NCBI RefSeq assembly: GCF_021502585.1 | Contig: NZ_JAKFGM010000001.1 | Location: 372,001 to 436,000, forward strand | DNA: 64,000 nt | Direction of reading: 5' to 3' | Origin: Sphingomonas cremea | Lineage (GTDB): Bacteria; Pseudomonadota; Alphaproteobacteria; Sphingomonadales; Sphingomonadaceae | Shown: in pieces, positions 1 through 64,000 of the stretch | How positions within the stretch are numbered: position 1 is the stretch's first letter | How the letters are laid out: the number at the start of each line of letters is the position of its first letter | The notes under the pieces: generated by a model | Seen by the model: only the letters and a program-made list of their open reading frames with translations | The model's database searches: none | What the model was told of the DNA's origin: nothing | Position numbers and translations under genes: made by a program

Positions 1-869
1 GCGAGTTCCAGAACGGCGAGGTCAAGCCCAAGGAGAGCAAGGACCATGGCTGGACATATCGTTTCAATGGAACCTGGAAGCCGCACGACGACCTCATGTT
101 TTATGCGACATGGTCAAAGGGATTCAGGCCGGGCGGCATCAATCGCCAGCCAGGTCTCGCCGGCTACGACCCGGATTTCCTGATCAATTACGAGCTAGGC
201 TGGAAGACGACCTTTGGCCGCTTCCAATGGAATGGCGCAGTCTATCACCAGAAATGGAAGACGTTCCAATTCAGCTACCTCGGCGAAAACAGCCTGACGG
301 TGGTTCAGAACGGCCGCGATGCCAAGATTAACGGCATCGAGACGGACGTTAGCTATGCCGCAGGGGGCCTGTCGCTGAGAGCAGCAGCGGCGTACACGGA
401 TGCCAAGACCAAGGGTAATATTTGCAACCTTGCCGATGGCAACTCCGATTGTTCAGGCCCTGACGATTTTGTCGTTGCGCCGTCCGGCACGCGTCTGCCT
501 GTCACGCCCAAGTTCAAGATGACAGCAACCGCGCGCTATTCCTGGCCCGTCAGCGTTGGCAGGGCCCATGTGCAAGCCGGAATTGCTCACCAGGGTTCGG
601 CGAGCGCCGACCTTCGCAAGGCCACCGAGGCGCCTTTGGGCGTGATCTATAATCCAAACGACTTTCTTGGCCGGATTAAATCTTCGACGCTGGTCAACCT
701 CTTTGCCGGGTTCGACTGGAGCGATTACAGTGTCGAACTCTATGCATCGAACGTCTTCGATCAGCGCAATGAACTGTCGCGATTCGTGGTCTGCAGCATC
801 TGCACGTCAACCAAGATTGTGCCGGGAACGCCAAGAACAATCGGCCTGAGGCTCGGTGCGAAGTTCTGA
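1..869 (+). CDS. TonB-dependent receptor, C-terminal part (5' truncated by window)
   Basis: The reading frame is open from the left edge (first full codon at base 3) and ends at 869, so only the last ~289 residues are present. They read as alternating outer-membrane beta-strands, with the typical receptor segment ATWSKGFRPGGINRQ and a terminal phenylalanine (RLGAKF), the usual signal for outer-membrane insertion. Family knowledge: such 22-stranded barrels import siderophores, vitamins or glycans using TonB energy. The plug domain and TonB box lie outside the window, so the substrate cannot be inferred. Confidence 0.9.
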   Translation, partial: EFQNGEVKPKESKDHGWTYRFNGTWKPHDDLMFYATWSKGFRPGGINRQPGLAGYDPDFLINYELGWKTTFGRFQWNGAVYHQKWKTFQFSYLGENSLTVVQNGRDAKINGIETDVSYAAGGLSLRAAAAYTDAKTKGNICNLADGNSDCSGPDDFVVAPSGTRLPVTPKFKMTATARYSWPVSVGRAHVQAGIAHQGSASADLRKATEAPLGVIYNPNDFLGRIKSSTLVNLFAGFDWSDYSVELYASNVFDQRNELSRFVVCSICTSTKIVPGTPRTIGLRLGAKF

Positions 870-923
870 TCTGCATAATGGAGCGCCATCTGAAGATGGC
901 GCTCCATATTTGAGGGGACAGCC

Positions 924-1109
924 GTGAGACCCTTCACGACGATAGCCGCCATTATATTCGGACTGATGGCGTTGCTTCACGCCTATCGGCTAGCCACTCA
1001 TTTCCAGCTAATCATCGGTAGTCACACGATCGCTCAAGGTCTGAGTTGGGTCGCGGTGGTCCTGACTGGGTTGCTGAGCTACGGACTGTTCCGCGAGGCG
1101 AAGCGCTAA
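924..1109 (+). CDS. small two-helix membrane protein, hypothetical
   Basis: A 61-residue protein starting at GTG 924, preceded by a good ribosome binding site (GAGGGG, 912-917). Two hydrophobic segments are visible: residues about 5-20 (TIAAIIFGLMALLHAY) and 40-56 (GLSWVAVVLTGLLSYGL), with a basic C-terminus (REAKR). This suggests a hairpin in the inner membrane. The stop overlaps the 3' end of the convergent ychF gene by 4 nt. I do not recognise a named family; the membrane location is an inference from hydrophobicity. Confidence 0.65.
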   Translation: MRPFTTIAAIIFGLMALLHAYRLATHFQLIIGSHTIAQGLSWVAVVLTGLLSYGLFREAKR

Positions 1110-2206
1110 ACGTTGAACTTGAAGTGGAGGACGTCACCGTCCTTCACGACATATTCCTTGCCTTCCTGCCGAAGCTTGCCCGCATCCCGTGCGCCGGCTT
1201 CTCCATTAAGCGCGATATAGTCGTCATAGGCGATGGTTTCGGCGCGGATGAAGCCACGCTCGAAGTCGGTGTGGATCTCGCCCGCCGCCTGCGGTGCTTT
1301 TGAGCCCTTTTCGACCGTCCACGCGCGCGCCTCCTTTGGCCCAACCGTGAAGAAGGTAATGAGGTGCAGCAGGTCGTATCCGGCCCGAATGACCCGAGCG
1401 AGGCCCGTTTCGTGCAGCCCCATCTCCTCGAGGAAGGCCAGCCGCTCGTCCATGTCCATGGTAACAAGGTCCGCCTCGATCGCGGCGGATACGACCACCG
1501 CATTTGCACCCTCGGCTTTGGCCTTTTCGAATACGCGTGCCGAATGGTCGTTACCGTTCGCCGCTTCATCCTCATTGACGTTGCAGACATAGAGTACCGG
1601 CTTGGCCGTCAGCAGCTGCGCTTGGGCGAAGACCCGCGCTTCTTCATCGTCCTTGGGCTTGGTCAGCCGGGCGGGCTTGCCTTCGCGAAGAAGATCGAGA
1701 GCCTGGCTCAGGACCGATGCGGCGAACTTCGATTCCTTGTCGCCCTGCTGGCCGCGTTTGATGAGGTTTGGGACACGCTTTTCAAGGCCTTCGAGGTCGG
1801 AAAGCAGCAGCTCGGTCTCGACCACTTCTGCGTCGGCCACCGGATCGACCCGATTTTCGACGTGCTGAATGTCGTCATTCTCGAAACAGCGCAGGACATG
1901 GACGATTGCGTCCACTTCGCGGATGTTGCCCAGGAACTGGTTGCCAAGCCCTTCGCCCTTCGACGCGCCTTTCACCAGCCCGGCAATGTCGACGAATGCG
2001 AGCTGGGTCGGGAGGATCTTGGCCGATCCAGCGATCGCGGCAAGCTTGTCCAGCCGGGGATCGGGCACCGCGACCTGGCCGACATTGGGCTCGATCGTGC
2101 AGAAGGGATAGTTTGCCGCCTGCGCCGCCTGCGTCTCCGTCAATGCATTGAAGAGGGTCGACTTGCCAACGTTCGGCAGGCCGACGATGCCGCATTTAAA
2201 GCCCAT
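1106..2206 (-). CDS. ychF: YchF/OLA1-type ribosome-associated ATPase
   Basis: A 366-residue protein of the normal YchF length. The P-loop near the N-terminus reads [15 protein letters not shown], followed by the YchF-typical [12 protein letters not shown] switch region and the [10 protein letters not shown] motif. The C-terminus is a TGS-like domain ([20 protein letters not shown] ... [19 protein letters not shown]). YchF is a TRAFAC-class P-loop NTPase that prefers ATP, binds the 70S ribosome and acts in stress responses. It stands alone here, convergent with a small membrane protein and separated by 45 nt from the oxygenase-like gene upstream. Confidence 0.97.
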
Positions 2207-2251
2207 TGTATGTCCTGGAATGAAAGGAGTTTTGTGGCCCTTAGCGGCGCT

Positions 2252-2851
2252 TTAGGAGAAATTGAAGCTGATGCTGAGCCGATCGACTTTAGCCAAGCCG
2301 GGTAGGACTTCGTGCCGCAGCCAGCTTTCCCACATCAGCAGCAGTCCGGCGGTCGGCGTCACTGTGACGAAAGGGCGCAATTCCTCGGGCGCATCGTCGC
2401 GGCGTACGGGCGCGGCCATCATCATCGGCAGCCGAGGATCCTCGAACCGAATTTCGCCGCTTTCCGCTGGAGTCTCGACGTAAAATGTCCCCGACAGGAT
2501 CGAATGCGGATGAATATGGGCGCTATGATGCCCGCCGGCCTTCAACAAATTGACCCATAGGCTGTCGAGCTTGGGCTTTCGGCAAAGGTCGAATGCGAGC
2601 TCTCGTGCAAAGTCGGAAGCATGGCGAAGCAAAAGCCGCTGCAGGTCAGCAAACGCCGGATCCCGCCGCGGCAGGTCGTTCAGCGAAGCGTAGCTGGTGT
2701 AACCCTTGTAGCCCTTGTCGCGGCTCCAGCGCTGGCCGGCCTTGTCATCCGCAGCCAACGTACGGATCGAATGTGCCAGATCGCCGAGCAGCGCCTGATC
2801 TTCGATGGCGGCTTGGTACAATTGGGTGGCGAACAGGCTGCGAATGGGCAT
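2252..2851 (-). CDS. 2OG-Fe(II) oxygenase-like protein (TIGR02466 type)
   Basis: A 199-residue protein. The metal/substrate region HIHPHSILSGTFYVETP and a late arginine-containing segment (KVDRLSISFNFS) match the double-stranded beta-helix plan of 2-oxoglutarate/Fe(II) dioxygenases of the TIGR02466 group. The substrate is unknown. It is transcribed divergently from a paralogue that starts 92 nt away (2944) and shares the H-x-H...LSG-x-(F/Y)YV pattern, so the pair probably arose by duplication. The family call is from motif memory; catalytic activity is not shown. Confidence 0.8.
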   Translation of the reverse strand: MPIRSLFATQLYQAAIEDQALLGDLAHSIRTLAADDKAGQRWSRDKGYKGYTSYASLNDLPRRDPAFADLQRLLLRHASDFARELAFDLCRKPKLDSLWVNLLKAGGHHSAHIHPHSILSGTFYVETPAESGEIRFEDPRLPMMMAAPVRRDDAPEELRPFVTVTPTAGLLLMWESWLRHEVLPGLAKVDRLSISFNFS

Positions 2852-2943
2852 GGCCCAGCGCTTAACCCCTTGCGCCCGGCGGAGCGAGAGGCTTTGAACG
2901 ATAATGACGACAGTAAGCGTCCGCGCTGCCGGAGGGATTGGAG

Positions 2944-3561
2944 ATGAGCTTTAAGCTGGCGGGGGTGGACACGCTGTTTCCCATTCCGCTGTTCCGTTAT
3001 CGGGTCGAAGACGCGAACCTCAACGACAATCTGTCCAAGGAAATCGCCAAGCGCCGCAAGGCTGAGGGCGGTATGTTCAACAGCAATCGACAAGGGTGGC
3101 AGTCGGAGCATGACTTCTTTGCGCGCAAGGAAGAGGGGCATGGATCGCTGGCGCGGACGATCGCCCAGGTGTTGAAGGCGACGCTGCAATCGATCGATCC
3201 CGCTGCGGATTTCGGCAAGTTCAACGTAACCATGAACGGATGGGTCAACGTCAACCCGCCCGGCGGCTACAATGGTCCGCACCAGCATACCAACGCGGTG
3301 CTGTCGGGCGTCTATTACGTCGACGTGCCGCGTGGCCCCTCGGATAAGGGCGGAGCGATCGAATTCCTGTCGCCACATCCCGTTAGATTGATCGGCGGCC
3401 TGTTGAACGCGGAAATGTTTGCGGAAAGGATTCGTTATCAGCCAAAAGCCGGCGACCTGCTGATCTTTCCCGGGCAGCTGCCGCATTGGGTGCACCCCAA
3501 CGACAGCAGCAAGTCGAGGGTGACGATCGCGTTTAACGCAATGCTGCACGCCAAGAACTAG
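2944..3561 (+). CDS. 2OG-Fe(II) oxygenase-like protein (TIGR02466 type), paralogue
   Basis: A 205-residue protein. I chose ATG 2944 because GGAGGG (2931-2936) lies 7 nt upstream; a TTG at 2938 is in frame but too close to that site. The core reads HQHTNAVLSGVYYVD, then FPGQLPHWVHPN (second metal histidine) and SRVTIAFNAML (2-oxoglutarate-binding arginine). This is the complete H...H...R set of a jelly-roll dioxygenase. It is divergent from a related gene at 2252-2851. Known members are widespread in alphaproteobacteria and phages without an assigned substrate. Confidence 0.82.
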   Translation: MSFKLAGVDTLFPIPLFRYRVEDANLNDNLSKEIAKRRKAEGGMFNSNRQGWQSEHDFFARKEEGHGSLARTIAQVLKATLQSIDPAADFGKFNVTMNGWVNVNPPGGYNGPHQHTNAVLSGVYYVDVPRGPSDKGGAIEFLSPHPVRLIGGLLNAEMFAERIRYQPKAGDLLIFPGQLPHWVHPNDSSKSRVTIAFNAMLHAKN

Positions 3562-3579
3562 GATTCGGCTGACCGCCTC

Positions 3580-3963
3580 CTATTCGGCGAAGATTGTCTC
3601 CGCACCAATTCGCTCGAACGTCAAATTTACCGAGCGCTGGCCAGCCGGTCTGGTTCGATGGAGCGTGCCCGCCGGAACGGTAACGAACTGGCCAGGCCGC
3701 ACAACGACTTCGCGATCCGGAAATTCGATGATCAGATAGCCATCGACCCCATAGAATGTCTCGTCCGAATCCGGATGATGATGCCAACGAAACTGAGTGG
3801 TCATCACGCTCATCCGGATTTCGTGATCATTGACCATGGCGAGTGAGATGTTGCGATACGCATCGGCGACGGTCCGGCTCAGTGCGAGTGGATCGACGAT
3901 AGTGGGGATATTGGGAGCTGCTCGATCGGTCATCGCCGCTAGCATGCGCCCCTCATTTCTCAT
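3580..3963 (-). CDS. cupin-domain protein
   Basis: A 127-residue single-domain cupin. Motif 1 is visible as HHHPDSDETFYGVDG and motif 2 as PGQFVTVPAGTLHRTRPAG, giving three His, one Glu and a later His as likely metal ligands. Small cupins of this kind are metal-dependent isomerases, dioxygenases or sugar/ligand-binding proteins; nothing in the neighbourhood narrows this down. The start is uncertain: ATG codons at 3963, 3945 and 3933 are in frame and the only SD-like stretch (GAGGGG) fits none perfectly. Confidence 0.8.
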   Translation of the reverse strand: MRNEGRMLAAMTDRAAPNIPTIVDPLALSRTVADAYRNISLAMVNDHEIRMSVMTTQFRWHHHPDSDETFYGVDGYLIIEFPDREVVVRPGQFVTVPAGTLHRTRPAGQRSVNLTFERIGAETIFAE

Positions 3964-4001
3964 GAACCAATCGAACGTTTGTCCGAGACGATAAGCTTCA
4001 C

Positions 4002-4583
4002 TTATCCGGGATCGGCCGCATTCGTCCTCAATGCCACTTCGCTCATAAAGCGGACGTCATTACCGTCGGCGAGCCATTCGGCCTCGGCAGCTATCGCGCC
4101 AAGCAGGTCGGACAATGGCTCCATTTCGCTTTTGGCATAGTTGCCGAGCACATGCGGCGTCACCCGGTCTTTGTGGCCGGGGTGTCCAATGCCGATGCGC
4201 ACACGCCGGAAATCGGGGCCCAGCGCCGCGTCGATGGCGCGAAGGCCGTTATGGCCCGCCGTGCCGCCGCCGGTCTTCACCTTGACCTTCATCGGTCCCA
4301 GGTCGAGCTCGTCGTGAAAGGCGGTAAGCGCGTCGACGTTGAGTTTGTAAAAGCGCAGCGCCTGCTGAACCGCATCACCGCTGTCGTTCATATAGGTCTG
4401 TGGCTTTAGCAGAAGCACTTTGTGCCGTCCGATCCGTCCCTCGCTGGCCAGTGCGCGATATTTCTTCTGCCATGGACCGAATCCATAAACCGCGGCGATG
4501 GCGTCCACAGCCATGAAGCCGACGTTATGACGGTGGAGCGCATATTGCGCACCCGGATTGCCGAGGCCGGCCCAGATCTGCAT
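4002..4583 (-). CDS. pth: peptidyl-tRNA hydrolase
   Basis: A 193-residue Pth that releases tRNA from stalled peptidyl-tRNA. The signature MQIWAGLGNPGAQY, the catalytic-His segment HRHNVGFM, YMNDSGDAV and FHDELDLGPMKVKVKTGGG-type substrate loops are all present. The frame is open to 4646, but I place the start at ATG 4583 because this gives the family's usual N-terminus and because the upstream extension would overlap the rplY terminator hairpin (4603-4634). The order rplY-pth is common in bacteria. Confidence 0.95.
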   Translation of the reverse strand: MQIWAGLGNPGAQYALHRHNVGFMAVDAIAAVYGFGPWQKKYRALASEGRIGRHKVLLLKPQTYMNDSGDAVQQALRFYKLNVDALTAFHDELDLGPMKVKVKTGGGTAGHNGLRAIDAALGPDFRRVRIGIGHPGHKDRVTPHVLGNYAKSEMEPLSDLLGAIAAEAEWLADGNDVRFMSEVALRTNAADPG

Positions 4584-4602
4584 GGGCGCTGTCCCTGCCA
4601 GC

Positions 4603-4634
4603 AAAAACGCCCACCCCGCAAGCGGGATGGGCGT
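4603..4634 (-). terminator. intrinsic terminator of rplY
   Basis: On the minus strand a 12-bp GC-rich stem (CGCCCATCCCGC pairing with GCGGGGTGGGCG, loop TT) is followed by a run of five T (4607-4603). It lies 30 nt after the rplY stop and just before pth, so it should separate or attenuate pth transcription from rplY. The stem is read directly from the sequence. Confidence 0.85.
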
Positions 4635-4663
4635 CCTTGTTCTCAAAGCTCTGAAAAGGAAGC

Positions 4664-5341
4664 TTAGGCTTCCTCTCCGCCTTCGGCTTCGCCGCTGGTC
4701 TCGCCTTCGGCTTCTTCTTCGCCGACGGTCGGGACTTCGCCCTCAGGCGCGGCTTCTTCCTCGGTCTGCTTCATCGCCGACGGAGCAACAACGGTGGCGA
4801 CTGTGAAGTCGCGATCGTCGATCGCCGATTCGACGCCCTTGGGCAGCTTGACCTGGCTGATGTGGATCGAATCGCCGATTTCGAGCCCGGTCAGATCGAT
4901 ATGGATCTCGTCAGGGATCTCAGCCGCGTCACAAACCAGTTCCAGATCGTGCTGGACGATGTTGAGCACACCGCCGCGCTTGAGGCCCGGAGAGGCTTCC
5001 TCATTGTCGAAGCGGACCGGCACTGCGACCGTGACCTTGCTGTGTTCGCCAATGCGCAGGAAATCGACATGGACGGGGCGGCTGGTAACCGGGTGGAACT
5101 GCACGTCCTTGGGGAGCGTGCGGTTCGGCTTGCCGCCGACTTCGACCATAACGACCGAATTCATGAAGTGGCCGGTCGACAGCATCTTGGCGAGGAGCTT
5201 TTCCTCGACATGCACCGAGAGTGGCTCTTGCTTGTCGCCGTATACCACGGCAGGGACCCGGCCTTCGCGGCGCAGTGCACGGGAGGCTCCCTTGCCAGCC
5301 CGATCGCGCGCTTCGGCGGGCAGCGTCAGCTGTTCGCTCAT
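4664..5341 (-). CDS. rplY: 50S ribosomal protein L25/Ctc
   Basis: A 225-residue long-form L25 (Ctc-like): an N-terminal 5S-rRNA-binding domain ([19 protein letters not shown], about residues 20-40), the L25 beta domain ([15 protein letters not shown]) and an acidic C-terminal tail rich in Glu. The protein binds 5S rRNA in the central protuberance of the 50S subunit. It is followed by an intrinsic terminator and pth. The Glu/Gly-rich tail (last ~35 residues) is usual in sphingomonads and other alphaproteobacteria. Confidence 0.95.
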
Positions 5342-5442
5342 TTTCGCATTCCTTCTAGGTTTTCATGCCCCGCCACGCCTCCAGGGATGACCATGGGTGG
5401 GCAAGCGCGCGCCTATAGGGGCGGCGAGCCAAATTGGCAAGG

Positions 5443-5922
5443 TCAGCGCATCTGCTGAAGCCGGTCGAGCAATGCGTCGATCCTTGGGTCCAGCACTTTT
5501 CGTGCCGCATCATAGGATGAATTCATCGATGGAACATCCGACCAGTTCAGAAGCCTGCCTTCGGGAACCGCAAATGGAAGCGGGTCGAACGCGATGACGA
5601 GGTCCGCTGCCTTAAGGTCATCGGAGGTAAGGGCGGTCAACGGCTGACGGGTAGGGTCGATTTGTTCGGCGCGCAGCTGGACACTTAACGTCGGCGACAA
5701 ATGTTCTTCCGGAGTAATCCCACGCGACCACGCATGAAGCGCAATCCCACGCGAAGCGGCGCGGCGGATCAGCAGCTCGCGGGCTATTGCGCTTTTGACC
5801 GAACCGAACTGGCAAACTAGCAGGATCTGCGGCTTGTCGGCCGCCAATACGGTTTGCGCAGGGATTGCCTGGAGGCCCAGCACGATAACCAAAAAGACGC
5901 GTAAGAACGTTCGTCGAAGCAT
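5443..5922 (-). CDS. exported low-molecular-weight phosphatase-like protein with altered P-loop
   Basis: A 159-residue protein with an N-terminal signal peptide (basic MLRRTF, hydrophobic to about residue 22, cleavage near AQTVLAADK). The mature part starts PQILLVCQFGSVKSAIARE, the position of the low-molecular-weight PTPase/arsenate-reductase P-loop C-X5-R-S. Here it reads C37-QFGSV-K43-S44, so the catalytic Arg is Lys. A later segment (LVIAFDPLP) sits where the family's acid-bearing Asp loop lies. The family assignment is by motif; with Lys for Arg and a periplasmic location, classical phosphatase activity is doubtful. Confidence 0.65.
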   Translation of the reverse strand: MLRRTFLRVFLVIVLGLQAIPAQTVLAADKPQILLVCQFGSVKSAIARELLIRRAASRGIALHAWSRGITPEEHLSPTLSVQLRAEQIDPTRQPLTALTSDDLKAADLVIAFDPLPFAVPEGRLLNWSDVPSMNSSYDAARKVLDPRIDALLDRLQQMR

Positions 5923-5986
5923 AGCCAGGCTCCCCGGGTCGCCGGAATAGGCGCACCACGAACCCCCTGCAAGAAGGGCTGGCGGA

Positions 5987-6850
5987 CTAGCTCACGCGGG
6001 TGGTAGTGATGCCGCGCGACGCGAGCCAATGCTGAACGCTGTCCTTACCGGCAAGATGGCCGGTCCCGACCGCAACGAAGACCGTACCCGGCTGTTCCAG
6101 CCGCTTGGCAATCCACTGCCCCCAGCGCGCATTTCGGTCGGCGATCAACATGCGATAGGCGACCGGCGATTTGGCTTCGAAACCGGCGAGCATGGTAGAA
6201 AAGGCGCCTGTATTCCCCGTCGCCCAGGCGCTGAGCAGGTCATTGACGGTGACTGAGATCGCCGAGGCCGTTGGCTGCGGAGCAGCGGTAGAAGGGGCAG
6301 GGATATTGGCAAGGGCGCCAAGTTGATCCTCGAAGCGTTCCAATCCCCCGACTGGCTTTCCAACATTTTCGGCAACGCGTCGAAGTACGGTGTCGGCGCC
6401 ATTTTCTACGGACAAGCCAGCAGTGCGGCTTTGGCTAACGACCATCTGGGTCTGCGCGAAGAATGGCTTAACTCTAGCCGTTCCATCAGGGGCGCTTTCG
6501 GTGACCTGATTGCGTGCTGCCCGCTGGATCGCGTCCGGATCAGGAACGATGGTTTCCAATACCAGCTCGCCAGAGCGATCGAACGCGTCGCGGACCTTGT
6601 CGCCGAACCACACCGTACGTCCGTCCAGCGTGTGGAACGTTCCGAACAAATAGATGGTGGTGTCGGCGTCACGGATTTCCCAAAGGGCTGGTGTCGCCCG
6701 GACCAGGGCCGGAGCTGCGATTGCAGGAACTGGAGCGGCCTGGGTAGGAGCCGCAGTCGTCACTAGGAGCGCCAGAATGGCGTTTGCGCCCTTGCCAAAG
6801 AGTCGTTTCGGGGGCGTTCCTTGCCCACCGATTATCTGTGTCCGTGCCAC
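5987..6850 (-). CDS. TraB/GumN family protein
   Basis: A 287-residue protein with a hydrophobic N-terminal region (residues ~23-40, NAILALLVTTAAPTQAA) suggesting export. The TraB/GumN core is seen as PALWEIRDADTTIYLFGTFH near residue 55 and as GTVFVAVGTGHLAGKDSV with the conserved GxGHL near the C-terminus. The family is proposed to be related to metalloproteases (Tiki-like), but bacterial members are functionally uncharacterised. A paralogue lies directly upstream at 6962-7864 in the same orientation, so this is a tandem duplication. Confidence 0.85.
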   Translation of the reverse strand: MARTQIIGGQGTPPKRLFGKGANAILALLVTTAAPTQAAPVPAIAAPALVRATPALWEIRDADTTIYLFGTFHTLDGRTVWFGDKVRDAFDRSGELVLETIVPDPDAIQRAARNQVTESAPDGTARVKPFFAQTQMVVSQSRTAGLSVENGADTVLRRVAENVGKPVGGLERFEDQLGALANIPAPSTAAPQPTASAISVTVNDLLSAWATGNTGAFSTMLAGFEAKSPVAYRMLIADRNARWGQWIAKRLEQPGTVFVAVGTGHLAGKDSVQHWLASRGITTTRVS

Positions 6851-6961
6851 TGGCGACCCCCCGCCGTTTCAGAGTCAAACAGTCGGCCACAAATGGTTAA
6901 CGGTCAATTAGCTTGTTGATTTTTCACTGACTTTTGCGACGAACGGAGTGCCTGGCCGCTG

Positions 6962-7864
6962 CTATTGGACGCGGGTTATCTTGACGCCCTGTTGCTTGAG
7001 CACGGTCAGTACCGACTGATCGCCAGCAAGGTGGCCGGCGCCAACCGCAACAAGCACGGTACCCGGCTGGTCGAGCCGCCCTTTGACCCAACGTGCCCAA
7101 TTGGCGTTACGCTTTAACAATAGCGCATCCCTAAGCTCTGGAGAATCTCCAAGATCGGCGTTGAAGCTGTCGGCGATGCCCCGGACGTCGCCGCGGCTCC
7201 ACGCATCGAGCATGCCCTTAAACTGCGGCTTCATCGTAGCCGGGTCCTCAAGAACGGTCGCAAGAAATTTGCGTTGGGCATCTTCCGACAGCCTGTCGAA
7301 AAAGCCGAGCTGCTCGGCGTTAGTTTCAAGCTCGCCAATGGGCTTTCCGCCTGCCTCGAATTGCTTCTTCAAGGCGGATTCGACGCCGGATCCTGGATCC
7401 AGGCCAAGCTCCTGGAATTGAACTCCAAGTAGAAGGAACGCCGCCGCCCATGTCTCAAGCTTGTCAAAGGCTTGGGCCGGTAGGCCGGACTTGGCGATGG
7501 CAGACGCCAGCGCCGCCTTTTTATCCGGCTGCACGCGCTCGGCGATCGGCGGCAGCCCATCTGCCATCGCCAGCTTGAACAGCTCGCCAATGGTCGCTGT
7601 GGGGTTAGCCTCGTCGATTCTGGTTTCGACCACCAGAGTGTCCGATCCAGCGGCGGCCCGATCGAACGCCGGGCTGCGCCACTTTGTATCCTTCGGCAGC
7701 AGGTGGATCGTCCCGAACAAATAGATGGTGGTATCCTTGTCGGCGACCTTCCACATCGCCGGACTGGCAGCTTTGGGCTCGATCGCCGGTGCAGGGGCGC
7801 AGGCCGTCGCGGCAATCGCTCCGAAGGCGGCCAGCTTGCGGCCGCAACGCTTGAACAGGCTCAT
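6962..7864 (-). CDS. TraB/GumN family protein, paralogue with lipoprotein-like leader
   Basis: A 300-residue TraB/GumN protein. The leader MSLFKRCGRKLAAFGAIAAT followed by ACAPAP could be a lipobox-type or ordinary signal peptide. Core motifs match the neighbouring paralogue: MWKVADKDTTIYLFGTIHLL and GTVLVAVGAGHLAGDQSV. The two copies differ clearly in the middle, so the duplication is not recent. A 111-nt spacer separates them. Role unknown; envelope location inferred from the leader. Confidence 0.85.
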   Translation of the reverse strand: MSLFKRCGRKLAAFGAIAATACAPAPAIEPKAASPAMWKVADKDTTIYLFGTIHLLPKDTKWRSPAFDRAAAGSDTLVVETRIDEANPTATIGELFKLAMADGLPPIAERVQPDKKAALASAIAKSGLPAQAFDKLETWAAAFLLLGVQFQELGLDPGSGVESALKKQFEAGGKPIGELETNAEQLGFFDRLSEDAQRKFLATVLEDPATMKPQFKGMLDAWSRGDVRGIADSFNADLGDSPELRDALLLKRNANWARWVKGRLDQPGTVLVAVGAGHLAGDQSVLTVLKQQGVKITRVQ

Positions 7865-7983
7865 GCGATCTCAATCTCCAACGGTTCGAGTGAAAGGTAA
7901 GGTGCCGGGCCGCGCTCGTCCACTTGCCGCCGCTGAATTCATGCGCCAAAGCCGCCCGACTGTTTCGATACGGGATTTTGCGC

Positions 7984-8844
7984 GTGAGCTTGAGCTTCCA
8001 GGACCTGATCCTGACCCTCCACCGCTATTGGGGCGAGCAGGGCTGTGTAATCCTGCAGCCGTATGACATGGAGATGGGGGCGGGGACGTTCCATCCGGCT
8101 ACCGTGTTGCGCGCGCTTGGGCCCGACCCGTGGAAATGCGCCTACGTACAGCCGTGTCGCCGCCCGACCGACGGCCGCTATGGGGAGAATCCCAACCGGC
8201 TTGGCCATTATTACCAGTATCAGGTGATGCTGAAGCCCAGTCCCGAGAACCTGCAGGAACTTTACCTCGGTTCGCTCGACGCGATCGGCATCGATCCGTT
8301 GAAACACGACATCCGCTTCGTCGAGGATGACTGGGAAAGCCCGACGCTCGGCGCATGGGGATTGGGCTGGGAAGTCTGGTGCGATGGGATGGAAGTGACC
8401 CAGTTCACCTATTTCCAGCAGGTCGGCGGGTTCGACTGCAAGCCGGTTGCGGGCGAGCTGACATACGGCCTCGAGCGGCTGGCGATGTACATCCAGGGCA
8501 AGGACAATGTGTTCGATCTCGCCTTCAATAATGAAGGGGTCACCTATGGCGACGTCTTCCTGGAAAACGAGCGGCAGATGTCGAAATGGCACTTCGAGGT
8601 TGCCGACACCGAGGCGCTATTCGACCTCTTCAAACGGGCTGCAGCGGAGAGCGAAAACAGCCTGAAGGCGGGCGTTCCGATTGCTGCCTATGAGCAGGCG
8701 ATCAAGGCCAGTCACATCTTCAATACGCTGCAAGCGCGTGGCGTGATCTCGGTTGCCGAGCGCCAGGCCTATATCGGACGCGTCCGCGACATGGCCAAGG
8801 GCGCCTGCGGCGCATGGATGGCGCACATGGGATATGAGGCATGA
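7984..8844 (+). CDS. glyQ: glycine--tRNA ligase alpha subunit
   Basis: A 286-residue class II aminoacyl-tRNA synthetase subunit. Recognisable segments are [20 protein letters not shown], the class II motif 2 region ([19 protein letters not shown]), [21 protein letters not shown] and [12 protein letters not shown] (motif 3). It forms the alpha2beta2 GlyRS with GlyS, catalysing glycine activation. The frame is open from 7924, but GTG 7984 gives the usual N-terminus (SLSFQDLIL). The stop overlaps the glyS ATG by 4 nt, so the two are translationally coupled. Confidence 0.96.
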
Positions 8845-11015
8845 GCGCCGATTTCCTGCTCGAACTGTTATCCGAAGAAATCCCGGCGCGCATGCAGGCG
8901 CGGGCGCGCAACGACCTTGCCCGAATGTTCGCTGAAAAGCTGACCGAGGCCGGGCTTGGCCATGACGGCATCGTCACCTACTCGACGCCGCGTCGGCTGG
9001 CGCTGATCGCGCGCGGCTTGCCACCAACGACCGAGGCAGTCAGCGAAGAAGTGAAGGGGCCGCGGACCTCGGCGCCGGCGAAGGCGCTTGAAGGTTTCCT
9101 GCGCAAGACCGGGCTTACCCAAGACCAGCTACAGGATCGCGACGGCACCTGGTTTGCGGTTATCGACCGGCCGGGTCGCTCGACAGCCGACGTACTGGCC
9201 GATGCGATCGCGGCGATTGTTCGCGATTTTCCCTGGCCCAAGTCGATGCGCTGGGGCGCGAAGAGTATTTCGACCAGTTCACTCCGCTGGGTGCGCCCGT
9301 TGCATTCGATCGTCGCCTTGCTCGGCGATGACATCGTTCCAGTAGCGATCGACGGCATTGAATGCGGAGCGACGACACGCGGTCATCGCTTTCACCATCC
9401 CGGCCCTATCACGATCGGCAGCGCCAATGACTATGTCGAAAAGCTGCGTGCCTGCCACGTCATCGTCGACCAGGAGGAGCGCGAGGCGGCGATCCGCAAG
9501 GGCGCGATCGACGCGGCCGAGGACGCCGGCTTGCTTTTGGTCGAGGATGAGGGCCTGGTAGTCGAGAATGCCGGCCTGACCTCATGGCCGGTGCCGCTGT
9601 TCGGATCGTTCGATCATCATTTTCTCGACGTCCCCGAAGAGGTCATCCAGCTGACCGCGCGGACCAACCAGAAATATTTCGTGATGCGCGACGGCGCCGG
9701 CAAGCTCGCTCCGCATTTCGTATGCGTCGCCAACATCGCCGCTAACGACGGCGGTGAGGCGATTGTCGCCGGCAACGAGCGCGTGCTCGCCGCACGTTTG
9801 AGCGATGCCCGCTTCTTCTGGGAGCAGGACCTCAAGGTCCCGCTCGAAGAGCAGGCGAAGAAGCTCGAACAGATCGTGTTCCACGACAAGCTCGGCACTG
9901 TTGCCGACAAGGTCGAGCGGGTCGCCAAGCTGGCGCGCTGGCTGGTCGAACAACAAATCGTCACCCCCGCGAAGGCGGGGGCCCAGCAGAGCAAAGAAGA
10001 ACTGGGTTCCCGCTTGCGCGGGAATGACGAAGAAATTGCTGAGCTGGCCGACCAGGCCGAGCGCGCGGCGCGGCTGGCCAAGGCCGATCTGGTTGCCGGC
10101 ATGGTCGGTGAATTCCCCGAACTGCAGGGCGTGATCGGCGGCTACCTCGCCCGCGCGCAAGGCGAGCCGGATGCGGTCGCCGACGCCATCCGCGATCATT
10201 ACAAGCCGGTCGGGCAGGGGGATGAGGTGCCGACTGCACCAGTGACGGTGGCGGTGAGCTTGGCCGACAAGTTTGATACGTTGGTTGGGTTTTTCATGAT
10301 CGATCAGAGACCAACCGGGTCTCGTGATCCTTTTGCTTTGCGTCGCGCCGCGCTGGGCGTGCTTGATACGGTTGTGACTAACGGCATTCGCTTGCCAGTC
10401 ACCGACACCATTAGCGCAACGACCGGAGAGCTTACAAAGAAGTTGACTTGGAACGGAATGGGCGAGGAGCTGCTCGACCAATTCAAAGTGGGCATAAATC
10501 TTGCCTTTGGCGCTCTCCCAGATTTCTTCACCGATCGATTGAAGGTTCAACAGCGGGAAACCGGCGTCCGGCATGACATCATCGACGCCGCCGTTTCAGC
10601 CGATTTCGTTGATGATTACGTTCGACTCCTAGGGTTGGTGAAGGCGCTACAGGGCTTTGTCGAGAAGCCGGAAGGCGCCAATTTGCTCGCCGGCTACAAG
10701 CGCGCGGCCAACATCCTGAAGAAGGAAAAATGGCCCGTCGATGCGGCTTCCACCTCCGCGCCAGAAGCGGACGAACAGGCGCTGGTGGATGCACTCGACA
10801 ATGCCCAGCCCCATGCCGCTGAAGCGGTTGAGCAGGAGGATTTCACCGGGGCGATGGAGGCATTGTCGACGCTGCGCGGGCCGATCGACGCCTTCTTCGA
10901 CAAGGTGACGGTCAACGACCCCGATTCGGCGGTCCGGGCAAGGCGCCTAAACCTGCTCGCCCGCTTCCGGGACGCCGTTCACACGGTCGCGGATTTCTCG
11001 AAAATCGAGGGCTAG
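8841..11015 (+). CDS. glyS: glycine--tRNA ligase beta subunit, with in-frame repeat insertion
   Basis: A 724-residue beta subunit that binds tRNA-Gly. It starts [21 protein letters not shown] and has the HD-like and anticodon-binding regions typical of GlyS ([34 protein letters not shown]). It is somewhat longer than usual because a dispersed palindromic repeat (9959-10029) lies inside the gene in frame, adding roughly 23 residues near position 373-396 (TPAKAGAQ...SRLRGND). The frame is intact on both sides. Bases about 10270-10570 have a visibly lower GC and different codon choice from the rest. The stop overlaps the convergent small gene at 11012 by 4 nt. Confidence 0.96.
9959..10029. repeat. 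dispersed palindromic element inside glyS (TPAKAG/RLRGND type)
   Basis: A 71-bp imperfect palindrome: left arm GTCACCCCCGCGAAGGCGGG and right arm CCCGCTTGCGCGGGAATGAC, each with its own internal hairpin, flanking an A-rich centre (AGAGCAAAGAAGAA). Elements with these ends are scattered between genes in many sphingomonads and other proteobacteria; translated, they give the well-known TPAKAG...RLRGND peptide. Here it sits in a coding region in frame. Confidence 0.9.
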
Positions 11016-11266
11016 ATGTCCCGCTCGTCGATGACGCCGTCGACGTTGCGATCCTTTAGCGCAGCCGCTCTTAACGAATCCCGTTCGCGCCATTCCTTTT
11101 CGCGCTCGGCGTGGATGCGCTCGAGTTCCGCGCGTCGATCGACCTCATTATTGTAGCGGGTCTTCCACTTCCTGCCGCCGCCGGAGAAGATGAAGCCTCC
11201 AATGAAAAGGCCGAGCAGGAACACCAGCAAGACGATAATCCACTGGTCGGTGCTGAATTGAAGCAT
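11012..11266 (-). CDS. small membrane-anchored protein with an EF-hand-like loop
   Basis: An 84-residue protein with one N-terminal membrane helix (residues ~9-28, WIIVLLVFLLGLFIGGFIF), a charged helical linker rich in Arg/Glu (residues 31-70, coiled-coil-like) and a C-terminal 12-residue loop DRNVDGVIDERD (72-83). That loop has acidic or Asn ligands at positions 1, 3, 5, 9 and 12 and Gly at 6, the spacing of a calcium-binding EF-hand/dockerin loop. It is convergent with glyS (4-nt overlap). Calcium binding is an inference from spacing; no named family recognised. Confidence 0.65.
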   Translation of the reverse strand: MLQFSTDQWIIVLLVFLLGLFIGGFIFSGGGRKWKTRYNNEVDRRAELERIHAEREKEWRERDSLRAAALKDRNVDGVIDERDI

Positions 11267-11339
11267 CGCGTCGAACCCCTGTGCGTTTCGTTCAGGGCAT
11301 CAACCCGCCTCGGCCTCAATTCGTTCCCGAAACGAGAAC

Positions 11340-11368
11340 CGCCGCCGCTCCACTGAGGAGCGACGGCG
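11340..11368 (-). terminator. possible terminator downstream of the tad/cpa cluster
   Basis: A 12-bp stem with one mismatch (CGCCGTCGCTCC with GGAGCGGCGGCG on the minus strand) closes a 5-nt loop and is followed by a moderately T-rich stretch. It lies about 70 nt after the tadC stop. The U-tract is weak, so this may be only a hairpin. Confidence 0.4.
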
Positions 11369-11436
11369 ATTTCCCCACCCCCGATGGGACGAGCCCCGCT
11401 TTGGCCAATGTCCCCCCGAACATCGGCGTCGCGCGA

Positions 11437-12432
11437 CTAATGCTTGAATAGATTGTCGCTGATCGAGCAGGCCGCCGGACCCAGAATGACGATGAACAGG
11501 GTCGGCAGGATGAACAGGATCAGCGGCACGGTCATGATCGCCGGCAGGCGGGCTGCCTTTTCCTCGGCGCGCATCATCCGCTCGTTGCGGAACTCTGCCG
11601 ACAGCACGCGAAGTGCAGAGGCTAATGGCGTGCCGTATTTTTCGGTCTGAATCATGGTCGTGACCACGCCGCGGACGGCTTCAAGGTCGACGCGGCTGGC
11701 GAGGTTTTCGAATGCCTGGCGGCGTTCCGACAGGAAGCCAAGCTCAATCGCGGTCAGGCCGAACTCGTCGCCCAGCTCCGGATATGCTTTGCCCAATTCC
11801 TTCGCCACGCGGTTAAACGCCGCGTCCACGGTAAGGCCGGCCTCGGCGCAGATGACCAGCAAGTCTAACGCGTCGGGCAGACCTTTGCGAACTGCGTCGC
11901 TGCGCTTCTTGACCTTGTTGCTGAGCCACAGGTCTGGCGCCTTATAGCTTCCTACCAGGGTGACCGCGACGAACGCATATTTCTTGAACCACGACCAGTC
12001 GGGGAAATAGTCGACCCCATAAATCAACACGATCGCGCCGATGCCGAGCACGACCGGCATGACGAAACGGGCGAAGATGATGAAGAAGGCCAGGTCCTTG
12101 GTACGGATACCGGCCTGCATCAGGCGCATCTGGGTTTTCTTGATCTGATCGTCCTGCAGCATCCTGAAGTTGCTGAGGATTCCCCGTACGCGGTCGGCCG
12201 CGACATTCTTGTTTGTGATTTTCTTGCGCTTGTTGGTCGACGCGACGATGCCAGCCTTTAGCTGCTCGCGCCGCTCGTTGAGCGCCTTTACCCGGCGCGC
12301 CATCGGGTCGCGCACAGTTGTCACTGCGTAAATTGCGGTGAGCACGGCCAGGGTTGCGACGGCGCTGAGCACCGTTGCAACCCAAATGACGTCGACGCCG
12401 AGTAGTGTTGGTCCGTTGGGGGCTGCCATCAT
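11437..12432 (-). CDS. tadC: Tad pilus inner-membrane platform protein TadC
   Basis: A 331-residue type II secretion F-domain protein. Hydrophobic segments lie near residues 12-35 and 110-150 and at the C-terminus (MTVPLILFILPTLFIVILGP); the F domain spans ~185-300 (KGLPDALDLLVICAEAGLTV ... ELGFLSERRQAFENLASRVD ... QTEKYGTPLASALRVLSAE). With TadB it forms the inner-membrane platform that assembles Flp pili. It is last in the minus-strand cluster, 9 nt after tadB. Confidence 0.93.
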   Translation of the reverse strand: MMAAPNGPTLLGVDVIWVATVLSAVATLAVLTAIYAVTTVRDPMARRVKALNERREQLKAGIVASTNKRKKITNKNVAADRVRGILSNFRMLQDDQIKKTQMRLMQAGIRTKDLAFFIIFARFVMPVVLGIGAIVLIYGVDYFPDWSWFKKYAFVAVTLVGSYKAPDLWLSNKVKKRSDAVRKGLPDALDLLVICAEAGLTVDAAFNRVAKELGKAYPELGDEFGLTAIELGFLSERRQAFENLASRVDLEAVRGVVTTMIQTEKYGTPLASALRVLSAEFRNERMMRAEEKAARLPAIMTVPLILFILPTLFIVILGPAACSISDNLFKH

Positions 12433-12441
12433 CCGTTCCCA

Positions 12442-13416
12442 CTAAATCTCGAAGCTGACCATTTTGGCCATGATGAATACGCCGATGCTCATCCAGCAGA
12501 GCCCGCCGAGGCCGGCGACAATGAGCCGCTGATCTTCAAAGAAGCCGCCCATGTAGCCGGGGTTCACCATCGTCACGAGGCCGAAGACAATGAACGGAAG
12601 CGATCCGACGATGTAGGCCGAAGCCTTCGATTCCGAGCTCATTGCACGGATCTTCAACTTCATCTGGCCGCGTTTGCGCAGCACGTCGGCAAGGTTCGAC
12701 AGTGTCTCCGCCAGGTTGCCGCCGGTTTCGCGCTGGATCGCCAGGGTGATGACGAAGAACTGGAATTCTGCCGTACCGAGCCGGTCCGACGTCTCCTGAA
12801 GCGAGGCCTCCATAGTCCGGCCAATCTTCATCTTGTCGGCGACCGCGCGGAATTCCACGCCGACCGGTCCCGAAATTTCGCCTGCCACGATGCCGAGTGT
12901 TTCGGTGATTGGCAGGCCCGAACGGAGGCCGCGGACCATCAATTCGATCGCGTCGGGAAAGTTGGAATTGAACTTGTTGATCCGGCGCTTGATGAGGAAG
13001 CCGATAACGAAGTGGGGAACGCCCACACCGGCAAACAATCCAACGAAGAATGCCAGGAAAAAGGGCGCGCCCTTGATCATAAGCAGCGCCGCAACGAAGA
13101 GACCGAGGCCCAGCGAGGCCATCGCATATTTGCCAAGGGAAATATCCTTGCCGGTCTGATCAAGCCGTCGCCGAAGCAACGCCGGCTTGGGAATCAGCGT
13201 CGAGAATATGCCTTCGACCCGGCTGGCGCGGGCGGCCATTAGCTTGCGGATCTGCGCCTGGGCATTGGCTGCAAGCATGCCGCCTTCGGCATGGCGCTCC
13301 TTAATCAGCTCTACCCGGCGCTTAAGCGACTTGCGCGGATTTGGGCCGCTCATCGCTTTGCCGCCGAGCAGGAGGGCGCCCAAAACGCCGATCGCCACGA
13401 TGATGATATAAATCAT
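12442..13416 (-). CDS. tadB: Tad pilus inner-membrane platform protein TadB
   Basis: A 324-residue F-domain protein with N-terminal and central membrane helices (LGLFVAALLMIKGAPFFLAF) and the T2SSF domain (FPDAIELMVRGLRSGLPITE ... FVITLAIQRETGGNLAETL). It partners TadC in the pilus assembly platform. The preceding gene is cpaE (66-nt gap). In the standard cpa/tad order the CpaF/TadA ATPase gene lies between cpaE and tadB; it is absent here. Confidence 0.93.
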   Translation of the reverse strand: MIYIIIVAIGVLGALLLGGKAMSGPNPRKSLKRRVELIKERHAEGGMLAANAQAQIRKLMAARASRVEGIFSTLIPKPALLRRRLDQTGKDISLGKYAMASLGLGLFVAALLMIKGAPFFLAFFVGLFAGVGVPHFVIGFLIKRRINKFNSNFPDAIELMVRGLRSGLPITETLGIVAGEISGPVGVEFRAVADKMKIGRTMEASLQETSDRLGTAEFQFFVITLAIQRETGGNLAETLSNLADVLRKRGQMKLKIRAMSSESKASAYIVGSLPFIVFGLVTMVNPGYMGGFFEDQRLIVAGLGGLCWMSIGVFIMAKMVSFEI

Positions 13417-13482
13417 GATCCGTCCGTTCGTCCTGCTCGTCGTAGCGGCGGAGGGCTGACCCTCCGCTCGCGAATTGATGCG

Positions 13483-14748
13483 TTACGCGGCCTTGTCTTT
13501 CGGCTTGGCAAGCATCGACTTCAGATTGTCGACCAGCGACTTGGCATTGGCCGACTTGGCTTCGGAAGGCGCACCTTCTTCGCTCGAATGGCTAAGGACC
13601 ATGTTCGACAACTGCGTGAATGGCGCAGCCATCTTGCCAGTCGCAATCTCAGCCATCGGCTTGCCCAGCTTGGCGGCCTGGGCCGCAACCTTGCGATCCT
13701 CCGGGAACATGACGTCCACGCTGCGCTCGATCGACTGCTCGAAATCCTTCTTGCTGATTTCGAGCGCACCGCCGGTTGGAACGCGATTGGCTGCGACAAT
13801 GACCTTGGTCTGCGGCGCATTGGCCTTGAGCCAGGCGAGCACCCGGATCGTGTCGCGAGTACCGGCCAGCGTCAGTTCGCTGACCACAACCGCGACATGG
13901 GCGTCATGCACCATGTGCGGATATTGGATCAGCATCTGGCGCGGCAGGTCGAGCACGGTCGACTCGAACGCGTTCTTCATCTCCTCCTGGAGCTGAAAGA
14001 AGGCGGTCCCGTCCGTGATCAGCGGCTGATGGAGCGGGGCTTCGGCCGACAGGACCGACAGCCGCTCGTTGGCGCGGATCATGGCGCGTTCGATGAACAA
14101 GCCATCAATGCGGCTCGGGTTTTCAATCGCGTCAGTGAGACCGCGACCCGGCTCCAGGTCGAGCGCCAACGCGCCGGTACCGAAGTGCACGTCAAGGTCG
14201 AGTAGCGCGGTCGAACGATGCGCCTTTTCGCCCATCAACCAGGCAAGGCTGGTAGCGACCGTCGAGGCGCCTACGCCACCACGGACGCCGATGACGGCGG
14301 CCATGACGTGCGGCTTGTCGGCCTGTGCCTCGCCGCGCGGGCCGGACAGGATCGACTGGGCATGGGCGAATGTGTCGCGCAGCTGGTCGACCGTGAACGG
14401 CTTCAGCAGATAGTCGTGGATGCCGCTTGCGACCAGGTCGCGGTACAGGCGAACATCGTTGACCTGACCGGACGCAATCACCACCGTGCCGGGCTCACAC
14501 ACTTCTGCAAGTGCGTTGATGTCATTCAGCGGGTCGGCCGATTCCGAAAGGTCGACGAACAGGATCGTCGGGCTGGCGGAGACGGACAGCGACTGGACCG
14601 CATTACGCAGGCCGCCCTTGTGAACCTTCTCCGGCGACCAGCCATGTTCGACCGCAACGGGGCGAAGCATGTCGGCCGTCGCATCGTCACAGACGAATGC
14701 GGTGAAGGGGTCACGTAGACCGGCTCGGGCTTGGAACGGAGCGTTCAT
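13483..14748 (-). CDS. cpaE: Tad pilus assembly protein CpaE/TadZ
   Basis: A 421-residue protein with an N-terminal receiver-like domain lacking a clear phospho-acceptor pattern (residues ~1-125) and a ParA/MinD-like ATPase domain. The deviant P-loop reads GVRGGVGASTVATSL, with Ala in place of the usual second-motif Lys, as is common in TadZ/CpaE. CpaE localises the pilus machine to the pole. Start may be ATG 14748 or the adjacent GTG 14751, which overlaps the cpaD stop. Confidence 0.92.
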   Translation of the reverse strand: MNAPFQARAGLRDPFTAFVCDDATADMLRPVAVEHGWSPEKVHKGGLRNAVQSLSVSASPTILFVDLSESADPLNDINALAEVCEPGTVVIASGQVNDVRLYRDLVASGIHDYLLKPFTVDQLRDTFAHAQSILSGPRGEAQADKPHVMAAVIGVRGGVGASTVATSLAWLMGEKAHRSTALLDLDVHFGTGALALDLEPGRGLTDAIENPSRIDGLFIERAMIRANERLSVLSAEAPLHQPLITDGTAFFQLQEEMKNAFESTVLDLPRQMLIQYPHMVHDAHVAVVVSELTLAGTRDTIRVLAWLKANAPQTKVIVAANRVPTGGALEISKKDFEQSIERSVDVMFPEDRKVAAQAAKLGKPMAEIATGKMAAPFTQLSNMVLSHSSEEGAPSEAKSANAKSLVDNLKSMLAKPKDKAA

Positions 14749-14750
14749 CA

Positions 14751-15377
14751 CTAGTTGCCCTTCTTCGTGCTGATGTCCTTCAGGCCGGAGATGCCTGTGG
14801 GAGTTGCCTTGCGATAGGTTTCCACCGCCTTGGTTGCGGTCAGGCTATCGACCACGCTGCTACCCTCGCGCCCTTCGATCAGGTCGACCGGGTTGGCGAC
14901 CATGGAGGCGAGGTTGCTGTTCACCGCGCATCCAAAATTGGACATGCTAGCGTTCTCGAAGTTGGGCTGAGACGGAACTGACCAGTTGGGGCAGTTCGGT
15001 ACGCTCGCGCGGGCCCGGCTGACCACCACCCGGACCGTACCCGGCTGGATCGCGCCGGTAGTGACCGGGGCACCGTTGCTTACCAACAGACCATATTGCC
15101 CAGCGACGCGGGCAACGTCGGCCTTCGCACTATATGCGTCCGGTCCGTCGACGTAGATCGAATCGCCATAGCCGAGCTGTAGCGAGCGGAACCAACCGTC
15201 GAGACGTCCGGCTTCCGATGAAGGAAGCGAACCGCCGGGAGCGGTGAGATCGAGAGCATAGTCGGCCCGGCTCACGACCGGCACGTTGATCGCCGCAACT
15301 CCGCGTGACTCAGGATCCGGCGTAACACAGCCAGCCAGTGCGGTGGCGAGGGCCAGGAGAGTGATTGAACGGCACAT
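14751..15377 (-). CDS. cpaD: Tad pilus lipoprotein CpaD
   Basis: A 208-residue lipoprotein. I place the start at ATG 15377 because AAGGA lies 7 nt upstream and the product begins MCRSITLLALATALAGC, a short signal peptide ending in a lipobox. The body has the CpaD-type region CPNWSVPSQPNFENASMSNF followed by GCAVNSNLASMVANPVDL. CpaD is an outer-membrane/periplasmic component that works with the CpaC secretin. The gene continues directly into cpaE. Confidence 0.9.
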   Translation of the reverse strand: MCRSITLLALATALAGCVTPDPESRGVAAINVPVVSRADYALDLTAPGGSLPSSEAGRLDGWFRSLQLGYGDSIYVDGPDAYSAKADVARVAGQYGLLVSNGAPVTTGAIQPGTVRVVVSRARASVPNCPNWSVPSQPNFENASMSNFGCAVNSNLASMVANPVDLIEGREGSSVVDSLTATKAVETYRKATPTGISGLKDISTKKGN

Positions 15378-15406
15378 CGTCTGTTCCTTCATTTCCACGG
15401 GGCGGG

Positions 15407-16870
15407 TCATAGCTTGAAGCCCGGGCTAGCCGGCGCGGCAGTTACCGCGCTGGATCCGCTGATCGCAGGGACCGGGGCGCCTTGGCCGGGCCGAGTGCTC
15501 GAGACACCGGTGTAGCTCTGACCTTCAAGCACCATCTGGCCAGCGGTCGGAGCGCGATAGCCGTCGGTCGGCAACGCAGCCTGGCTCGATACTGGACGTA
15601 CCAGGTAAGGCGTAACGACAATGACCAACTCGGTCTCCGCGCGACGATATTTGGTCGAACGGAACAGAGCGCCGAGGATCGGCAGATCGCCGAGGAACGG
15701 TGCCTTGTTGATGTCATTGGTATTGGTGTTGCGGAGCAGCCCGGCAATCATGAACGATTGTCCGGAACCAAGCTCGACCGTGGTTTCTGCACGACGCGTT
15801 GTCAGCGCAGGAACCAGGAAATCGTTCAGCTTGACTGCACCTTCGTTGCTGAGCTCGCTGACTTCCGGACGAACGCGCATCGAAATGCGGCCGTCCGCAA
15901 GCACGATCGGCGTGAAGGCCAGGCCAACACCATATTGCTTATATTCGATCGTCACGGCGCCCAGAGCCTGGGAGATCGGGACGGGGAATTCGCCGCCGGC
16001 CAGGAAGCTGGCTGTCTCACCCGACAATGCAGTCAGGTTCGGTTCGGCCAGGATCGTGACGAGGCCGTCGTTTTCCGACAGATCAAGCGTCGAGAGAATA
16101 TCGAGGCCGAACAACTTGCCCGCGAACCCCAGGGTAGTCCCGGTTTCGAGGATGTTGAACGACTTTGGTACAGCCGGTGTCGTTCCGACACCCGGCGTTC
16201 CAAAGGTCCCTGGGCTGCCTTGGCCAATACCGAACTGGAAGCCGCTGGTTGGATCGCGCGTAAGGATATTGACGCCGATTTGCTTGATCAGACTGCGGCT
16301 GACTTCGGCAATCCGGACTTTCAGCGTGACCTGCAGCGGAGTCGCCGAACGAATGCGGCTAACCACCTGGGTGCCCTGGCCGACATAGGCCTGGACGAGG
16401 CGCTGAGCCTCTTCGACGTCCTGAGGCGAAGCGACCGTGCCGGTCAACAACACGAGGTTGTTCATCGGGGTCGCCTGTATGCTTGCATCCGGCATTGCTA
16501 GGCGTAGCATTTCGCCGACCGAGCCAGTGTTGGTGCCGACACGGACATTCGCGGCATAGACCACACGGCCGGACCGGTCGGTGGCATAGACGGTCGTCTC
16601 GCCCGATGCCTTGCCGAACACATAAAGCTGAGTCGACGAGCGTACCTGGACATCAGCGATCGAGTCATTTGCGATGAACACGTCGGTCATCGGGGCCGAC
16701 AGTCGGACCAGCGTTCCGGTGTTCTGTGACAGGGTTAACGTTTCCGACGGCCGGGCAGCGCGAGATTGCGCGGCGGCGGGCGCGGCGACAGCGACAGTGC
16801 TGACGCTCATGGCCAGGGCGGCGAGGGCAGTGCCCAGGCAGGCGTGGCGGCGGATAGAAATATTGGTCAT
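15407..16870 (-). CDS. cpaC: Tad pilus secretin CpaC/RcpA
   Basis: A 487-residue outer-membrane secretin. The start at ATG 16870 (1 nt after the cpaB stop) gives a signal peptide ending near VAVAAPAAAQS. It is followed by an N-terminal pilus domain (LTLSQNTGTLVRLSAPMTDV), a BON-like part (NNLVLLTGTVASPQDVEEAQ) and the secretin core (FLAGGEFPVPISQ ... GLAFTPIVLADGRISMRVRP ... GSGQSFMIAGLLRNT ... PFLGDLPILGALFRS). It forms the gated pore for the pilus. Confidence 0.95.
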   Translation of the reverse strand: MTNISIRRHACLGTALAALAMSVSTVAVAAPAAAQSRAARPSETLTLSQNTGTLVRLSAPMTDVFIANDSIADVQVRSSTQLYVFGKASGETTVYATDRSGRVVYAANVRVGTNTGSVGEMLRLAMPDASIQATPMNNLVLLTGTVASPQDVEEAQRLVQAYVGQGTQVVSRIRSATPLQVTLKVRIAEVSRSLIKQIGVNILTRDPTSGFQFGIGQGSPGTFGTPGVGTTPAVPKSFNILETGTTLGFAGKLFGLDILSTLDLSENDGLVTILAEPNLTALSGETASFLAGGEFPVPISQALGAVTIEYKQYGVGLAFTPIVLADGRISMRVRPEVSELSNEGAVKLNDFLVPALTTRRAETTVELGSGQSFMIAGLLRNTNTNDINKAPFLGDLPILGALFRSTKYRRAETELVIVVTPYLVRPVSSQAALPTDGYRAPTAGQMVLEGQSYTGVSSTRPGQGAPVPAISGSSAVTAAPASPGFKL

Positions 16871-16871
16871 C

Positions 16872-17924
16872 TTAGCGAGCTCCCACCGGAACGACGGTGA
16901 CATTGTTGCCGCGAGCGACGCGCACGACGGGGCCTGACGGTACGGATTGCACCGCTGGGGCCGACGAATTGCCCTTACCCATGATGGCATTGGCAAATTT
17001 GGTCATCGGGTCACCGCCCTGGTCGCCCTGCGAAGACGAGCGGGCCGGTACGCTACGGCGCTGGAAGCGCGAAACGTCGCCGCCGGTGACATAAGTAGTG
17101 TTGTTGTCCGCCGGACGATTGGCGACCGCCAAGAGCATGCGGCGCTCCTCGGCCGGATTAGTGCCTGCCGGGACTTTGACCTCGCCGGCCGCAACCGCAC
17201 GCTCCAGCTCGGCCGTATTGTCGGCGATCGAGCGCAGCGCCAGGCTCAGCTGGCCAAGCGACTGGGCAACGGCGATCTTTTCGGCGATCCGCGGAGTAGC
17301 TTCCAGCGTGACGGTGGAGAAGGTCTTGACGACCGTCTTGCCTTCCTCATCCTTGCTGTCGATCCGCTGGTCGGTAGCCAACACGCGCAAGTTGCGGATG
17401 ATGGTTTCCGATACTTTGAGCGGCGGGCCATCGCCGCCGCCGGCGACGTCCTGAGTGAGGACCATGTCAACGCGGTCACCTGGAAAGACGAAACCCGCGA
17501 CGCCGGTTGTGCTCGAAACCGGCACGGTGACGGCGCGCATTCCCGGGCCCAATGCCGCGGCAAGGAAGCCACGATCGTTCGGGCCAACCAGCGCGCCCTT
17601 GGTTAGCGGCTGGCCGGCGGTAACCGGATTGCGGACGACGGTACCGAGCAACTTGCTGATGTCGGAGTCAGGCGCGCCTTCGGTGTAATAGGCATTCTGC
17701 ACCAGTTCTTTCGGCCAGGCCTGGAAGGTCAGTGACTCAGCATCGACGATCGTGCCGACCGGAAGAGCTTTGCGCGCAACGAGGACCTTTGGCCCCATCG
17801 GCACTACGGGCGCGGCATTGGCTGCTTCGGCCCCAGCTCCGGTGAACATGTTCTTGGCCATGACGGCGGTAACCACCGCAATGACCAGCGCTCCGATGAG
17901 CAGCGCGACTTTCTTGACGTCCAT
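16872..17924 (-). CDS. cpaB: Tad pilus protein CpaB/RcpC
   Basis: A 350-residue protein starting at ATG 17924 (GGGAGG 10 nt upstream; a GTG at 17933 is in frame but too close). It has one N-terminal membrane helix (KVALLIGALVIAVVTAVM), a SAF-like domain (VLVARKALPVGTIVDAESLT) and the RcpC domain (PGMRAVTVPVSSTTGVAGFV, GDRVDMVLTQ). CpaB is a periplasmic component linking secretin and inner-membrane platform. It is the second gene of the cluster, 46 nt after cpaA. Confidence 0.92.
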   Translation of the reverse strand: MDVKKVALLIGALVIAVVTAVMAKNMFTGAGAEAANAAPVVPMGPKVLVARKALPVGTIVDAESLTFQAWPKELVQNAYYTEGAPDSDISKLLGTVVRNPVTAGQPLTKGALVGPNDRGFLAAALGPGMRAVTVPVSSTTGVAGFVFPGDRVDMVLTQDVAGGGDGPPLKVSETIIRNLRVLATDQRIDSKDEEGKTVVKTFSTVTLEATPRIAEKIAVAQSLGQLSLALRSIADNTAELERAVAAGEVKVPAGTNPAEERRMLLAVANRPADNNTTYVTGGDVSRFQRRSVPARSSSQGDQGGDPMTKFANAIMGKGNSSAPAVQSVPSGPVVRVARGNNVTVVPVGAR

Positions 17925-17970
17925 GGCGAACACGCCTCCCGCAAACGGTCCTCTTCAATGCTGGGGACCA

Positions 17971-18444
17971 TCAGGCAAAATGGTTAAGAAAGCGTTGGGC
18001 GAGTAACCACATTCCGCCCACCGCGATGGCGACGCCGTACGGAACCTCCGGACGGCCAATTTTCTTGCGTGCATGATGAATGCCCATGACAAGCAACGTG
18101 AGTACGCCGCCGGCGATCGACATGATGACAATCAGGGTTATTGTCTCGTAGGGCGTAAACCATAGCGCGAGCGCACCGGCGAGCTTCACATCGCCACCCC
18201 CCATGACATTCATGTAGAAAGCGCCTGCAAACAGCAGGAAGACGACGACTGCCACTCCGACGCGGATCGCCGCATCGGGCCAAAAAGGTACCCCGGCCGA
18301 CCACCAATAGACGGGTGCAAGCAGCGCGATCGTAAGGTTGAGGCCGTCAGAAATCGTGTAGGTACGCACGTCGACGACGGCGATCCAAACGAGAAAGACA
18401 GCCAGCAGGCCGAGCAGCGCCAAGGTGAATCCAATGTTCATCAT
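17971..18444 (-). CDS. cpaA: prepilin peptidase CpaA (A24 family)
   Basis: A 157-residue polytopic membrane protein starting at ATG 18444 (AGAGG upstream). The two aspartates of A24 peptidases are visible: the first in VWIAVVDVRTYTISDGLN and the second in the GGGDVKLAGALALW motif. The enzyme cleaves the leader of Flp-type pilins. It is the first gene of the minus-strand pilus cluster and is divergent from an FAD oxidase gene (50 nt between starts). No pilin gene is found next to it. Confidence 0.92.
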   Translation of the reverse strand: MMNIGFTLALLGLLAVFLVWIAVVDVRTYTISDGLNLTIALLAPVYWWSAGVPFWPDAAIRVGVAVVVFLLFAGAFYMNVMGGGDVKLAGALALWFTPYETITLIVIMSIAGGVLTLLVMGIHHARKKIGRPEVPYGVAIAVGGMWLLAQRFLNHFA

Positions 18445-18494
18445 GACACCACCTCTAGACGGCGCGCCTTTCCAAACCGTAACCAGCCAATGGA

Positions 18495-19601
18495 ATGACA
18501 AAAGTTGACGTCTTGATTGTCGGCGGCGGGATCGCCGGGGCCAGTTTGGGCGCCCGCCTTGCCGCATCGAAGAGCGTTATGCTGATCGAGGCGGAGGATA
18601 TGTGCGGTCGCCATGCCACCGGGCGATCGGCGGCCTTCTGGCAAGCGAGCCTTGGCGGCTCAACGCCGGAACGCCTGCTGAGCATCCTTTCCAAGCCGAT
18701 GTTCGACGCCGGTTGGCCTGGCACCTCGACCGCACTGCTGCGCCAGCGTGGCGCGGTTCACCTGACGGGCCCTTGCGGGGAGCGGATGGATGAGGTCGAC
18801 GACCTAACTGGGGAATATGCCCCGGTGCACCTCAGCCGTGCCCAGATTGATCAGCTGATTCCGGGACTTCGGGCCCAATGGACCGGCGCGTGGTTCGAAG
18901 CCGGATGCGCAGATATTGAGGTCGCAGCATTCCACGCGGCGTGCCTCGCTGCGATCCGCCGACAGGGCGGAAAGGTAGCGACGGATGCTGCATTGCTGGC
19001 CGCTACTCGCACAAGTGGCACCTGGAAAGTCGAGACTAGCGACGGTGAGGTTGAGGCGCCGATCTTGGTCAATGCCGCGGGCGCCTGGGGCGATCAGGTT
19101 GCGGAGTGCGCCGATGTGCAGCGAATGGGACTCGAACCACGGCGGCGAACCGTTGTCCAGCTGCGCGTCGGGCAACGGGGGCTTCGCGACCTGCCGTTCG
19201 TCACCGATCTTCATGAAAGCTTTTATTTCAAGGGGGAGGGCGACAACAGCGTGTGGGTTTGCCCCCTTGATGAGACCTTGGTCGAACCATGCGATGCGGC
19301 GCCGGAGGAGATCGACGTGGCCACCGCGATCGACCGGTTTGAAAAGGCGGTCGACTGGCCGGTCGAGGCAGTGGAGCGCAAATGGGCTGGCCTTCGTACC
19401 TTCGCGCCCGACCGGGCCATGAAGTTCGGGTTCGATCCGATTGCCGATGGATTCTTCTGGTGCGTTGGCCAGGGCGGGATGGGCATCCAGACCGCACCTG
19501 CGGCATCGTTGCTGTGCGCCTCACTGATCGGCGACGAGCCTTTGCCCGCCGAATTGGCCGGCATTGACCCTTCCGACTTCTCGCCTCGCTCTAAGGCTTA
19601 G
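18495..19601 (+). CDS. FAD-dependent oxidoreductase (DAO family)
   Basis: A 368-residue protein with a Rossmann FAD motif at the N-terminus ([20 protein letters not shown]) and the C-terminal FAD-contact segment [19 protein letters not shown] typical of glycine/D-amino-acid oxidase-like enzymes. The length fits the DAO fold. The substrate cannot be determined from context: it is divergent from cpaA and convergent with rnhA, whose stop codon it overlaps (TTAG). Confidence 0.88.
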
Positions 19602-20041
19602 CGTCGCGCCTCGGCTTCTGCGCAGGCAAGCTGGTCGGCGCGCTCATTTTCGGGATGGCCCGCATGGCCCCTTACCCAATGCCATTCGATGAGGTGCGGT
19701 CGGCACGCCTCGAGCAGCGCCTGCCATAGCTCGGCATTTTTGACCGGCTTCTTGTCCGCGGTCTTCCAGCCGTTCCTCCGCCAACCGTGGATCCATTTTG
19801 TAATTCCGTCACGCACGTAATTGCTGTCGGTTGTCAGCTGTACATGGCAGGGCCGCTTCAACGCCTTCAGGGCCTCGATCGCAGCCATCAGTTCCATGCG
19901 ATTGTTGGTCGTCGGAGACTCGCCACCCGATAGTTCGCGTTCCTTGTCGCCAAAGCGCAAGATGGCACCCCAGCCGCCTGGTCCTGGATTGCCCTTGCAG
20001 GCGCCATCGGTAAAAATCTCTACCTTTGCGAGTTCGTCCAT
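19598..20041 (-). CDS. rnhA: ribonuclease HI
   Basis: A 147-residue RNase HI. The four catalytic carboxylates sit in [40 protein letters not shown] and [12 protein letters not shown]. The enzyme removes RNA from RNA-DNA hybrids. The frame is open further upstream, but ATG 20041 gives the standard N-terminus. It follows ispH by 5 nt, so both are probably one transcript. Confidence 0.95.
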
Positions 20042-20046
20042 CTGGG

Positions 20047-20994
20047 TCAGGCGACCAGTTCGCGCGGAAGCTTGAAGGTCATGCCCTCCAGCACATGCTC
20101 CGACTCTTCCTCCGTCACGTCGAACCGCTCGGACAGGGCCTGGATGACTTCGCGGACAAGGACTTCGGGGGCGGAGGCGCCGGCAGTGAGGCCCACAGTT
20201 GAGGGGCTTCCAAGCCAATCCCAGTCGATGTCGCTTGCGCGCTGGATCAACCGGGCGGGAACGTTCAATCGCTCTGCCACCTCTGCAAGGCGTAGCGAGT
20301 TGCTGCTGTTCGGAGCGCCGATAACCAGCAGTTTCTCGCAACGCGCGGCGATCGTCTTGACCGCTCCCTGCCGGTTCGACGTGGCGTAGCAAATGTCTTC
20401 GTTGCGCGGCGCGAGAATCGCCGGAAAGCGCCGTTGAAGGGTCGCGACAATCTCCGCCGTATCGTCGACGGATAGCGTCGTCTGGGTAAGAAAGCTCAAA
20501 TGTGCGGGATCCGCGACCTCAACATTCTCGGCATGCTCGGTCGTTTCGATGAGTGTCATCTGCCCTTCGGGCACTTGGCCGAATGTACCAATCACCTCGG
20601 GATGGCCGGCGTGGCCAATGAACAAGATATGGGTGCCAGCCTCGACCAGGCGCTCAGCCCGGCGGTGGACCTTGCTGACCAGCGGGCAGGTCGCATCGAG
20701 ATAGTCGAGCCCTCGGGCCTGTGCGGCCGCTGGCACAACCTTGGGTACCCCATGGGCGGAGAAGACCACTGGCCTTCCGTCCGGCACCTCGTCCAGTTCC
20801 TGGACAAACACCGCGCCAAGTCCGCGCAGCCGATCGACTACATAGCGGTTGTGAACAATTTCATGCCGGACATAGACAGGCGGGCCAAACCGCTCGATCG
20901 CCAGTTCGACGATCTTGATTGCGCGGTCGACGCCCGCGCAAAAGCCACGCGGCGCGGCAATCAGCACATGAAGGCGAGGCTTGGAAAGGCTCAT
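20047..20994 (-). CDS. ispH: 4-hydroxy-3-methylbut-2-enyl diphosphate reductase
   Basis: A 315-residue iron-sulfur enzyme catalysing the last step of the MEP isoprenoid pathway. The three cluster cysteines are in [24 protein letters not shown] and the SNRQGAVK-preceding ICYATSNRQ segment; substrate motifs [16 protein letters not shown] and IGAPNSSNS are also present. The length is normal. It is upstream of rnhA in a probable two-gene operon. Confidence 0.96.
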
Positions 20995-21090
20995 GGGCGG
21001 CGATTTAAGGCCTCGCTTGCAGCATTGCTAGGCGGTTCCTATGAACGGGCCGCACCACTGCGTTACGCGTCATCAAAGGAATCAACCATC

Positions 21091-21723
21091 GTGAAGCTTC
21101 GCCTCACTGCTCTTGCCCTGGTCATTCTCGCCACGGGCTGCTCGCGCGAAGGCGAGATCACGCAAGGCGGCATTTACATCACCCGCTCGATTTGCCCGCA
21201 GGTCGGAGTGCCCGCCGCGACCGGGGACATCACCTTGTTCAACCCGGCGAATCGCAGCGACGCAGCAGCGATCGATGTCTCCGCGGCCATCACCAACGTC
21301 CGCGCGTCCTGCAACGATACTGGAGCCAACGTGGTTTCCACTGCTTCCTTCGACGTGGTCGCGACGCGTCGCGATGCCGGCGAAGCTCGCACGGTCGTCC
21401 TGCCATACTTCACCGTTGCAATGCAGGGCGGCACCCAGGTCGTAGCAAAGCATATCGGCAATATCGGGTTGAATTTCGCCGCCGGCAGCATCCGAGCCCA
21501 GACTTCGGGCCAAGCAACGATTCAGGTATCTCGTGCAGCTGCGACCTTGCCCGAAGATGTTCGGAAAGAACTGACACGGGAACGTAAGCCCAGCGATGCC
21601 GACGCAGCGATCGATCCCTTGTCAGATCCCAAGATCCGCGATGCGGTCGCCCGGGCTTCGTTCGAGCATCTTATCGGCTTCCAGCTTACCCAGGAACAGC
21701 TTCGCTACAACGCTACTCGTTGA
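21091..21723 (+). CDS. putative lipoprotein, hypothetical
   Basis: A 210-residue protein. GTG 21091, with AAGGA 10 nt upstream, is chosen because the product starts KLRLTALALVILATGCSRE, a lipoprotein signal with the lipobox LATGC. The mature part (GGIYITRSICPQVGVPAATG ... PYFTVAMQGGTQVVAKHIGN) looks beta-rich and ends in an acidic/basic C-terminus. Similar sphingomonad proteins are annotated only as hypothetical. It is followed by the glycine riboswitch and shows no obvious functional link to it. Confidence 0.75.
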   Translation: MKLRLTALALVILATGCSREGEITQGGIYITRSICPQVGVPAATGDITLFNPANRSDAAAIDVSAAITNVRASCNDTGANVVSTASFDVVATRRDAGEARTVVLPYFTVAMQGGTQVVAKHIGNIGLNFAAGSIRAQTSGQATIQVSRAAATLPEDVRKELTRERKPSDADAAIDPLSDPKIRDAVARASFEHLIGFQLTQEQLRYNATR

Positions 21724-21794
21724 TTCGATTGACAGCGCTGGCTGGCGCCGCCAGAGCGGCTCACGTCACCCAAGGCTAAATTCGGCTGAGGGAG

Positions 21795-21983
21795 GCGATC
21801 GCGGGAGAGACCCGGCCTTGGCCGGGCGCCGAAGGAGCAACCGCCCCCGGAATCTCTCAGGCAAAAGGACCGCGCTCGCCTGACGCTCTGGAAAGCGCTT
21901 CCGTTTTGTCTAGCGGAAGCCACCGAAGGGGTAAGCGGCTCTCAATGCCGTGAAAGCTCTCAGGTCACCGCGACAGAAGGGGG
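21795..21983 (+). promoter_or_regulatory. tandem glycine riboswitch
   Basis: Two consecutive aptamers are visible. The first (about 21797-21875) has GGGAGAGACCCGG, GCCGAAGGAGCAACCGCC and AATCTCTCAGGCAAAAGGAC. The second (about 21883-21983) has CTCTGGAAAGCG, CACCGAAGGGGTAAGC and GCTCTCAGGTCACCG followed by CGACAGAAGGGGG. This is the classic cooperative glycine sensor, which usually turns on the glycine cleavage genes when glycine is abundant. It lies 60 nt upstream of gcvT. It also shows that upstream in-frame starts for gcvT are false. Confidence 0.95.
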
Positions 21984-22045
21984 CCCGGATCAATTTGCGC
22001 GTGCGGACAGCCGTCCCGCGTGCCGGGCTTTCGAGGACCAGCGGC

Positions 22046-23170
22046 GTGACAGAGATCAATGATAATCTGGCAAAATTGCCGCTCGACAGCTGGCACCGCA
22101 GCCGTGGCGGCCGGATGGTGCCATTCGCCGGCTATGAAATGCCGGTTCAGTTTGAAGGCATCATGGCCGAGCATTTGTGGGTCCGCGAACATGCGGGCCT
22201 GTTCGACGTCAGCCATATGGGCCAGCTGTTGTTCCACGGCCCCGATATCGATCGCGCACTCGAGACACTGCTTCCTGGCGACTTGCTGGCGCTGAATGAC
22301 GGCCGGCTTCGTTACTCGATGCTACTGGCCGAGGATGGCGGGATCATCGATGATCTGATGGCTACCCGCCGCGGCGAACATTTCTACCTCGTGGTCAATG
22401 GTGCGACCAAGCACGGCGACATAGAGCAGTTTGAGAAGCGACTGCCGCGCACGATTGTCATGGACCATATGAGGGAACAGGCGCTCTTGGCGCTTCAGGG
22501 GCCAGAGGCGGTTGTTGTGCTCGATACGGTAGTCCCGGGGGTCAGCGAACTGAGCTTCATGCAGGCCGGCCTGTTTCATTGGAATGGCAGGCCGCTGTGG
22601 ATCAGCCGCTCGGGCTACACGGGCGAAGATGGGTTCGAGATTTCAGTTGCCGGACGGGACGTTGAGACGCTCGCGGACGCTCTCACCGCGGACGAACGGG
22701 TCAAGCCGATCGGCTTGGGAGCACGCGATTCGCTCCGGCTTGAGGCTGGTCTTCCCCTTTACGGCCATGACCTTGATGGGACGACCACACCGATCATGGC
22801 CGGCCTGAATTTCGCGATCGGCAAGCGCCGCCGAGCGGAGGGTGGCTTCGCCGGTTCACTGCGGATCATGGCCGAGCTCGACAACGGATCGGCGCTAAAG
22901 CGCGTCGGACTCATGGTCGAGGGTCGCCAGCCGGTCAGGGAGGGCGCCCTAATCCTTGATGCCGAGGGAAGCGAGATTGGGAGGATCACTTCGGGCGGAC
23001 ATTCACCATCGCTCGGAAGGCCGATCGCCATGGGCTATGTCGCGAGCGATCGCGCCGAGACGGGGACCGTGCTGACCATCGAACAGCGTGGCAAGCTTTT
23101 CCAGGCGACGGTCGCGCCGATGCCATTCGTCCCCCATCGCTATCATCGCAAACAGGGAGCAACCGCATGA
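22046..23170 (+). CDS. gcvT: aminomethyltransferase (glycine cleavage T protein)
   Basis: A 374-residue T protein that transfers the methylene group of aminomethyl-lipoyl-H to tetrahydrofolate. Seen are the N-terminus [20 protein letters not shown], the DVSHMGQ motif and [13 protein letters not shown] 22046 (GAGGA about 8 nt upstream) is used; earlier in-frame codons fall inside the riboswitch. The gene overlaps gcvH by 4 nt. First gene of a riboswitch-controlled operon. Confidence 0.95.
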
Positions 23171-23538
23171 GCCTCTATTTCACCAAAGACCATGAATGGA
23201 TCCGCGTTGACGGCGATGTAGCGACGGTCGGAATTTCCAATCACGCTCAGGAAGCCTTGGGTGATATCGTGTTCGCTGAAGTGCCAGATGCGGGGAAGAG
23301 CCTCTCCAAGGGCGATGATGCGGCTGTTGTGGAGTCGGTCAAGGCCGCCAGCGATGTATATGCCCCGGTCGGCGGCGAAGTGATCGAAGGCAATTCCGCG
23401 CTGGCCGACGATCCCTCGTTGATCAATCGCGACCCCGAAGGCGAGGGCTGGTTTTTCAAGCTCAGGCTCGCGAACACAAACGAACTCGATGGGCTGATGG
23501 ATGAGGCTGCCTATCGCGAATGGGTAAAGACGCTCTGA
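23167..23538 (+). CDS. gcvH: glycine cleavage system H protein
   Basis: A 123-residue lipoyl carrier protein that shuttles the aminomethyl group between P, T and L proteins. The lipoylation site is the lysine in [19 protein letters not shown]. The 4-nt overlap with gcvT and the 19-nt overlap with the following methyltransferase gene indicate coupled translation. The length is normal. Confidence 0.96.
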
Positions 23539-24284
23539 CTGACGCTCCCGCCTCGACCAGCAAATGGGATGCTGAGGACTATGCCCGCATCGGTGGGTTC
23601 GTGCCCGCATTGGGGCAGGCCGCGCTCGAGCTACTCGACCCTCAACCGGGCGAGCACATCCTCGATGTCGGCTGCGGCGACGGAACGCTGACGCTCAAGA
23701 TCAAGGAAATGGGCGCCGACGTAATCGGTATCGACAATAGCCTGAGCATGGTCGCGGCGGCCAAGGCCAAAGGCCTTGATGCGCGGCTGATGGATGCCGC
23801 TGACCTTCGCTTCTCGGAAGCGTTCGACGCGGCCTTTTCCAATGCCACACTGCACTGGGTTCTCGACAAGGAGCGTGCGGCGCGTGCGATCTGGTTCGCG
23901 CTGAAGCCCCGCGGCCGTTTCGCCGGCGAGATGGGTGGGCAGGGGAACCTCGCCAAACTGCGTGAGGCGCTCGATGATGAGTTGGTCGCTCGTGGCTTTG
24001 GTCCGCCAACCTATGCCGCCAACTGGTATCCTTCGGTGGAAGAGTTCACCGCCGTCTATGAGCAGGCCGGGTTCAAGGAAATCGACGCTCGGCTGATTGA
24101 GCGGCCGACTCCGCTCGATCACGGCGTCGCTGCCTGGGTGACCACGTTCCGCGCCGGGTGGCTCGATCGTGCCGGTGTTCCGCATGAGGAACGCCGCTCG
24201 ATCGCAGAGGCGGTCGCCGATCGCGTGGGCTCGAACATCGCGGATTACGTCCGCCTTCGCTTCATCATGAGGAAGCCAAACTGA
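23520..24284 (+). CDS. class I SAM-dependent methyltransferase embedded in the gcv operon
   Basis: A 254-residue protein with motif [16 protein letters not shown], motif [17 protein letters not shown] and a post-motif SNATLHWV typical of the trans-aconitate methyltransferase (Tam)-like group. It sits between gcvH and gcvPA, overlapping gcvH by 19 nt and touching gcvPA (TGATG). The substrate is unknown; small organic acids are possible by similarity. Its place suggests a role tied to glycine/one-carbon status, which is inference. Confidence 0.85.
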
Positions 24285-25642
24285 TGCGTTATTTGCCGCT
24301 GAGCGATTCCGATCGCTCTGCCATGCTTGAGAAGGTCGGGGCCACCTCGATAGACGAGCTATTTCGGGACGTACCCGAGGAGGCGCGGCTGAAGGGGCCA
24401 ATCGACGGATTGCCGATGCACGCCAGCGAAATGGCGGTCGAGCGGGACCTTACCGCCATGGCCCGGAAGAATATGGTCGCGGGCGAGGTACCCTTCTTCC
24501 TCGGCTGCGGGGCATATAAGCACCATGTACCGGCGAGCGTCGATCATCTGATCCAGCGCGGCGAGTTCCTTACAGCCTATACGCCCTACCAGCCGGAAAT
24601 CGCGCAGGGCACGCTGCAGGTTCTTTTCGAGTTCCAGACCCAGGTCGCGCGGCTGCTTGGCTGCGAGGTCGCCAACGCGTCGATGTACGATGGCTCGACT
24701 GCTTGCTGGGAAGCGATCGGCATGGCGCGACGGATCACCCGGAAATCGAAGGCGATCCTCTCGTCGGGCCTTCACCCGCATTATGTCTCCGTCTGCAATA
24801 CGATGGCCAAATTCACCGGCGACACGCTGGAGACGGCATTGCCGGCGCTCGACGATGCGACCGATGCCGAGCGGCTGATCGCCAGCATCGACGATGAGGT
24901 GAGCTGCGTCGTGGTGCAGTATCCGGACATCCTCGGCCGGATCACCGACCTGACCCCGATCGCCGTAGCGGCGCAGGCCAAGGGCGCGCTGCTGATCGCC
25001 GTGGTTACCGAACCGGTGGCTTTGGGCCTCATCAAGGCGCCGGGCGAGATGGGGGCGGATATTGTCGTCGGCGAAGGCCAGTCGATCGGCGTCGGGCTGC
25101 AATTCGGCGGACCTTATGTCGGCCTGTTCGCCACCCGCGAGAAATTTGTTCGTCAGATGCCGGGTCGTCTGGCCGGTGAAACGGTCGATGCCGAGGGCAA
25201 GCGCGGCTTTGTGCTGACCCTGTCGACCCGCGAGCAGCATATTCGCCGTGAGAAGGCGACCTCCAACATTTGCACCAACTCGGGTCTTTGCGCACTGGCT
25301 TTCTCGATCCACCTAACCTTGTTGGGCGAAAAGGGCCTAACGGAGCTTGCTAAATTGAATCACGCGCGCGCGTGCGAGGCGGCAGGACGGCTGTCGGCCA
25401 TCCCGGGCGTGCGCCTGGTGAACGATAGCTTCTTCAACGAATTCACTTTGGAATTGCCGATAGAGGCACGGCCGGCGGTCCATGCGATGGTCGAGAATGG
25501 GGTGCTGGGCGGCGTTTCGCTCGGGCGGCTCTATCCCGGTGTTGATGCGCTTAAAAATGGGTTGGTGGTCGCTGTCACCGAGGTTGTCAGCGACGCAGAT
25601 ATCCACGCGCTGGAAGCCGCGCTCAAGGAGGTATGCAAGTGA
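24284..25642 (+). CDS. gcvPA: glycine decarboxylase subunit 1 (P protein alpha)
   Basis: A 452-residue N-terminal half of the P protein. Typical segments are [36 protein letters not shown] and [15 protein letters not shown] (split here by motif). With GcvPB it forms the PLP enzyme that decarboxylates glycine and loads the H-protein lipoyl arm. Two-gene P protein is usual in alphaproteobacteria. It overlaps both neighbours by 4 nt or less. Confidence 0.96.
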
Positions 25643-27237
25643 CCGCCGTCAATCCGTCGGGCTGGCGCCCGTCCGCCCCGTCAAACGACGAGGGTACCGC
25701 CGTTGCGACCGTCACCGGTAACCGTGCACTGATGCTCGAAGAGCCCCTCCTGTTCGAGATCGGCGGACGCAACCAGACTGGCGTGGACCTGGAGCCAGCG
25801 AAAGCAGGCGCCTCTCGCCTCGGGGGCCTCGAGCGTCATGGTCTCGATCTCCCCGGCCTCAGCGAGCCGGAAGCGGTGCGCCACTATACCCGCCTGTCGC
25901 GGCAGAATTACGCCATCGACCTTGGCCTGTTCCCGCTTGGGTCCTGCACAATGAAGCATAATCCGCGCCTCAACGAAAAGATGGCGCGGCTACCGGGCTT
26001 TGCCGATATCCACCCGCTCCAGCCGCAGGAAACAGTGCAGGGTGCGCTTGAACTAATCAACCGGCTTGCCTTCTGGCTGCTCGAACTTACCGGCATGCAT
26101 GGCGTGGCGATGAGCCCAAAGGCCGGCGCCCATGGCGAGTTGTGCGGGCTGCTTTGCATCCGCACTGCCCTTGAAGCGCGCGGCGACGCCCGCGAAGTGG
26201 TGCTGGTGCCGGAAAGCGCCCATGGCACCAATCCGGCGACTGCCGCCTTCTGCGGCTATCGGGTCGAGAATATTCCGGCGACCAAGGCTGGCCGCGTTGA
26301 CCTTGAGGCGCTCAAGGTTCGCCTTGGGCCCGACGTTGCCGCGGTAATGATCACAAACCCCAACACCTGCGGCTTGTTCGAGCCGCAGATGAAGGAGATC
26401 AGCGACGCGGTGCATGCCGCCGGCGGATTCGTCTATTGCGATGGTGCCAATTTCAACGCGATCGTCGGCAAGGTCCGCCCTGGGGATCTCGGCATCGACG
26501 CGATGCACATCAATCTGCACAAGACCTTCTCGACCCCGCATGGCGGCGGCGGCCCGGGTTCGGGGCCGGTCGTCCTGTCAGAGGCGCTGGCGTCTTTTGC
26601 GCCGCTGCCGTTTGCGGCAAAATATCCCGATGGGACCTACAAGCTGGTCGAAGAAGAACATGCCGCCGAAGAGCATCCCAACGCATTCGGCCGGATGGTC
26701 GCATTCCATGGCCAGATGGGCATGTTCACCCGCGCCCTGACTTATATGCTTAGCCACGGCGCCGACGGGCTTGCCCAGGTTGCCGAGGATAGCGTCTTAA
26801 ATGCCAACTACATCCTTCGCAGCCTTGAAGACGTGCTCGACGCGCCCTTCGCGCACAGCGGCCCCTGCATGCACGAGGCGATTTTCAGCGACAAAGGCTT
26901 CGCGGAGGGCTTCTCGACGATCGATGTTGCCAAGGCGCTGATCGACGAGGGCTTCCACCCGATGACCATGTATTTCCCGCTGGTCGTCCATGGGGCCATG
27001 CTGGTCGAACCGACCGAGACCGAGTCCAAGGCTAATCTCGACCAGTTCATTGCGGCGCTCCGCTCGATCGCCGAGCGGGCGCGCGTTGGCGATGAGACGC
27101 TGAAGGCGGCACCAGTCTACGCCCCACGGCGTCGCCTCGACGAGACGCTTGCGGCCAGAAAGCCGGTGCTGGCCTACAAGACGCCGGCGCCCGATGGATC
27201 GAGCACGGGGCTTGGCGCTCACTTCGGCGGGGGCTGA
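25639..27237 (+). CDS. gcvPB: glycine decarboxylase subunit 2 (P protein beta)
   Basis: A 532-residue subunit carrying the PLP lysine in [23 protein letters not shown] 25639, overlapping the gcvPA stop, is preferred because AAGGAGG ends 7 nt before it; ATG 25633 is in frame but lies almost on the ribosome binding site. Other recognisable parts: [14 protein letters not shown] and [14 protein letters not shown]. Fifth gene of the riboswitch operon. Confidence 0.95.
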
Positions 27238-27884
27238 TGGCGAAACCCAGCTTCCCACCCTACAACGTAGGCGATCTTGGAACAGGCGTTCGTCGCCAAT
27301 CGCCCGCCGCTGCGCGAAACGTTGGCCCGATCGGCGACGTACTCGCGGACTGGCTGCCGACCAGGGGAACAGTGCTGGAGATTGCCAGCGGGACGGGCGA
27401 GCATGCGTTGGCGTTTGCGCGCCGCTTCCCCAGCCTGACATGGCAACCTAGCGACCCGGACCCGCACGCGCTGGCATCAATCGAAGCGTGGTGCGCGGAA
27501 GGTCCCGACAACCTTTTGCCACCGCTTCAACTCGACGTTTGTGAGGCCGATTGGTCAGTCGGGGAAGCCGATGCGATCCTTTGCATCAACATGGTTCACA
27601 TCAGCCCTTGGGAGGCATCTCGGGGCTTAATTGATGGGGCTGCAACGCTCCTTCGCAAGGGCGCTCCGCTTATTTTCTATGGGCCGTGGCTGGAGGCTGA
27701 CGTGGTAACCGCCCCATCGAACCTTGCGTTCGACCAAAGCCTCAAAGATCGCGACCCACATTGGGGCCTTCGAAGTGTCGAGGATTTTGCTGCGGAGGCC
27801 GCACTACGCCACATCACCCTTGCCGAGCGCCGAACCATGCCGGCCAACAATATTATGCTGCGCTTCTTCGCGAAGGGTATCTGA
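27237..27884 (+). CDS. DUF938 family SAM-dependent methyltransferase-like protein
   Basis: A 215-residue protein with an SAM-binding motif (VLEIASGTGEHALAFA) and the DUF938 segments PAAARNVGPI, WQPSDPDPHALASI and INMVHISPWEA. Its ATG overlaps the gcvPB stop (TGATG), making it the sixth gene of the operon. Function unknown. Its last 81 nt overlap the 3' end of the convergent PAP2 gene. Confidence 0.85.
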   Translation: MAKPSFPPYNVGDLGTGVRRQSPAAARNVGPIGDVLADWLPTRGTVLEIASGTGEHALAFARRFPSLTWQPSDPDPHALASIEAWCAEGPDNLLPPLQLDVCEADWSVGEADAILCINMVHISPWEASRGLIDGAATLLRKGAPLIFYGPWLEADVVTAPSNLAFDQSLKDRDPHWGLRSVEDFAAEAALRHITLAERRTMPANNIMLRFFAKGI

Positions 27885-28472
27885 ACGCGATGCGACGGTT
27901 AGTGCTGTCGCCACCGCTAGCAATCCAAACGCCCATCCGCCGATAACATCGCTTGGCCAATGAACTCCGAGCCAGACGCGGGTGAAGCCGACCAGGACGG
28001 CCAAAGCCAAGGCGGCCCATACAGCTTTCGCTCGATACGCAGCCGGACACGCGATTAACGCAGTGGCGAGAAATGCTGTCATGCTGTTGGCGCTATGGCC
28101 GCTTGGGTAGGCAAGGCTGTGGATCAAAGCCGGATCCAGCGGTGGCCGTGGGCGCCCTATCCATTGTTTGAGACCGTCGACGAGCGACCGTTCCCCTAGG
28201 ACCGTTACGGCCAGTAGCAAGGCCAACCCTGGCGCGCGCCTCAAGAGCAGCGACAATGCCGCCAAACCAGCGATGCTCAAGGTGATGGGAGCACTCCCTA
28301 TCTGAGTAAGCAGGGCAGCGGCCTGGGTCATTGCCGGCAAATCGGCCCGCATTTTTGCCAGCACGTGCATCAGCGCAGGTTCGGCCCCGCTGCCCGGGCC
28401 GCCTAGAAACCCCGCCAGAATAAATGTCAGAATGAGGCCAGCCACGAATATGGGTCGTGTAATTATGTTCAT
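27804..28472 (-). CDS. PAP2-family membrane phosphatase
   Basis: A 222-residue protein with about six membrane helices and the three acid-phosphatase motifs: KQWIGRPRP, YPSGHSANS and RVWLGVHWPSDVIGG. Members dephosphorylate lipid phosphates such as undecaprenyl pyrophosphate or phosphatidate. The catalytic His residues of motifs 2 and 3 are present. The C-terminal 26 codons overlap the opposite-strand DUF938 gene. Confidence 0.9.
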   Translation of the reverse strand: MNIITRPIFVAGLILTFILAGFLGGPGSGAEPALMHVLAKMRADLPAMTQAAALLTQIGSAPITLSIAGLAALSLLLRRAPGLALLLAVTVLGERSLVDGLKQWIGRPRPPLDPALIHSLAYPSGHSANSMTAFLATALIACPAAYRAKAVWAALALAVLVGFTRVWLGVHWPSDVIGGWAFGLLAVATALTVASRSDTLREEAQHNIVGRHGSALGKGDVA

Positions 28473-28523
28473 GGTGTTCCCACGTTAAATGAAGGTTTAC
28501 CGCTTTGGCCTAGCATTGCCGTC

Positions 28524-28925
28524 ATGGATCAAAGCAACAACCCACAGAATCGCAAGGCGCGGCGGTCCAATGTGTTGATGTCGGCCAGCCTGGAGCTGTC
28601 GGGTACGTCGCTGCCCGTCAAGCTTCGTAACCTCAGTGCCGATGGGGCGCTGGTGGAAGGGGACAAGCTGCCAGTCGAGGGAGCGTCGCTGCTGTTTCGC
28701 AAAGGCGAACTCAGCATTCCCGGCCAGGTTGCTTGGGTAAAGGGCCGGCAGGCAGGAGTCGCGTTCGGTTATAATCTCAATCCGGACCAGCTTCTTCGCC
28801 ACGTTCCCGCGCCGCGACCGCGGGTAACCCCAGACTTTCGCCGACCGGGGTTGAAGGGCACGCTGACCGCGGAGGAAAAACGGTACGGCGAGAAGTGGGT
28901 TTGGCGGTTTCCGACAACCGAATGA
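28524..28925 (+). CDS. PilZ-domain protein, single domain
   Basis: A 133-residue protein whose N-terminal half is a PilZ domain: the R-x3-R element is RKARR and the N-x-S-x2-G element is NLSADGALVEG, the two cyclic-di-GMP-binding motifs. The remainder is a basic, proline-containing tail. It is convergent with a two-domain PilZ gene (28951-29643), 25 nt apart. PilZ proteins relay c-di-GMP to motility or envelope functions; the target is unknown. Confidence 0.82.
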   Translation: MDQSNNPQNRKARRSNVLMSASLELSGTSLPVKLRNLSADGALVEGDKLPVEGASLLFRKGELSIPGQVAWVKGRQAGVAFGYNLNPDQLLRHVPAPRPRVTPDFRRPGLKGTLTAEEKRYGEKWVWRFPTTE

Positions 28926-28950
28926 TTTCTCGCGGGTAGCAAATCGTCGA

Positions 28951-29643
28951 TCAACTTGCGCTATGATGAGTATTGCGCCGTTCTTGCAACCAGGCGACCA
29001 GTTCACTTAGCGGAAGCAGTCGATTGAACGTAATTCCGGTAAAACCGCCGTCCGTCCAGCAGGCAACGCCTGGCTGGGGCGGCAAGCCAGGAAGCGTGAT
29101 GATGACGTCCGCGCCGTGCGGCAGCAGCGTTTCGCACGCGATCTTCGCGCCACCTTGCGAAACATTGCAGACTTTGACCCTTATCGTGTTTGCGCCTTCT
29201 CTAAGCGTTGCGAAGCATTCGATCTCGACCCGCGGCATGCGAGGGCGCGGGCCGTCCATCGTTGCGGATAATATGTCGATGACGTCGATCGGCTGATCGA
29301 AGCTGACCCCGGCGTGATGGTCGCGTGTCCAGCTGATCCTGCCGGAAATCGGCTGGCCGCTCTTTAGCTCAATCGTGACGGGCGTGCTCTCGGCAACACT
29401 GCAATAGAGGCGCAACATCATTCCGCCGGCCGAGATGTTCTTGATGAGGCAGAGCTCTCGCTTCTGCTCGATGAGGATCGAACCAACGCGATAGAGAGTC
29501 GTGAGGCGATCGCCTTCGCGGCGATCGGAATCCGCGATGGGACCCGGTGCCGCTCCGGAGAGTGAGTAAACTGTTGTTTCGACGGGCTGGGTTTCCACTC
29601 TCTTCACTCCACCAACGCGCGGTCCCGAGTTCACCGTCGCCAA
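28951..29643 (-). CDS. tandem PilZ-domain protein
   Basis: A 230-residue protein with two PilZ-like domains. Domain 1 (~residues 40-125) has REGDR and NISAGGMML. Domain 2 (~residues 130-215) has a less canonical arginine cluster (RPRMPR) and NVSQGGAKI. No effector domain is attached, so it probably acts through a partner. It faces a single-domain PilZ gene and the pilus cluster lies ~11 kb away; a link to surface behaviour is inference. Confidence 0.82.
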   Translation of the reverse strand: MATVNSGPRVGGVKRVETQPVETTVYSLSGAAPGPIADSDRREGDRLTTLYRVGSILIEQKRELCLIKNISAGGMMLRLYCSVAESTPVTIELKSGQPISGRISWTRDHHAGVSFDQPIDVIDILSATMDGPRPRMPRVEIECFATLREGANTIRVKVCNVSQGGAKIACETLLPHGADVIITLPGLPPQPGVACWTDGGFTGITFNRLLPLSELVAWLQERRNTHHSAS

Positions 29644-29833
29644 GCCATTCGGCCCAATCCACCGTCGACTGTATTAAGCCAGCCTTACCAATCTGTTGAT
29701 GGCCGCTCCGTTGTGGTTCGATAACGCTCCCCTACATCAATGCGCCGCTCAACCATGCCTATCTTGCGGTGGGCGCGGACGAGGCGTAGCTTCGGCCAAG
29801 GACCAACCTGTCAGGGGTCCCGGAGCTTTGCTC

Positions 29834-30814
29834 ATGATGATTTCTCACTGGCTTGCCGCGGCCTTGATCGTTAGCGGTTCGACGGCGGTAGCCGAACCAA
29901 ACCGCCTCGATGTCGAAGTTACCCCGAGCGAGCCGATCGATCGAACGACAATTACCGACGAGGTCGCCCTTGGACGAGATGTTGGGGACCGGATGACGGT
30001 CGACGTCTCGGTAGGGGGGCGGGGACCATATCGCTTCCTCGTCGATACCGGCTCCGAAAGGACCGTAATTTCCCGCCAACTTGCCCAGCGATTGCAGCTT
30101 GAAAGTGGCAAGGATGCCATCCTTCACAGCGTGGTCGGCGTAAATGACGTGAGTACGGTGTTCATCCCGCGCCTTCAGGTTAGCAACAGCATCATTTCGG
30201 TAGTCGATGCGCCGGCCCTCGAGGCGTCCAACATCGGGGCCGACGGAATGCTTGGCATCGATAGTTTGCGATCACAGCGCGTGCTGTTCGATTTCAAGGC
30301 CAAGACCATGTCGATCACACCGTCTAAGAGGCCCCTTGAGCGCCTTGATGGCGAAACGATCGTGGTTCGCGCTCGCGCGCGCCACGGACGTTTGATTTTC
30401 TCACAGGCTCAGATTGATGGCCAGAAGGTTACGGTCATCATCGACACCGGGTCACAGGTCACGATCGGCAACTTTGCACTACAGCGCAGCCTGATGAAGC
30501 GCAGGTCGTGGTCAGTGCCTAGCGCAGTGACGATCGAAAGCGTGACGGGCGAGGTGTTGAATGCACGGGTGTCGAACGTGAAGCAGCTTGAACTTGGCGG
30601 GATTCGTGTCGACGACCTGGCCGTGGCATTTGCGGATGCTCATATCTTCAAGCAGCTCGACCTCCAGCATCAACCCGCACTGCTTCTAGGGATGAATGCG
30701 ATGCGGGCATTCGACCGCATTTCGATCGATTTCGAATCCAAGAAGGTCCGGTTCGTGTTGCCGGGAACCAGCATGCGCCAATCGGTACGGTTGGCGGCCG
30801 CGGGCGGGATCTAG
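29834..30814 (+). CDS. exported protein with two retropepsin-like aspartic protease domains
   Basis: A 326-residue protein beginning at ATG 29834, which gives a signal peptide (MMISHWLAAALIVSGSTAVA). Two D-T-G active-site motifs are present in one chain: FLVDTGSERT (Asp71) and VIIDTGSQVT (Asp204), each followed by a hydrophobic-Gly flap-like region (MLGIDSL; LLLGMNAM). Single-domain retropepsins must dimerise; this chain could fold as an internal dimer. The frame is open to 29696 but without a leader. Periplasmic, substrate unknown. Confidence 0.82.
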   Translation: MMISHWLAAALIVSGSTAVAEPNRLDVEVTPSEPIDRTTITDEVALGRDVGDRMTVDVSVGGRGPYRFLVDTGSERTVISRQLAQRLQLESGKDAILHSVVGVNDVSTVFIPRLQVSNSIISVVDAPALEASNIGADGMLGIDSLRSQRVLFDFKAKTMSITPSKRPLERLDGETIVVRARARHGRLIFSQAQIDGQKVTVIIDTGSQVTIGNFALQRSLMKRRSWSVPSAVTIESVTGEVLNARVSNVKQLELGGIRVDDLAVAFADAHIFKQLDLQHQPALLLGMNAMRAFDRISIDFESKKVRFVLPGTSMRQSVRLAAAGGI

Positions 30815-30837
30815 GAACTTCGGCCATTTACAGGATT

Positions 30838-30873
30838 AAAAAATGCCCGGGCGAGACCTACTCGCCCGGGCAT
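30838..30873 (-). terminator. strong intrinsic terminator of the outer-membrane protein gene
   Basis: A perfect 13-bp stem (GAGCGGGCCCGTA read in reverse; arms 30843-30855 and 30861-30873) with a 5-nt loop is followed on the minus strand by six T (30843-30838). It lies 22 nt after the stop of the minus-strand gene at 30896 and also faces the plus-strand protease gene, so it may work in both directions. Confidence 0.88.
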
Positions 30874-30895
30874 TGATTTCACCCAGTCCCGGCGA

Positions 30896-31936
30896 TCAGC
30901 CGCGCTCGGGCTCCGGCGGCGGAGGCGGAGGTGGCGGCGGAGGCGGCGGAGGCGGACATGCGTCCGTTGCCAGGATCACCGAACCGTCCGGGCAAGTCTG
31001 CGTCGCCGGCGGAGGCGGCGGAGGCGGCGGGGGCGGCGGCGGAGGCGGGGGCGGCGGTTCGGCCGCACCGAAGTTGAAGATCAGGCTCGCCAGCAGGCTG
31101 TGCGAACGGAACCTGTTATCAAAGTCGGTGGACAAGACCGCGTTCGTCGTCCTGTCGACCGTAACCGGCGCTCCGGCATTGTCGAGAACGGTAAACCGGT
31201 CAGCGTTGCCAGAGATCGCAAGGACGTCATTGTCGGCCAAATGGACCTTGGCGGTCCGGAAGTAACGATATTTGAGGCCAAGATCGATGTTCGGAGTGAT
31301 CGCGTAGCGCACGCCGGCAATCAGCTGACCCGCCCATGCGCCATCGCTTTGGCTGACGAAGTCATTGCTGACTTTCACCTTCGCCCAGCCCAATCCAAGG
31401 CCGGCGTAGAAGGAGAGGCCATCCTCGTTACCGAAATCGAACAGGCCGTTGACCATCGCCGAGAAGACGGTGGTCTTGCCGTCCAGGTTAAAATCGCCGG
31501 ATGCCAGCGCCGGCAAACCAGGAACGACCGGATCCGCGGGTGCTGGAAGGGCGGTAGCCGGACGGTTCAGCGCCGAGTTCAGGTCTGAGACGAAGCTGTT
31601 ATCAATGTTGAGATCTTTTAGCTTCGCCTTCTTCCAGCCGACCTCACCCTCGAGCCGGAACATACCGAAATCGTAACCAACAATGGCGTCGAGATCGAGG
31701 CCCGTCTTGTAGTCGAGATTGAGGGCGTTGTTGAAGTTCGTGTCGACGGGCGGCGCTACTGGGATCGTTGGCGTCAGCGGGGTCTGCGTGGTCGTATAGT
31801 CGGCGAAAATGTCGGCATCATGGCTTGGTGCGAATAGGACACCGCCCTCGACACCCACATAGGCCTGACCATCACGGGCCTGGGCCGGCGCAGCGATAGC
31901 GACTGCCGCCACTGCGGTGAGTAGGTAAACTTTCAT
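30896..31936 (-). CDS. outer-membrane beta-barrel protein with C-terminal proline tracts
   Basis: A 346-residue protein. The signal peptide MKVYLLTAVAAVAIAAPAQA is followed by an OmpA/Opa-like 8-stranded barrel (AYVGVEGGVLFAPSHDAD ... FGMFRLEGEVGWKKAKL ... LSFYAGLGLGWAKVKV ... DLGLKYRYFRTAKVH ... HSLLASLIFNFG). The C-terminus has two polyproline runs (about 17 and 14 Pro) separated by CPDGSVILATDACP. In related proteins such linkers precede an OmpA peptidoglycan domain, but here the protein ends in EPERG. Bounded by a strong terminator. Confidence 0.88.
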   Translation of the reverse strand: MKVYLLTAVAAVAIAAPAQARDGQAYVGVEGGVLFAPSHDADIFADYTTTQTPLTPTIPVAPPVDTNFNNALNLDYKTGLDLDAIVGYDFGMFRLEGEVGWKKAKLKDLNIDNSFVSDLNSALNRPATALPAPADPVVPGLPALASGDFNLDGKTTVFSAMVNGLFDFGNEDGLSFYAGLGLGWAKVKVSNDFVSQSDGAWAGQLIAGVRYAITPNIDLGLKYRYFRTAKVHLADNDVLAISGNADRFTVLDNAGAPVTVDRTTNAVLSTDFDNRFRSHSLLASLIFNFGAAEPPPPPPPPPPPPPPPPPATQTCPDGSVILATDACPPPPPPPPPPPPPPEPERG

Positions 31937-32157
31937 GTATAAATCCCCTTATTGCGGAACCTTGAATTTCAAAGGGCCAAACCCCTCCCTTGCGGGAAAG
32001 TTGCGGCATCCAAGGACCGTGAAATATTTCCCAAACTGATTGTGGCTTACTGGTAACAGGTAAGACGGGAAGGGCCGGGAATTGCCCGGGGGGCCAGAAG
32101 TTGGTTGAACGGTGACACGCAGCTTTGGTTAATATAGGGCTGCGTAGGGAGCTGCTC

Positions 32158-33498
32158 GTGCAACGGAACCTGTTGAAAAGCGCCGCCTTTATGGCTTTGG
32201 CATTGTCTTCGGTCCCTGCGGGGGCTGCTCAAGCGGGCACGGCCGTGGCGGCAAGCCCGCAGCTGACCGTACTCCAGGGAAATGACGACATTTCCCGTTT
32301 TTATACGGCCAGCAAGAATGCTCCGATCTGGTTCCGGGCCGGCCAAGCCGACGCCCCACCACTGCTGGTCAGCATCCTCAAGCGCTCCCCAATCGATGGC
32401 TTTGCCCGAGGGCCGCAATTGGCGATGGAAATCGAGGCGGCGATGGCCAAGGCCCAGGCTGGCGATCCTTCCTCAGTCCAGGCTGCAGAGCGACTGATGT
32501 CGAGTGCATGGATTTCCTACTCGCAGGCGATTAGCGCGCTGACTCCCCGCATGCTTTACAGCGAGAAGTGGGTTACTCCGGTCGTTCCATCCTCGTTCCA
32601 GGTGCTTCGACTGGCACTTAAAGCCCCATCGCTTGCACAGCATTTGAAGAGCGTTTCGGATATCAACCCGATTTATTCCTCGCTCCGCGATCTCGCCATT
32701 ACCGAGGCAAAGCTGCCGGGCGGAGGGCAGTCCGCCCGCTATGCAGCCAATTTGGAGCGCGCCCGCTCAATTCCGGCCACGGGTAAGTTTGTGCTCGTCG
32801 ACGCTGCTACCGCGCGCCTTTGGATGTATCAGGACGGGCGCCCGATAGATTCAATGAAGGTCATCGTTGGCGACAAGGAAAAGCTAGGCTTGCCGACGCC
32901 CATGATCGCAAGCGTGATTTGGTATGCGACGTTCAATCCATATTGGCACGTACCCGATCACCTGGTGAGGAAGACGCTGGCTCCGCATGTGATCAATGAC
33001 GGCGAGACCTATCTGAAAAAGAATGGGTATGAAGTCGTATCGGACTGGAACGCCACCGAGATCCTGCCGGCCTCCAGCGTCGATTGGAAAGCCGCCGCAG
33101 ATGGGACTGTTCACGTCAAGATCCGCCAGTTGCCCGGGCCGACCAATTCGATGGGCAAGCTCAAGTTCAACTTCGCCAACCCCGAAGGGATTTACCTGCA
33201 CGACACGCCCACCAAATCGAAGTTCGCGCTCAGCAATCGCGCGCTCAGCAATGGATGCATCCGGTTAGAGGATGCCCAAAGGCTTGGTCGCTGGCTGTTG
33301 GGCCGGGAACCGGTTGCTCCGGGCGCGGGCATGGAGCAGCACGTCCAGTTGCCGCAGGGCGTTCCAGTCTATGTCACTTACCTCACCGCCCAGCCGAATA
33401 TCGGAGAGCCAAGGCTGGTAAGGGATATCTATGGCTGGGATGCCCAGTCGACCATCACCGCCGCAGCCGCGGTCCAGGCAGCGGGCGCGGGGTCTTGA
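32158..33498 (+). CDS. L,D-transpeptidase (YcbB-like)
   Basis: A 446-residue exported protein starting at GTG 32158 (AGGGA 7-8 nt upstream), with leader LKSAAFMALALSSVPAGAAQ. An N-terminal scaffold region precedes the YkuD catalytic domain: the nucleophile is the Cys in ALSNGCIRLEDAQRL, with the upstream His in IYLHDTPTKSKFALS. Such enzymes make 3-3 cross-links in peptidoglycan or attach proteins. It is convergent with a response regulator (4-nt gap). Confidence 0.92.
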   Translation: MQRNLLKSAAFMALALSSVPAGAAQAGTAVAASPQLTVLQGNDDISRFYTASKNAPIWFRAGQADAPPLLVSILKRSPIDGFARGPQLAMEIEAAMAKAQAGDPSSVQAAERLMSSAWISYSQAISALTPRMLYSEKWVTPVVPSSFQVLRLALKAPSLAQHLKSVSDINPIYSSLRDLAITEAKLPGGGQSARYAANLERARSIPATGKFVLVDAATARLWMYQDGRPIDSMKVIVGDKEKLGLPTPMIASVIWYATFNPYWHVPDHLVRKTLAPHVINDGETYLKKNGYEVVSDWNATEILPASSVDWKAAADGTVHVKIRQLPGPTNSMGKLKFNFANPEGIYLHDTPTKSKFALSNRALSNGCIRLEDAQRLGRWLLGREPVAPGAGMEQHVQLPQGVPVYVTYLTAQPNIGEPRLVRDIYGWDAQSTITAAAAVQAAGAGS

Positions 33499-33502
33499 GC
33501 CT

Positions 33503-34150
33503 CTAAGCCTCGATGATGTTGTTACGCACTGCGTAGCGCACCAATTCTGCCGTCGTCCTCAGGTTAAGCTTGTGCATTGCGGCGGCGCGATGAGTCTCTA
33601 CCGTCTTGACGCTGATCTTAAGCATCTCCCCGATTTCCTTGTTGATCTTGCCTTCGGCAATCAGTTGCACAACCTCCCGTTCGCGATGCGTCAGGCCACT
33701 TAGGCTTGATGTCGGAAAATTCCGCAGGAACTGTTCCAACAGGGCTTCCGACGCCGCGGCACAGAAATAGGGCTGGTGGACCGATAGAGCCTCAATCGCC
33801 GCCAACAAATGCCGTCCGCTGTCCGACTTCAGCACGAAGCCGCGCGCGCCCGCCCGCAACATATCCATGACAAGATCTTCTTGATCCTGCGTTGTGTACA
33901 CCAGCACTTCAATCCAGGGCATTTCGCGCTTGAGGGCGATGGTCAGATTTAGACCGTTCATCCCCGGCAGGTCATAGTCTACGATCGCGATATCCGGGGA
34001 TGAGCGATGCGCCGTCAGTAGCGCCTCCGGGCCCGTTGTCGCTTCAGCCACCACGCTGAGATTAGGCCGCGATTCAACAAATGTCCGTACGCCCCGGCGA
34101 AGGACATCGTGAGCATCGGCAATCAAAATGCGGCGGCCTGATTTAGCCAT
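33503..34150 (-). CDS. NarL/FixJ-type response regulator
   Basis: A 215-residue regulator: receiver domain (ILIADAHDVLRRGVRTFVES, phospho-Asp in IAIVDYDLPGMNG, Thr/Lys switch residues in YTTQDQED and VLKSDSG) and a LuxR-type helix-turn-helix at ~150-210 (LTHREREVVQLIAEGKINKE ... VKTVETHRAAAMHKLNL). No histidine kinase is adjacent, so it is an orphan here. Target genes unknown. Confidence 0.93.
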   Translation of the reverse strand: MAKSGRRILIADAHDVLRRGVRTFVESRPNLSVVAEATTGPEALLTAHRSSPDIAIVDYDLPGMNGLNLTIALKREMPWIEVLVYTTQDQEDLVMDMLRAGARGFVLKSDSGRHLLAAIEALSVHQPYFCAAASEALLEQFLRNFPTSSLSGLTHREREVVQLIAEGKINKEIGEMLKISVKTVETHRAAAMHKLNLRTTAELVRYAVRNNIIEA

Positions 34151-34406
34151 GGTTCACTCGCTCAAGATTGCGAACGCCTTGGAACCGAGGAACGGTCAGT
34201 CGGCGTGCCTTCGCTGTTCCCCACTTGGAAACGACAATGCAAAGCGCCTTGTGGCGGGCCCTAAGTCACTTTTGGCTAGGAATTCCGCCAATTTCCATCG
34301 GGATTTACCCTCGCCTTCCCGATCAGCACGATCAGATGTGAGGGAAGCCAAAGCTCAGGGCATTTCCCGATGTCGGGGACCGCGCATTCACGTAATCTGC
34401 CCGCCC

Positions 34407-34760
34407 ATGAATGAATTTGTAGATCGGGCCTCCGATACCGTCGCAACGGCGATAGAAGTCATCATGGTGCTGGTGATTGTCATTGGTACCGTGCGGACAA
34501 TTGCGGCCATGGTCGGCCGGCTGGCAGCACGGCAGGCGCTTGCCCCGGCAGTACGGCAAATCTGGCTTCACTATGCTGCCTGGATTCTGCTGGCGCTCGA
34601 ATTCGCGCTGGCCGCCGACATCATTCGGACGATTGTCAGGCCCGATTGGAACGAGATTGGGCAGCTTGGAGCCATCGCCGCGATCCGGATCGCGCTCAGC
34701 TACTTCCTTGGGCGGGACATCGGCGAGGTAGAGCATACCGACGTAGCGGAGGCTCCATGA
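34407..34760 (+). CDS. DUF1622 membrane protein
   Basis: A 117-residue protein with three hydrophobic segments (IEVIMVLVIVIGTVRTIAAM, WLHYAAWILLALEFALAADI, LGAIAAIRIALSYFLG) and the DUF1622-type pattern LEFALAADIIRT. I start at ATG 34407, which gives the family's short N-terminus (MNEFVDRASD); upstream frame extension looks non-coding and there is no clear SD. It ends 58 nt before the tRNA-Lys 3' half that marks the island edge. Confidence 0.82.
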   Translation: MNEFVDRASDTVATAIEVIMVLVIVIGTVRTIAAMVGRLAARQALAPAVRQIWLHYAAWILLALEFALAADIIRTIVRPDWNEIGQLGAIAAIRIALSYFLGRDIGEVEHTDVAEAP

Positions 34761-34818
34761 GGTTGCCTGCCGCGCGCCGGGGATTTCAACTATGCTGCGG
34801 ACAGTCGCAATTTCAGGC

Positions 34819-34866
34819 TGGTGAGCCGTGCTGGATTCGAACCAGCGACCTACTGATTAAAAGTCA
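34819..34866 (-). pseudogene. 3' half of disrupted tRNA-Lys gene (attR side)
   Basis: On the minus strand, 34866 to 34819 reads TGACTTTTAA then ATCAGTAGGTCGC, the T-arm GCTGGTTCGAATCCAGC, ACGGCTC and ACCA. This is exactly the anticodon loop to CCA end of tRNA-Lys(UUU), base for base identical to the intact copy at 35134-35429. The 5' half is missing here and lies 2 kb away at 36900-36937. The segment before it (CCCTAG) does not pair as a tRNA, so this piece cannot be functional alone. Confidence 0.93.
34857..34866 (-). other. attachment core, DUF1622-side end of island
   Basis: The 10-bp sequence TGACTTTTAA on the minus strand, continuing into the tRNA-Lys 3' half (ATCAGTAGG). It is identical and in direct orientation to the core at 36900-36909. 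It covers the anticodon loop, a usual target for tyrosine recombinases. Confidence 0.88.
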
Positions 34867-34930
34867 CTAGGGAGCCGCCACAAAAACGGCTGTTTTCCTA
34901 GATTTCCGCCAATTCATGACGGTCAGTGTG

Positions 34931-34970
34931 GGGACTGGAAGGGACTGGAAGCGACAGGGAGCGACTGGAA
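34931..34970 (+). repeat. four tandem 10-bp repeats at island end
   Basis: Four consecutive decamers: GGGACTGGAA, GGGACTGGAA, GCGACAGGGA, GCGACTGGAA. They lie just inside the DUF1622-side attachment core and directly before the TCCGCACA pair. They may be protein-binding sites for an integrase or directionality factor; that role is inferred from position. Confidence 0.75.
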
Positions 34971-34991
34971 ATCCGCACACTATCCGCACAC
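34969..34991 (+). repeat. putative integrase arm-type repeats, DUF1622-side end
   Basis: Two close copies of A(A/T)TCCGCACA(C) are present at 34969-34980 and 34981-34991. The same arrangement in the same orientation is found near the other end of the island (36815-36836). Paired TCCGCACA-like repeats inside both ends are what is expected of arm-type binding sites of a tyrosine integrase. Confidence 0.65.
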
Positions 34992-35095
34992 TGGGCCGCA
35001 AAATTAGGCGAAGAAGCCGGAACCTATCGGGGGTTCTTCTCGCACATAGACCTACTGCTTTTCCCGGCACATTTCCGGCGAGTTGAGCGCAATCC

Positions 35096-35124
35096 TTGAA
35101 CTTACTGAAATCCCCCACTAATGC
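35096..35124 (+). promoter_or_regulatory. putative sigma-70 promoter of the intron-containing tRNA-Lys
   Basis: A -35 box TTGAAC (35096-35101), a 17-nt spacer and a -10 box TAATGC (35119-35124) place transcription start about 7 nt downstream, right at the tRNA 5' end (35134). The island copy therefore seems to carry its own promoter. Confidence 0.6.
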
Positions 35125-35133
35125 CGCGCCAGT

Positions 35134-35429
35134 GGGCCGTTAGCTCAGTCGGTAGAGCAACTGACTTTCGGAGGAAGCCCAAGCAGGAAACTGCTTGGTG
35201 AACAGGTGTCAAACTCGGGGAACCCTTCCGCGTCGCGGCGATGGCAATCCCGAGCCAAGCCAGGGGAAACTCTGGAAGGTGTAGAGACTTGATGGCACCC
35301 GCCTAAACCAGCGTAGGCTGGCATGGCGAAGGGAAAGTCCAGACTCCAAACGCCCTGTCGGGCGGCGGCGAAAGCCGTGGTGGGTATGTAATCAGTAGGT
35401 CGCTGGTTCGAATCCAGCACGGCTCACCA
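35134..35429 (+). tRNA. tRNA-Lys(UUU) interrupted by a group I intron
   Basis: The exons 35134-35168 and 35389-35429 join into a 76-nt tRNA-Lys with encoded CCA. Acceptor GGGCCGT pairs with ACGGCTC, the D-arm reads AGCTCAGTCGGTAGAGC, the anticodon stem-loop is CTGA-CTTTTAA-TCAG (anticodon UUU) and the T-arm is GCTGGTTCGAATCCAGC. The 220-nt insertion between U35 and U36 must be spliced out for function. Exons are identical to the split native gene halves flanking the island. It lies on the opposite strand to those halves. Confidence 0.94.
35169..35388 (+). ncRNA. group I intron (IC3-like) in the tRNA-Lys anticodon
   Basis: 220 nt, no open reading frame for a homing endonuclease. P1 is visible: exon CTTT (35165-35168) pairs with intron GAAG (35174-35177), ending in the required U-G wobble at the 5' splice site; the last intron base is G (35388). 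Core segments closely resemble the Azoarcus tRNA-Ile intron: AGGTGTCAAACTCGGGGAA, ATGGCAATCCCGAGCCAAGC, GAAGGTGTAGAGACTTGATG, GGCACCCGCCTAA, GGGAAAGTCCAGAC (P7 AGACT/AGTC) and GGCGAAAGCC. Self-splicing is expected from these features but is not demonstrated. Confidence 0.93.
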
Positions 35430-35438
35430 ATTCTCGAT

Positions 35439-35462
35439 GTCCGCTTTTGGTGGAAAGCGGAC
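35439..35462. repeat. palindrome copy 1, after the small membrane protein gene
   Basis: A perfect 9-bp stem GTCCGCTTT/AAAGCGGAC with loop TGGTGG. It abuts the stop codon of the 79-residue gene (stop at 35463-35465, minus strand) and lies 10 nt after the tRNA-Lys CCA end, where it could act as a terminator for the tRNA. Related copies lie at 35728-35755 and 36001-36026. Confidence 0.8.
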
Positions 35463-35702
35463 TTATCTCCGCCGGTATTCTCGGTCCATCTTCCAGACCA
35501 CAATAACATGGCCGACGGCAACGCTGACCACCGCAACTATGCCCGCCGTCCAGGCCATCAGGGGATGCGCTTTGGCATAGATGACAGATGCGATGCCCAA
35601 TGGAACAGCCACAGCTGCCATCGCGGCAATGACGGCCCAACCCTGCCACGTCACGGGTTGGTAGCTGATGCGAGCATAAGGGCGGAACCAAGGGTCAGAC
35701 AT
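35463..35702 (-). CDS. small island membrane protein, hypothetical
   Basis: A 79-residue protein with two hydrophobic helices (WAVIAAMAAVAVPLGIASVI and WTAGIVAVVSVAVGHVIVVW) and a basic C-terminus (KMDREYRRR). ATG 35702 has no clear SD. It is the last of three minus-strand island genes and is followed directly by palindrome copy 1. A membrane partner for the TIR protein is conceivable, but nothing in the sequence shows it. Confidence 0.55.
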   Translation of the reverse strand: MSDPWFRPYARISYQPVTWQGWAVIAAMAAVAVPLGIASVIYAKAHPLMAWTAGIVAVVSVAVGHVIVVWKMDREYRRR

Positions 35703-35727
35703 GCGGCGAGCCTATGCAGGCCAGCTT

Positions 35728-35755
35728 ATGACCGCAATGGGTGGAAAGCGGTCAT
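35728..35755. repeat. palindrome copy 2, after the Cys-rich protein gene
   Basis: Stem ATGACCGC/GCGGTCAT (8 bp) around a 12-nt loop containing AATGGGTGGAAA. It begins 3 nt after the stop codon of the 71-residue gene (minus strand). The loop and stem share GGGTGGAAAGCGG with copy 1 and GGGT-GAAAGCGGTC with copy 3. Confidence 0.8.
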
Positions 35756-35758
35756 TAG

Positions 35759-35974
35759 CTAATGCACGTTTGAAGCCGCATCAGCGTCGCGGTCGTAGAC
35801 ATTCCATGGTTCCGGCAAGTCAGGAAGTCGCTCTTCAAAGCACGCGATGTGGCACCACCACGTCTTCGTTACCTCGCTCCTCGTTCCGACCGTTAGATAG
35901 CTTGGATCGGCATTTGAGTAGTCGATCTTGCCGCAGAAGCAGCAAGGGGTGATCGGGTGCGGTTGGTCGTTCAT
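35759..35974 (-). CDS. small Cys-rich (zinc-binding-like) island protein
   Basis: A 71-residue protein with two cysteine clusters: PCCFCGK (residues 11-14) and WWCHIACFEERL (~41-45). This C-x-x-C / C-H-x-x-C layout suggests a small zinc ribbon or treble clef. No clear SD precedes ATG 35974. It lies between the TIR gene and a small membrane protein gene, each followed by a related palindrome. Family not recognised; zinc binding inferred. Confidence 0.55.
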   Translation of the reverse strand: MNDQPHPITPCCFCGKIDYSNADPSYLTVGTRSEVTKTWWCHIACFEERLPDLPEPWNVYDRDADAASNVH

Positions 35975-36000
35975 GTAGCCAGTCTGCCGGTCCGGCGTAG

Positions 36001-36026
36001 TGTCCGCAATGGGTCGAAAGCGGTCG
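36001..36026. repeat. palindrome copy 3, after the TIR gene
   Basis: Imperfect palindrome with arms TGTCCGC and GCGGTCG around AATGGGTCGAAA, abutting the TIR stop codon (36027-36029). Same family as copies 1 and 2. Palindromes with the core CCGCTTTCGACCCATTGCGG are, from memory, common between genes in sphingomonads. Confidence 0.78.
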
Positions 36027-36755
36027 CTAGAACGGTAAGTCCTCGTCAGGCTCTTCGCCCTTCAGCGCCTTCTTTGCTTCAGCTAGGCGTCCGGACGTTC
36101 GCTCATCCTTAGCGAGGATCATTTCTATCTCTGCCGCGATGGCGTCGGCGTTCCTACCGCGCCTAGGTAGAGCCTGCTGCTTAGAAATGAAGCCAGTCGG
36201 ATCTTCGTCTTCCATTTTGAACGAGATCACCTTTGCCCCCCGGCCAAAGGCAAACCCCACCTCCTGTTGCGTCCAATTGCTCTGCGAAAATCCTTCGGTG
36301 AGCATTGCAATAAAGCCATCCATCGTGCGCAAGGCTCGCTCAATTTCTGATTGCCACTCCAGCGTCGGATGGATGTCTTCATGGGCAACAAAAGCGTCGA
36401 TCCCGAACGGCACCAGCGCTTCCTTCAACCGGGTAGCCTTTTGGGCGTCTTTGGAAATGTGACTGATAAAAAGCCGGAACAGCTTTGTGTCTTGCCAATT
36501 TTCTGGGGGCAAGGAAGCACTTGTCGGACTAGCACTAACTTCCATCCCAAGTTCGTCTGCAATCTTAAGGATTGTCTCCGTCGCGACGCCGCGCAGGGCA
36601 GTCTTCACATAAATCCACTTGCTGTTGACTGTAACATTCTGCGGAGGCGAGACGGCGAACTCCGCGAGGAAACCATTGATTTCCTCGTATGTGAAACGGC
36701 TTTGAAGTTCGCGTCCGATATTGTCGATCAAGTTGATCTTATCGATGATACGCAA
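36027..36755 (-). CDS. TIR-domain protein (putative defence NADase)
   Basis: A 242-residue protein. Residues ~91-190 form a TIR domain: LFRLFISHISKDAQKATRLK, FGIDAFVAHEDI, LEWQSEIERAL with Glu137 at the usual catalytic position, and SNWTQQEVGFAFGRG. Bacterial TIR proteins in defence systems consume NAD or make signalling nucleotides on phage infection. Residues 1-75 are a separate module (YEEINGFLAEF ... NSKWIYVKTALRGVA) that I cannot name; it may sense or oligomerise. The C-terminus is charged. TTG 36755 is the start (GGGAG 8 nt upstream). It lies in the same direction as, and 145 nt after, the broken tRNA-Lys 5' half, so the tRNA promoter could feed it. Confidence 0.85.
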   Translation of the reverse strand: MRIIDKINLIDNIGRELQSRFTYEEINGFLAEFAVSPPQNVTVNSKWIYVKTALRGVATETILKIADELGMEVSASPTSASLPPENWQDTKLFRLFISHISKDAQKATRLKEALVPFGIDAFVAHEDIHPTLEWQSEIERALRTMDGFIAMLTEGFSQSNWTQQEVGFAFGRGAKVISFKMEDEDPTGFISKQQALPRRGRNADAIAAEIEMILAKDERTSGRLAEAKKALKGEEPDEDLPF

Positions 36756-36814
36756 GACTACAGCTCCCGCTTACTCCCCCAGTGTGCGACTTTTCTCGCA
36801 CGAAAAACGACGAA

Positions 36815-36836
36815 AATCCGCACATTTTCCGCACAC
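36815..36836 (+). repeat. putative integrase arm-type repeats, folK-side end
   Basis: AATCCGCACA and TTTCCGCACAC occur side by side, matching the pair at 34969-34991 in sequence and orientation. Just beyond, 36838-36855 is a perfect hairpin GACTCCT/AGGAGTC with loop CAAA. These sit 45-85 nt inside the attachment core. Confidence 0.65.
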
Positions 36837-36837
36837 A

Positions 36838-36855
36838 GACTCCTCAAAAGGAGTC
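36838..36855. repeat. short perfect hairpin near the island end
   Basis: GACTCCT (36838-36844), loop CAAA, AGGAGTC (36849-36855). On the minus strand it lies between the tRNA-Lys 5' half and the TIR gene, so it could attenuate read-through from the tRNA promoter or be part of the recombination site. There is no T-run, so it is not a canonical terminator. Confidence 0.55.
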
Positions 36856-36899
36856 GTGCTAAGCTTAAGCAATTGAAATATAAGGGTGTTCTGTTGGCC

Positions 36900-36909
36900 T
36901 TAAAAGTCA
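36900..36909 (-). other. attachment core, folK-side end of island
   Basis: The minus-strand sequence TGACTTTTAA is at the end of the tRNA-Lys 5' half and continues into island sequence (GGCCAACAG) instead of ATCAG. It is identical to the core at 34857-34866. Confidence 0.88.
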
Positions 36910-36937
36910 GTTGCTCTACCGACTGAGCTAACGGCCC
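36900..36937 (-). pseudogene. 5' half of disrupted tRNA-Lys gene (attL side)
   Basis: On the minus strand, 36937 to 36900 reads GGGCCGTTAGCTCAGTCGG, TAGAGCAAC and TGACTTTTAA: tRNA-Lys from base 1 through the anticodon loop, identical to the intact copy. It then runs into unrelated island DNA. It starts 19 nt after the folK stop, so the native tRNA was probably expressed with or from within folK. The 3' half is at 34819-34866. Confidence 0.93.
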
Positions 36938-36956
36938 TCACCTGACGGTCAGCCCG

Positions 36957-37448
36957 TTAGCTTGCTCGCCGCCGCTTGCCAAGGCGCGAGGCGAGGTGAC
37001 GGGGCGTCAAACTGCCGTCGATCCGCCAACCCGGCGCAATGGCAGCCAAGGGCCCGATCACGAAATCGCGCTGTGCGAGCCTTGGATGGGGGATTGTCAG
37101 GCGCCGAGTAACGAAGCGACCACCGTCCCATGCGACGAGATCGAGATCGAGCACCCGCTCCCCCCAGCGGCGGCCGCGGCGGCGACCGAAGTCCCGCTCA
37201 ACTCCTTTGAGCGCATCCAACATCTCCGCCGGTTCCAGATCGCTCTCCACCAACGCGACAGCATTGGCGAAGTCTCGACCCGCACCACCGACCGCTTTGT
37301 TGAGGATGATCGGCGACGCATCGAAAAGGGAGTATTCCGCATCAAGTCGGCCGATCGCCGCTTCGACCACGCCCGCCGGTCGGCCGTGGCGGATATGGCG
37401 ACGGTTGGAGCCGATCGCGATGGCGTAGAGATGCGTTGCTCGCCCCAT
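36957..37448 (-). CDS. folK: 2-amino-4-hydroxy-6-hydroxymethyldihydropteridine pyrophosphokinase
   Basis: A 163-residue HPPK that pyrophosphorylates 6-hydroxymethyl-dihydropterin in folate synthesis. Motifs seen: IAIGSNRRH, FANAVALVESDLEP, RRWGERVLDLDLVAWDG with the Mg-binding D-x-D and the IPHPRLAQRDFVIGPLA signature. The native tRNA-Lys lies just downstream. No other folate gene is adjacent. Confidence 0.94.
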   Translation of the reverse strand: MGRATHLYAIAIGSNRRHIRHGRPAGVVEAAIGRLDAEYSLFDASPIILNKAVGGAGRDFANAVALVESDLEPAEMLDALKGVERDFGRRRGRRWGERVLDLDLVAWDGGRFVTRRLTIPHPRLAQRDFVIGPLAAIAPGWRIDGSLTPRHLASRLGKRRRAS

Positions 37449-37545
37449 TGCCGTTCGCCTAGGCTGCGTCGATGAATTTCGCTAGCCCCGCCTGTCTTCA
37501 CATGGACTCTCGAGGCGAGGTCGGGCTGAAGAGGGCTATATTTCG

Positions 37546-38040
37546 GTGAGCGAAGAGATCCGGACCGATCGTCTGCTGCTCCGCCGCGCCTGCGCCAACG
37601 ATATCGAGGCGATGCACCGCATCATGAGCGATGCTCAAGCCATGCGCTATTGGTCGACCCCCCCGCACGTCAGCATTGACGAAACGGCGCGGTGGATGGC
37701 GTCGATGGTCGACGCCGATCCTTCCTCCAGCGACGATTTCATCGTCACGCTGAACGGAGACCTGATTGGTAAGCTCGGAGCGTGGAAACTTCCCGAAATC
37801 GGTTTCCTCATAGATCGACAGCAATGGGGCAGGGGCTATGCAAGCGAGGCCTTGGCCGCCTTCATCAACCAGCGCCGCCGGCTTGGCTCGACGGAGCTTA
37901 CGGCCGATGTAGATCCCCGCAACGAGGGCTCGCTCCGATTGCTTGCGCGTCATGGATTTGTTGAATCCGGGCGCGCCACCGGCACTTGGCAGATCGGCGA
38001 CGAGCTGTGCGACAGCGTCTATTTCAGGCTACTGCTCTAA
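37546..38040 (+). CDS. GNAT N-acetyltransferase (RimJ/RimL-like)
   Basis: A 164-residue GNAT protein. The N-terminus SEEIRTDRLLLRRACANDIE is typical of the RimJ/RimL branch, the acetyl-CoA loop is QQWGRGYASEALAAF and the C-terminal strand is RHGFVESGRATGTW. Starts at GTG 37546. It overlaps the 3' end of aguB by 4 nt (convergent). The substrate is unknown. Confidence 0.88.
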   Translation: MSEEIRTDRLLLRRACANDIEAMHRIMSDAQAMRYWSTPPHVSIDETARWMASMVDADPSSSDDFIVTLNGDLIGKLGAWKLPEIGFLIDRQQWGRGYASEALAAFINQRRRLGSTELTADVDPRNEGSLRLLARHGFVESGRATGTWQIGDELCDSVYFRLLL

Positions 38041-38885
38041 ACGTCGTCGGTCAGCCTGCCATAAAGCTCGGGCCGTCGATCCCTGAAGAAACCGAATGCG
38101 GCGCGATGGCGCTTGGCCTGGCTGATGTCGAGCGTCGCGACCAGGACCCCCGTCTCCTCCGCGCCGAATTCGGCGAGCATGTCGCCGCGTTCGTCGCAGA
38201 TAAAGCTGTGTCCGTAGAACCGCTGGCCGCCCTCCGTACCGATGCGGTTGGCGGCTACAACCGGTACGACATTCGAAACGGCGTGGCCGATCATCGCGCG
38301 ACGCCAAAGCCTTGACGTATCGAGGTCGGGATCATGCGGCTCGGTGCCGATCGCGGTCGGGTAGAAAAGGACTTCCGCCCCCATCAGCATCATCGAACGC
38401 GCTATTTCCGGATACCATTGGTCCCAGCAAATGCCGACGCCTAGCGTCGTCCCAGCCCCCGGCCAAACCTTGAAGCCAGTGTTGCCCGGACGGAAATAGA
38501 ATTTCTCTTCATAGCCGGGACCGTCGGGAATGTGGCTCTTGCGATAGACGCCGGCGACCTTTCCGTCGGGATTCACCATGGCCAGCGAATTATAATAATG
38601 CGGGCCATCCGCCTCGAAGAAACTGGTCGGGATCCAGACTTTGAGCTCCGCCGCCAGCTCCTGCATCGCCAGGACGGAAGGATGTTCGGACGTAGGCCGC
38701 GCATCGGCGAACCGTCCCTCATCCTCGACCCTGCAGAAATAGTGTCCTTCGAACAGCTCGGGCGGCAGGACGACCCTGGCACCCTTCGAATGAGCTTCGC
38801 GCACCAACTCGGCGACTGCCTTGATGTTGGCGACCGTATCCTCGGTGAAAGCAAGCTGAAGGGCGGCGACGGTAATTTTGGTCAT
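38037..38885 (-). CDS. aguB: N-carbamoylputrescine amidohydrolase
   Basis: A 282-residue nitrilase-superfamily enzyme. The Glu-Lys-Cys triad is in PPELFEGHYFC, YRKSHIPDGPGYEEKFYF and LGVGICWDQWYPE. It converts N-carbamoylputrescine to putrescine, the step after agmatine deiminase, whose gene aguA lies immediately upstream with a 4-nt overlap. The pair makes putrescine from agmatine. Confidence 0.94.
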   Translation of the reverse strand: MTKITVAALQLAFTEDTVANIKAVAELVREAHSKGARVVLPPELFEGHYFCRVEDEGRFADARPTSEHPSVLAMQELAAELKVWIPTSFFEADGPHYYNSLAMVNPDGKVAGVYRKSHIPDGPGYEEKFYFRPGNTGFKVWPGAGTTLGVGICWDQWYPEIARSMMLMGAEVLFYPTAIGTEPHDPDLDTSRLWRRAMIGHAVSNVVPVVAANRIGTEGGQRFYGHSFICDERGDMLAEFGAEETGVLVATLDISQAKRHRAAFGFFRDRRPELYGRLTDDV

Positions 38886-39856
38886 TCGGGTACCTGCTGG
38901 CTGATGCAGTGGAAGCTTCCGCCTCCGGTCAGGATATGGTCGGCGCGAAGCCCGACTGCATGCCGGTCGGGAAATAGCGCTTGAATGGCCTCCACGGCGG
39001 CAATGTCATTGGCCGCACCATAAAGCGGGACGACGACGGTCGCGTTACCGATGTAGAAATTCATATAGCTCGCCGGAATGACCTCGCCGTGTCGCTCGAT
39101 AAGGCCTGGCGACGGGATGGCGACTACCTCGAGGTCGGCATCGAGCAGTGCCTCGGCCGCGTCGGCATAGGCTGCGGCATTAGGGTCTTCATCGATCGCT
39201 TCCGGGATTGCGACGCGATTGACTCCGACGAAGCGGGCGAGATTGTCGACATGGCCGTCGGTATGATCGTTGATCAGGCCGTCGCCCAACCAAACCACGC
39301 GTGTAGCGCCGAGATCCCGGCGCAGGCGCTCTTCGACCTCGCCCTTGTCAAAGTCGGGATTACGGTTGGGATTAAGCAGGCACTGCTCGGTGGTGAGGAA
39401 GGTGCCGGTCCCATCACCGTCGATCGCTCCACCTTCCAGGACCCAGTCGGCCTTGGCGTAGGGCAGGCCGGCGGCACGAGACAGACGCTCCCCGATGCTG
39501 TCGTCACCGGGAAGGTCATATTTGCCGCCCCAGCCATTGAAGCCAAACCCCTGCGCACGGCGATCGGCGCCAGTGCCGCAGACGATCGCGCCAGTGTCCC
39601 GAAGCCAGATGTCGCCGAATGGTTCGACAATTACCATTGCGAATGGGGCCAAGCGCCGTGCCTCTGCTGCAGCGGACTCGTCGGCCGCGACCAGCCACAC
39701 CGCTTCGCCTGCGCCCTCCGCATGAACCGCGGCGGCAAATGCCGCCACTTCGGCTTGCGCAGGCACAAGATCGGTTTCCCAAAGGTCTGCAGCGCTCGGA
39801 AATCCGATCCAGACGGCTGCATGCGGCGCCCATTCGGGGAGGGGAGGCGTGATCAT
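38882..39856 (-). CDS. aguA: agmatine deiminase
   Basis: A 324-residue deiminase of the PPAD family. Seen are PEWAPHAAVWIGFPS, the substrate region WLRDTGAIV, FNGWGGKYDLPGDD, VLEGGAIDGDGTGTFLTTEQ, NDHTDGHVDNLARF and the nucleophile Cys in GGGSFHCISQQVPE. It hydrolyses agmatine to N-carbamoylputrescine and ammonia. First gene of the aguA-aguB pair. Confidence 0.95.
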   Translation of the reverse strand: MITPPLPEWAPHAAVWIGFPSAADLWETDLVPAQAEVAAFAAAVHAEGAGEAVWLVAADESAAAEARRLAPFAMVIVEPFGDIWLRDTGAIVCGTGADRRAQGFGFNGWGGKYDLPGDDSIGERLSRAAGLPYAKADWVLEGGAIDGDGTGTFLTTEQCLLNPNRNPDFDKGEVEERLRRDLGATRVVWLGDGLINDHTDGHVDNLARFVGVNRVAIPEAIDEDPNAAAYADAAEALLDADLEVVAIPSPGLIERHGEVIPASYMNFYIGNATVVVPLYGAANDIAAVEAIQALFPDRHAVGLRADHILTGGGSFHCISQQVPE

Positions 39857-39999
39857 CGGGCGGCGCGATACCAGTGCATTCGAGATGCGCCAAGTCGGGC
39901 TTGCATCCGACCGGCTAGGCGGCGCGATTGGCCGTTAAATTCGGGTGATTTTCCAATCGGCGCAATGCACGACTGGACGACCGGAAACGAGATCCAACG

Positions 40000-40028
40000 A
40001 AAAAGGGCGGCCCCGTGAGGGACCGCCC
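40000..40028 (-). terminator. intrinsic terminator of rpsD
   Basis: On the minus strand GGGCGGTCCC pairs with GGGGCCGCCC around a short loop (40028-40005) and is followed by TTTTT (40004-40000). It lies 25 nt after the rpsD stop. Confidence 0.85.
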
Positions 40029-40052
40029 ATTGTTTTCAGGCAGATCCTCGGA

Positions 40053-40667
40053 TCAGCGCGAATAGAATTCGACGACCAGGTTCGGTTCCATCTTCACCGG
40101 ATAGGGCACTTCATCGAGCGTCGGGACGCGGGTGAAGGTGGCCTTGGCGGTGCCGTCGATCGCGACATAATCGGGAACGTCGCGCTCGGCGAGGCTCTGG
40201 GCTTCCATTACCAGCGCCATTTCCTGAGCCTTGGGCCCCAAGGTGATTTCGCTGCCGACGTCGACGCGGCGCGAGGCGATGTTGCACTTCACGCCGTCGA
40301 CGCGGATGTGGCCGTGGCTGACCAGCTGGCGGGCCGCCCAGATCGTCGGCGCGAATTTGGCGCGATAGACGATCATGTCGAGGCGGCGCTCGAGCAGGCC
40401 GATCAGGTTCTGCGAAGCGTCGCCCTTCATCCGGCTGGCCTGCTGGAAGGTCTGCTTGAACTGCTTTTCGGTGACGTCGCCATAATAGCCCTTAAGCTTC
40501 TGCTTGGCGCGCAGCTGGATTCCGAAGTCGGAAATCTTGCTCTTGCGACGCTGGCCATGCTGGCCTGGACCATATTCGCGACGGTTTACTGGGCTCTTGG
40601 GACGCCCGAAGACGTTCTCGCCCATGCGGCGATCGAGCTTATACTTGGCGCTTGAGCGCTTCGACAT
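40053..40667 (-). CDS. rpsD: 30S ribosomal protein S4
   Basis: A 204-residue S4, a primary 16S rRNA-binding protein. The N-terminus [20 protein letters not shown] and the S4 RNA-binding domain ([20 protein letters not shown] ... [19 protein letters not shown]) are clear. It is a stand-alone gene with its own terminator, as in other alphaproteobacteria. Confidence 0.97.
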
Positions 40668-40833
40668 GTGATTTCACTCCAATTTGCTTTTTCAGTTCGT
40701 GCCCGGACCGCACCGGAAGGCCTGATGCCAACCGCGACCACCGCTTCACCGGACGTGCAGGGTCAATTGCGAGCCGCGCGCCTAGCGGGGCAGGCTCGAA
40801 AGGTCAAGCTTTGCAACGGCTCGCGGCTTTGGC

Positions 40834-41157
40834 ATGGCCTCGTCCATGAACGACATGATCCGCGATCCCGACGACTGCACCACCATGACCGAAGTTCGCG
40901 CCGGGGTTGACGATGTCGACCGCCGGATCGTGGCGCTGCTTAAGCGCCGGTTCGGCTACATGGACGCTGCCGCCCGCATCAAACCCGACCGCTCGGCGGT
41001 GCGCGACGAATGGCGCAAGGCCGACGTGCTGTCCAAAGTCGATGCGGCGGCGGACGCGCTAGGGCTCGACCGCAAGCTAGCTGCCAGACTTTATGAAGAC
41101 CTGATCGAGACCTCCATCGCGCATGAGCTGGCGGAATTCGATCGCCGCCGGTCCTAG
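40834..41157 (+). CDS. chorismate mutase (AroQ fold)
   Basis: A 107-residue all-helical AroQ-class protein: MTEVRAGVDDVDRRIVALLK, RFGYMDAAARIKPDRSAVRD, and DLIETSIAHELAEFD. It resembles both short chorismate mutases and the related isochorismate-pyruvate lyase PchB (DCTTM-EVR start). Chorismate mutase makes prephenate for Phe/Tyr synthesis. ATG 40834 or 40846 may be the start. It overlaps the convergent small gene by 4 nt. Confidence 0.85.
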   Translation: MASSMNDMIRDPDDCTTMTEVRAGVDDVDRRIVALLKRRFGYMDAAARIKPDRSAVRDEWRKADVLSKVDAAADALGLDRKLAARLYEDLIETSIAHELAEFDRRRS

Positions 41158-41408
41158 CGAGCGCCCATCGTCTTCAAATCGCCCACGCTCTTGCCGGCGG
41201 CGCGCCGATCCCATTCGGTTTGGGTCAGGCAAAGCTTGGACTTCATCCGTGAGCCGGTTAGCGCCGGATCAACGCGGCAGATCTTTTTCTCGGCCTTTTT
41301 GGTCGGCTCTGCGGCCTGCGCCTCCTGGACGGGAGCGCTAACTGCTTCGGGCGCGGCTGCGGGCGTTTCGGATGCAAGCAAAAGTACGCTGAACAGGGCG
41401 GAGATCAT
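41154..41408 (-). CDS. small exported hypothetical protein
   Basis: An 84-residue protein. ATG 41408 (AGGA 6-8 nt upstream) gives a leader MISALFSVLLLASETPAAA; ATG 41423 is in frame. The mature part has an Ala/Pro/Glu-rich spacer and a basic C-terminal block with two cysteines (KICRVDPALTGSRMKSKLC, then LTQTEWDRRAAG). This R-x-x-GSRM-x-x-x-x-C-LT-x-x-EW pattern recurs in small sphingomonad proteins of unknown function. Confidence 0.75.
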   Translation of the reverse strand: MISALFSVLLLASETPAAAPEAVSAPVQEAQAAEPTKKAEKKICRVDPALTGSRMKSKLCLTQTEWDRRAAGKSVGDLKTMGAR

Positions 41409-41481
41409 GGAAATTCCTATCATATCGGCTGGGATTGCTGGACCTTAGACGGATCCAACCAATACTTTGAAGTCAATAAAG

Positions 41482-42207
41482 TCAGTTTTTCGACGAGCGG
41501 TGGGTTGAAAGAGCGCGAATGATGCCACGTAGCGCCTGGATTTCTCTGCTCGACCATAATGGCTTGGTCAAAATGGTTCGGATCGTCGCTCTTGTCGCGG
41601 ACGTGCGTTCGGGCGGGTGGAAGTAATCCGCTTCCCGGAGCGCGCCTTCCAGCTGGCCGATTAGCCCTTCCAGCTCTGCCATGGCCGCAGGCGGCTCGAT
41701 CTCCTTCGCCGTGGGCTGGGCGAGATCGGCGCCACGCGACCACTCATAGGCAAGCAGGATCACCGCCTGGGCGAGGTTGAGGCTGCCGAATTCGGGATTG
41801 ATCGGCACCGTGACGATGCGGCTGGCGAGCGCAACATCCTCGGTTTCGAGGCCCGACCGCTCTGGACCGAACAATATTGCCGAGCGACCACTGGTAGCAC
41901 GCATCTCGCGCGCCATTTCATCTGGCCCGACGACCGGCATCACTAGGTCGCGCCTGCGTACGGTCGAGGCATAGACCAAACTACAGTCCGCGATGGCTTC
42001 GGCCGTCGTTTCAAACAGTTTCGCGCCCTCCAACACTATGTCGGCACCGCTTGCTGCTGGTCCGGCGTCAGGGTTGGGCCAGCCGTCCCGCGGCGCTACC
42101 AGCCGCATCTCGGTCAGCCCGAAATTGAGCATCGCCCGCGCTGCCTTGCCGATGTTCTGGCCGAGCTGCGGCCGGACAAGGACGATGATCGGCGGTTCGC
42201 CGCTCAT
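41482..42207 (-). CDS. trmJ: tRNA/rRNA 2'-O-methyltransferase, TrmJ-like (SPOUT)
   Basis: A 241-residue SpoU-type enzyme. The N-terminus [20 protein letters not shown], the motif [20 protein letters not shown] and [20 protein letters not shown] are typical of the TrmJ/LasT branch with its trefoil-knot SAM site. It probably methylates position 32 of certain tRNAs; the exact target is inferred. It overlaps nrdR by 4 nt as the last gene of rpiB-glyA-nrdR-trmJ. Confidence 0.88.
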
Positions 42208-42683
42208 AGCAATTTGGAATGGCCCGGCGGGATCGATTCCTTCTCGACCCGCTCGGCAATCTCGGCGAAATCGCCCGGATCGCTGAAGTCCTTGTAGATG
42301 CTGGCGAACCGAATGTAGGCGACGTGGTCGAGCGCCCTCAATCCGGCCATTACCGCCTCGCCGATCCGGACCGATGACACCTCATCGCCAAGAGTTTCCA
42401 TCTGCCGCTGAACGCCGCTGACGAGCTGGTCGATCTTGGCCGCATCGATGTCGCGCTTGCGGCAGGCATGGCCGATGGCGCGTTCCAGCTTGGCGCGGTC
42501 GAACGGCTCTCGCTTGCCGTCCTTCTTGACCACGATGAGATCCTTTAAATGAACCCGCTCAAACGTAGTGAAGCGCGCCCCACAGCCTTCGCACTGCCGC
42601 CGGCGCCGGATCGCAGCACCGTCCTCGGACGGGCGGCTGTCCTTCACCTGGCTGTCTTCATGCGCGCAGAATGGGCAGCGCAA
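42204..42683 (-). CDS. nrdR: transcriptional repressor NrdR
   Basis: A 159-residue regulator of ribonucleotide reductase genes. The N-terminal zinc ribbon ([20 protein letters not shown] ... [19 protein letters not shown]) is followed by an ATP-cone ([20 protein letters not shown]). It lies 3 nt after glyA and overlaps trmJ, the common glyA-nrdR arrangement of alphaproteobacteria. Confidence 0.96.
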
Positions 42684-42686
42684 GCC

Positions 42687-43994
42687 TCAGCCCTCGTAAA
42701 TCGGGAAGCGGGCGCACAAGGCGCGCACCCGCTGATTGACGTCCTGTTCGACCGCGCCATTGCCATCGGCCCCGTTTTTCTGGAGCCCGTCCAATACGTC
42801 GGCAACCATATCGGCGATGTCGCGAAACTCCGCTTCGCCGAACCCACGGGTCGTGCCGGCGGGTGAGCCGACGCGGATGCCGCTTGTCTGCATCGGTGGC
42901 AGCGGGTCGAACGGAACACCGTTCTTGTTGCAGGTGATGCCGGCATGTTCGAGGCTCTGGTCCGCATCCTTGCCAGTGAGGCCGAGCGGACGAAGGTCGA
43001 CAAGCGCCACATGCGTGTCGGTGCCACCGGCAACCAGGTCGGCGCCGCGTTCCTTGAGGCGATTGGCGAGGGTCTGGGCATTCCGGATCACGGCCTTGGC
43101 GTAGGTCTTGAAGCCCGGCTCCAGCGCCTCGCCGAATGCCACGGCCTTGGCAGCGATGACATGCATTAGGGGGCCGCCTTGCAGGCCGGGGAAGACCGCC
43201 GAGTTGACCTTCTTGGCGATCGCCTCGTCATCGGTCAGCACCATGCCGCCGCGCGGCCCGCGTAGAGTCTTGTGCGTGGTCGTGGTGACAACATGGGCGT
43301 GGCCGAACGGGGTCGGGTGCTCGCCGGCCGCGACTAGCCCGGCGAAATGGGCCATGTCGACCATCAGATAAGCGCCGACCTCATCGCATATCGCGCGGAA
43401 GCGGGCGAAGTCGAAGTGCCGTGGATATGCAGACCCGCCTGCGATGATCAGCTTGGGTTGATGCTCGCGGGCCAGTTGCTCGACCTCATCAAAATCCACG
43501 AGGTGGTCGTCACGACGTACGCCATATTGGACGGCGTTGAACCATTTGCCCGACTGGGCTGGCGGAGCGCCGTGGGTGAGGTGACCGCCGGCGGCGAGAC
43601 TCAGACCCATGATCGTGTCGCCGGGCTTAAGCAGCGCCATCATCACCGCACCATTGGCCTGGGCGCCGGAATGAGGCTGGACGTTTGCGAAACCGCAGCC
43701 GAACAGCTGCTTGGCCCGCTCGATCGCAAGAGTTTCGACCGAATCTGACGGTCCGCAACCTTGGTAGTATCGGCGACCGGGATAGCCTTCCGCATATTTG
43801 TTGGTCAGGACCGAACCCTGTGCCTCCAGCACGGCACGGCTGACGATATTTTCCGAAGCGATCAGTTCGATTTGGGTCTGTTCGCGCTCCAGTTCGGCCT
43901 TGATGGCCGCCGCGATCTCGGGATCGGCGTCGGTAAGTCGCTCGGTAAAAAAGCCCAGCGGCTGGACATCGGTAAGTTCGGGAGCAGTGGCCAT
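42687..43994 (-). CDS. glyA: serine hydroxymethyltransferase
   Basis: A 435-residue PLP enzyme interconverting serine and glycine with tetrahydrofolate. Seen are [51 protein letters not shown] and the PLP lysine in [17 protein letters not shown]. The start overlaps the rpiB stop by 1 nt. It is functionally linked to the gcv operon at 22-27 kb. Confidence 0.97.
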
Positions 43995-44440
43995 CAGTCG
44001 CTGTCCTGCAGAAGGTGAGAGAGCTGGTCGACGCGGCGCTGGTGGCGCCCGCCGGCGAATTGGGCGTTGAGGAAGGTCGTAACGCAGTCCTTGGCCATGT
44101 CGCTGCCGATCAGCCGAGCGCCGAATGCAAGGACGTTTGCGTCATTATGCTCGCGGGCAAGTGCTGCAGACAGCGGTTCGTCCACCCGGGCGCAGCGGCA
44201 GGCTGAATTACGGTTGATCGCAATGGAAATGCCGATGCCCGAGCCGCAGATAGCGATACCCCGTTCAGCGTCACCGCTGGCGATTGCATCGGCCAGCTTG
44301 GCGCCAAACTGCGGATAATCGACGCTTTCTGGCCCATGGGTACCAAGGTCGCTGACGTCGTGCCCAGCTTCGCGAAGCCAGGCGACAAGCTCATCCTTCA
44401 GAAGATATCCGGCATGGTCGGCGGCAAGGGCAATGCGCAT
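43994..44440 (-). CDS. rpiB: ribose-5-phosphate isomerase B
   Basis: A 148-residue RpiB/LacAB-type isomerase of the pentose phosphate pathway. The N-terminus [35 protein letters not shown] and the catalytic-Cys motif [15 protein letters not shown] are clear. ATG 44440 is preferred over ATG 44449 since it gives the family's standard start. First gene of rpiB-glyA-nrdR-trmJ. Confidence 0.93.
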
Positions 44441-44580
44441 GCCCAGCATCTAGGCCAAGCGCCGAAGATTCGCCACCCGTATCGCTATCATTTCGTCCAT
44501 CGGTCGAAGCCGGTTTGACAGGTCGCGCCGAGGGGTTTCCTTTCACGCCGGATGTCGATCCAGAAGCAACAGGGGATTTT

Positions 44581-45732
44581 ATGCTCGGGTCGGTGAAGTC
44601 TGCATCACTTTTCATATGCGTATCGGTTGCTGCGATGCCTGCGATGGCCGCAGTGCCATTGATCGACGTACGTCCCTTTGCGGCCCGGGAAATTGATCCG
44701 CAGGTCCACCTTCTGTCCACGCCGCAGGACTATTACGGTCCGGCTGTCGGCAACGTCAGCATCATCGAGCAGAGTGACGGCTATGTCCTTGTCGACAGCG
44801 GGTTATCCGCAGGGAACGGTCGCACCATAGTCAATTATGTGAAGGCTCGCTCGGCTAAGCCGGTCAAGGCCGTCGTCATCACCCACTGGCACAATGACCA
44901 TCCGCAAGGCGTATCGGCAATCCGCCAGGCTTGGCCCAAGGTGCGCATCATCGCCACGGCCGCGACGAAGGCGGGAATGCTTGGGCCGGAGGTCGACGAG
45001 TTGGTCGGCCTCGAACCCGGCCCGCAATATGTCGAGAAGGTGCAAAAGCTGAACGCGGAGCAGCAGGCGACGCTGGACAAGCTGATCGCCGATCCCGCCA
45101 CAACTCCCGACCGACGGGAACGCGCGAGGAAGGCCAAGCTCGATTTCGCGGCTTTCGCTGCAACCTACTCCGACACCTATATCGTCCCGCCGGCCGAGAC
45201 GTTCGACAAGGAATTGCTGATCGACGATCCGGTCGCGCCGGTGAAGGTCATGTTCCTCGGCCGCGCCAATACCGCCGGCGACGCGGTTGTCTGGCTACCC
45301 AGGCAGAAGATCGTGATGTCGGGTGACATCGTGGTGTGGCCGACCCCCTTCGGTTTCTTCAGCTATCCGGGCGAATGGGTTCAGACCCTCGGAAAGCTCA
45401 AGGCGCTTGGCTATTCCATCCTCATTCCGGGCCATGGCGAACCCCAGACCGATACCGTCTATATCGACCAACTGAGCGGTTCGATCGAGGATATCCGCGC
45501 CCAGGTCGGCCCCTTGGCAAAGGCGGGCATGCCGCTGGATGAGGTCGGCAGGAAGGTCGATTTCAGTCGCTACGCCGCGGTCTTCGGCAAGACCGAGCGG
45601 ATGAAGACATTATTCAAGACTTACTGGACCGATCCAATGACCGAAAATGCCTGGAAGGAAGCAAAGGGCATGCCGATCGTGCAGGGCGAGGGCGAAGTCA
45701 CCGTCGCCAAGCAGTCCGACAAGAAGCGCTAG
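44581..45732 (+). CDS. exported MBL-fold metallo-hydrolase
   Basis: A 383-residue metallo-beta-lactamase-fold protein. ATG 44581 (AGGGG 5-7 nt upstream) gives a leader ending near AAMPAMAA. Zinc motif H-x-H-x-D-H is [10 protein letters not shown]; further ligands are in [23 protein letters not shown] and IPGHGEPQ, where some residues differ from classic beta-lactamases. The substrate is unknown; a lactonase or hydrolase role is possible. It overlaps the 3' end of hemA by 4 nt. Confidence 0.87.
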
Positions 45733-46949
45733 GCGGCTTTCCGCAACTCTAGCTCGAGCCGATCCCAGATCTCGACCAAGGCCTTGGTCAGTTCGTCCAT
45801 CATCGCTTCGCTGTGAGTCGGTCCCGGGGTGAAGCGCAAGCGCTCGGTGCCGCGGGGGACGGTCGGGAAATTGATCGGCTGTACGTAAAGCCCATATTCG
45901 GCAAGCAGGATGTCGCTGATCCGCTTGGCCTTGACCGGGCACCCGACCTGTAGCGGGACGATGTGGGTGACGCTGTCCATCACCGGAAGGCCGGCATCGC
46001 GGAACTTGGCCTTGAGTGCTGCCGCACCCAACTGTTGTGCGGCGCGCTCCTCACCCGATTGCTTGAGGTGTCGGACCGAAGCGAGTGCTCCCGCGACCAG
46101 CACCGGCGACAGGGAGGTGGTGAAGATGAAGCCCGGGGCATAGCTGCGGATGCAGTCGATGATGGTCTTGTCGGCCGCGATATAGCCGCCCATCACGCCG
46201 AACGCCTTGCCTAGCGTGCCCTCGATGATCGTCACCCGGTCGGCGACTTCATCCTGCTCCGAAATCCCGCCGCCACGAGCGCCGTACATGCCGACCGCGT
46301 GGACCTCATCAAGATAGGTTAGCGCGCCATATTTGTCGGCGAGATCGCATATTGCGGCGATCGGGGCGACATCGCCGTCCATCGAATAGACGCTCTCGAA
46401 CGCGATCAGCTTCGGCGTTTCGGCCGGCGCTTCCATCAGCAGCTGCTCGAGATGCTCGAGGTCGTTGTGCCTGAACACCCGCTTCTCGCAGCCGGAACTG
46501 CGGATACCGGCGATCATCGAGGCGTGATTGAGCTCGTCCGAGAAAATGATGCAGCCGGGAAGCAGTTTACCAAGCGTCGACAACGCTGCTTCGTTCGAAA
46601 CATAGCCCGACGTGAACAGCAGCGCCGCCTGCTTGCCGTGCAGGTCGGCGAGTTCGGCCTCCAGGTCGACATGGTAATGGGTGTTGCCACCGATGTTGCG
46701 CGTGCCGCCCGAGCCTGCGCCTACGTCGTGAAGCGCTCCCTCCATTGCCGCGACGACGGCGGGATGCTGGCCCATGCCCAGATAATCGTTGGAACACCAA
46801 ACGGTGATCGGCTTCGGGCCGTTGTGGCCGTGAAAACAGCGCGCATTCGGGTAGCTGCCCTTGGTGCGCAAGATATCGATAAAGACGCGATAGCGCCCCT
46901 CGTCATGCAAGCGATCGATCGCTGCCTTGAAGATGCCGTGATAGTCCAT
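45729..46949 (-). CDS. hemA: 5-aminolevulinate synthase
   Basis: A 406-residue PLP enzyme of the alpha-oxoamine synthase family that condenses glycine and succinyl-CoA, the C4 (Shemin) route to heme used by alphaproteobacteria. Seen are [57 protein letters not shown] and the PLP-lysine motif [16 protein letters not shown]. Length and N-terminus ([12 protein letters not shown]) are standard for ALAS. Confidence 0.97.
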
Positions 46950-47074
46950 ATGCCAAGCTTATCCGATCGCGATCCGCCTGCCGATTAAGGGAATGGCCTG
47001 ACCTTCCCCGCTCCGCTCGGCGGCCAATTAACCTCCCTTGGCGGCGAAGGCCATTGAGAACGACTCGCAATAGG

Positions 47075-47863
47075 TTAGAGCTCGCGAATATCGTCGAGGC
47101 CGAAGCGGGCCAGCGACGATGCGAGCGGGGCGCGATGCGCGGCTGTGAAGATCGCGATTCCGCCCGGTGGCGAAACCGGCCAGGGCTGGCCCTGGGTCAA
47201 ATAGGCGATGCGCCGGGCAATTCCCGGGCCACCGTCGACCTGTACGATATTGGGGAAAGCGGCCGTGATTTCGTCGGCGAGCAGTGGGAAGTGTGTGCAG
47301 GCAAGCACCATCACGTCCATCTCGTCCCCATGAGGCTGATCGATCATCGGGGCGATCGCGGCCTTAACAGCTTCGACCGGTATCTCCTGGCCCGCAAGCT
47401 TGGCCTCGGCAAGCTCAACTAGCTCCGGGCTTCCGTGACGGATTACCGTGCAATCGGCAGCGAAGCGGGCCGCCAGATTGTCGACATAGGGCTGGCGAAC
47501 CGTTGCCTCGGTGCCGAGCACGCCGATCACCCGGCTCTTCGAAATCTCCGCAGCCGGCTTGATCGCCGGAACCGTGCCGACCACCGGAATGTCCAGCGCC
47601 GCGCGGGCATGGTCGAGTGCGATGGTCGAGGCGGTGTTGCAGGCGATGACAGCCAGGCGCGGGCGGAATCGCTCTACCAAGCGGCCAAGCAGCGCCGGAA
47701 CCCTGGTTGCCAGCTCCGCTTCGCTTCGCTTCCCGTAAGGAAAGCCGGAGCTGTCCGCGGCATAGACGATCGGCGCGTTAGGGAGCAGCGCGCGGGTCGG
47801 GCCAAGCACGCTAAGGCCACCCACCCCCGAATCGAAAAAAATAAGGGGCGCCGCCGGATCCAT
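47075..47863 (-). CDS. murI: glutamate racemase
   Basis: A 262-residue cofactor-independent racemase that supplies D-glutamate for peptidoglycan. The two catalytic cysteines are in AVIACNTASTIAL and VLACTHFPLLADEI; the N-terminus is PLIFFDSGVGGLSV. ATG 47863 gives the family length; the frame is open to 47959, but that stretch contains a 25-bp tandem duplication and does not look like protein. Divergent from plsY. Confidence 0.93.
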   Translation of the reverse strand: MDPAAPLIFFDSGVGGLSVLGPTRALLPNAPIVYAADSSGFPYGKRSEAELATRVPALLGRLVERFRPRLAVIACNTASTIALDHARAALDIPVVGTVPAIKPAAEISKSRVIGVLGTEATVRQPYVDNLAARFAADCTVIRHGSPELVELAEAKLAGQEIPVEAVKAAIAPMIDQPHGDEMDVMVLACTHFPLLADEITAAFPNIVQVDGGPGIARRIAYLTQGQPWPVSPPGGIAIFTAAHRAPLASSLARFGLDDIREL

Positions 47864-47876
47864 GGTGCGCTGCGCT

Positions 47877-47926
47877 AGGGCCAACCCCTCCGCCACGCAA
47901 CAGGGCCAACCCCTCCGCCACGCAAC
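47877..47926 (-). repeat. perfect 25-bp tandem duplication upstream of murI
   Basis: Two identical adjacent 25-bp copies (47877-47901 and 47902-47926), each containing GGCGGAGGGGTTGG on the minus strand. They lie in the murI leader, 14-63 nt upstream of ATG 47863, and each copy carries an SD-like GGAGGGG. A slippage origin is likely; an effect on murI translation is possible. Confidence 0.9.
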
Positions 47927-47961
47927 ATTGCGGCGGCCAAACGATCTGCTAGCAATCACAT

Positions 47962-48549
47962 ATGAACAGCGCGACGATCCTGGCCCTCATCACCGGTTAT
48001 TTGCTCGGGTCGATCCCGTTTGGGCTGCTGCTGACGAGGCTCGGCGGAAAGGGCGACATCCGCGATGTCGGATCAGGCAATATCGGCGCGACCAACGTGC
48101 TTCGGACCGGCTCCAAGGGGCTGGCCTCGGCAACGCTGCTGCTTGATGCCGGCAAAGGCGCCGTGGCCGTGTTGCTGGCTCAGCAGTTCTGGCCGGGCGC
48201 CGTCAATTTCGCTGCGGCCGGCGCGCTGATTGGTCATCTCTATCCCGCCTGGCTGCGTTTCAAGGGCGGGAAGGGCGTCGCAACCATGCTCGGCATCCTG
48301 GTCCCGCTCTTCTGGCAGGCGGCCCTCGTCTATGTCGTCATTTGGGTCGGCCTGCTGCTCATCCTCCGCATCAGTTCGGTGGCTGGCATGGCCGCCGCCG
48401 CCAGCGCGCCGGTGACCGCGGCAATCCTCAATGAACAGGCGCTGTTCCCGATGCTGCTGGGTTTTGCCCTGCTGGTCATTTGGAAGCATCGTGAAAATAT
48501 CCGCCGGCTAGCCGTCGGCGAGGAGCCACGTGTGGGCGGTAAGAAGTGA
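47962..48549 (+). CDS. plsY: glycerol-3-phosphate acyltransferase PlsY
   Basis: A 195-residue integral membrane enzyme that acylates glycerol-3-phosphate from acyl-phosphate, the first step of phospholipid synthesis. The three conserved loops are GSIPFGLLLTRL, GSGNIGATNVLRTGSKG and RFKGGKGVATMLG. It overlaps dprA by 4 nt in plsY-dprA-topA. Confidence 0.95.
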   Translation: MNSATILALITGYLLGSIPFGLLLTRLGGKGDIRDVGSGNIGATNVLRTGSKGLASATLLLDAGKGAVAVLLAQQFWPGAVNFAAAGALIGHLYPAWLRFKGGKGVATMLGILVPLFWQAALVYVVIWVGLLLILRISSVAGMAAAASAPVTAAILNEQALFPMLLGFALLVIWKHRENIRRLAVGEEPRVGGKK

Positions 48550-49643
48550 GTGCGGGGCCGGATTTGATCGACCGGCTTCGGTTGATCCGTACGCCGGGGA
48601 TTGGGCCGATCGCTTATCGCCAATTGCTGCTTAGGTTCGGAAGTGCGGCCGCCGCGCTTTCAGCCATTCCCGATCTCGCCCGGCGCGGTGGGGGCAAAAT
48701 TCCGGTACTGTTCGGGAAAGACAAGGCCGAGGAGGAAATCGAGGCAGTCCATAAGGCCGGAGCTCGGTACCTGGCGATGGGGCAGGCGCTTTACCCGCGC
48801 GCCTTGGCTGAACTTGAGAATGCCCCGCCGCTGCTCACCGCCAAGGGAAATTTCTCCCTATTTGAAAGGCCGATGATCGCCATCGTCGGCGCCCGCAATG
48901 CCAGTGCCGCCGCATGCCGCTTCGCCCGTGGGCTGGCACATGATCTGGGCCGGGAAGGGGTGACGGTAGTCTCGGGACTTGCCCGCGGCATCGACAGCGC
49001 AGCGCATGATGGATCACTGGACAGTGGTACCATTGCCGTCATCGCCGGCGGCATCGATGTCCATTATCCGCCGGAGAACCAGTCCCGCCAGGATCAAATT
49101 GCCGAGCAAGGCCTGCTGATCGCCGAAATGCCGCCCGGGACCGAGCCACGAGCGCGTCACTTTCCCTATAGAAACCGGATAATCGCCGGGCTTGCCGCAG
49201 GCACGGTGGTCATTGAAGCAGCGCCGAAATCGGGTTCGCTGATCACCGCTAGGCTGGCGGCCGAGGCAGGGCGTGAAGTGATGGCGGTTCCCGGCTCGCC
49301 GCTGGATCCACGAGCGCAGGGCTGCAACCTGCTAATTCGCGATGGCGCGACCCTCATCCAGTCCGCGGCCGATGTGCTGGAAAGCATCAGCAGCCTGAAC
49401 GGCAAGGTCGCCAGCCCGTTGGTTACGTTCGACCATCCCGCTGCTACGCCGCCGACCGTCGCCGAACCCGAGATCAGGGTGCGAATAGAGGAACTGCTCG
49501 GGCACTCGGCCGTGCCAGTCGACGAAATCGTCCGGTTGTCGGGCGCCGAGACAGGCGCCGTCCAACTGGTCCTGCTCGAACTCGACCTTGCCGGGCGACT
49601 TGATCGTCATGCCGGGAACAATGTCAGCCTCAACGGCGCTTGA
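48546..49643 (+). CDS. dprA: DNA processing protein DprA
   Basis: A 365-residue protein that loads RecA on incoming single-stranded DNA during transformation. The Rossmann-like core reads IAIVGARNASAAACRFARGL, VVSGLARGIDSAAHDGSL, AVIAGGIDVHYPPENQ and GSLITARLAAEAGREVMAVP; an N-terminal SAM/HhH region and a C-terminal winged-helix (DEIVRLSGAETGAVQLVLLE) are also present. Situated between plsY and topA with 4-nt overlaps. Confidence 0.95.
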   Translation: MSAGPDLIDRLRLIRTPGIGPIAYRQLLLRFGSAAAALSAIPDLARRGGGKIPVLFGKDKAEEEIEAVHKAGARYLAMGQALYPRALAELENAPPLLTAKGNFSLFERPMIAIVGARNASAAACRFARGLAHDLGREGVTVVSGLARGIDSAAHDGSLDSGTIAVIAGGIDVHYPPENQSRQDQIAEQGLLIAEMPPGTEPRARHFPYRNRIIAGLAAGTVVIEAAPKSGSLITARLAAEAGREVMAVPGSPLDPRAQGCNLLIRDGATLIQSAADVLESISSLNGKVASPLVTFDHPAATPPTVAEPEIRVRIEELLGHSAVPVDEIVRLSGAETGAVQLVLLELDLAGRLDRHAGNNVSLNGA

Positions 49644-49699
49644 CGCCGCCAGAAGCGCAACCCGACAATCGCGCGTACGTACGTAAAGGGACTCCCCAT

Positions 49700-52171
49700 T
49701 TGAAACTCGTTGTCGTTGAATCGCCAGCCAAGGCGAAGACCATCGAAAAATACCTCGGACCCGGCCACCGCGTGCTGGCAAGCTATGGCCATGTCCGAGA
49801 CTTGCCCGCCAAGGACGGGTCGGTCGATCCCGACAACGGCTTCGCGATGGAGTGGGACACCTACCCCGACAAGGCTAAGCAATTGAAAGCTATCGCCGAC
49901 GCGGCGAAGACCGCGGACGCGCTGATCCTGGCCACCGACCCTGACCGTGAGGGCGAAGCGATCAGCTGGCATGTCCAGGAAGTCCTGAGGAAGAAAAAGG
50001 CCCTTCCGCAGTCGGTTGAGCGCGTCACTTTCAACGCCATCACCAAATCCGCGGTGACAGAGGCGATGGCCCATCCGCGCGGGCTCGATGAGGATCTGAT
50101 CGACGCTTATCGTGCACGCCGTGCGCTCGACTATCTCGTTGGTTTTACTCTTTCGCCGATCCTTTGGCGTAAGCTTCCGGGCGCGAAGTCGGCCGGCCGG
50201 GTGCAATCGGTGGCATTGCGCCTAATCGTCGACCGCGAACGCGAGATCGAGCTGTTCAAGAGCCAGGAATATTGGCAGGTTTCGGCTAATTTCGAGGCCG
50301 ACGGCACACCGTTCAACGCGCGATTGGTCGCGCTCGATGGCAAGAAGCTCGACCAGCTCTCAATTGGCGATCGTGGTTCGGCGGACGCAGCGATGAAGGT
50401 CGTTGAGGACGGCCGTTTCACGGTCTCGTCGGTCGAAACCAAACCATTGTCCAAGAACCCGCCGCCGCCTTTCACAACCTCGACCGTGCAGCAGGAGGCG
50501 GCGCGCAAGCTTGGCTTTTCGGCCAGTCACACGATGCGCATCGCCCAGCAGCTCTATGAGGACGGCCTTATCACCTATATGCGCACGGACGGTGTGCAGA
50601 TGGCGGGCGAGGCGATCAGTGCCGCCCGTCGGGCCGTCGCGGACCGTTATGACGCGGGTTACTTGCCCGACAAGCCACGCCAATACAGCAGCAAGGCCAA
50701 GAATGCGCAGGAAGCGCATGAAGCAATTCGGCCGACCGATTTCTCCAGGGACCACGCGGGTTCGGGCGATCATGCCAGGCTGTACCAGCTGATCTTTAAC
50801 CGCGCACTGGCGAGCCAGATGGCATCGGCGCGGCTCGAGCGAACCACGGTCGAACTGATTGACGGCGCGGGCAGGGCGATGCTCCGCGCGACGGGGCAGG
50901 TTGTGCTCTTTCCAGGCTACCTCGCGCTCTACGAAGAAGGCCGGGACGACAAGGATGACGAGGAGGGCGGCCGAATGCCCGCGCTGCGTTCCGGCGATGC
51001 TCCGGTCAAGACCGGGGTCGACGCGGTTCAGAGTTTCACCCAGCCTCCTCCGCGCTACTCCGAAGCAAGCCTGGTCAAGCGGCTCGAGGAGCTCGGCATC
51101 GGCCGGCCATCGACCTATGCGGCGACGCTTCAGACGTTGAAGGACCGCGAATATGTGCGGCTCGAGAAGAACCGCTTCTTTCCCGAGGAGAGCGGGCGTC
51201 TTGTCACCGCATTCCTTGAGCGCTTCTTCGAACGCTATGTGAACTTCGACTATACCGCGGAGCTTGAGGAAGAGCTCGACGACGTGTCAGGCGGTCGGCT
51301 CAACTGGCAGAAATTGCTTGAGAATTTCTGGCGAGACTTCAAACCCAAGGCGGGCGAGGTCATGGACCAGAAGCCGTCCGACGTGACCGCTGCGCTCGAC
51401 GATTTCCTCGCGCCCTGGCTGTTTCCAGACAAGGGCGATGGCAGCGATCCGCGCCTGTGCCCGCTTTGCGGAGAGGGCAAGCTGGGGCTTCGTGGTGGGC
51501 GCTACGGAGCCTTCGTTTCCTGTTCCAACTATCCCGACTGCAAATATACCCGCCGATTCGGCCAAGGCGAAGAGGCGGCGAGCGATGGCCCCGCCGAGCT
51601 CGGCAACGGGATCGTGCTGAAGAGCGGGCGGTTCGGACCCTATCTGGAACGCGACGGCGCCCGCGCTTCGCTGCCAAAGGACGTCCCGCAGGACGGGCTA
51701 ACGTTGGAGATGGCTGAGAATCTGTTGTCCCTTCCGCGTGAAATCGGCCCGCATCCTGAAAGCGGCAAACCGATCGTCGCCTCCATTGGCCGCTACGGCC
51801 CCTACCTGATGCATGACGGAAAATATGCGCGGCTAACATCAACAGCAGAGGTGTTCGACACGGGCATGAATGCTGCCGTGGTCAAGCTGGCGGAAGCTGA
51901 GGCGGCCAAGGGCCAGCGCGGCGGCGGCGGACGCGAGCCCATCGCACTGCTCGGCGCGCATCCGGAATCGGGCAAGGAGATCAAGGTGATGGAGGGTCGA
52001 TATGGCCCTTATGTCAGCGACGGCGCCACCCATGCCACGCTTCCCAAAAGCGCCGATCCAAAGTCGGTGACGCTCGACGAAGCGGTTGCGCTGATTAACG
52101 CCAAGGCGGCCAAGGGGCCGACAAAGAAGGCGAAGCGCAAATCGCCGTCACGGAAAAAGAAAGCCGGCTGA
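49700..52171 (+). CDS. topA: DNA topoisomerase I
   Basis: An 823-residue type IA topoisomerase that relaxes negative supercoils. TOPRIM region LKLVVVESPAKAKTIEKYLG ... ATDPDREGEAISWHV, active-site tyrosine in GLITYMRTDG (Tyr293), one zinc ribbon (CPLCGEGKL ... SCSNYPDCKY) and several C-terminal basic repeats (GRYGPYLMHDG, GRYGPYVSDG). TTG 49700 with AAAGGG 9 nt upstream gives the family's N-terminus; the frame is open to ATG 49640, which overlaps dprA. Confidence 0.95.
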   Translation: MKLVVVESPAKAKTIEKYLGPGHRVLASYGHVRDLPAKDGSVDPDNGFAMEWDTYPDKAKQLKAIADAAKTADALILATDPDREGEAISWHVQEVLRKKKALPQSVERVTFNAITKSAVTEAMAHPRGLDEDLIDAYRARRALDYLVGFTLSPILWRKLPGAKSAGRVQSVALRLIVDREREIELFKSQEYWQVSANFEADGTPFNARLVALDGKKLDQLSIGDRGSADAAMKVVEDGRFTVSSVETKPLSKNPPPPFTTSTVQQEAARKLGFSASHTMRIAQQLYEDGLITYMRTDGVQMAGEAISAARRAVADRYDAGYLPDKPRQYSSKAKNAQEAHEAIRPTDFSRDHAGSGDHARLYQLIFNRALASQMASARLERTTVELIDGAGRAMLRATGQVVLFPGYLALYEEGRDDKDDEEGGRMPALRSGDAPVKTGVDAVQSFTQPPPRYSEASLVKRLEELGIGRPSTYAATLQTLKDREYVRLEKNRFFPEESGRLVTAFLERFFERYVNFDYTAELEEELDDVSGGRLNWQKLLENFWRDFKPKAGEVMDQKPSDVTAALDDFLAPWLFPDKGDGSDPRLCPLCGEGKLGLRGGRYGAFVSCSNYPDCKYTRRFGQGEEAASDGPAELGNGIVLKSGRFGPYLERDGARASLPKDVPQDGLTLEMAENLLSLPREIGPHPESGKPIVASIGRYGPYLMHDGKYARLTSTAEVFDTGMNAAVVKLAEAEAAKGQRGGGGREPIALLGAHPESGKEIKVMEGRYGPYVSDGATHATLPKSADPKSVTLDEAVALINAKAAKGPTKKAKRKSPSRKKKAG

Positions 52172-52174
52172 TCC

Positions 52175-52336
52175 TTAAAGGATACGGTCGGTGATGATCG
52201 GCGAACCTTGCCAGCCTGACGTAAGGCTATATTCGACAGTCGTCGGCTGCCGAGCGGCCTGCGTCATCGGGCAAGAAGCCTTCGCCATAAGCATCGCGGG
52301 GACGACGAGAGAGGCAAGGGCGACCAGATATCTCAT
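52175..52336 (-). CDS. possible small exported protein
   Basis: A 53-residue reading frame from ATG 52336 with a leader MRYLVALASLVVPAMLMAKA and a short mature part containing one Cys (SCPMTQAARQPTTVEYSLT). It ends 3 nt from the topA stop, convergent. No clear SD. The signal-peptide shape makes it plausible, but there is no further support. Confidence 0.4.
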   Translation of the reverse strand: MRYLVALASLVVPAMLMAKASCPMTQAARQPTTVEYSLTSGWQGSPIITDRIL

Positions 52337-52437
52337 GGGCAAGATTATCATTCGAATGGCATGAAAGGGCCATGCGAAAGCCAAGGCTTAAAGCGCCGAT
52401 TTGCAACGCATATTTAGGCAAGGCCTAGGAATCTTCT

Positions 52438-52923
52438 TCAAATCTTCGCTTCGTCCTCCCGACCGGCCGACTCGCGAGCAAACACAGGGCGCCATTCTTC
52501 GATCGTATTCAGAATGACTGACGTTCGGGTCTCGCCGAATTGAGTAAGCTGGACCAGCAATTCATTAAGCAGGACATTGTCGGCAACCCGGACAATCAGC
52601 ACCATCATCGCTGATCCGGTCACCAGGTAGATGTCGCGCACCTCTTCCCTTCCGCATACAAATTCATAGGCTTTGGCATCGCGGTTCTGGTGCGGCTTGA
52701 ATTCGATAATGGCGCCCGTAGGCAAGCCGACCTTGGCATAGTCGATTTGGGTTGCGAAGCGGCGGATAACACCAATGTCGCGAAGGCGCGCGATCCGCTC
52801 GGTGACTGTCGGAGCCGACAGGCCGGTCACTCGCCCGATGTCGCTGACGCTTCGCCGTGCGTCTGCCTCAAGCAGCGCGAGGATTTCGCGATCCTTGGAG
52901 TCGAGGTCACCGATCCGCCGCAT
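52438..52923 (-). CDS. Lrp/AsnC-family transcriptional regulator
   Basis: A 161-residue regulator: N-terminal helix-turn-helix (LDSKDREILALLEADARRSV ... GLSAPTVTERIARLRDIGVI) and a C-terminal RAM ligand domain (REEVRDIYLVTGSAMMVLIV). Such proteins usually respond to amino acids. ATG 52923 is preferred (MRRIGDLD); ATG 52935 is in frame. It overlaps the end of the ThiF/MoeB gene (52907) and may be co-transcribed with coaBC-dut-moeB. Target unknown. Confidence 0.9.
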   Translation of the reverse strand: MRRIGDLDSKDREILALLEADARRSVSDIGRVTGLSAPTVTERIARLRDIGVIRRFATQIDYAKVGLPTGAIIEFKPHQNRDAKAYEFVCGREEVRDIYLVTGSAMMVLIVRVADNVLLNELLVQLTQFGETRTSVILNTIEEWRPVFARESAGREDEAKI

Positions 52924-53668
52924 TATCTGTCCCACAGCTCCGACATGCCGGGTCTGCCACCAGTCGAAGCTGGCGCCAAGTCAGCGAGAGGCCATCGAGC
53001 AAATGGAGCTTGCCTGCCGCATCCGGACCGATCCCGGTGATGACTTTGATCGCGAGCAGCGCTGCGAAATTTCCCATCGTAGCGGTGAGGGCACCCAGCA
53101 CCCCCAACTCTGCGCATGTGTCGCAATCATCGGCGTCGAACGCATCTCCGACGAAGCAGCGATAGCAGGGTTGGCCGCGGAACAGGGCGACTTGCCCTTG
53201 GAACTGCTGCGCGGCGGCAGAAATCAGGGGAATGTCGAGCCTTACGGCGGCATCGCTTACTATCAGCCGGGTAGCGAAATTGTCGGTACCGTCGACGATC
53301 AGGTCATGGCCTGAAAGGATGGCGTCGACATTATCGGCTTCGATCCGGTCAGCAACCGTCCGACATTCGACGTGTGGATTGCGTTTGCCGATGAACCGAG
53401 CTGCAAGATCGACCTTGCGCTCGCCGATTTGATTGCTCGCGTAGAGGGGCTGGCGTTGTAGATTCGAAAGCTCGACCCGGTCATCGTCAATGATCGTGAG
53501 CTGGCCGATGCCGGCACCGGCCAATGCGGGAATGATGCCGGCGCCGATCCCGCCAGCTCCAACCACAGCCACATTGGCCGCCTTCAGCCTCAACTGCCCC
53601 GCGCCGCCGATCTGGGGAAGGACGATGTGCCGCGCGTAGCGGTCGAGCTCTTCGTCAGAGAGAGCCAT
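52907..53668 (-). CDS. ThiF/MoeB/HesA-family adenylyltransferase
   Basis: A 253-residue E1-like enzyme. Seen are [20 protein letters not shown], the ATP loop [45 protein letters not shown] and zinc cysteines in CYRC and CRSCG. Members adenylate the C-terminal glycine of ThiS or MoaD to allow sulfur transfer for thiamine or molybdopterin. Which carrier is used is not shown by the neighbours. ATG 53668 overlaps the dut end by 14 nt. Confidence 0.9.
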
Positions 53669-54107
53669 GGCCGCCGGTTGAACCGAAGCCGCCCGCGCCG
53701 CGCGCCGTCTCGCACAGCTCCTCAACCTCGTCGAATTCGGCCAGCGTCACTGCGGCCGGCACAAGCTGGGCGATCCGTTCGCCGCGGCGGATCGGGAAGG
53801 CCTGGTCGCCATGGTTGATCACGATCACCTTCACCTCGCCGCGATAATCGCTGTCGATTGTGCCCGGCGTATTGGGGACAGTGATGCCGTGCTTCAGCGC
53901 CAGTCCCGAGCGCGGCCGGACCTGGATTTCATAGCCTTCGGGAATGGCCACCTTGAACCCCGTGGCAACTGCGTGACGCTGTCCTGGCATCAGGTCGAAG
54001 TCCTCCGCGGCGACAATGTCCATCCCTGCCGCGCCGTGGGTCGCATAGCTGGGCAGGGGCAGCCCCTCGCCATGGGGAAGTCGGGTCAGGCGGATCCGGA
54101 TGGTCAT
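53655..54107 (-). CDS. dut: dUTP diphosphatase
   Basis: A 150-residue trimeric dUTPase. The five motifs are visible: [50 protein letters not shown] and the C-terminal GAGGFGSTG arm. It lowers dUTP and provides dUMP. It overlaps coaBC by 4 nt, the frequent coaBC-dut pairing in proteobacteria. Confidence 0.96.
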
Positions 54108-55300
54108 TCAAGTTCCTGCGCTATGCGGGTGATGAGGTGCCGGGCGACATCTTCCTTGGCCGCCTCCGGCCAGTCCTCGACACTTTGTTTGGTGACCAGG
54201 TGGATGCGGTTGTGGCTGCCGCCCATGACGTTGCCCGATACGTCATTTGCGACGATCCAGTCTGCCTTCTTGGAACGAAGCTTTGCTTCGGCATTGCTGA
54301 CAACGTCTTGCGTTTCGGCCGCGAAACCGACCAGCAAGGTCGGCCGGTCGGGATGCTCGCCCAATATGGCGAGAATATCGGGATTCGGGGCAAAGCTTAG
54401 CTGCGGCGGGCCATCGGCCTTCTTCAGCTTCGCTGATGAGGGCTCGACCCGCCAATCCGCCACTGCTGCGACCAGGATCGCTACGTCGGCAGGTAGTGCC
54501 TCCTCAACTGCGTCAGCCATTTGCTGCGCGGTCTCGACATCGATCCGGGCGACGCCGCCGGGGGTCGGAAGTGACACCGGACCAGCAATCAGCGTCACTC
54601 GCGCACCGGCCTGCGCGGCGGCGGCCGCTATCGCGAATCCTTGCTTGCCCGAAGAGCGATTGGCGATCACTCGGACAGGGTCGATCGGCTCGTGCGTCGG
54701 CCCGGCAGTGACCAGCACATGCTTGCCGGTGAGCGGGCCAGGCTCGACCGCGTTCACCGCAATTGCCGGTCCAAGCATAGGCTTGATCCGCTCAAGGATG
54801 TCGGCTGGTTCGGGAAGCCGTCCCGGGCCAAATTCGCCGCAAGCCATCGGCCCCTCATCGGGTTCGAGTACGGTGATCCCGTCGGCCTTCAGCTGATCGA
54901 TATTTCGCCGGGTTGCGGCATGCTGCCACATGCGAACGTTCATCGCCGGGGCCACCACGACCGGCTTGTCTGTTGCAAGCAGCAGCGTAGTCGCCAAGTC
55001 GTTGGCGGTACCCGCGGCCATGCGGGCGATCAAATCGGCGGTGGCGGGGGCGACGAGCACAAGGTCCGCGGCACGCGAAAGCTGGATGTGGCCCATCTCG
55101 GCCTCATCCTTCAGATCCCAGAGCGAGGTATAGACCGGGCTTTCAGCAAGCGCGGCGAGGCTCATTGCCGTGACGAAATGACTTCCGCCTTCGGTCAGGA
55201 CGGGGGTGACCGAATGACCCTCCTTCCGCAGCAGTCGGATCAATTCGGCCGCCTTGTAAGCGGCTATGCCGCCGCCGACGATGAGGAGAATGCGCGCCAT
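54104..55300 (-). CDS. coaBC: bifunctional phosphopantothenoylcysteine decarboxylase/synthetase
   Basis: A 398-residue fusion for coenzyme A synthesis. The N-terminal flavoprotein CoaC part has [20 protein letters not shown], the catalytic-His region and [20 protein letters not shown]; the CoaB part begins near [20 protein letters not shown] and has [19 protein letters not shown]. First gene of coaBC-dut-moeB-lrp. Confidence 0.96.
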
Positions 55301-55343
55301 TCCTGCCGACTAGCCGGACAGACGGTCCGGAGTCGAGCAGGCT

Positions 55344-57032
55344 TCAGCGTGAGTTGCCGGCTTCAACCATCTCAGCCGCGATCAGGGCCGGAGGGACGAT
55401 ACCCGAGTCCAGGATCGCAGCGAAGGTCCCGCGTGCATCGAACGGGCGATGTTCGACCTCCGCGCGATGCGATGCGACGGCGATCAGATGGTCGAGCTGG
55501 ATCTTGCCGATAATGTAGCTCGGGCCGTAGCCGGGCTGGCGCAAATAGAGCAGCTGCTCGAATCCGACCAGGCGGCTCGAGGCATCGGACCAGCCCCTGG
55601 GCGTCCATTCGGCGTGGAACCGTCCTGCCTCGTCCAGCCCGATTTCATTGGCCTGTACGCGCAATGAGGCAAGGCCGCGTGCGGCGCGGTTGGCTAGCAT
55701 CACCCATACCAGCTCTCGGCCATGCGGACTGTCGTCATACAGCCCCGCCTGCATGACCAGCTCTTCCATCGCCGTGGCAAACCCCTCGGATCGATCCGCG
55801 AAGATGTTGAACAAAGGCGGCTGCTGGCGGATCGGGCTGGGGTGCGGCTCGTGGCGCAATCGCGCGAGTTCGATCCAGTGGGTCTGATGACTTGAAAGCG
55901 GCAGCGGATCGAGCGCCGTGACATGAGTGAAGAAGTTGCGCTGTCCAGGAGGGGTGTAGCTACCCATCTGCGCAGCGAGCGCTGCACGATACCAAGGGCG
56001 ATCGGCGATGAACCCGGCGTCGGTCAGCAAGGTGTAAAGCTTGGCAGTGCGCTGCTCAGTCATGGCGCGATACGCCGCTGGATCGGTGATTTCGGTTAGT
56101 GGCGGGACAGCGCGGTTACGCACTTCCTCCAGGCGGAGAGAGGCAAGCGCCCGGTCGAGCTCACGCTGAAGCAGCACTTGCTGAGCGTCGAAATCATAAG
56201 GGTTGAGCAGGACGTGGGTGAGGTACCAATTATAATTGGCCTTGCCGACGCCTGACGGGCCGACGCGGCGCGGTGCCTCCGCCTTGATCCAGGCGGCAAA
56301 TTGCTCAGTCGCAACCCGGGCGTCGCGGACCGCCTTGCGAAGGGCGGGACTGGCGCCGTCGAGGCTCGCGCGTCGCTTTCCCGCGAGATCGTTCATCGTC
56401 AGCGTACCGGCTTCCAGCCCGGCCAAAACCTCCGCCTGCTCGTTAAAGGCGCGGTCGCCAAAGGCCCACAGGTCATGCGCCTTGCTGCCGGCAAGGTTTA
56501 CCCGGGCGTCGGTCAACATCGCAGGGACAGCGCTCAGCAATTCGGTCAATCGCTGGTCATCCGCTGGGGAGAGGGGATAGGCGAAGTTGTGAAGGTCGAT
56601 ATTGGGCTCGGCCGAGGAGCCTTCATGAGCAGGGACGTCGCTCATTTCGGCGAAAATGGTCTGATAAAAGCCCGGATCGCGCGCCCATGGGCGAAGCACC
56701 CGATGGAAGAAGTCGAGGCCGTTCATTTCCGCCTCGACCAACCGGTAATCGCCAAGTTGCGACGCGGTCCACCCGCGCCTGTCTATCGCGGCCAGGCGGC
56801 GGCGGAACGCAGGAAGCCGCGCCGCGCGGGCAGCCATGGCAGCGGCGCTATAATCGGGGCGGCCATCGACGATCGCCGGGTGGTTGAACGCTCGCCAGTC
56901 GGCAAAAAGGCGGACCAACTGGGCGTGGGTAGCTTGACTTGGAGCGGCAACTGCCGGGGACCCTATCGGGGCGGCGGCCAATGGTGCGGCGAAGGAAAGG
57001 ACGGCGGCGGTACAAAGGGCAAATCGGCTCAT
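55344..57032 (-). CDS. DUF885-like exported protein with altered metal motif
   Basis: A 562-residue protein with a signal peptide (MSRFALCTAAVLSFAAPLAAA). The second half follows the DUF885 plan (distantly related to M32/thermolysin-like peptidases): HEPHPSPIRQ at the place of the usual HE-x-x-PGHH, then RSEGFATAMEELVMQAGLYD and VMLANRAARGLASLRVQANE. The PGHH part is not conserved, so metal-peptidase activity is uncertain. It stands 23 nt before the ubi-linked membrane gene end, same strand. Confidence 0.72.
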   Translation of the reverse strand: MSRFALCTAAVLSFAAPLAAAPIGSPAVAAPSQATHAQLVRLFADWRAFNHPAIVDGRPDYSAAAMAARAARLPAFRRRLAAIDRRGWTASQLGDYRLVEAEMNGLDFFHRVLRPWARDPGFYQTIFAEMSDVPAHEGSSAEPNIDLHNFAYPLSPADDQRLTELLSAVPAMLTDARVNLAGSKAHDLWAFGDRAFNEQAEVLAGLEAGTLTMNDLAGKRRASLDGASPALRKAVRDARVATEQFAAWIKAEAPRRVGPSGVGKANYNWYLTHVLLNPYDFDAQQVLLQRELDRALASLRLEEVRNRAVPPLTEITDPAAYRAMTEQRTAKLYTLLTDAGFIADRPWYRAALAAQMGSYTPPGQRNFFTHVTALDPLPLSSHQTHWIELARLRHEPHPSPIRQQPPLFNIFADRSEGFATAMEELVMQAGLYDDSPHGRELVWVMLANRAARGLASLRVQANEIGLDEAGRFHAEWTPRGWSDASSRLVGFEQLLYLRQPGYGPSYIIGKIQLDHLIAVASHRAEVEHRPFDARGTFAAILDSGIVPPALIAAEMVEAGNSR

Positions 57033-57055
57033 GATGAAACTCCATCGTCCAGGGA

Positions 57056-58126
57056 TCAGCGGGAAAAATTGGGTACCTTACGCATTGCCTTCGCAAGGTC
57101 GGTGAAGACGTTGGGCAGGAAGGCCAGCCCGGCAAAGGACAGCGGTGCCGCAAGCAGCGCCCAGTAGAATGTATCGGCGCGAGCGAACAATGCGACCATT
57201 GCGCCATAGCCAGCCAGCAGCAGTGTGGCCCTGACCGCCCATCCGCTTCGGACCGAGACCCAGCCGAACAGCGAAAGGACCAGAAGTCCCGCCGCGACTG
57301 CCTCGGGAAGGCGGATTCCGAAAGTCACCTTGGCGATACTCTTCAGCGCAAATTGCGCGCCGAGCATCCGCGACCAGCCCTGCGACGCAGGATCGCCGGG
57401 CCGAACGACTTCTGATACCCAATGGGCATGAAGCACCATGTACGCAGCAAATACCGCAACCACTGCTGCCCACGCCGCGGCTTCCCGCCATCGCCTCTCG
57501 ATCAACGCGAGTCCGCCCATTGCCAGGATCATGGGTAATGCCAACTCACGGATCATCAGTGCAGCTGCCCCGGCAATGATTGCGGGCCAGGCGCGCTCGG
57601 GCCGGTAGATGCCGATCATCAATGCGAGCAGCAGGGCGGCCCAGCTTTCATGAAACAGGCCGGTCATGGGCTGCAGCATCCCGCCGAGCCCTCCGGCAAT
57701 CAGGATCATCGCCGCAGCCAGTAGGGGAAGTGGCAGGCACGGCTTCAAGCGCTGCCACCAGGCGACGATCAGCCCTGCGCACAAAAGCCAGACGACGACG
57801 ATCATGGTTCGTTCGCCGAACGTCGCATAAGCTAAAGCCTGTGTAGGAAGGCGGAAGGTGAAGAAGGGCTTGAGCGGGTATCCTCCCTTGCGAAGCTCGT
57901 CCGCAGCGACCTTATAATAGCCGCCACCTGCGTGAACGCCGGCGATGATGTCGCGGTAAAGCTGAAGGTCACTATGCTGCGCGGCGGAAGTTCTGACCTT
58001 GGGTGCCGGGGCGCTTGCGGGCGACCACCTGGCAAGGGCCAGCAACGCAATGAGTGCGGCGATCAGCGCCAGTGCCGGTCCTCTCGACCAGCCTTCGTAG
58101 CGTGTCCGGATCGCCCCCAAGTCCAT
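57056..58126 (-). CDS. polytopic membrane protein in the ubi operon, hypothetical
   Basis: A 356-residue protein with about nine hydrophobic segments (for example ALALIAALIALLALARW, TMIVVVWLLCAGLIVAWW, LLAAAMILIAGGLGGMLQ). After the first helix there is a soluble loop (HSDLQLYRDIIAGVHAGGGY). The layout recalls GT-C type glycosyltransferase-like membrane proteins, but no catalytic motif is certain. ATG 58126 lies 2 nt after the ubiB stop, so it is third in ubiE-ubiB-this gene. Confidence 0.75.
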   Translation of the reverse strand: MDLGAIRTRYEGWSRGPALALIAALIALLALARWSPASAPAPKVRTSAAQHSDLQLYRDIIAGVHAGGGYYKVAADELRKGGYPLKPFFTFRLPTQALAYATFGERTMIVVVWLLCAGLIVAWWQRLKPCLPLPLLAAAMILIAGGLGGMLQPMTGLFHESWAALLLALMIGIYRPERAWPAIIAGAAALMIRELALPMILAMGGLALIERRWREAAAWAAVVAVFAAYMVLHAHWVSEVVRPGDPASQGWSRMLGAQFALKSIAKVTFGIRLPEAVAAGLLVLSLFGWVSVRSGWAVRATLLLAGYGAMVALFARADTFYWALLAAPLSFAGLAFLPNVFTDLAKAMRKVPNFSR

Positions 58127-58128
58127 CG

Positions 58129-59664
58129 TCAGCCCATCAGCAGGAAAGTTGCGGCGGCCGCCGCCGCCGCCGATCCAATTGCAATGGCAAGCGGCGCCAT
58201 CCAACCTTTGTGTTCGATGACTGCAACCTCAGCCAATGGAGGCGGCGGAGGCGCGGCCCCAGCCGGCGGGTAGGCGGCGTCGATCCTCCTGATAAGATCG
58301 GGGATCAGTTTGAAGGCGCGTACCGCATCGACGATCCGGTCGGCATAATAGGCCTCCGGTCCCAGCTCTGTACGAAGCCAATCCTTGAGGAACGGCTCTG
58401 CTGCCTCCCACATGTTGATGTCGGGGTCGAGCGCGGTGGCTACGCCTTCTTCCATCACCATTGTCTTTTGCAGCAGCAGCAGGTGCGGCTGTACCGGCAT
58501 GTCGAAGTCGCGCGTGATGCTGAACAGGCCCTCCAGCATCCGGCCGATGCTGATCTCCTTGACCGGCAAGCCGCGGATCGGTTCGCCGACGGCCCGAAGC
58601 GCGGTGGCGAATTCGGCGACGTCATGGTGGGCGGGGACATATTGCGCCTCGAAGTGAATCTCCGCGACGCGCATGTAGTTACCGGTGATGAGCCCGTAGA
58701 GGATTTCGGCCAGCCACAGGCGGGCCTGGCGGTTGATCCTCCCCATGATTCCGAAGTCGATCGCCGCTACGCGCCCATCCGCAAGCGCGAAGAGATTTCC
58801 CTGGTGGAGATCTGCGTGGAAATAGCCGTCGACCACCGCCTGGCGGAGGAAGGCGCGGACCAGGGTGGTCGCCAGCACCTTAGGATCATGGCCCGCGGCA
58901 ATCAGCTCGTCACGCTTGTTGAGCTTGATCCCATCGAGCCATTCGAGAGTCAGCACTCGGCGCGCAGTGCGGCTCCAGTCGATTTCGGGCACATGGAAGT
59001 TCGGCTCGGCCACCATATTGTCGCGAAGTTCCGACGCGGAGGCAGCTTCGCGCTGCAAGTCGAGCTCGCGCCTTACCCACTGTTTGAAATAGGCGATGAC
59101 CATTCGCGGGCGCAGCCGCTCGGCCTCACCGCCGAGCAATTCGACATGCGCAGCCGCCCATTCATAAGTATCGATCGCCTTAGCGAACTCCTCCTCGATG
59201 CCGGGGCGCAGCACCTTGACCGCGACCTCCCGTCCCTCGGTCGTTATCGCGTGGTGGACCTGCGCGATCGAGGCTGCGCCTACTGGCTCCTCGTCGAACT
59301 GGCTGAACAGGGACTCGAGCGGAGCCTCGAGCGCAGACTCGATCGCCGCCTTGATCGGTAGGAACGGCTCCGGAGGTAGCGAATCCTGCAGTTGCAGCAA
59401 ATTCTCGGCTGCCGACTCCCCGACAAGGTCCGGGCGGGTCGACAGCGCCTGGCCGAGTTTGATCGCAGCCGGGCCAATGGCCTGTAGCGCCGCGGCATAG
59501 TCGGGCGCTGTAGGCATGCTAAGTCCGACGCGCGCAATCCGGCACAGTCGGCGCACGTTGGATGGCGTCAGGGGATCGCGCTCGATCCCTTGCAACGCGC
59601 CGTGCCGGGCCAGCGTCCTGCCCCATTTGAGCAGCCGCCACAGATGCGTAACGGTGGCCGTCAA
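58129..59664 (-). CDS. ubiB: UbiB-family ubiquinone biosynthesis protein kinase-like
   Basis: A 511-residue UbiB/ABC1 protein needed for ubiquinone synthesis. The family motif K-x-G-Q is AAIKLGQALSTRPDLV; other parts are AAASIAQVHHA, VAVKVLRPGIEEEFAKAIDT and DGYFHADLHQGNLFALADGR with AAIDFGIMGRI. Two C-terminal hydrophobic helices end the protein. It overlaps ubiE by 4 nt. Confidence 0.95.
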   Translation of the reverse strand: MTATVTHLWRLLKWGRTLARHGALQGIERDPLTPSNVRRLCRIARVGLSMPTAPDYAAALQAIGPAAIKLGQALSTRPDLVGESAAENLLQLQDSLPPEPFLPIKAAIESALEAPLESLFSQFDEEPVGAASIAQVHHAITTEGREVAVKVLRPGIEEEFAKAIDTYEWAAAHVELLGGEAERLRPRMVIAYFKQWVRRELDLQREAASASELRDNMVAEPNFHVPEIDWSRTARRVLTLEWLDGIKLNKRDELIAAGHDPKVLATTLVRAFLRQAVVDGYFHADLHQGNLFALADGRVAAIDFGIMGRINRQARLWLAEILYGLITGNYMRVAEIHFEAQYVPAHHDVAEFATALRAVGEPIRGLPVKEISIGRMLEGLFSITRDFDMPVQPHLLLLQKTMVMEEGVATALDPDINMWEAAEPFLKDWLRTELGPEAYYADRIVDAVRAFKLIPDLIRRIDAAYPPAGAAPPPPPLAEVAVIEHKGWMAPLAIAIGSAAAAAAATFLLMG

Positions 59665-60389
59665 ATCTTCCAGCCGCCGTGAATTGCGACCAGGCCGCCA
59701 AGGATTGGCTCGACGCTCGTCGATCGGAAGCCGGCCTGCTCGATCATTTTCCGAAACTCGCCCATCTTCGGGAAACGCCGGATCGATTCGACCAGATAGC
59801 GATAGCTTTCCTCATCCTTCGCAACTGTCTTGCCGATACGCGGAATCAGATGCTCCGAATAGCGGTCGTAGAGTTCGCCGAAACCTGGCCATTCGCTGGT
59901 CGAGAATTCGAGGACGTAGAAGCGGCCACCGCGTTTCAGGACGCGGTGAGCTTCCCTCAAGGCGGCCGGGATATCGGTCACGTTTCGGATGCCGAAGGCG
60001 ATCGTATAGGCGTCGAAGCTCGCATCGGCGAATGTCAGTTTTTCAGCATTTTCGACCTGCCAGATAAGACCGCCGATGCCCTGCTTCTTTGCGCGCTCCA
60101 TGCCGACCGCAAGCATGTCGGGATTGATATCGCTGACCGTGACATTCGCGCCTTTTGCCGCCATTCGGAAGGCAATGTCGCCGGTGCCCCCGGCCATGTC
60201 GAGAATTTGCTCGCCGGCCCTGGGCTTCACTTTCGCAACGAAGCGGTTTTTCCACAGCCGGTGCATGCCGCCCGACATCAGGTCGTTCATCAAGTCATAG
60301 TTGCGCGCGACCGAGCTAAAGACCCCGCCGACACGGCGTGTCTTTTCGTCGGGGTCGACCAGTTCGTCACCAAAATTGACCTTGTCCAT
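59661..60389 (-). CDS. ubiE: ubiquinone/menaquinone C-methyltransferase UbiE
   Basis: A 242-residue SAM methyltransferase. Family motifs: NYDLMNDLMSGGMHRLWKNR, ILDMAGGTGDIAFRMAAKGA, FGIRNVTDIPAALREAHRVL and the C-terminal GGLVAIHGGWKI. It methylates the quinone ring intermediate. Divergent from mutM, 60 nt apart; first of the ubiE-ubiB operon. Confidence 0.96.
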   Translation of the reverse strand: MDKVNFGDELVDPDEKTRRVGGVFSSVARNYDLMNDLMSGGMHRLWKNRFVAKVKPRAGEQILDMAGGTGDIAFRMAAKGANVTVSDINPDMLAVGMERAKKQGIGGLIWQVENAEKLTFADASFDAYTIAFGIRNVTDIPAALREAHRVLKRGGRFYVLEFSTSEWPGFGELYDRYSEHLIPRIGKTVAKDEESYRYLVESIRRFPKMGEFRKMIEQAGFRSTSVEPILGGLVAIHGGWKI

Positions 60390-60449
60390 GAGCGCGCCCT
60401 AGCAGGGAGATCAGGGGCGGGGAACGCCCGAGTTTGTCCGAAGGATGCT

Positions 60450-61265
60450 ATGCCAGAACTTCCAGAAGTCGAGACAACCGTCCGCGGGCTCGAGCATGTA
60501 TTGAAGGGCCGCCGCTTGGCGCTAGTCGAAGCGCGCCGTGCCGATCTTCGCCGGGCCTTCCCGCTGGACCTCGGCCAAAGGCTGTTTGGTGCACGAGTAA
60601 TTTCGCTCGGCCGCCGCGCCAAATATGGGCTGATAGGCACCGATCGCGGCGACACATTGGTCTTTCACCTCGGCATGTCCGGGGCCTGGCGGGTCGATCC
60701 GACCGACATCGGCAAGCACGACCACCTGCTGATTGAGACTGATGAGGGAAGGCGGCTCAGCCTCCGTGACCCGCGCCGGTTCGGTGCGATCGACCTGGTT
60801 TCGACTGATGGCCTCGCCGATTGGCCGGCATTCGCGGAACTCGGACCCGAACCGCTTGGCGGGGTTATCGACGGGCGCTGGCTCAAGGAAAGATTTGCGG
60901 GGCGAACTGCTGCAGTAAAACTACTCCTCCTCGATCAGCGAATGATTGCGGGCCTGGGCAACATCTATGTCTGCGAAGCCCTGTTCCGAGCGCGGATCGA
61001 CCCGCGCAAGCCGGGCGGCAAGGTGAGCCGGGCCAAACTCGATGCATTGGCGGAGGCAATTCCCGCGGTGCTGGAAGAAGCCATCCAGGCAGGCGGCTCA
61101 ACGCTGCGCGACTTTGCCGCACCCGATGGCGAGCTCGGTTATTTCTCCAAGCGGTTCGACGTGTACGACCGGGAAGGGGAGCTCTGCCGCCGAGGAGACG
61201 GCGGTATCCGGCGAATCGTCCAGGGCGGCCGGTCGACCTTCTTCTGCCCGGCATGCCAGCGCTGA
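60450..61265 (+). CDS. mutM: formamidopyrimidine-DNA glycosylase
   Basis: A 271-residue base-excision enzyme removing 8-oxoguanine. The catalytic N-terminus PELPEVETTVRGLE (Pro1 after Met removal), the RRAKYGLI strand with catalytic Lys, and MIAGLGNIYVCEALF (H2TH) are present. The C-terminal zinc finger has only three cysteines: C246 and C266-x-x-C269; the position of the fourth is Gly249/Asp250 (CRRGDGG). ATG 60450 has AAGGA 4 nt upstream. Confidence 0.95.
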   Translation: MPELPEVETTVRGLEHVLKGRRLALVEARRADLRRAFPLDLGQRLFGARVISLGRRAKYGLIGTDRGDTLVFHLGMSGAWRVDPTDIGKHDHLLIETDEGRRLSLRDPRRFGAIDLVSTDGLADWPAFAELGPEPLGGVIDGRWLKERFAGRTAAVKLLLLDQRMIAGLGNIYVCEALFRARIDPRKPGGKVSRAKLDALAEAIPAVLEEAIQAGGSTLRDFAAPDGELGYFSKRFDVYDREGELCRRGDGGIRRIVQGGRSTFFCPACQR

Positions 61266-61372
61266 CTGTTGACGCGACTCAGGCCATTCGCTAGGGGAGC
61301 GCCACGCCGGTGCTGCCCACGGGTTTGCGCCGCTTTTTTCTTTAGACACCATAGAGTTTTAGAGGTCGATCG

Positions 61373-61636
61373 ATGGCGAACACGCCGCAAGCCAAGAAGC
61401 GCATCCGTCGCAACGCCAGCCGTGCGGCCATAAACGGCGCCCGGGTGAGCCGCATCCGTACCTTCATCAAAGCCGTCGAGTCGGCCATTGCCGCCGGCAA
61501 GAAGGACGATGCTGCAGCCGCCTTGAAGCAGGCCCAGCCGGAGATTGCCCGCGGAGTCGCGCGCGGCGTGATGCACAAAAACACCGCTTCGCGGAAGTTT
61601 TCGCGCCTCACCAAGCGGGTCGCATCGCTCGGTTAA
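61373..61636 (+). CDS. rpsT: 30S ribosomal protein S20
   Basis: An 87-residue S20: [20 protein letters not shown], a long basic helix region and the conserved [20 protein letters not shown]-type C-terminus (here [19 protein letters not shown]). It binds 16S rRNA. Located between mutM and dnaA, with a terminator directly after, as in related alphaproteobacteria. Confidence 0.97.
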
Positions 61637-61661
61637 TTTCGCGTTTACGTTATATTTCGGG

Positions 61662-61697
61662 ACGGGCTGCCGGGCGACCGGCGGCCCGTTTCATTTT
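61662..61697 (+). terminator. intrinsic terminator of rpsT
   Basis: Stem ACGGGCTGCCGG/CCGGCGGCCCGT (one G-U pair) with loop GCGA, followed by TTCATTTT. It begins 25 nt after the rpsT stop. Confidence 0.82.
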
Positions 61698-61771
61698 GTT
61701 GACTGAAAAAAGTCTAGGGATTCCCGCGATTCGCGAGGATGGGTTTTTACTGGCTCTGTCAGGAAAGGCTA

Positions 61772-61796
61772 AAATCCGCCGAATTCAGGCGGATTT
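61772..61796. repeat. 9-bp perfect inverted repeat upstream of dnaA
   Basis: AAATCCGCC and GGCGGATTT flank a 7-nt centre GAATTCA. Its symmetry and position in the dnaA upstream region make it a candidate operator or RNA hairpin; the bound factor is unknown. Confidence 0.65.
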
Positions 61797-62003
61797 GGCG
61801 GCTTCCCTCTGTCAAGCCAGTTTATTTCACATTGATGAAAATTCGGCTCTTGAATCACGCGCTCCAGACTCTCAAAACGATCTTTCCGGCGGCGAATCCG
61901 CTCCGGGGGGCTAGAGACTGAAGTTGCTTTTTGCGTCGCGACTCACGTCGCGCGGGACGAGTCTTCATGTCCGGAAAGTTTTGAGTTTGGGAGGCGCGCG
62001 CCA

Positions 62004-63407
62004 GTGCACGGCAGTCGGGAAAATTTGTGTGTCTCCGATTCTGGCACGGTCCCCGCACCCCTTGAAGCAGCCTGGGAAACGATCCGCGCCGGACTTCGCC
62101 GTGACTGCGGTGCACGTACCTTCGACGGCTGGCTGAAGCCCGCCGAGCTAGGCGCCTTCAATGGAGAAGCGGGCGAACTGGAAATCGTCATGCCCAGCCA
62201 GTTCATGGCCGATTGGGTGCAAAGCCATTTCGGGGAACGCCTTGCACTGGCGTGGCGCACGGTTCTGCCCATCGTTCGAGACGTTCGAATCGTTGCCGCT
62301 GCCGATGGGCCGCGACCGGCGCCACTCTTGATCTTGGAAGAAATCCCGGCGGCGCCGGTGGGCCCGCGCGAACGTGATCCTTCGGCTCCCAATTTTGACC
62401 CGCGCTATCGGTTCGAAACCTTTGTGGTCGGCAAGGCCAACGAGGTTGCGGCGACCGCTGCGAAGACCCTGGCGACTGCAGACAATATCGCCTTCAATCC
62501 GCTGTTCATCCATGGTGGCACTGGTCGCGGCAAGACGCACCTGCTCCACGCCATTGGCCAGGCGTTCCTCGAATGCCGCCCGACCGCGCGCGTAGTGTCG
62601 ATGTCGGCCGAAAAGTTCATGGTCGAGTTCATCCGCGCGCTTCGCGAAAATGACACGATCGGCTTCAAGAGCCGGCTTCGTTCAGCAGACTTGCTGCTTA
62701 TCGACGATGTCCAGTTCATTGCCGGCAAGGATTCGACCCAGGAAGAATTCTTCCACACGATGAATGAAATCATCACTGCCAACCGACGGCTGGTGATTAC
62801 ATCGGATCGTGCACCCCAGGATCTTGACGGAATCGCGCCGCGGATCCTTTCGCGCCTCAGCTGGGGCCTCGTCGCCGACATCAACCCGGCGGACTATGAA
62901 CTCCGCCTCAATATCATCGACGCCAAGCTCTCGGCACTTCCGGGGGTCGAGATGCCGCGCGGCGTGGTGGAATTCCTTGCCCGGCGCATCACCAGCTCGA
63001 TTCGCGAGCTCGAGGGCGCCCTGAACCGTATCGCTGCCTATGCGATGATGACCGGTCGTGTGATCGATGTCGCATTCGTCGAGGAAGTGTTGGCCAATGT
63101 TTTGCGCGCCAACCAGCGCCGTATCTCGATCGATGAGATTCAGACGCAGGTCGCCGAGCATTACCGAATCCGCAAGGCGGAAATGACGTCTGCGCGCCGC
63201 GCCCGCGAAGTAGCTCGCCCGCGGCAGGTGGCGATGTATCTGTCGAAGCAGCTGACGCCTAAGTCGCTGCCCGACATTGGCCGCCGTTTCGGCGGGCGCG
63301 ACCACACGACTGTAATTCATGCGGTCAAGCAAATCGAACGGCTGCGCGCTGCGGATTCGGAGCTCGACGCCGACATTCGCCTGCTTACGCGCCAGCTGGA
63401 GGGCTGA
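62004..63407 (+). CDS. dnaA: chromosomal replication initiator DnaA
   Basis: A 467-residue initiator. Domain I is at ~20-95 ([20 protein letters not shown]), Walker A is [20 protein letters not shown], Walker [21 protein letters not shown], sensor motifs [11 protein letters not shown], and the C-terminal box-binding motif is [19 protein letters not shown] 62004 has GGGAGG 9 nt upstream. It binds DnaA boxes at oriC. Domain II is short. Confidence 0.97.
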
Positions 63408-63479
63408 TCTGGGGGGTTAAGGTTGTCCCATCAATTTGGTGGGATGACCGGGGTAGAGGTCCAGTCCCCAACTGGTCGG

Positions 63480-63516
63480 GGGCCCGCTCGGGAAACCGGG
63501 CGGGCCCTACTATTTT
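63480..63516 (+). terminator. intrinsic terminator of dnaA
   Basis: Stem GGGCCCGCTCGG/CCGGGCGGGCCC (one wobble) with loop GAAA, followed by TACTATTTT. It lies ~70 nt after the dnaA stop. Confidence 0.8.
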
Positions 63517-63520
63517 CAAA

Positions 63521-63568
63521 GCCAAAGCAAGGCCCGCCAGGAAAACTCCCGGCGAGCTTTGCTTTGGC
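63521..63568 (-). terminator. hairpin downstream of the DUF4136 gene, possible terminator
   Basis: A long inverted repeat with outer arms GCCAAAGCAA and TTGCTTTGGC-like ends (63521-63533 and 63556-63568), a GC-rich inner stem and a small A-rich loop. On the minus strand it follows the DUF4136 stop (63576) and runs into TTTGAAAAT, a weak T-tract. Confidence 0.55.
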
Positions 63569-63575
63569 TCGACGA

Positions 63576-64000
63576 TCAGTAGCCGGCGGTTGCCTGCTTC
63601 GGCTGGTTGGGAATGGTGATCTTGATCGTTTCGCCCGACTGGCCAGGAAAACCAGTGAACATCGCGTCAACCAGGCTTGGCACGAGGCGCGCAAGCTCGT
63701 CGGTTCGCGAGCGGGCCTTGGCTTTGCCCTCGAACAGGGAGGCGTTGTCCACCTTGCGGCGAATGTCGAGGTCCAGTTGGCTTACATAGTAGACATAAGA
63801 CCGAATTGAACTGCCATAGGGTGCACCCCAAAACGGGTCGTTCCAGCCCCAATAATATCCGTGGCCCCAGCCGCCGCCGTAGCGGCCATAGCCCCAGCCA
63901 CCATAGCCGCCGTAGCCGCCGTAGAAGGGGTCACTGACGATTTCAGTGTTTCCGTCGTCCACGCCGTAGCCAAGATGGACGATCATTGTGGCTTGGTCGA
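63576..64000 (-). CDS. DUF4136-like lipoprotein/exported protein, 5' truncated by window
   Basis: The minus-strand frame is open from the right edge to the stop at 63576, so only the last ~140 residues are seen. A Gly/Tyr/Trp-rich linker (FYGGYGGYGGWGYGRYGG) leads into a DUF4136-type C-terminal region (VYYVSQLDLDIRRKVDNASL ... LARLVPSLVDAMFTGFPGQS). DUF4136 proteins are usually outer-membrane lipoproteins of unknown role. The N-terminus and any lipobox lie outside the window. Confidence 0.8.
   Translation of the reverse strand, partial: DQATMIVHLGYGVDDGNTEIVSDPFYGGYGGYGGWGYGRYGGGWGHGYYWGWNDPFWGAPYGSSIRSYVYYVSQLDLDIRRKVDNASLFEGKAKARSRTDELARLVPSLVDAMFTGFPGQSGETIKITIPNQPKQATAGY

Follow-up and report, generated by a model that had tools for sequence, protein, structure and literature searches.

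An integrase-less island splits a tRNA-Lys gene and carries an intron-bearing spare in Sphingomonas cremea

How might a cell live with an essential tRNA gene cut in two? The question is raised by the window, the whole stretch of 64,000 nucleotides analysed here, in which a tRNA-Lys(UUU) gene is interrupted at its anticodon. The locus is very probably an integrative island, small and non-autonomous, that carries a defence-type gene, would have been integrated in trans and, having broken the host tRNA gene on insertion, would replace it with an intron-bearing spare. This reading draws on the split and its core, the intact gene of relatives, the identity of the spliced replacement, the lack of any other detected UUU gene, intron homology, an integrase-bearing relative, and terminal repeats of a related island (G069) that match those beside integrase genes.

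The split gene and its replacement

The initial annotation had described a minus-strand tRNA-Lys split by an island of about 2 kb into two halves (36937-36900 and 34866-34819) that share a core in direct orientation. Both statements hold, as the 10-bp core TGACTTTTAA, which belongs to the anticodon loop, was read in each half, and the halves rejoined at one core give a 76-nt tRNA-Lys(UUU) that is a perfect tRNA.

36957..37448, minus strand: folK (HPPK), conserved neighbour of the intact tRNA gene in relatives
36900..36937, minus strand: 5' portion of the interrupted native tRNA-Lys(UUU); its end is the core, 36909-36900
34867..36899, strand not applicable: island flanked by the cores, 2,043 bp when one core is counted
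34819..34866, minus strand: 3' portion of the interrupted native tRNA-Lys(UUU), CCA included; it begins with the core, 34866-34857
34407..34760, plus strand: DUF1622 gene

Two traits of tRNA-dependent integration are present: a core of about 10 bp is too short to rebuild the target, and no other functional host copy was detected. A count of the tRNA-Lys genes in the genome (two patterns, an assembly of nine contigs) returned no second UUU gene elsewhere and one intact tRNA-Lys(CUU) gene. The island splits the only tRNA-Lys(UUU) gene detected in the genome.

The complete tRNA-Lys(UUU) reported on the opposite strand, within the island, was likewise confirmed, its joined exons being identical to the rejoined native gene at 76 of 76 nucleotides. 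The initial annotation had spoken of 'exons', but the 220-nt group I intron between them (35169-35388) had gone unrecognised.

35134-35429, plus strand: replacement tRNA-Lys(UUU), whole gene with exons and intron
35134..35168, plus strand: exon 1, to U35, with the splice point placed from the P1 pairing with its U.G
35169..35388, plus strand: group I intron, 220 nt, with a final G (RF00028 match; alignment of 12 homologues)
35389..35429, plus strand: exon 2, from U36 to CCA, joined with exon 1

The match of the intron to RF00028 (36.6 bits, E 4.4e-7) lies below the Rfam gathering score of 50, and that of its homologue in the genome G117 (61.6 bits) lies above it. In the alignment of 12 homologues, compensatory changes are seen in 43 of the 75 predicted pairs, the final G is present in all 12 introns, and the 5' splice site in P1 is a U35.G pair in 11 sequences and C.G in the remaining one. 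The intron is probably self-splicing, and the replacement transcript would be spliced. Since the intron sits between U35 and U36, the core TGACTTTTAA is broken in the spare too. In its default mode ARAGORN reported no tRNA in the window, and it found the replacement when introns were allowed; tRNA finders run without intron detection overlook spare genes of this type.

The rest of the island is compact, with a TIR cargo gene and two small ORFs only, and at 2,043 bp it is not a temperate phage. The TIR protein also has weak matches to the PADLOC models ThsB and SAVED-TIR.

36781..36838: sub-terminal repeats of the TGTGSGR type near the 5'-half end
36027..36755, minus strand: TIR-domain protein, 242 aa (PF13676, 51.6 bits), the cargo
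35759..35974, minus strand: short ORF of 71 aa without a Pfam match, possibly not a gene
35463..35702, minus strand: short ORF of 79 aa without a Pfam match, possibly not a gene
34924..34998: sub-terminal repeats of the TGTGSGR type and GGGACTGGAA near the 3'-half end, resembling arm-type sites and putatively bound by an integrase

Relatives and the source of the integrase

In relatives the site is empty. Among the 24 best-scoring same-genus loci that hold an intact tRNA-Lys(UUU) (L009-L032), folK lies within about 1.1 kb at 22, and at 7 of the 24 the tRNA is identical to the spliced replacement. The initial annotation had expected an empty site between folK and the DUF1622 gene; the folK side was seen, but in the relatives covered no DUF1622 gene lay next to tRNA-Lys. 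The sequence and the empty site together support the larger claim of insertion through a short core that breaks its target and brings along another complete gene for this isotype.

Split sites of this kind are rare, the window genome being the only case in pattern searches of 397 genomes of its family and 386 of its class. A second case was spotted among 149 relatives: G069, of the same genus, has the same arrangement with an intron-bearing tRNA-Lys in an island of about 3.8 kb, the cargo of which is a restriction-modification pair (Eco57I-type methylase and BsuBI/PstI endonuclease) and not a TIR gene. In a termite-gut alphaproteobacterium (G516), which holds an autonomous relative of the island, the halves lie 6.3 kb apart and are accompanied by an intron-bearing tRNA-Lys, and its own tyrosine integrase (438 aa, PF00589) adjoins the 3' half. 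In G117/G517 the 5' half and the intron tRNA-Lys share one contig and the 3' half lies on another. The 12 genomes with the intron gene yielded no intact tRNA-Lys(UUU) when up to one mismatch was allowed.

Neither the ORF list nor a Pfam search of the 2-kb island yielded an integrase, so one would be needed in trans. TGTGSGR occurs 26 times in the 64 kb, seven times inside the island and there mostly close to its ends. A search of 120 genomes with the G069 form of the repeat, AGTGTGGGANNNAGTGTGGGA, found five places, two of which are the ends of the G069 island, and the other three lie directly upstream of tyrosine integrases in sister genomes (G064, G043 and G031) that are 42-45% identical to the window genome's own 390-aa integrase. 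The match between the island ends and the integrase-flanking repeats makes it likely that such islands are mobilised in trans. Helper-matching sites were seen for the G069 island; the window island has repeats of the TGTGCGGA type, which are similar to, yet distinct from, those of G069. The genome's own 390-aa integrase was considered as the helper and set aside, as the repeats upstream of it, by reading, differ from those of the window island.

The following sequence of events can be envisaged. An integrase provided in trans, a tyrosine recombinase and probably a member of the Arm-DNA-bind_3 (DUF4102-like) family, would act on the circular form of the island and recombine its short core with the identical 10 bp of the tRNA-Lys(UUU) anticodon loop. 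The target would be cut in two because the island end carries no 3' part of the tRNA. The complete tRNA-Lys(UUU) of the island would keep the cell alive once a group I intron had been removed from its transcript; this intron interrupts the anticodon, at the centre of the stretch used by the integrase. Integration in trans, splicing and viability through the replacement are what we infer from the sequences. The initial annotation had further held that loss of the island would be costly. This would apply to imprecise deletion only; exact excision across the core rebuilds the intact gene, so clean loss of the island should be free.

Phage spares and the role of the intron

A comparable strategy, tRNA-dependent lysogeny, has been described in actinophages that break a host tRNA and bring a spare (Guerrero-Bustamante and Hatfull 2024, mBio, PMC10865867). 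The Gordonia phage Daredevil (cluster DL) was published as being without a phage tRNA (PMC10865867). In its genome the attP core CGGACTTTTAATCCGC lies by the integrase gene and is followed by a tRNA-Lys(UUU), unannotated in its record, with a 238-nt group I intron. On this evidence Daredevil does carry a spare tRNA, hidden by the intron, and the published record on its missing tRNA is corrected. Against Rfam this intron scores only 15.4 bits (E 0.14), and no hit reaches E 0.01. A covariance model from whose building Daredevil and the viral contig L124 were excluded detects their introns at 100.1 and 136.5 bits. The same layout recurs in both, with the core followed by the intron tRNA, which reads away from it, and the integrase on the core's other side. 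The clear plaques of Daredevil (PMC10865867) would be consistent with a non-functional spare tRNA in this phage.

What, then, might the intron be for? We suggest, with less confidence than the integration itself, that with it the island can bear a tRNA identical to the host's and yet present no second target to the integrase, either in the island or later in the chromosome. In its widest form, which we advance tentatively, the group I intron would be a shield for the elements' own attachment site, the core being hidden in DNA and the tRNA restored in RNA. A host-identical essential tRNA could then be carried without self-attack, and rival integrators of tRNA-Lys would find no site left in the cell; the same solution would serve phages and very small defence islands mobilised in trans, across different phyla, and lone intron tRNA-Lys genes of other chromosomes may be the domesticated remains of such elements. 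Protection of DNA from an element's own recombinase would give a bacterial group I intron a directly testable function. As some related phages use intron-free spares, this role is plausible but unproven, and it is weakened by the finding that five of seven such spares still hold 9-11 bp of the attP core (the other two are clearly changed, with a 7-bp match), which implies that an unmasked core is tolerated.

The strongest alternative, to which we give nearly even chances, is that the intron is a passenger, the element having captured an intron-bearing tRNA-Lys by chance, since group I introns favour tRNA anticodon loops, and the intron having no part in integration. The seven integrase relatives of Daredevil's element type that work with intron-free spares would agree with this, as would the many viral tRNAs of other isotypes with group I introns, near which no integrase was detected in 78 of 80 fetched contigs, and the chromosomes without split halves in which a lone intron tRNA-Lys is the only UUU gene detected. 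Conversely, intron-bearing tRNA-Lys is rare (a pattern scan of 84,980 species gave 12 matches, of which 11 were kept), yet it occurs at all four split sites found (the window genome G000, G069, G516 and G117); of the viral intron tRNAs, two are lysine tRNAs, and exactly these have an integrase match. The match dropped, L050 (Bacillota), is a short duplication in a tRNA-Lys with no intron. An exon pattern run on viral contigs gave nine matches, none of them a group I intron at the tRNA-Lys site (short insertions, with an HNH ORF in three), and viral pattern searches for an intron in tRNA-Lys(CUU) and in tRNA-Ile2(CAT) gave no match and one chance match inside a protein gene, respectively. No integrase match was found beside the intron tRNA of a Tritonibacter megaplasmid.

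A second alternative, somewhat doubtful in our view, holds that the island is a decayed prophage or integrative element, formerly equipped with an integrase and now fixed, with the TIR gene as leftover cargo; it departs from the favoured explanation in present mobility only. The window island has no integrase, whereas G516 and the phages have one beside the core, but its tRNA halves are undecayed, and the window and G069 islands of the genus are alike in compactness, with intact cargo and repeats at both ends, which suits a mobilisable design. An old rearrangement without site-specific recombination, in which tRNA-Lys was duplicated in tandem or inverted orientation and other DNA was then inserted, could account for an identical replacement on the opposite strand, but it is highly improbable given the exact core at both ends, the intact gene in relatives, the other cargo at the same site in G069, the integrase at the G516 junction and the arm-like repeats shared with integrase genes.

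Comparison with known systems

The small trans-integrated island with an intron-bearing spare, which remains our preferred reading, resembles several known systems in part. Integrase-less islands of the CIME/MGI type are bounded by attL/attR-like cores, enclose cargo and obtain their integrase from elsewhere, and the window island has such cores with cargo inside and an integrase expected in trans. To our knowledge those islands rebuild their target or leave it unbroken, in contrast to the window island, which breaks an essential tRNA and complements it. With the group I introns of bacterial tRNA-Leu, -Ile and -Arg genes (RF00028) the window intron has its fold and anticodon-loop location in common; it differs in lying in tRNA-Lys, on an element that targets that very site.

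The closest likeness is to the actinophages, whose core of roughly 10 bp lies in the anticodon loops of tRNA-Lys(UUU) and other tRNAs, whose host gene is not rebuilt and which bring a cognate spare; in Cain, Mollymur, Bantam, SpeedDemon and OneUp this spare stands beside attP and reads away from it. The design, presented in the initial annotation as uncommon, had already been published for these phages (PMC10865867). They have their own integrase and, in the reported cases, intron-free spares, whereas the elements of the window type are integrase-less islands of 2-4 kb from alphaproteobacteria with an intron in the spare. A tyrosine integrase is absent from the window island and present in G516, L124 and Daredevil, the last being a 90-kb phage with its intron after U34 and not U35. 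We found no published account of an intron in a spare tRNA, nor of small integrase-less islands using this strategy. Since defence-type genes are the cargo of the islands found, the arrangement may contribute to the spread of such genes between strains. The break-and-spare design is known from phages; the intron in the spare and its use by very small integrase-less islands of alphaproteobacteria are a new variation, which extends this recently described phage strategy.

The split tRNA-Lys gene and its replacement

The initial annotation had described a minus-strand tRNA-Lys gene broken in two, with a second tRNA-Lys gene lying between the halves, and the window sequence bears this out:

34819-34866, minus strand: 3' half of the native tRNA-Lys(UUU)
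35134-35429, plus strand: replacement tRNA-Lys(UUU) (exons 35134-35168 and 35389-35429; intron 35169-35388)
36900-36937, minus strand: 5' half of the native tRNA-Lys(UUU)

When the halves, between which lies an island of 2,043 bp, are rejoined at one copy of the core TGACTTTTAA, the short anticodon-loop sequence found at both island ends, a perfect 76-nt tRNA-Lys(UUU) results; splicing the two exons of the plus-strand gene together gives exactly this sequence. An empty site exists in relatives: among loci of the same genus with an intact tRNA-Lys(UUU), the 24 with the best scores were compared, and folK adjoins the gene in 22 of them. The empty site had been expected between folK and DUF1622, but only the folK side agrees, the DUF1622 side not being conserved in relatives. 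At seven of the 24 loci the intact gene is identical to the replacement, and identity alone is therefore no proof of capture from this host.

The insert in the replacement gene is 220 nt long and lies between U35 and U36. Its RF00028 match, at 36.6 bits (E 4.4e-7), does not reach the gathering score; matches to this family were obtained at seven of nine loci searched together, those of the Gordonia phage Daredevil and of Tistrella not being among them, and searched singly these two score 15.4 bits (E 0.14) and 25 bits (E 0.00019), respectively. Twelve homologous intron-containing tRNA-Lys genes align over their full length, and for these RNAalifold predicts 75 pairs, with compensatory changes in 43. 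The predicted P1 forms between the intron and the anticodon side of exon 1; its splice-point pair is U.G in 11 of the 12. A covariance model built from ten introns, with those of Daredevil and the viral contig L124 left out, recovers the former at 100.1 bits (E 1.1e-26) and the latter at 136.5 bits (E 5.7e-37), so that the homology is firm. The replacement tRNA-Lys is, to judge from sequence and predicted structure, a group I intron gene.

No further tRNA-Lys(UUU) was detected in the S. cremea genome; its tRNA-Lys(CUU) is intact, and by standard decoding rules such a tRNA is unable to read AAA. Among the 12 genomes with the intron gene, several of which are incomplete MAGs, none has an intact tRNA-Lys(UUU) detectable at up to one mismatch. 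We infer that S. cremea would depend on the replacement. The suggestion that island loss is costly survives for partial deletion only, since exact excision restores the native gene and clean loss should therefore not be lethal.

Related elements and their end repeats

The same split is found in another genome of the genus (G069), where the island is about 3.8 kb, the intron gene is on the opposite strand, and the cargo is an Eco57I-type methylase and a BsuBI/PstI endonuclease. In a termite-gut alphaproteobacterium (G516) the halves are 6.3 kb apart; the intron gene lies close to the 5' one, and a 438-aa integrase (PF00589 and Arm-DNA-bind_3) abuts the 3' one. The acceptor-stem pairing of the broken 5' half is now poor, which may be read as the decay expected of a dead gene. 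The G516 element also encodes a DUF488 protein and an AAA_13 protein (L073:2963-5248). The latter resembles PADLOC PDC-S06 and, weakly, the anticodon nuclease PrrC, and the element that carries it targets tRNA-Lys. In G117/G517, split over contigs, one contig carries the 5' half and the intron gene and another the 3' half. In S. cremea, G069, G516 and G117/G517 alike, the spare starts at a distance of about 170-270 bp from a core and is oriented away from that core.

Sphingomonas sp. ID1715 has an intron tRNA-Lys (L060:9723-10018) between a dipeptidase gene and scpB, and a plain tRNA-Lys gene stands beside folK in four of six genomes of its genus; the arrangement suggests a domesticated element gene that may have moved.

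Short repeats lie just inside both ends, in a different set in each element. Those of G069, AGTGTGGGA(N3)AGTGTGGGA at both island ends, were found at five places when this form was searched in 120 relatives at up to one mismatch: two are the G069 ends themselves, and three stand directly before tyrosine integrase genes (G064, G043 and G031), with tRNA-Ser adjoining in two of these three. Such a distribution suggests an integrase family that could mobilise the islands in trans. The repeats of the window island, of the TGTGCGGA type, resemble those of G069, and each of the three PF00589 genes of the S. cremea genome is at most a candidate for acting on the island. The island also contains GC-rich repeats that resemble hairpins, with the pattern GTCCGC...GCGGAC (35437-35463, 35738-35756 and 36008-36027), similar to ones in L034 near 2630-2720, and a weak tRNA-like fold spans the 3' half and island end (34822-34892; 27.5 bits against a gathering score of 29).

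Phages, viral contigs and plasmids

By blastn against a phage collection, the window gene matched plain tRNAs and Daredevil (NC_048021), in which a tRNA-Lys(UUU) that is missing from the annotation and interrupted by a group I intron of 238 nt (L107:1419-1730) lies beside attP; this gene and the core CGGACTTTTAATCCGC lie between the integrase and neighbouring genes. The viral contig L124 (IMGVR_UViG_3300022744_000027) has a Daredevil-like layout, with a tRNA-Lys(CUU) containing a group I intron (6025-6311), the core ACTCTTAA, and a tyrosine integrase (6618-7784) near both. The intron motif occurs in at least 119 viral stretches, 80 of which were fetched; ARAGORN reported an intron tRNA in 75 of the 80, most commonly tRNA-Leu(UAA), and a lysine loop was present in two, L124 and L175 (Daredevil). 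Only these two matched any of six integrases from this analysis, a comparison limited to the families of those queries and to the fetched stretch. In viral contigs L076, L080 and L082, an HNH-type ORF takes the place of the group I intron after a 5' half that resembles tRNA-Lys.

Among plasmids, the intron core has matches of 60-80% identity in 1,263 records, mainly from Escherichia and Klebsiella; those positions that were listed carry no annotation. A 1.26-Mb plasmid of Tritonibacter mobilis has a tRNA with a group I intron (L105:2909-3236) and repeats AGTCCCCCTTTA just downstream, with no match to the six query integrases, and on a conjugative plasmid of Bradyrhizobium a tRNA-Leu(UAA) interrupted by a group I intron (L106:2399-2689) is flanked by a LysR regulator and trbH.

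Role of the intron and relation to known systems

The intron cuts the core exactly in the spare gene, and for five of the six cases with an intron the longest match across the core between the inferred attP and a single exon is reduced to 5-9 bp; in the exception, G516, a match of 12 bp persists outside the loop. Shielding of the core could thus be one benefit of the intron, a reading that we hold tentatively. The main rival regards the intron as a passenger: seven intron-free phage spares match their own attP over 7, 7, 9, 9, 10, 10 and 11 bp, phages therefore tolerate an unmasked core, and the shield is for this reason just one possible benefit.

Breaking and replacing the target had been called uncommon; the design has a precedent, the core principle having already been described as tRNA-dependent lysogeny in the accessible text of PMC10865867. 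According to the same text, Daredevil integrates at tRNA-Lys-TTT without rebuilding its target and lacks a phage-encoded tRNA, and its plaques are clear, in line with prediction. The unannotated intron tRNA-Lys(UUU) contradicts the stated lack of a tRNA, and the clear plaques could mean that the spare does not function in that host. The word 'intron' appears in the accessible text only in a reference title. Similar complementation is described for rhizobial prophages (PMC12429752, PMC11476347) and likewise in PMC13015707, introns being unmentioned in the portions available. Within the openly readable literature, neither searches on integration nor searches on tRNA-Lys in connection with group I introns turned up this combination. 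The element, which is real and well supported, follows a known strategy in which both one component and the kind of carrier are new.
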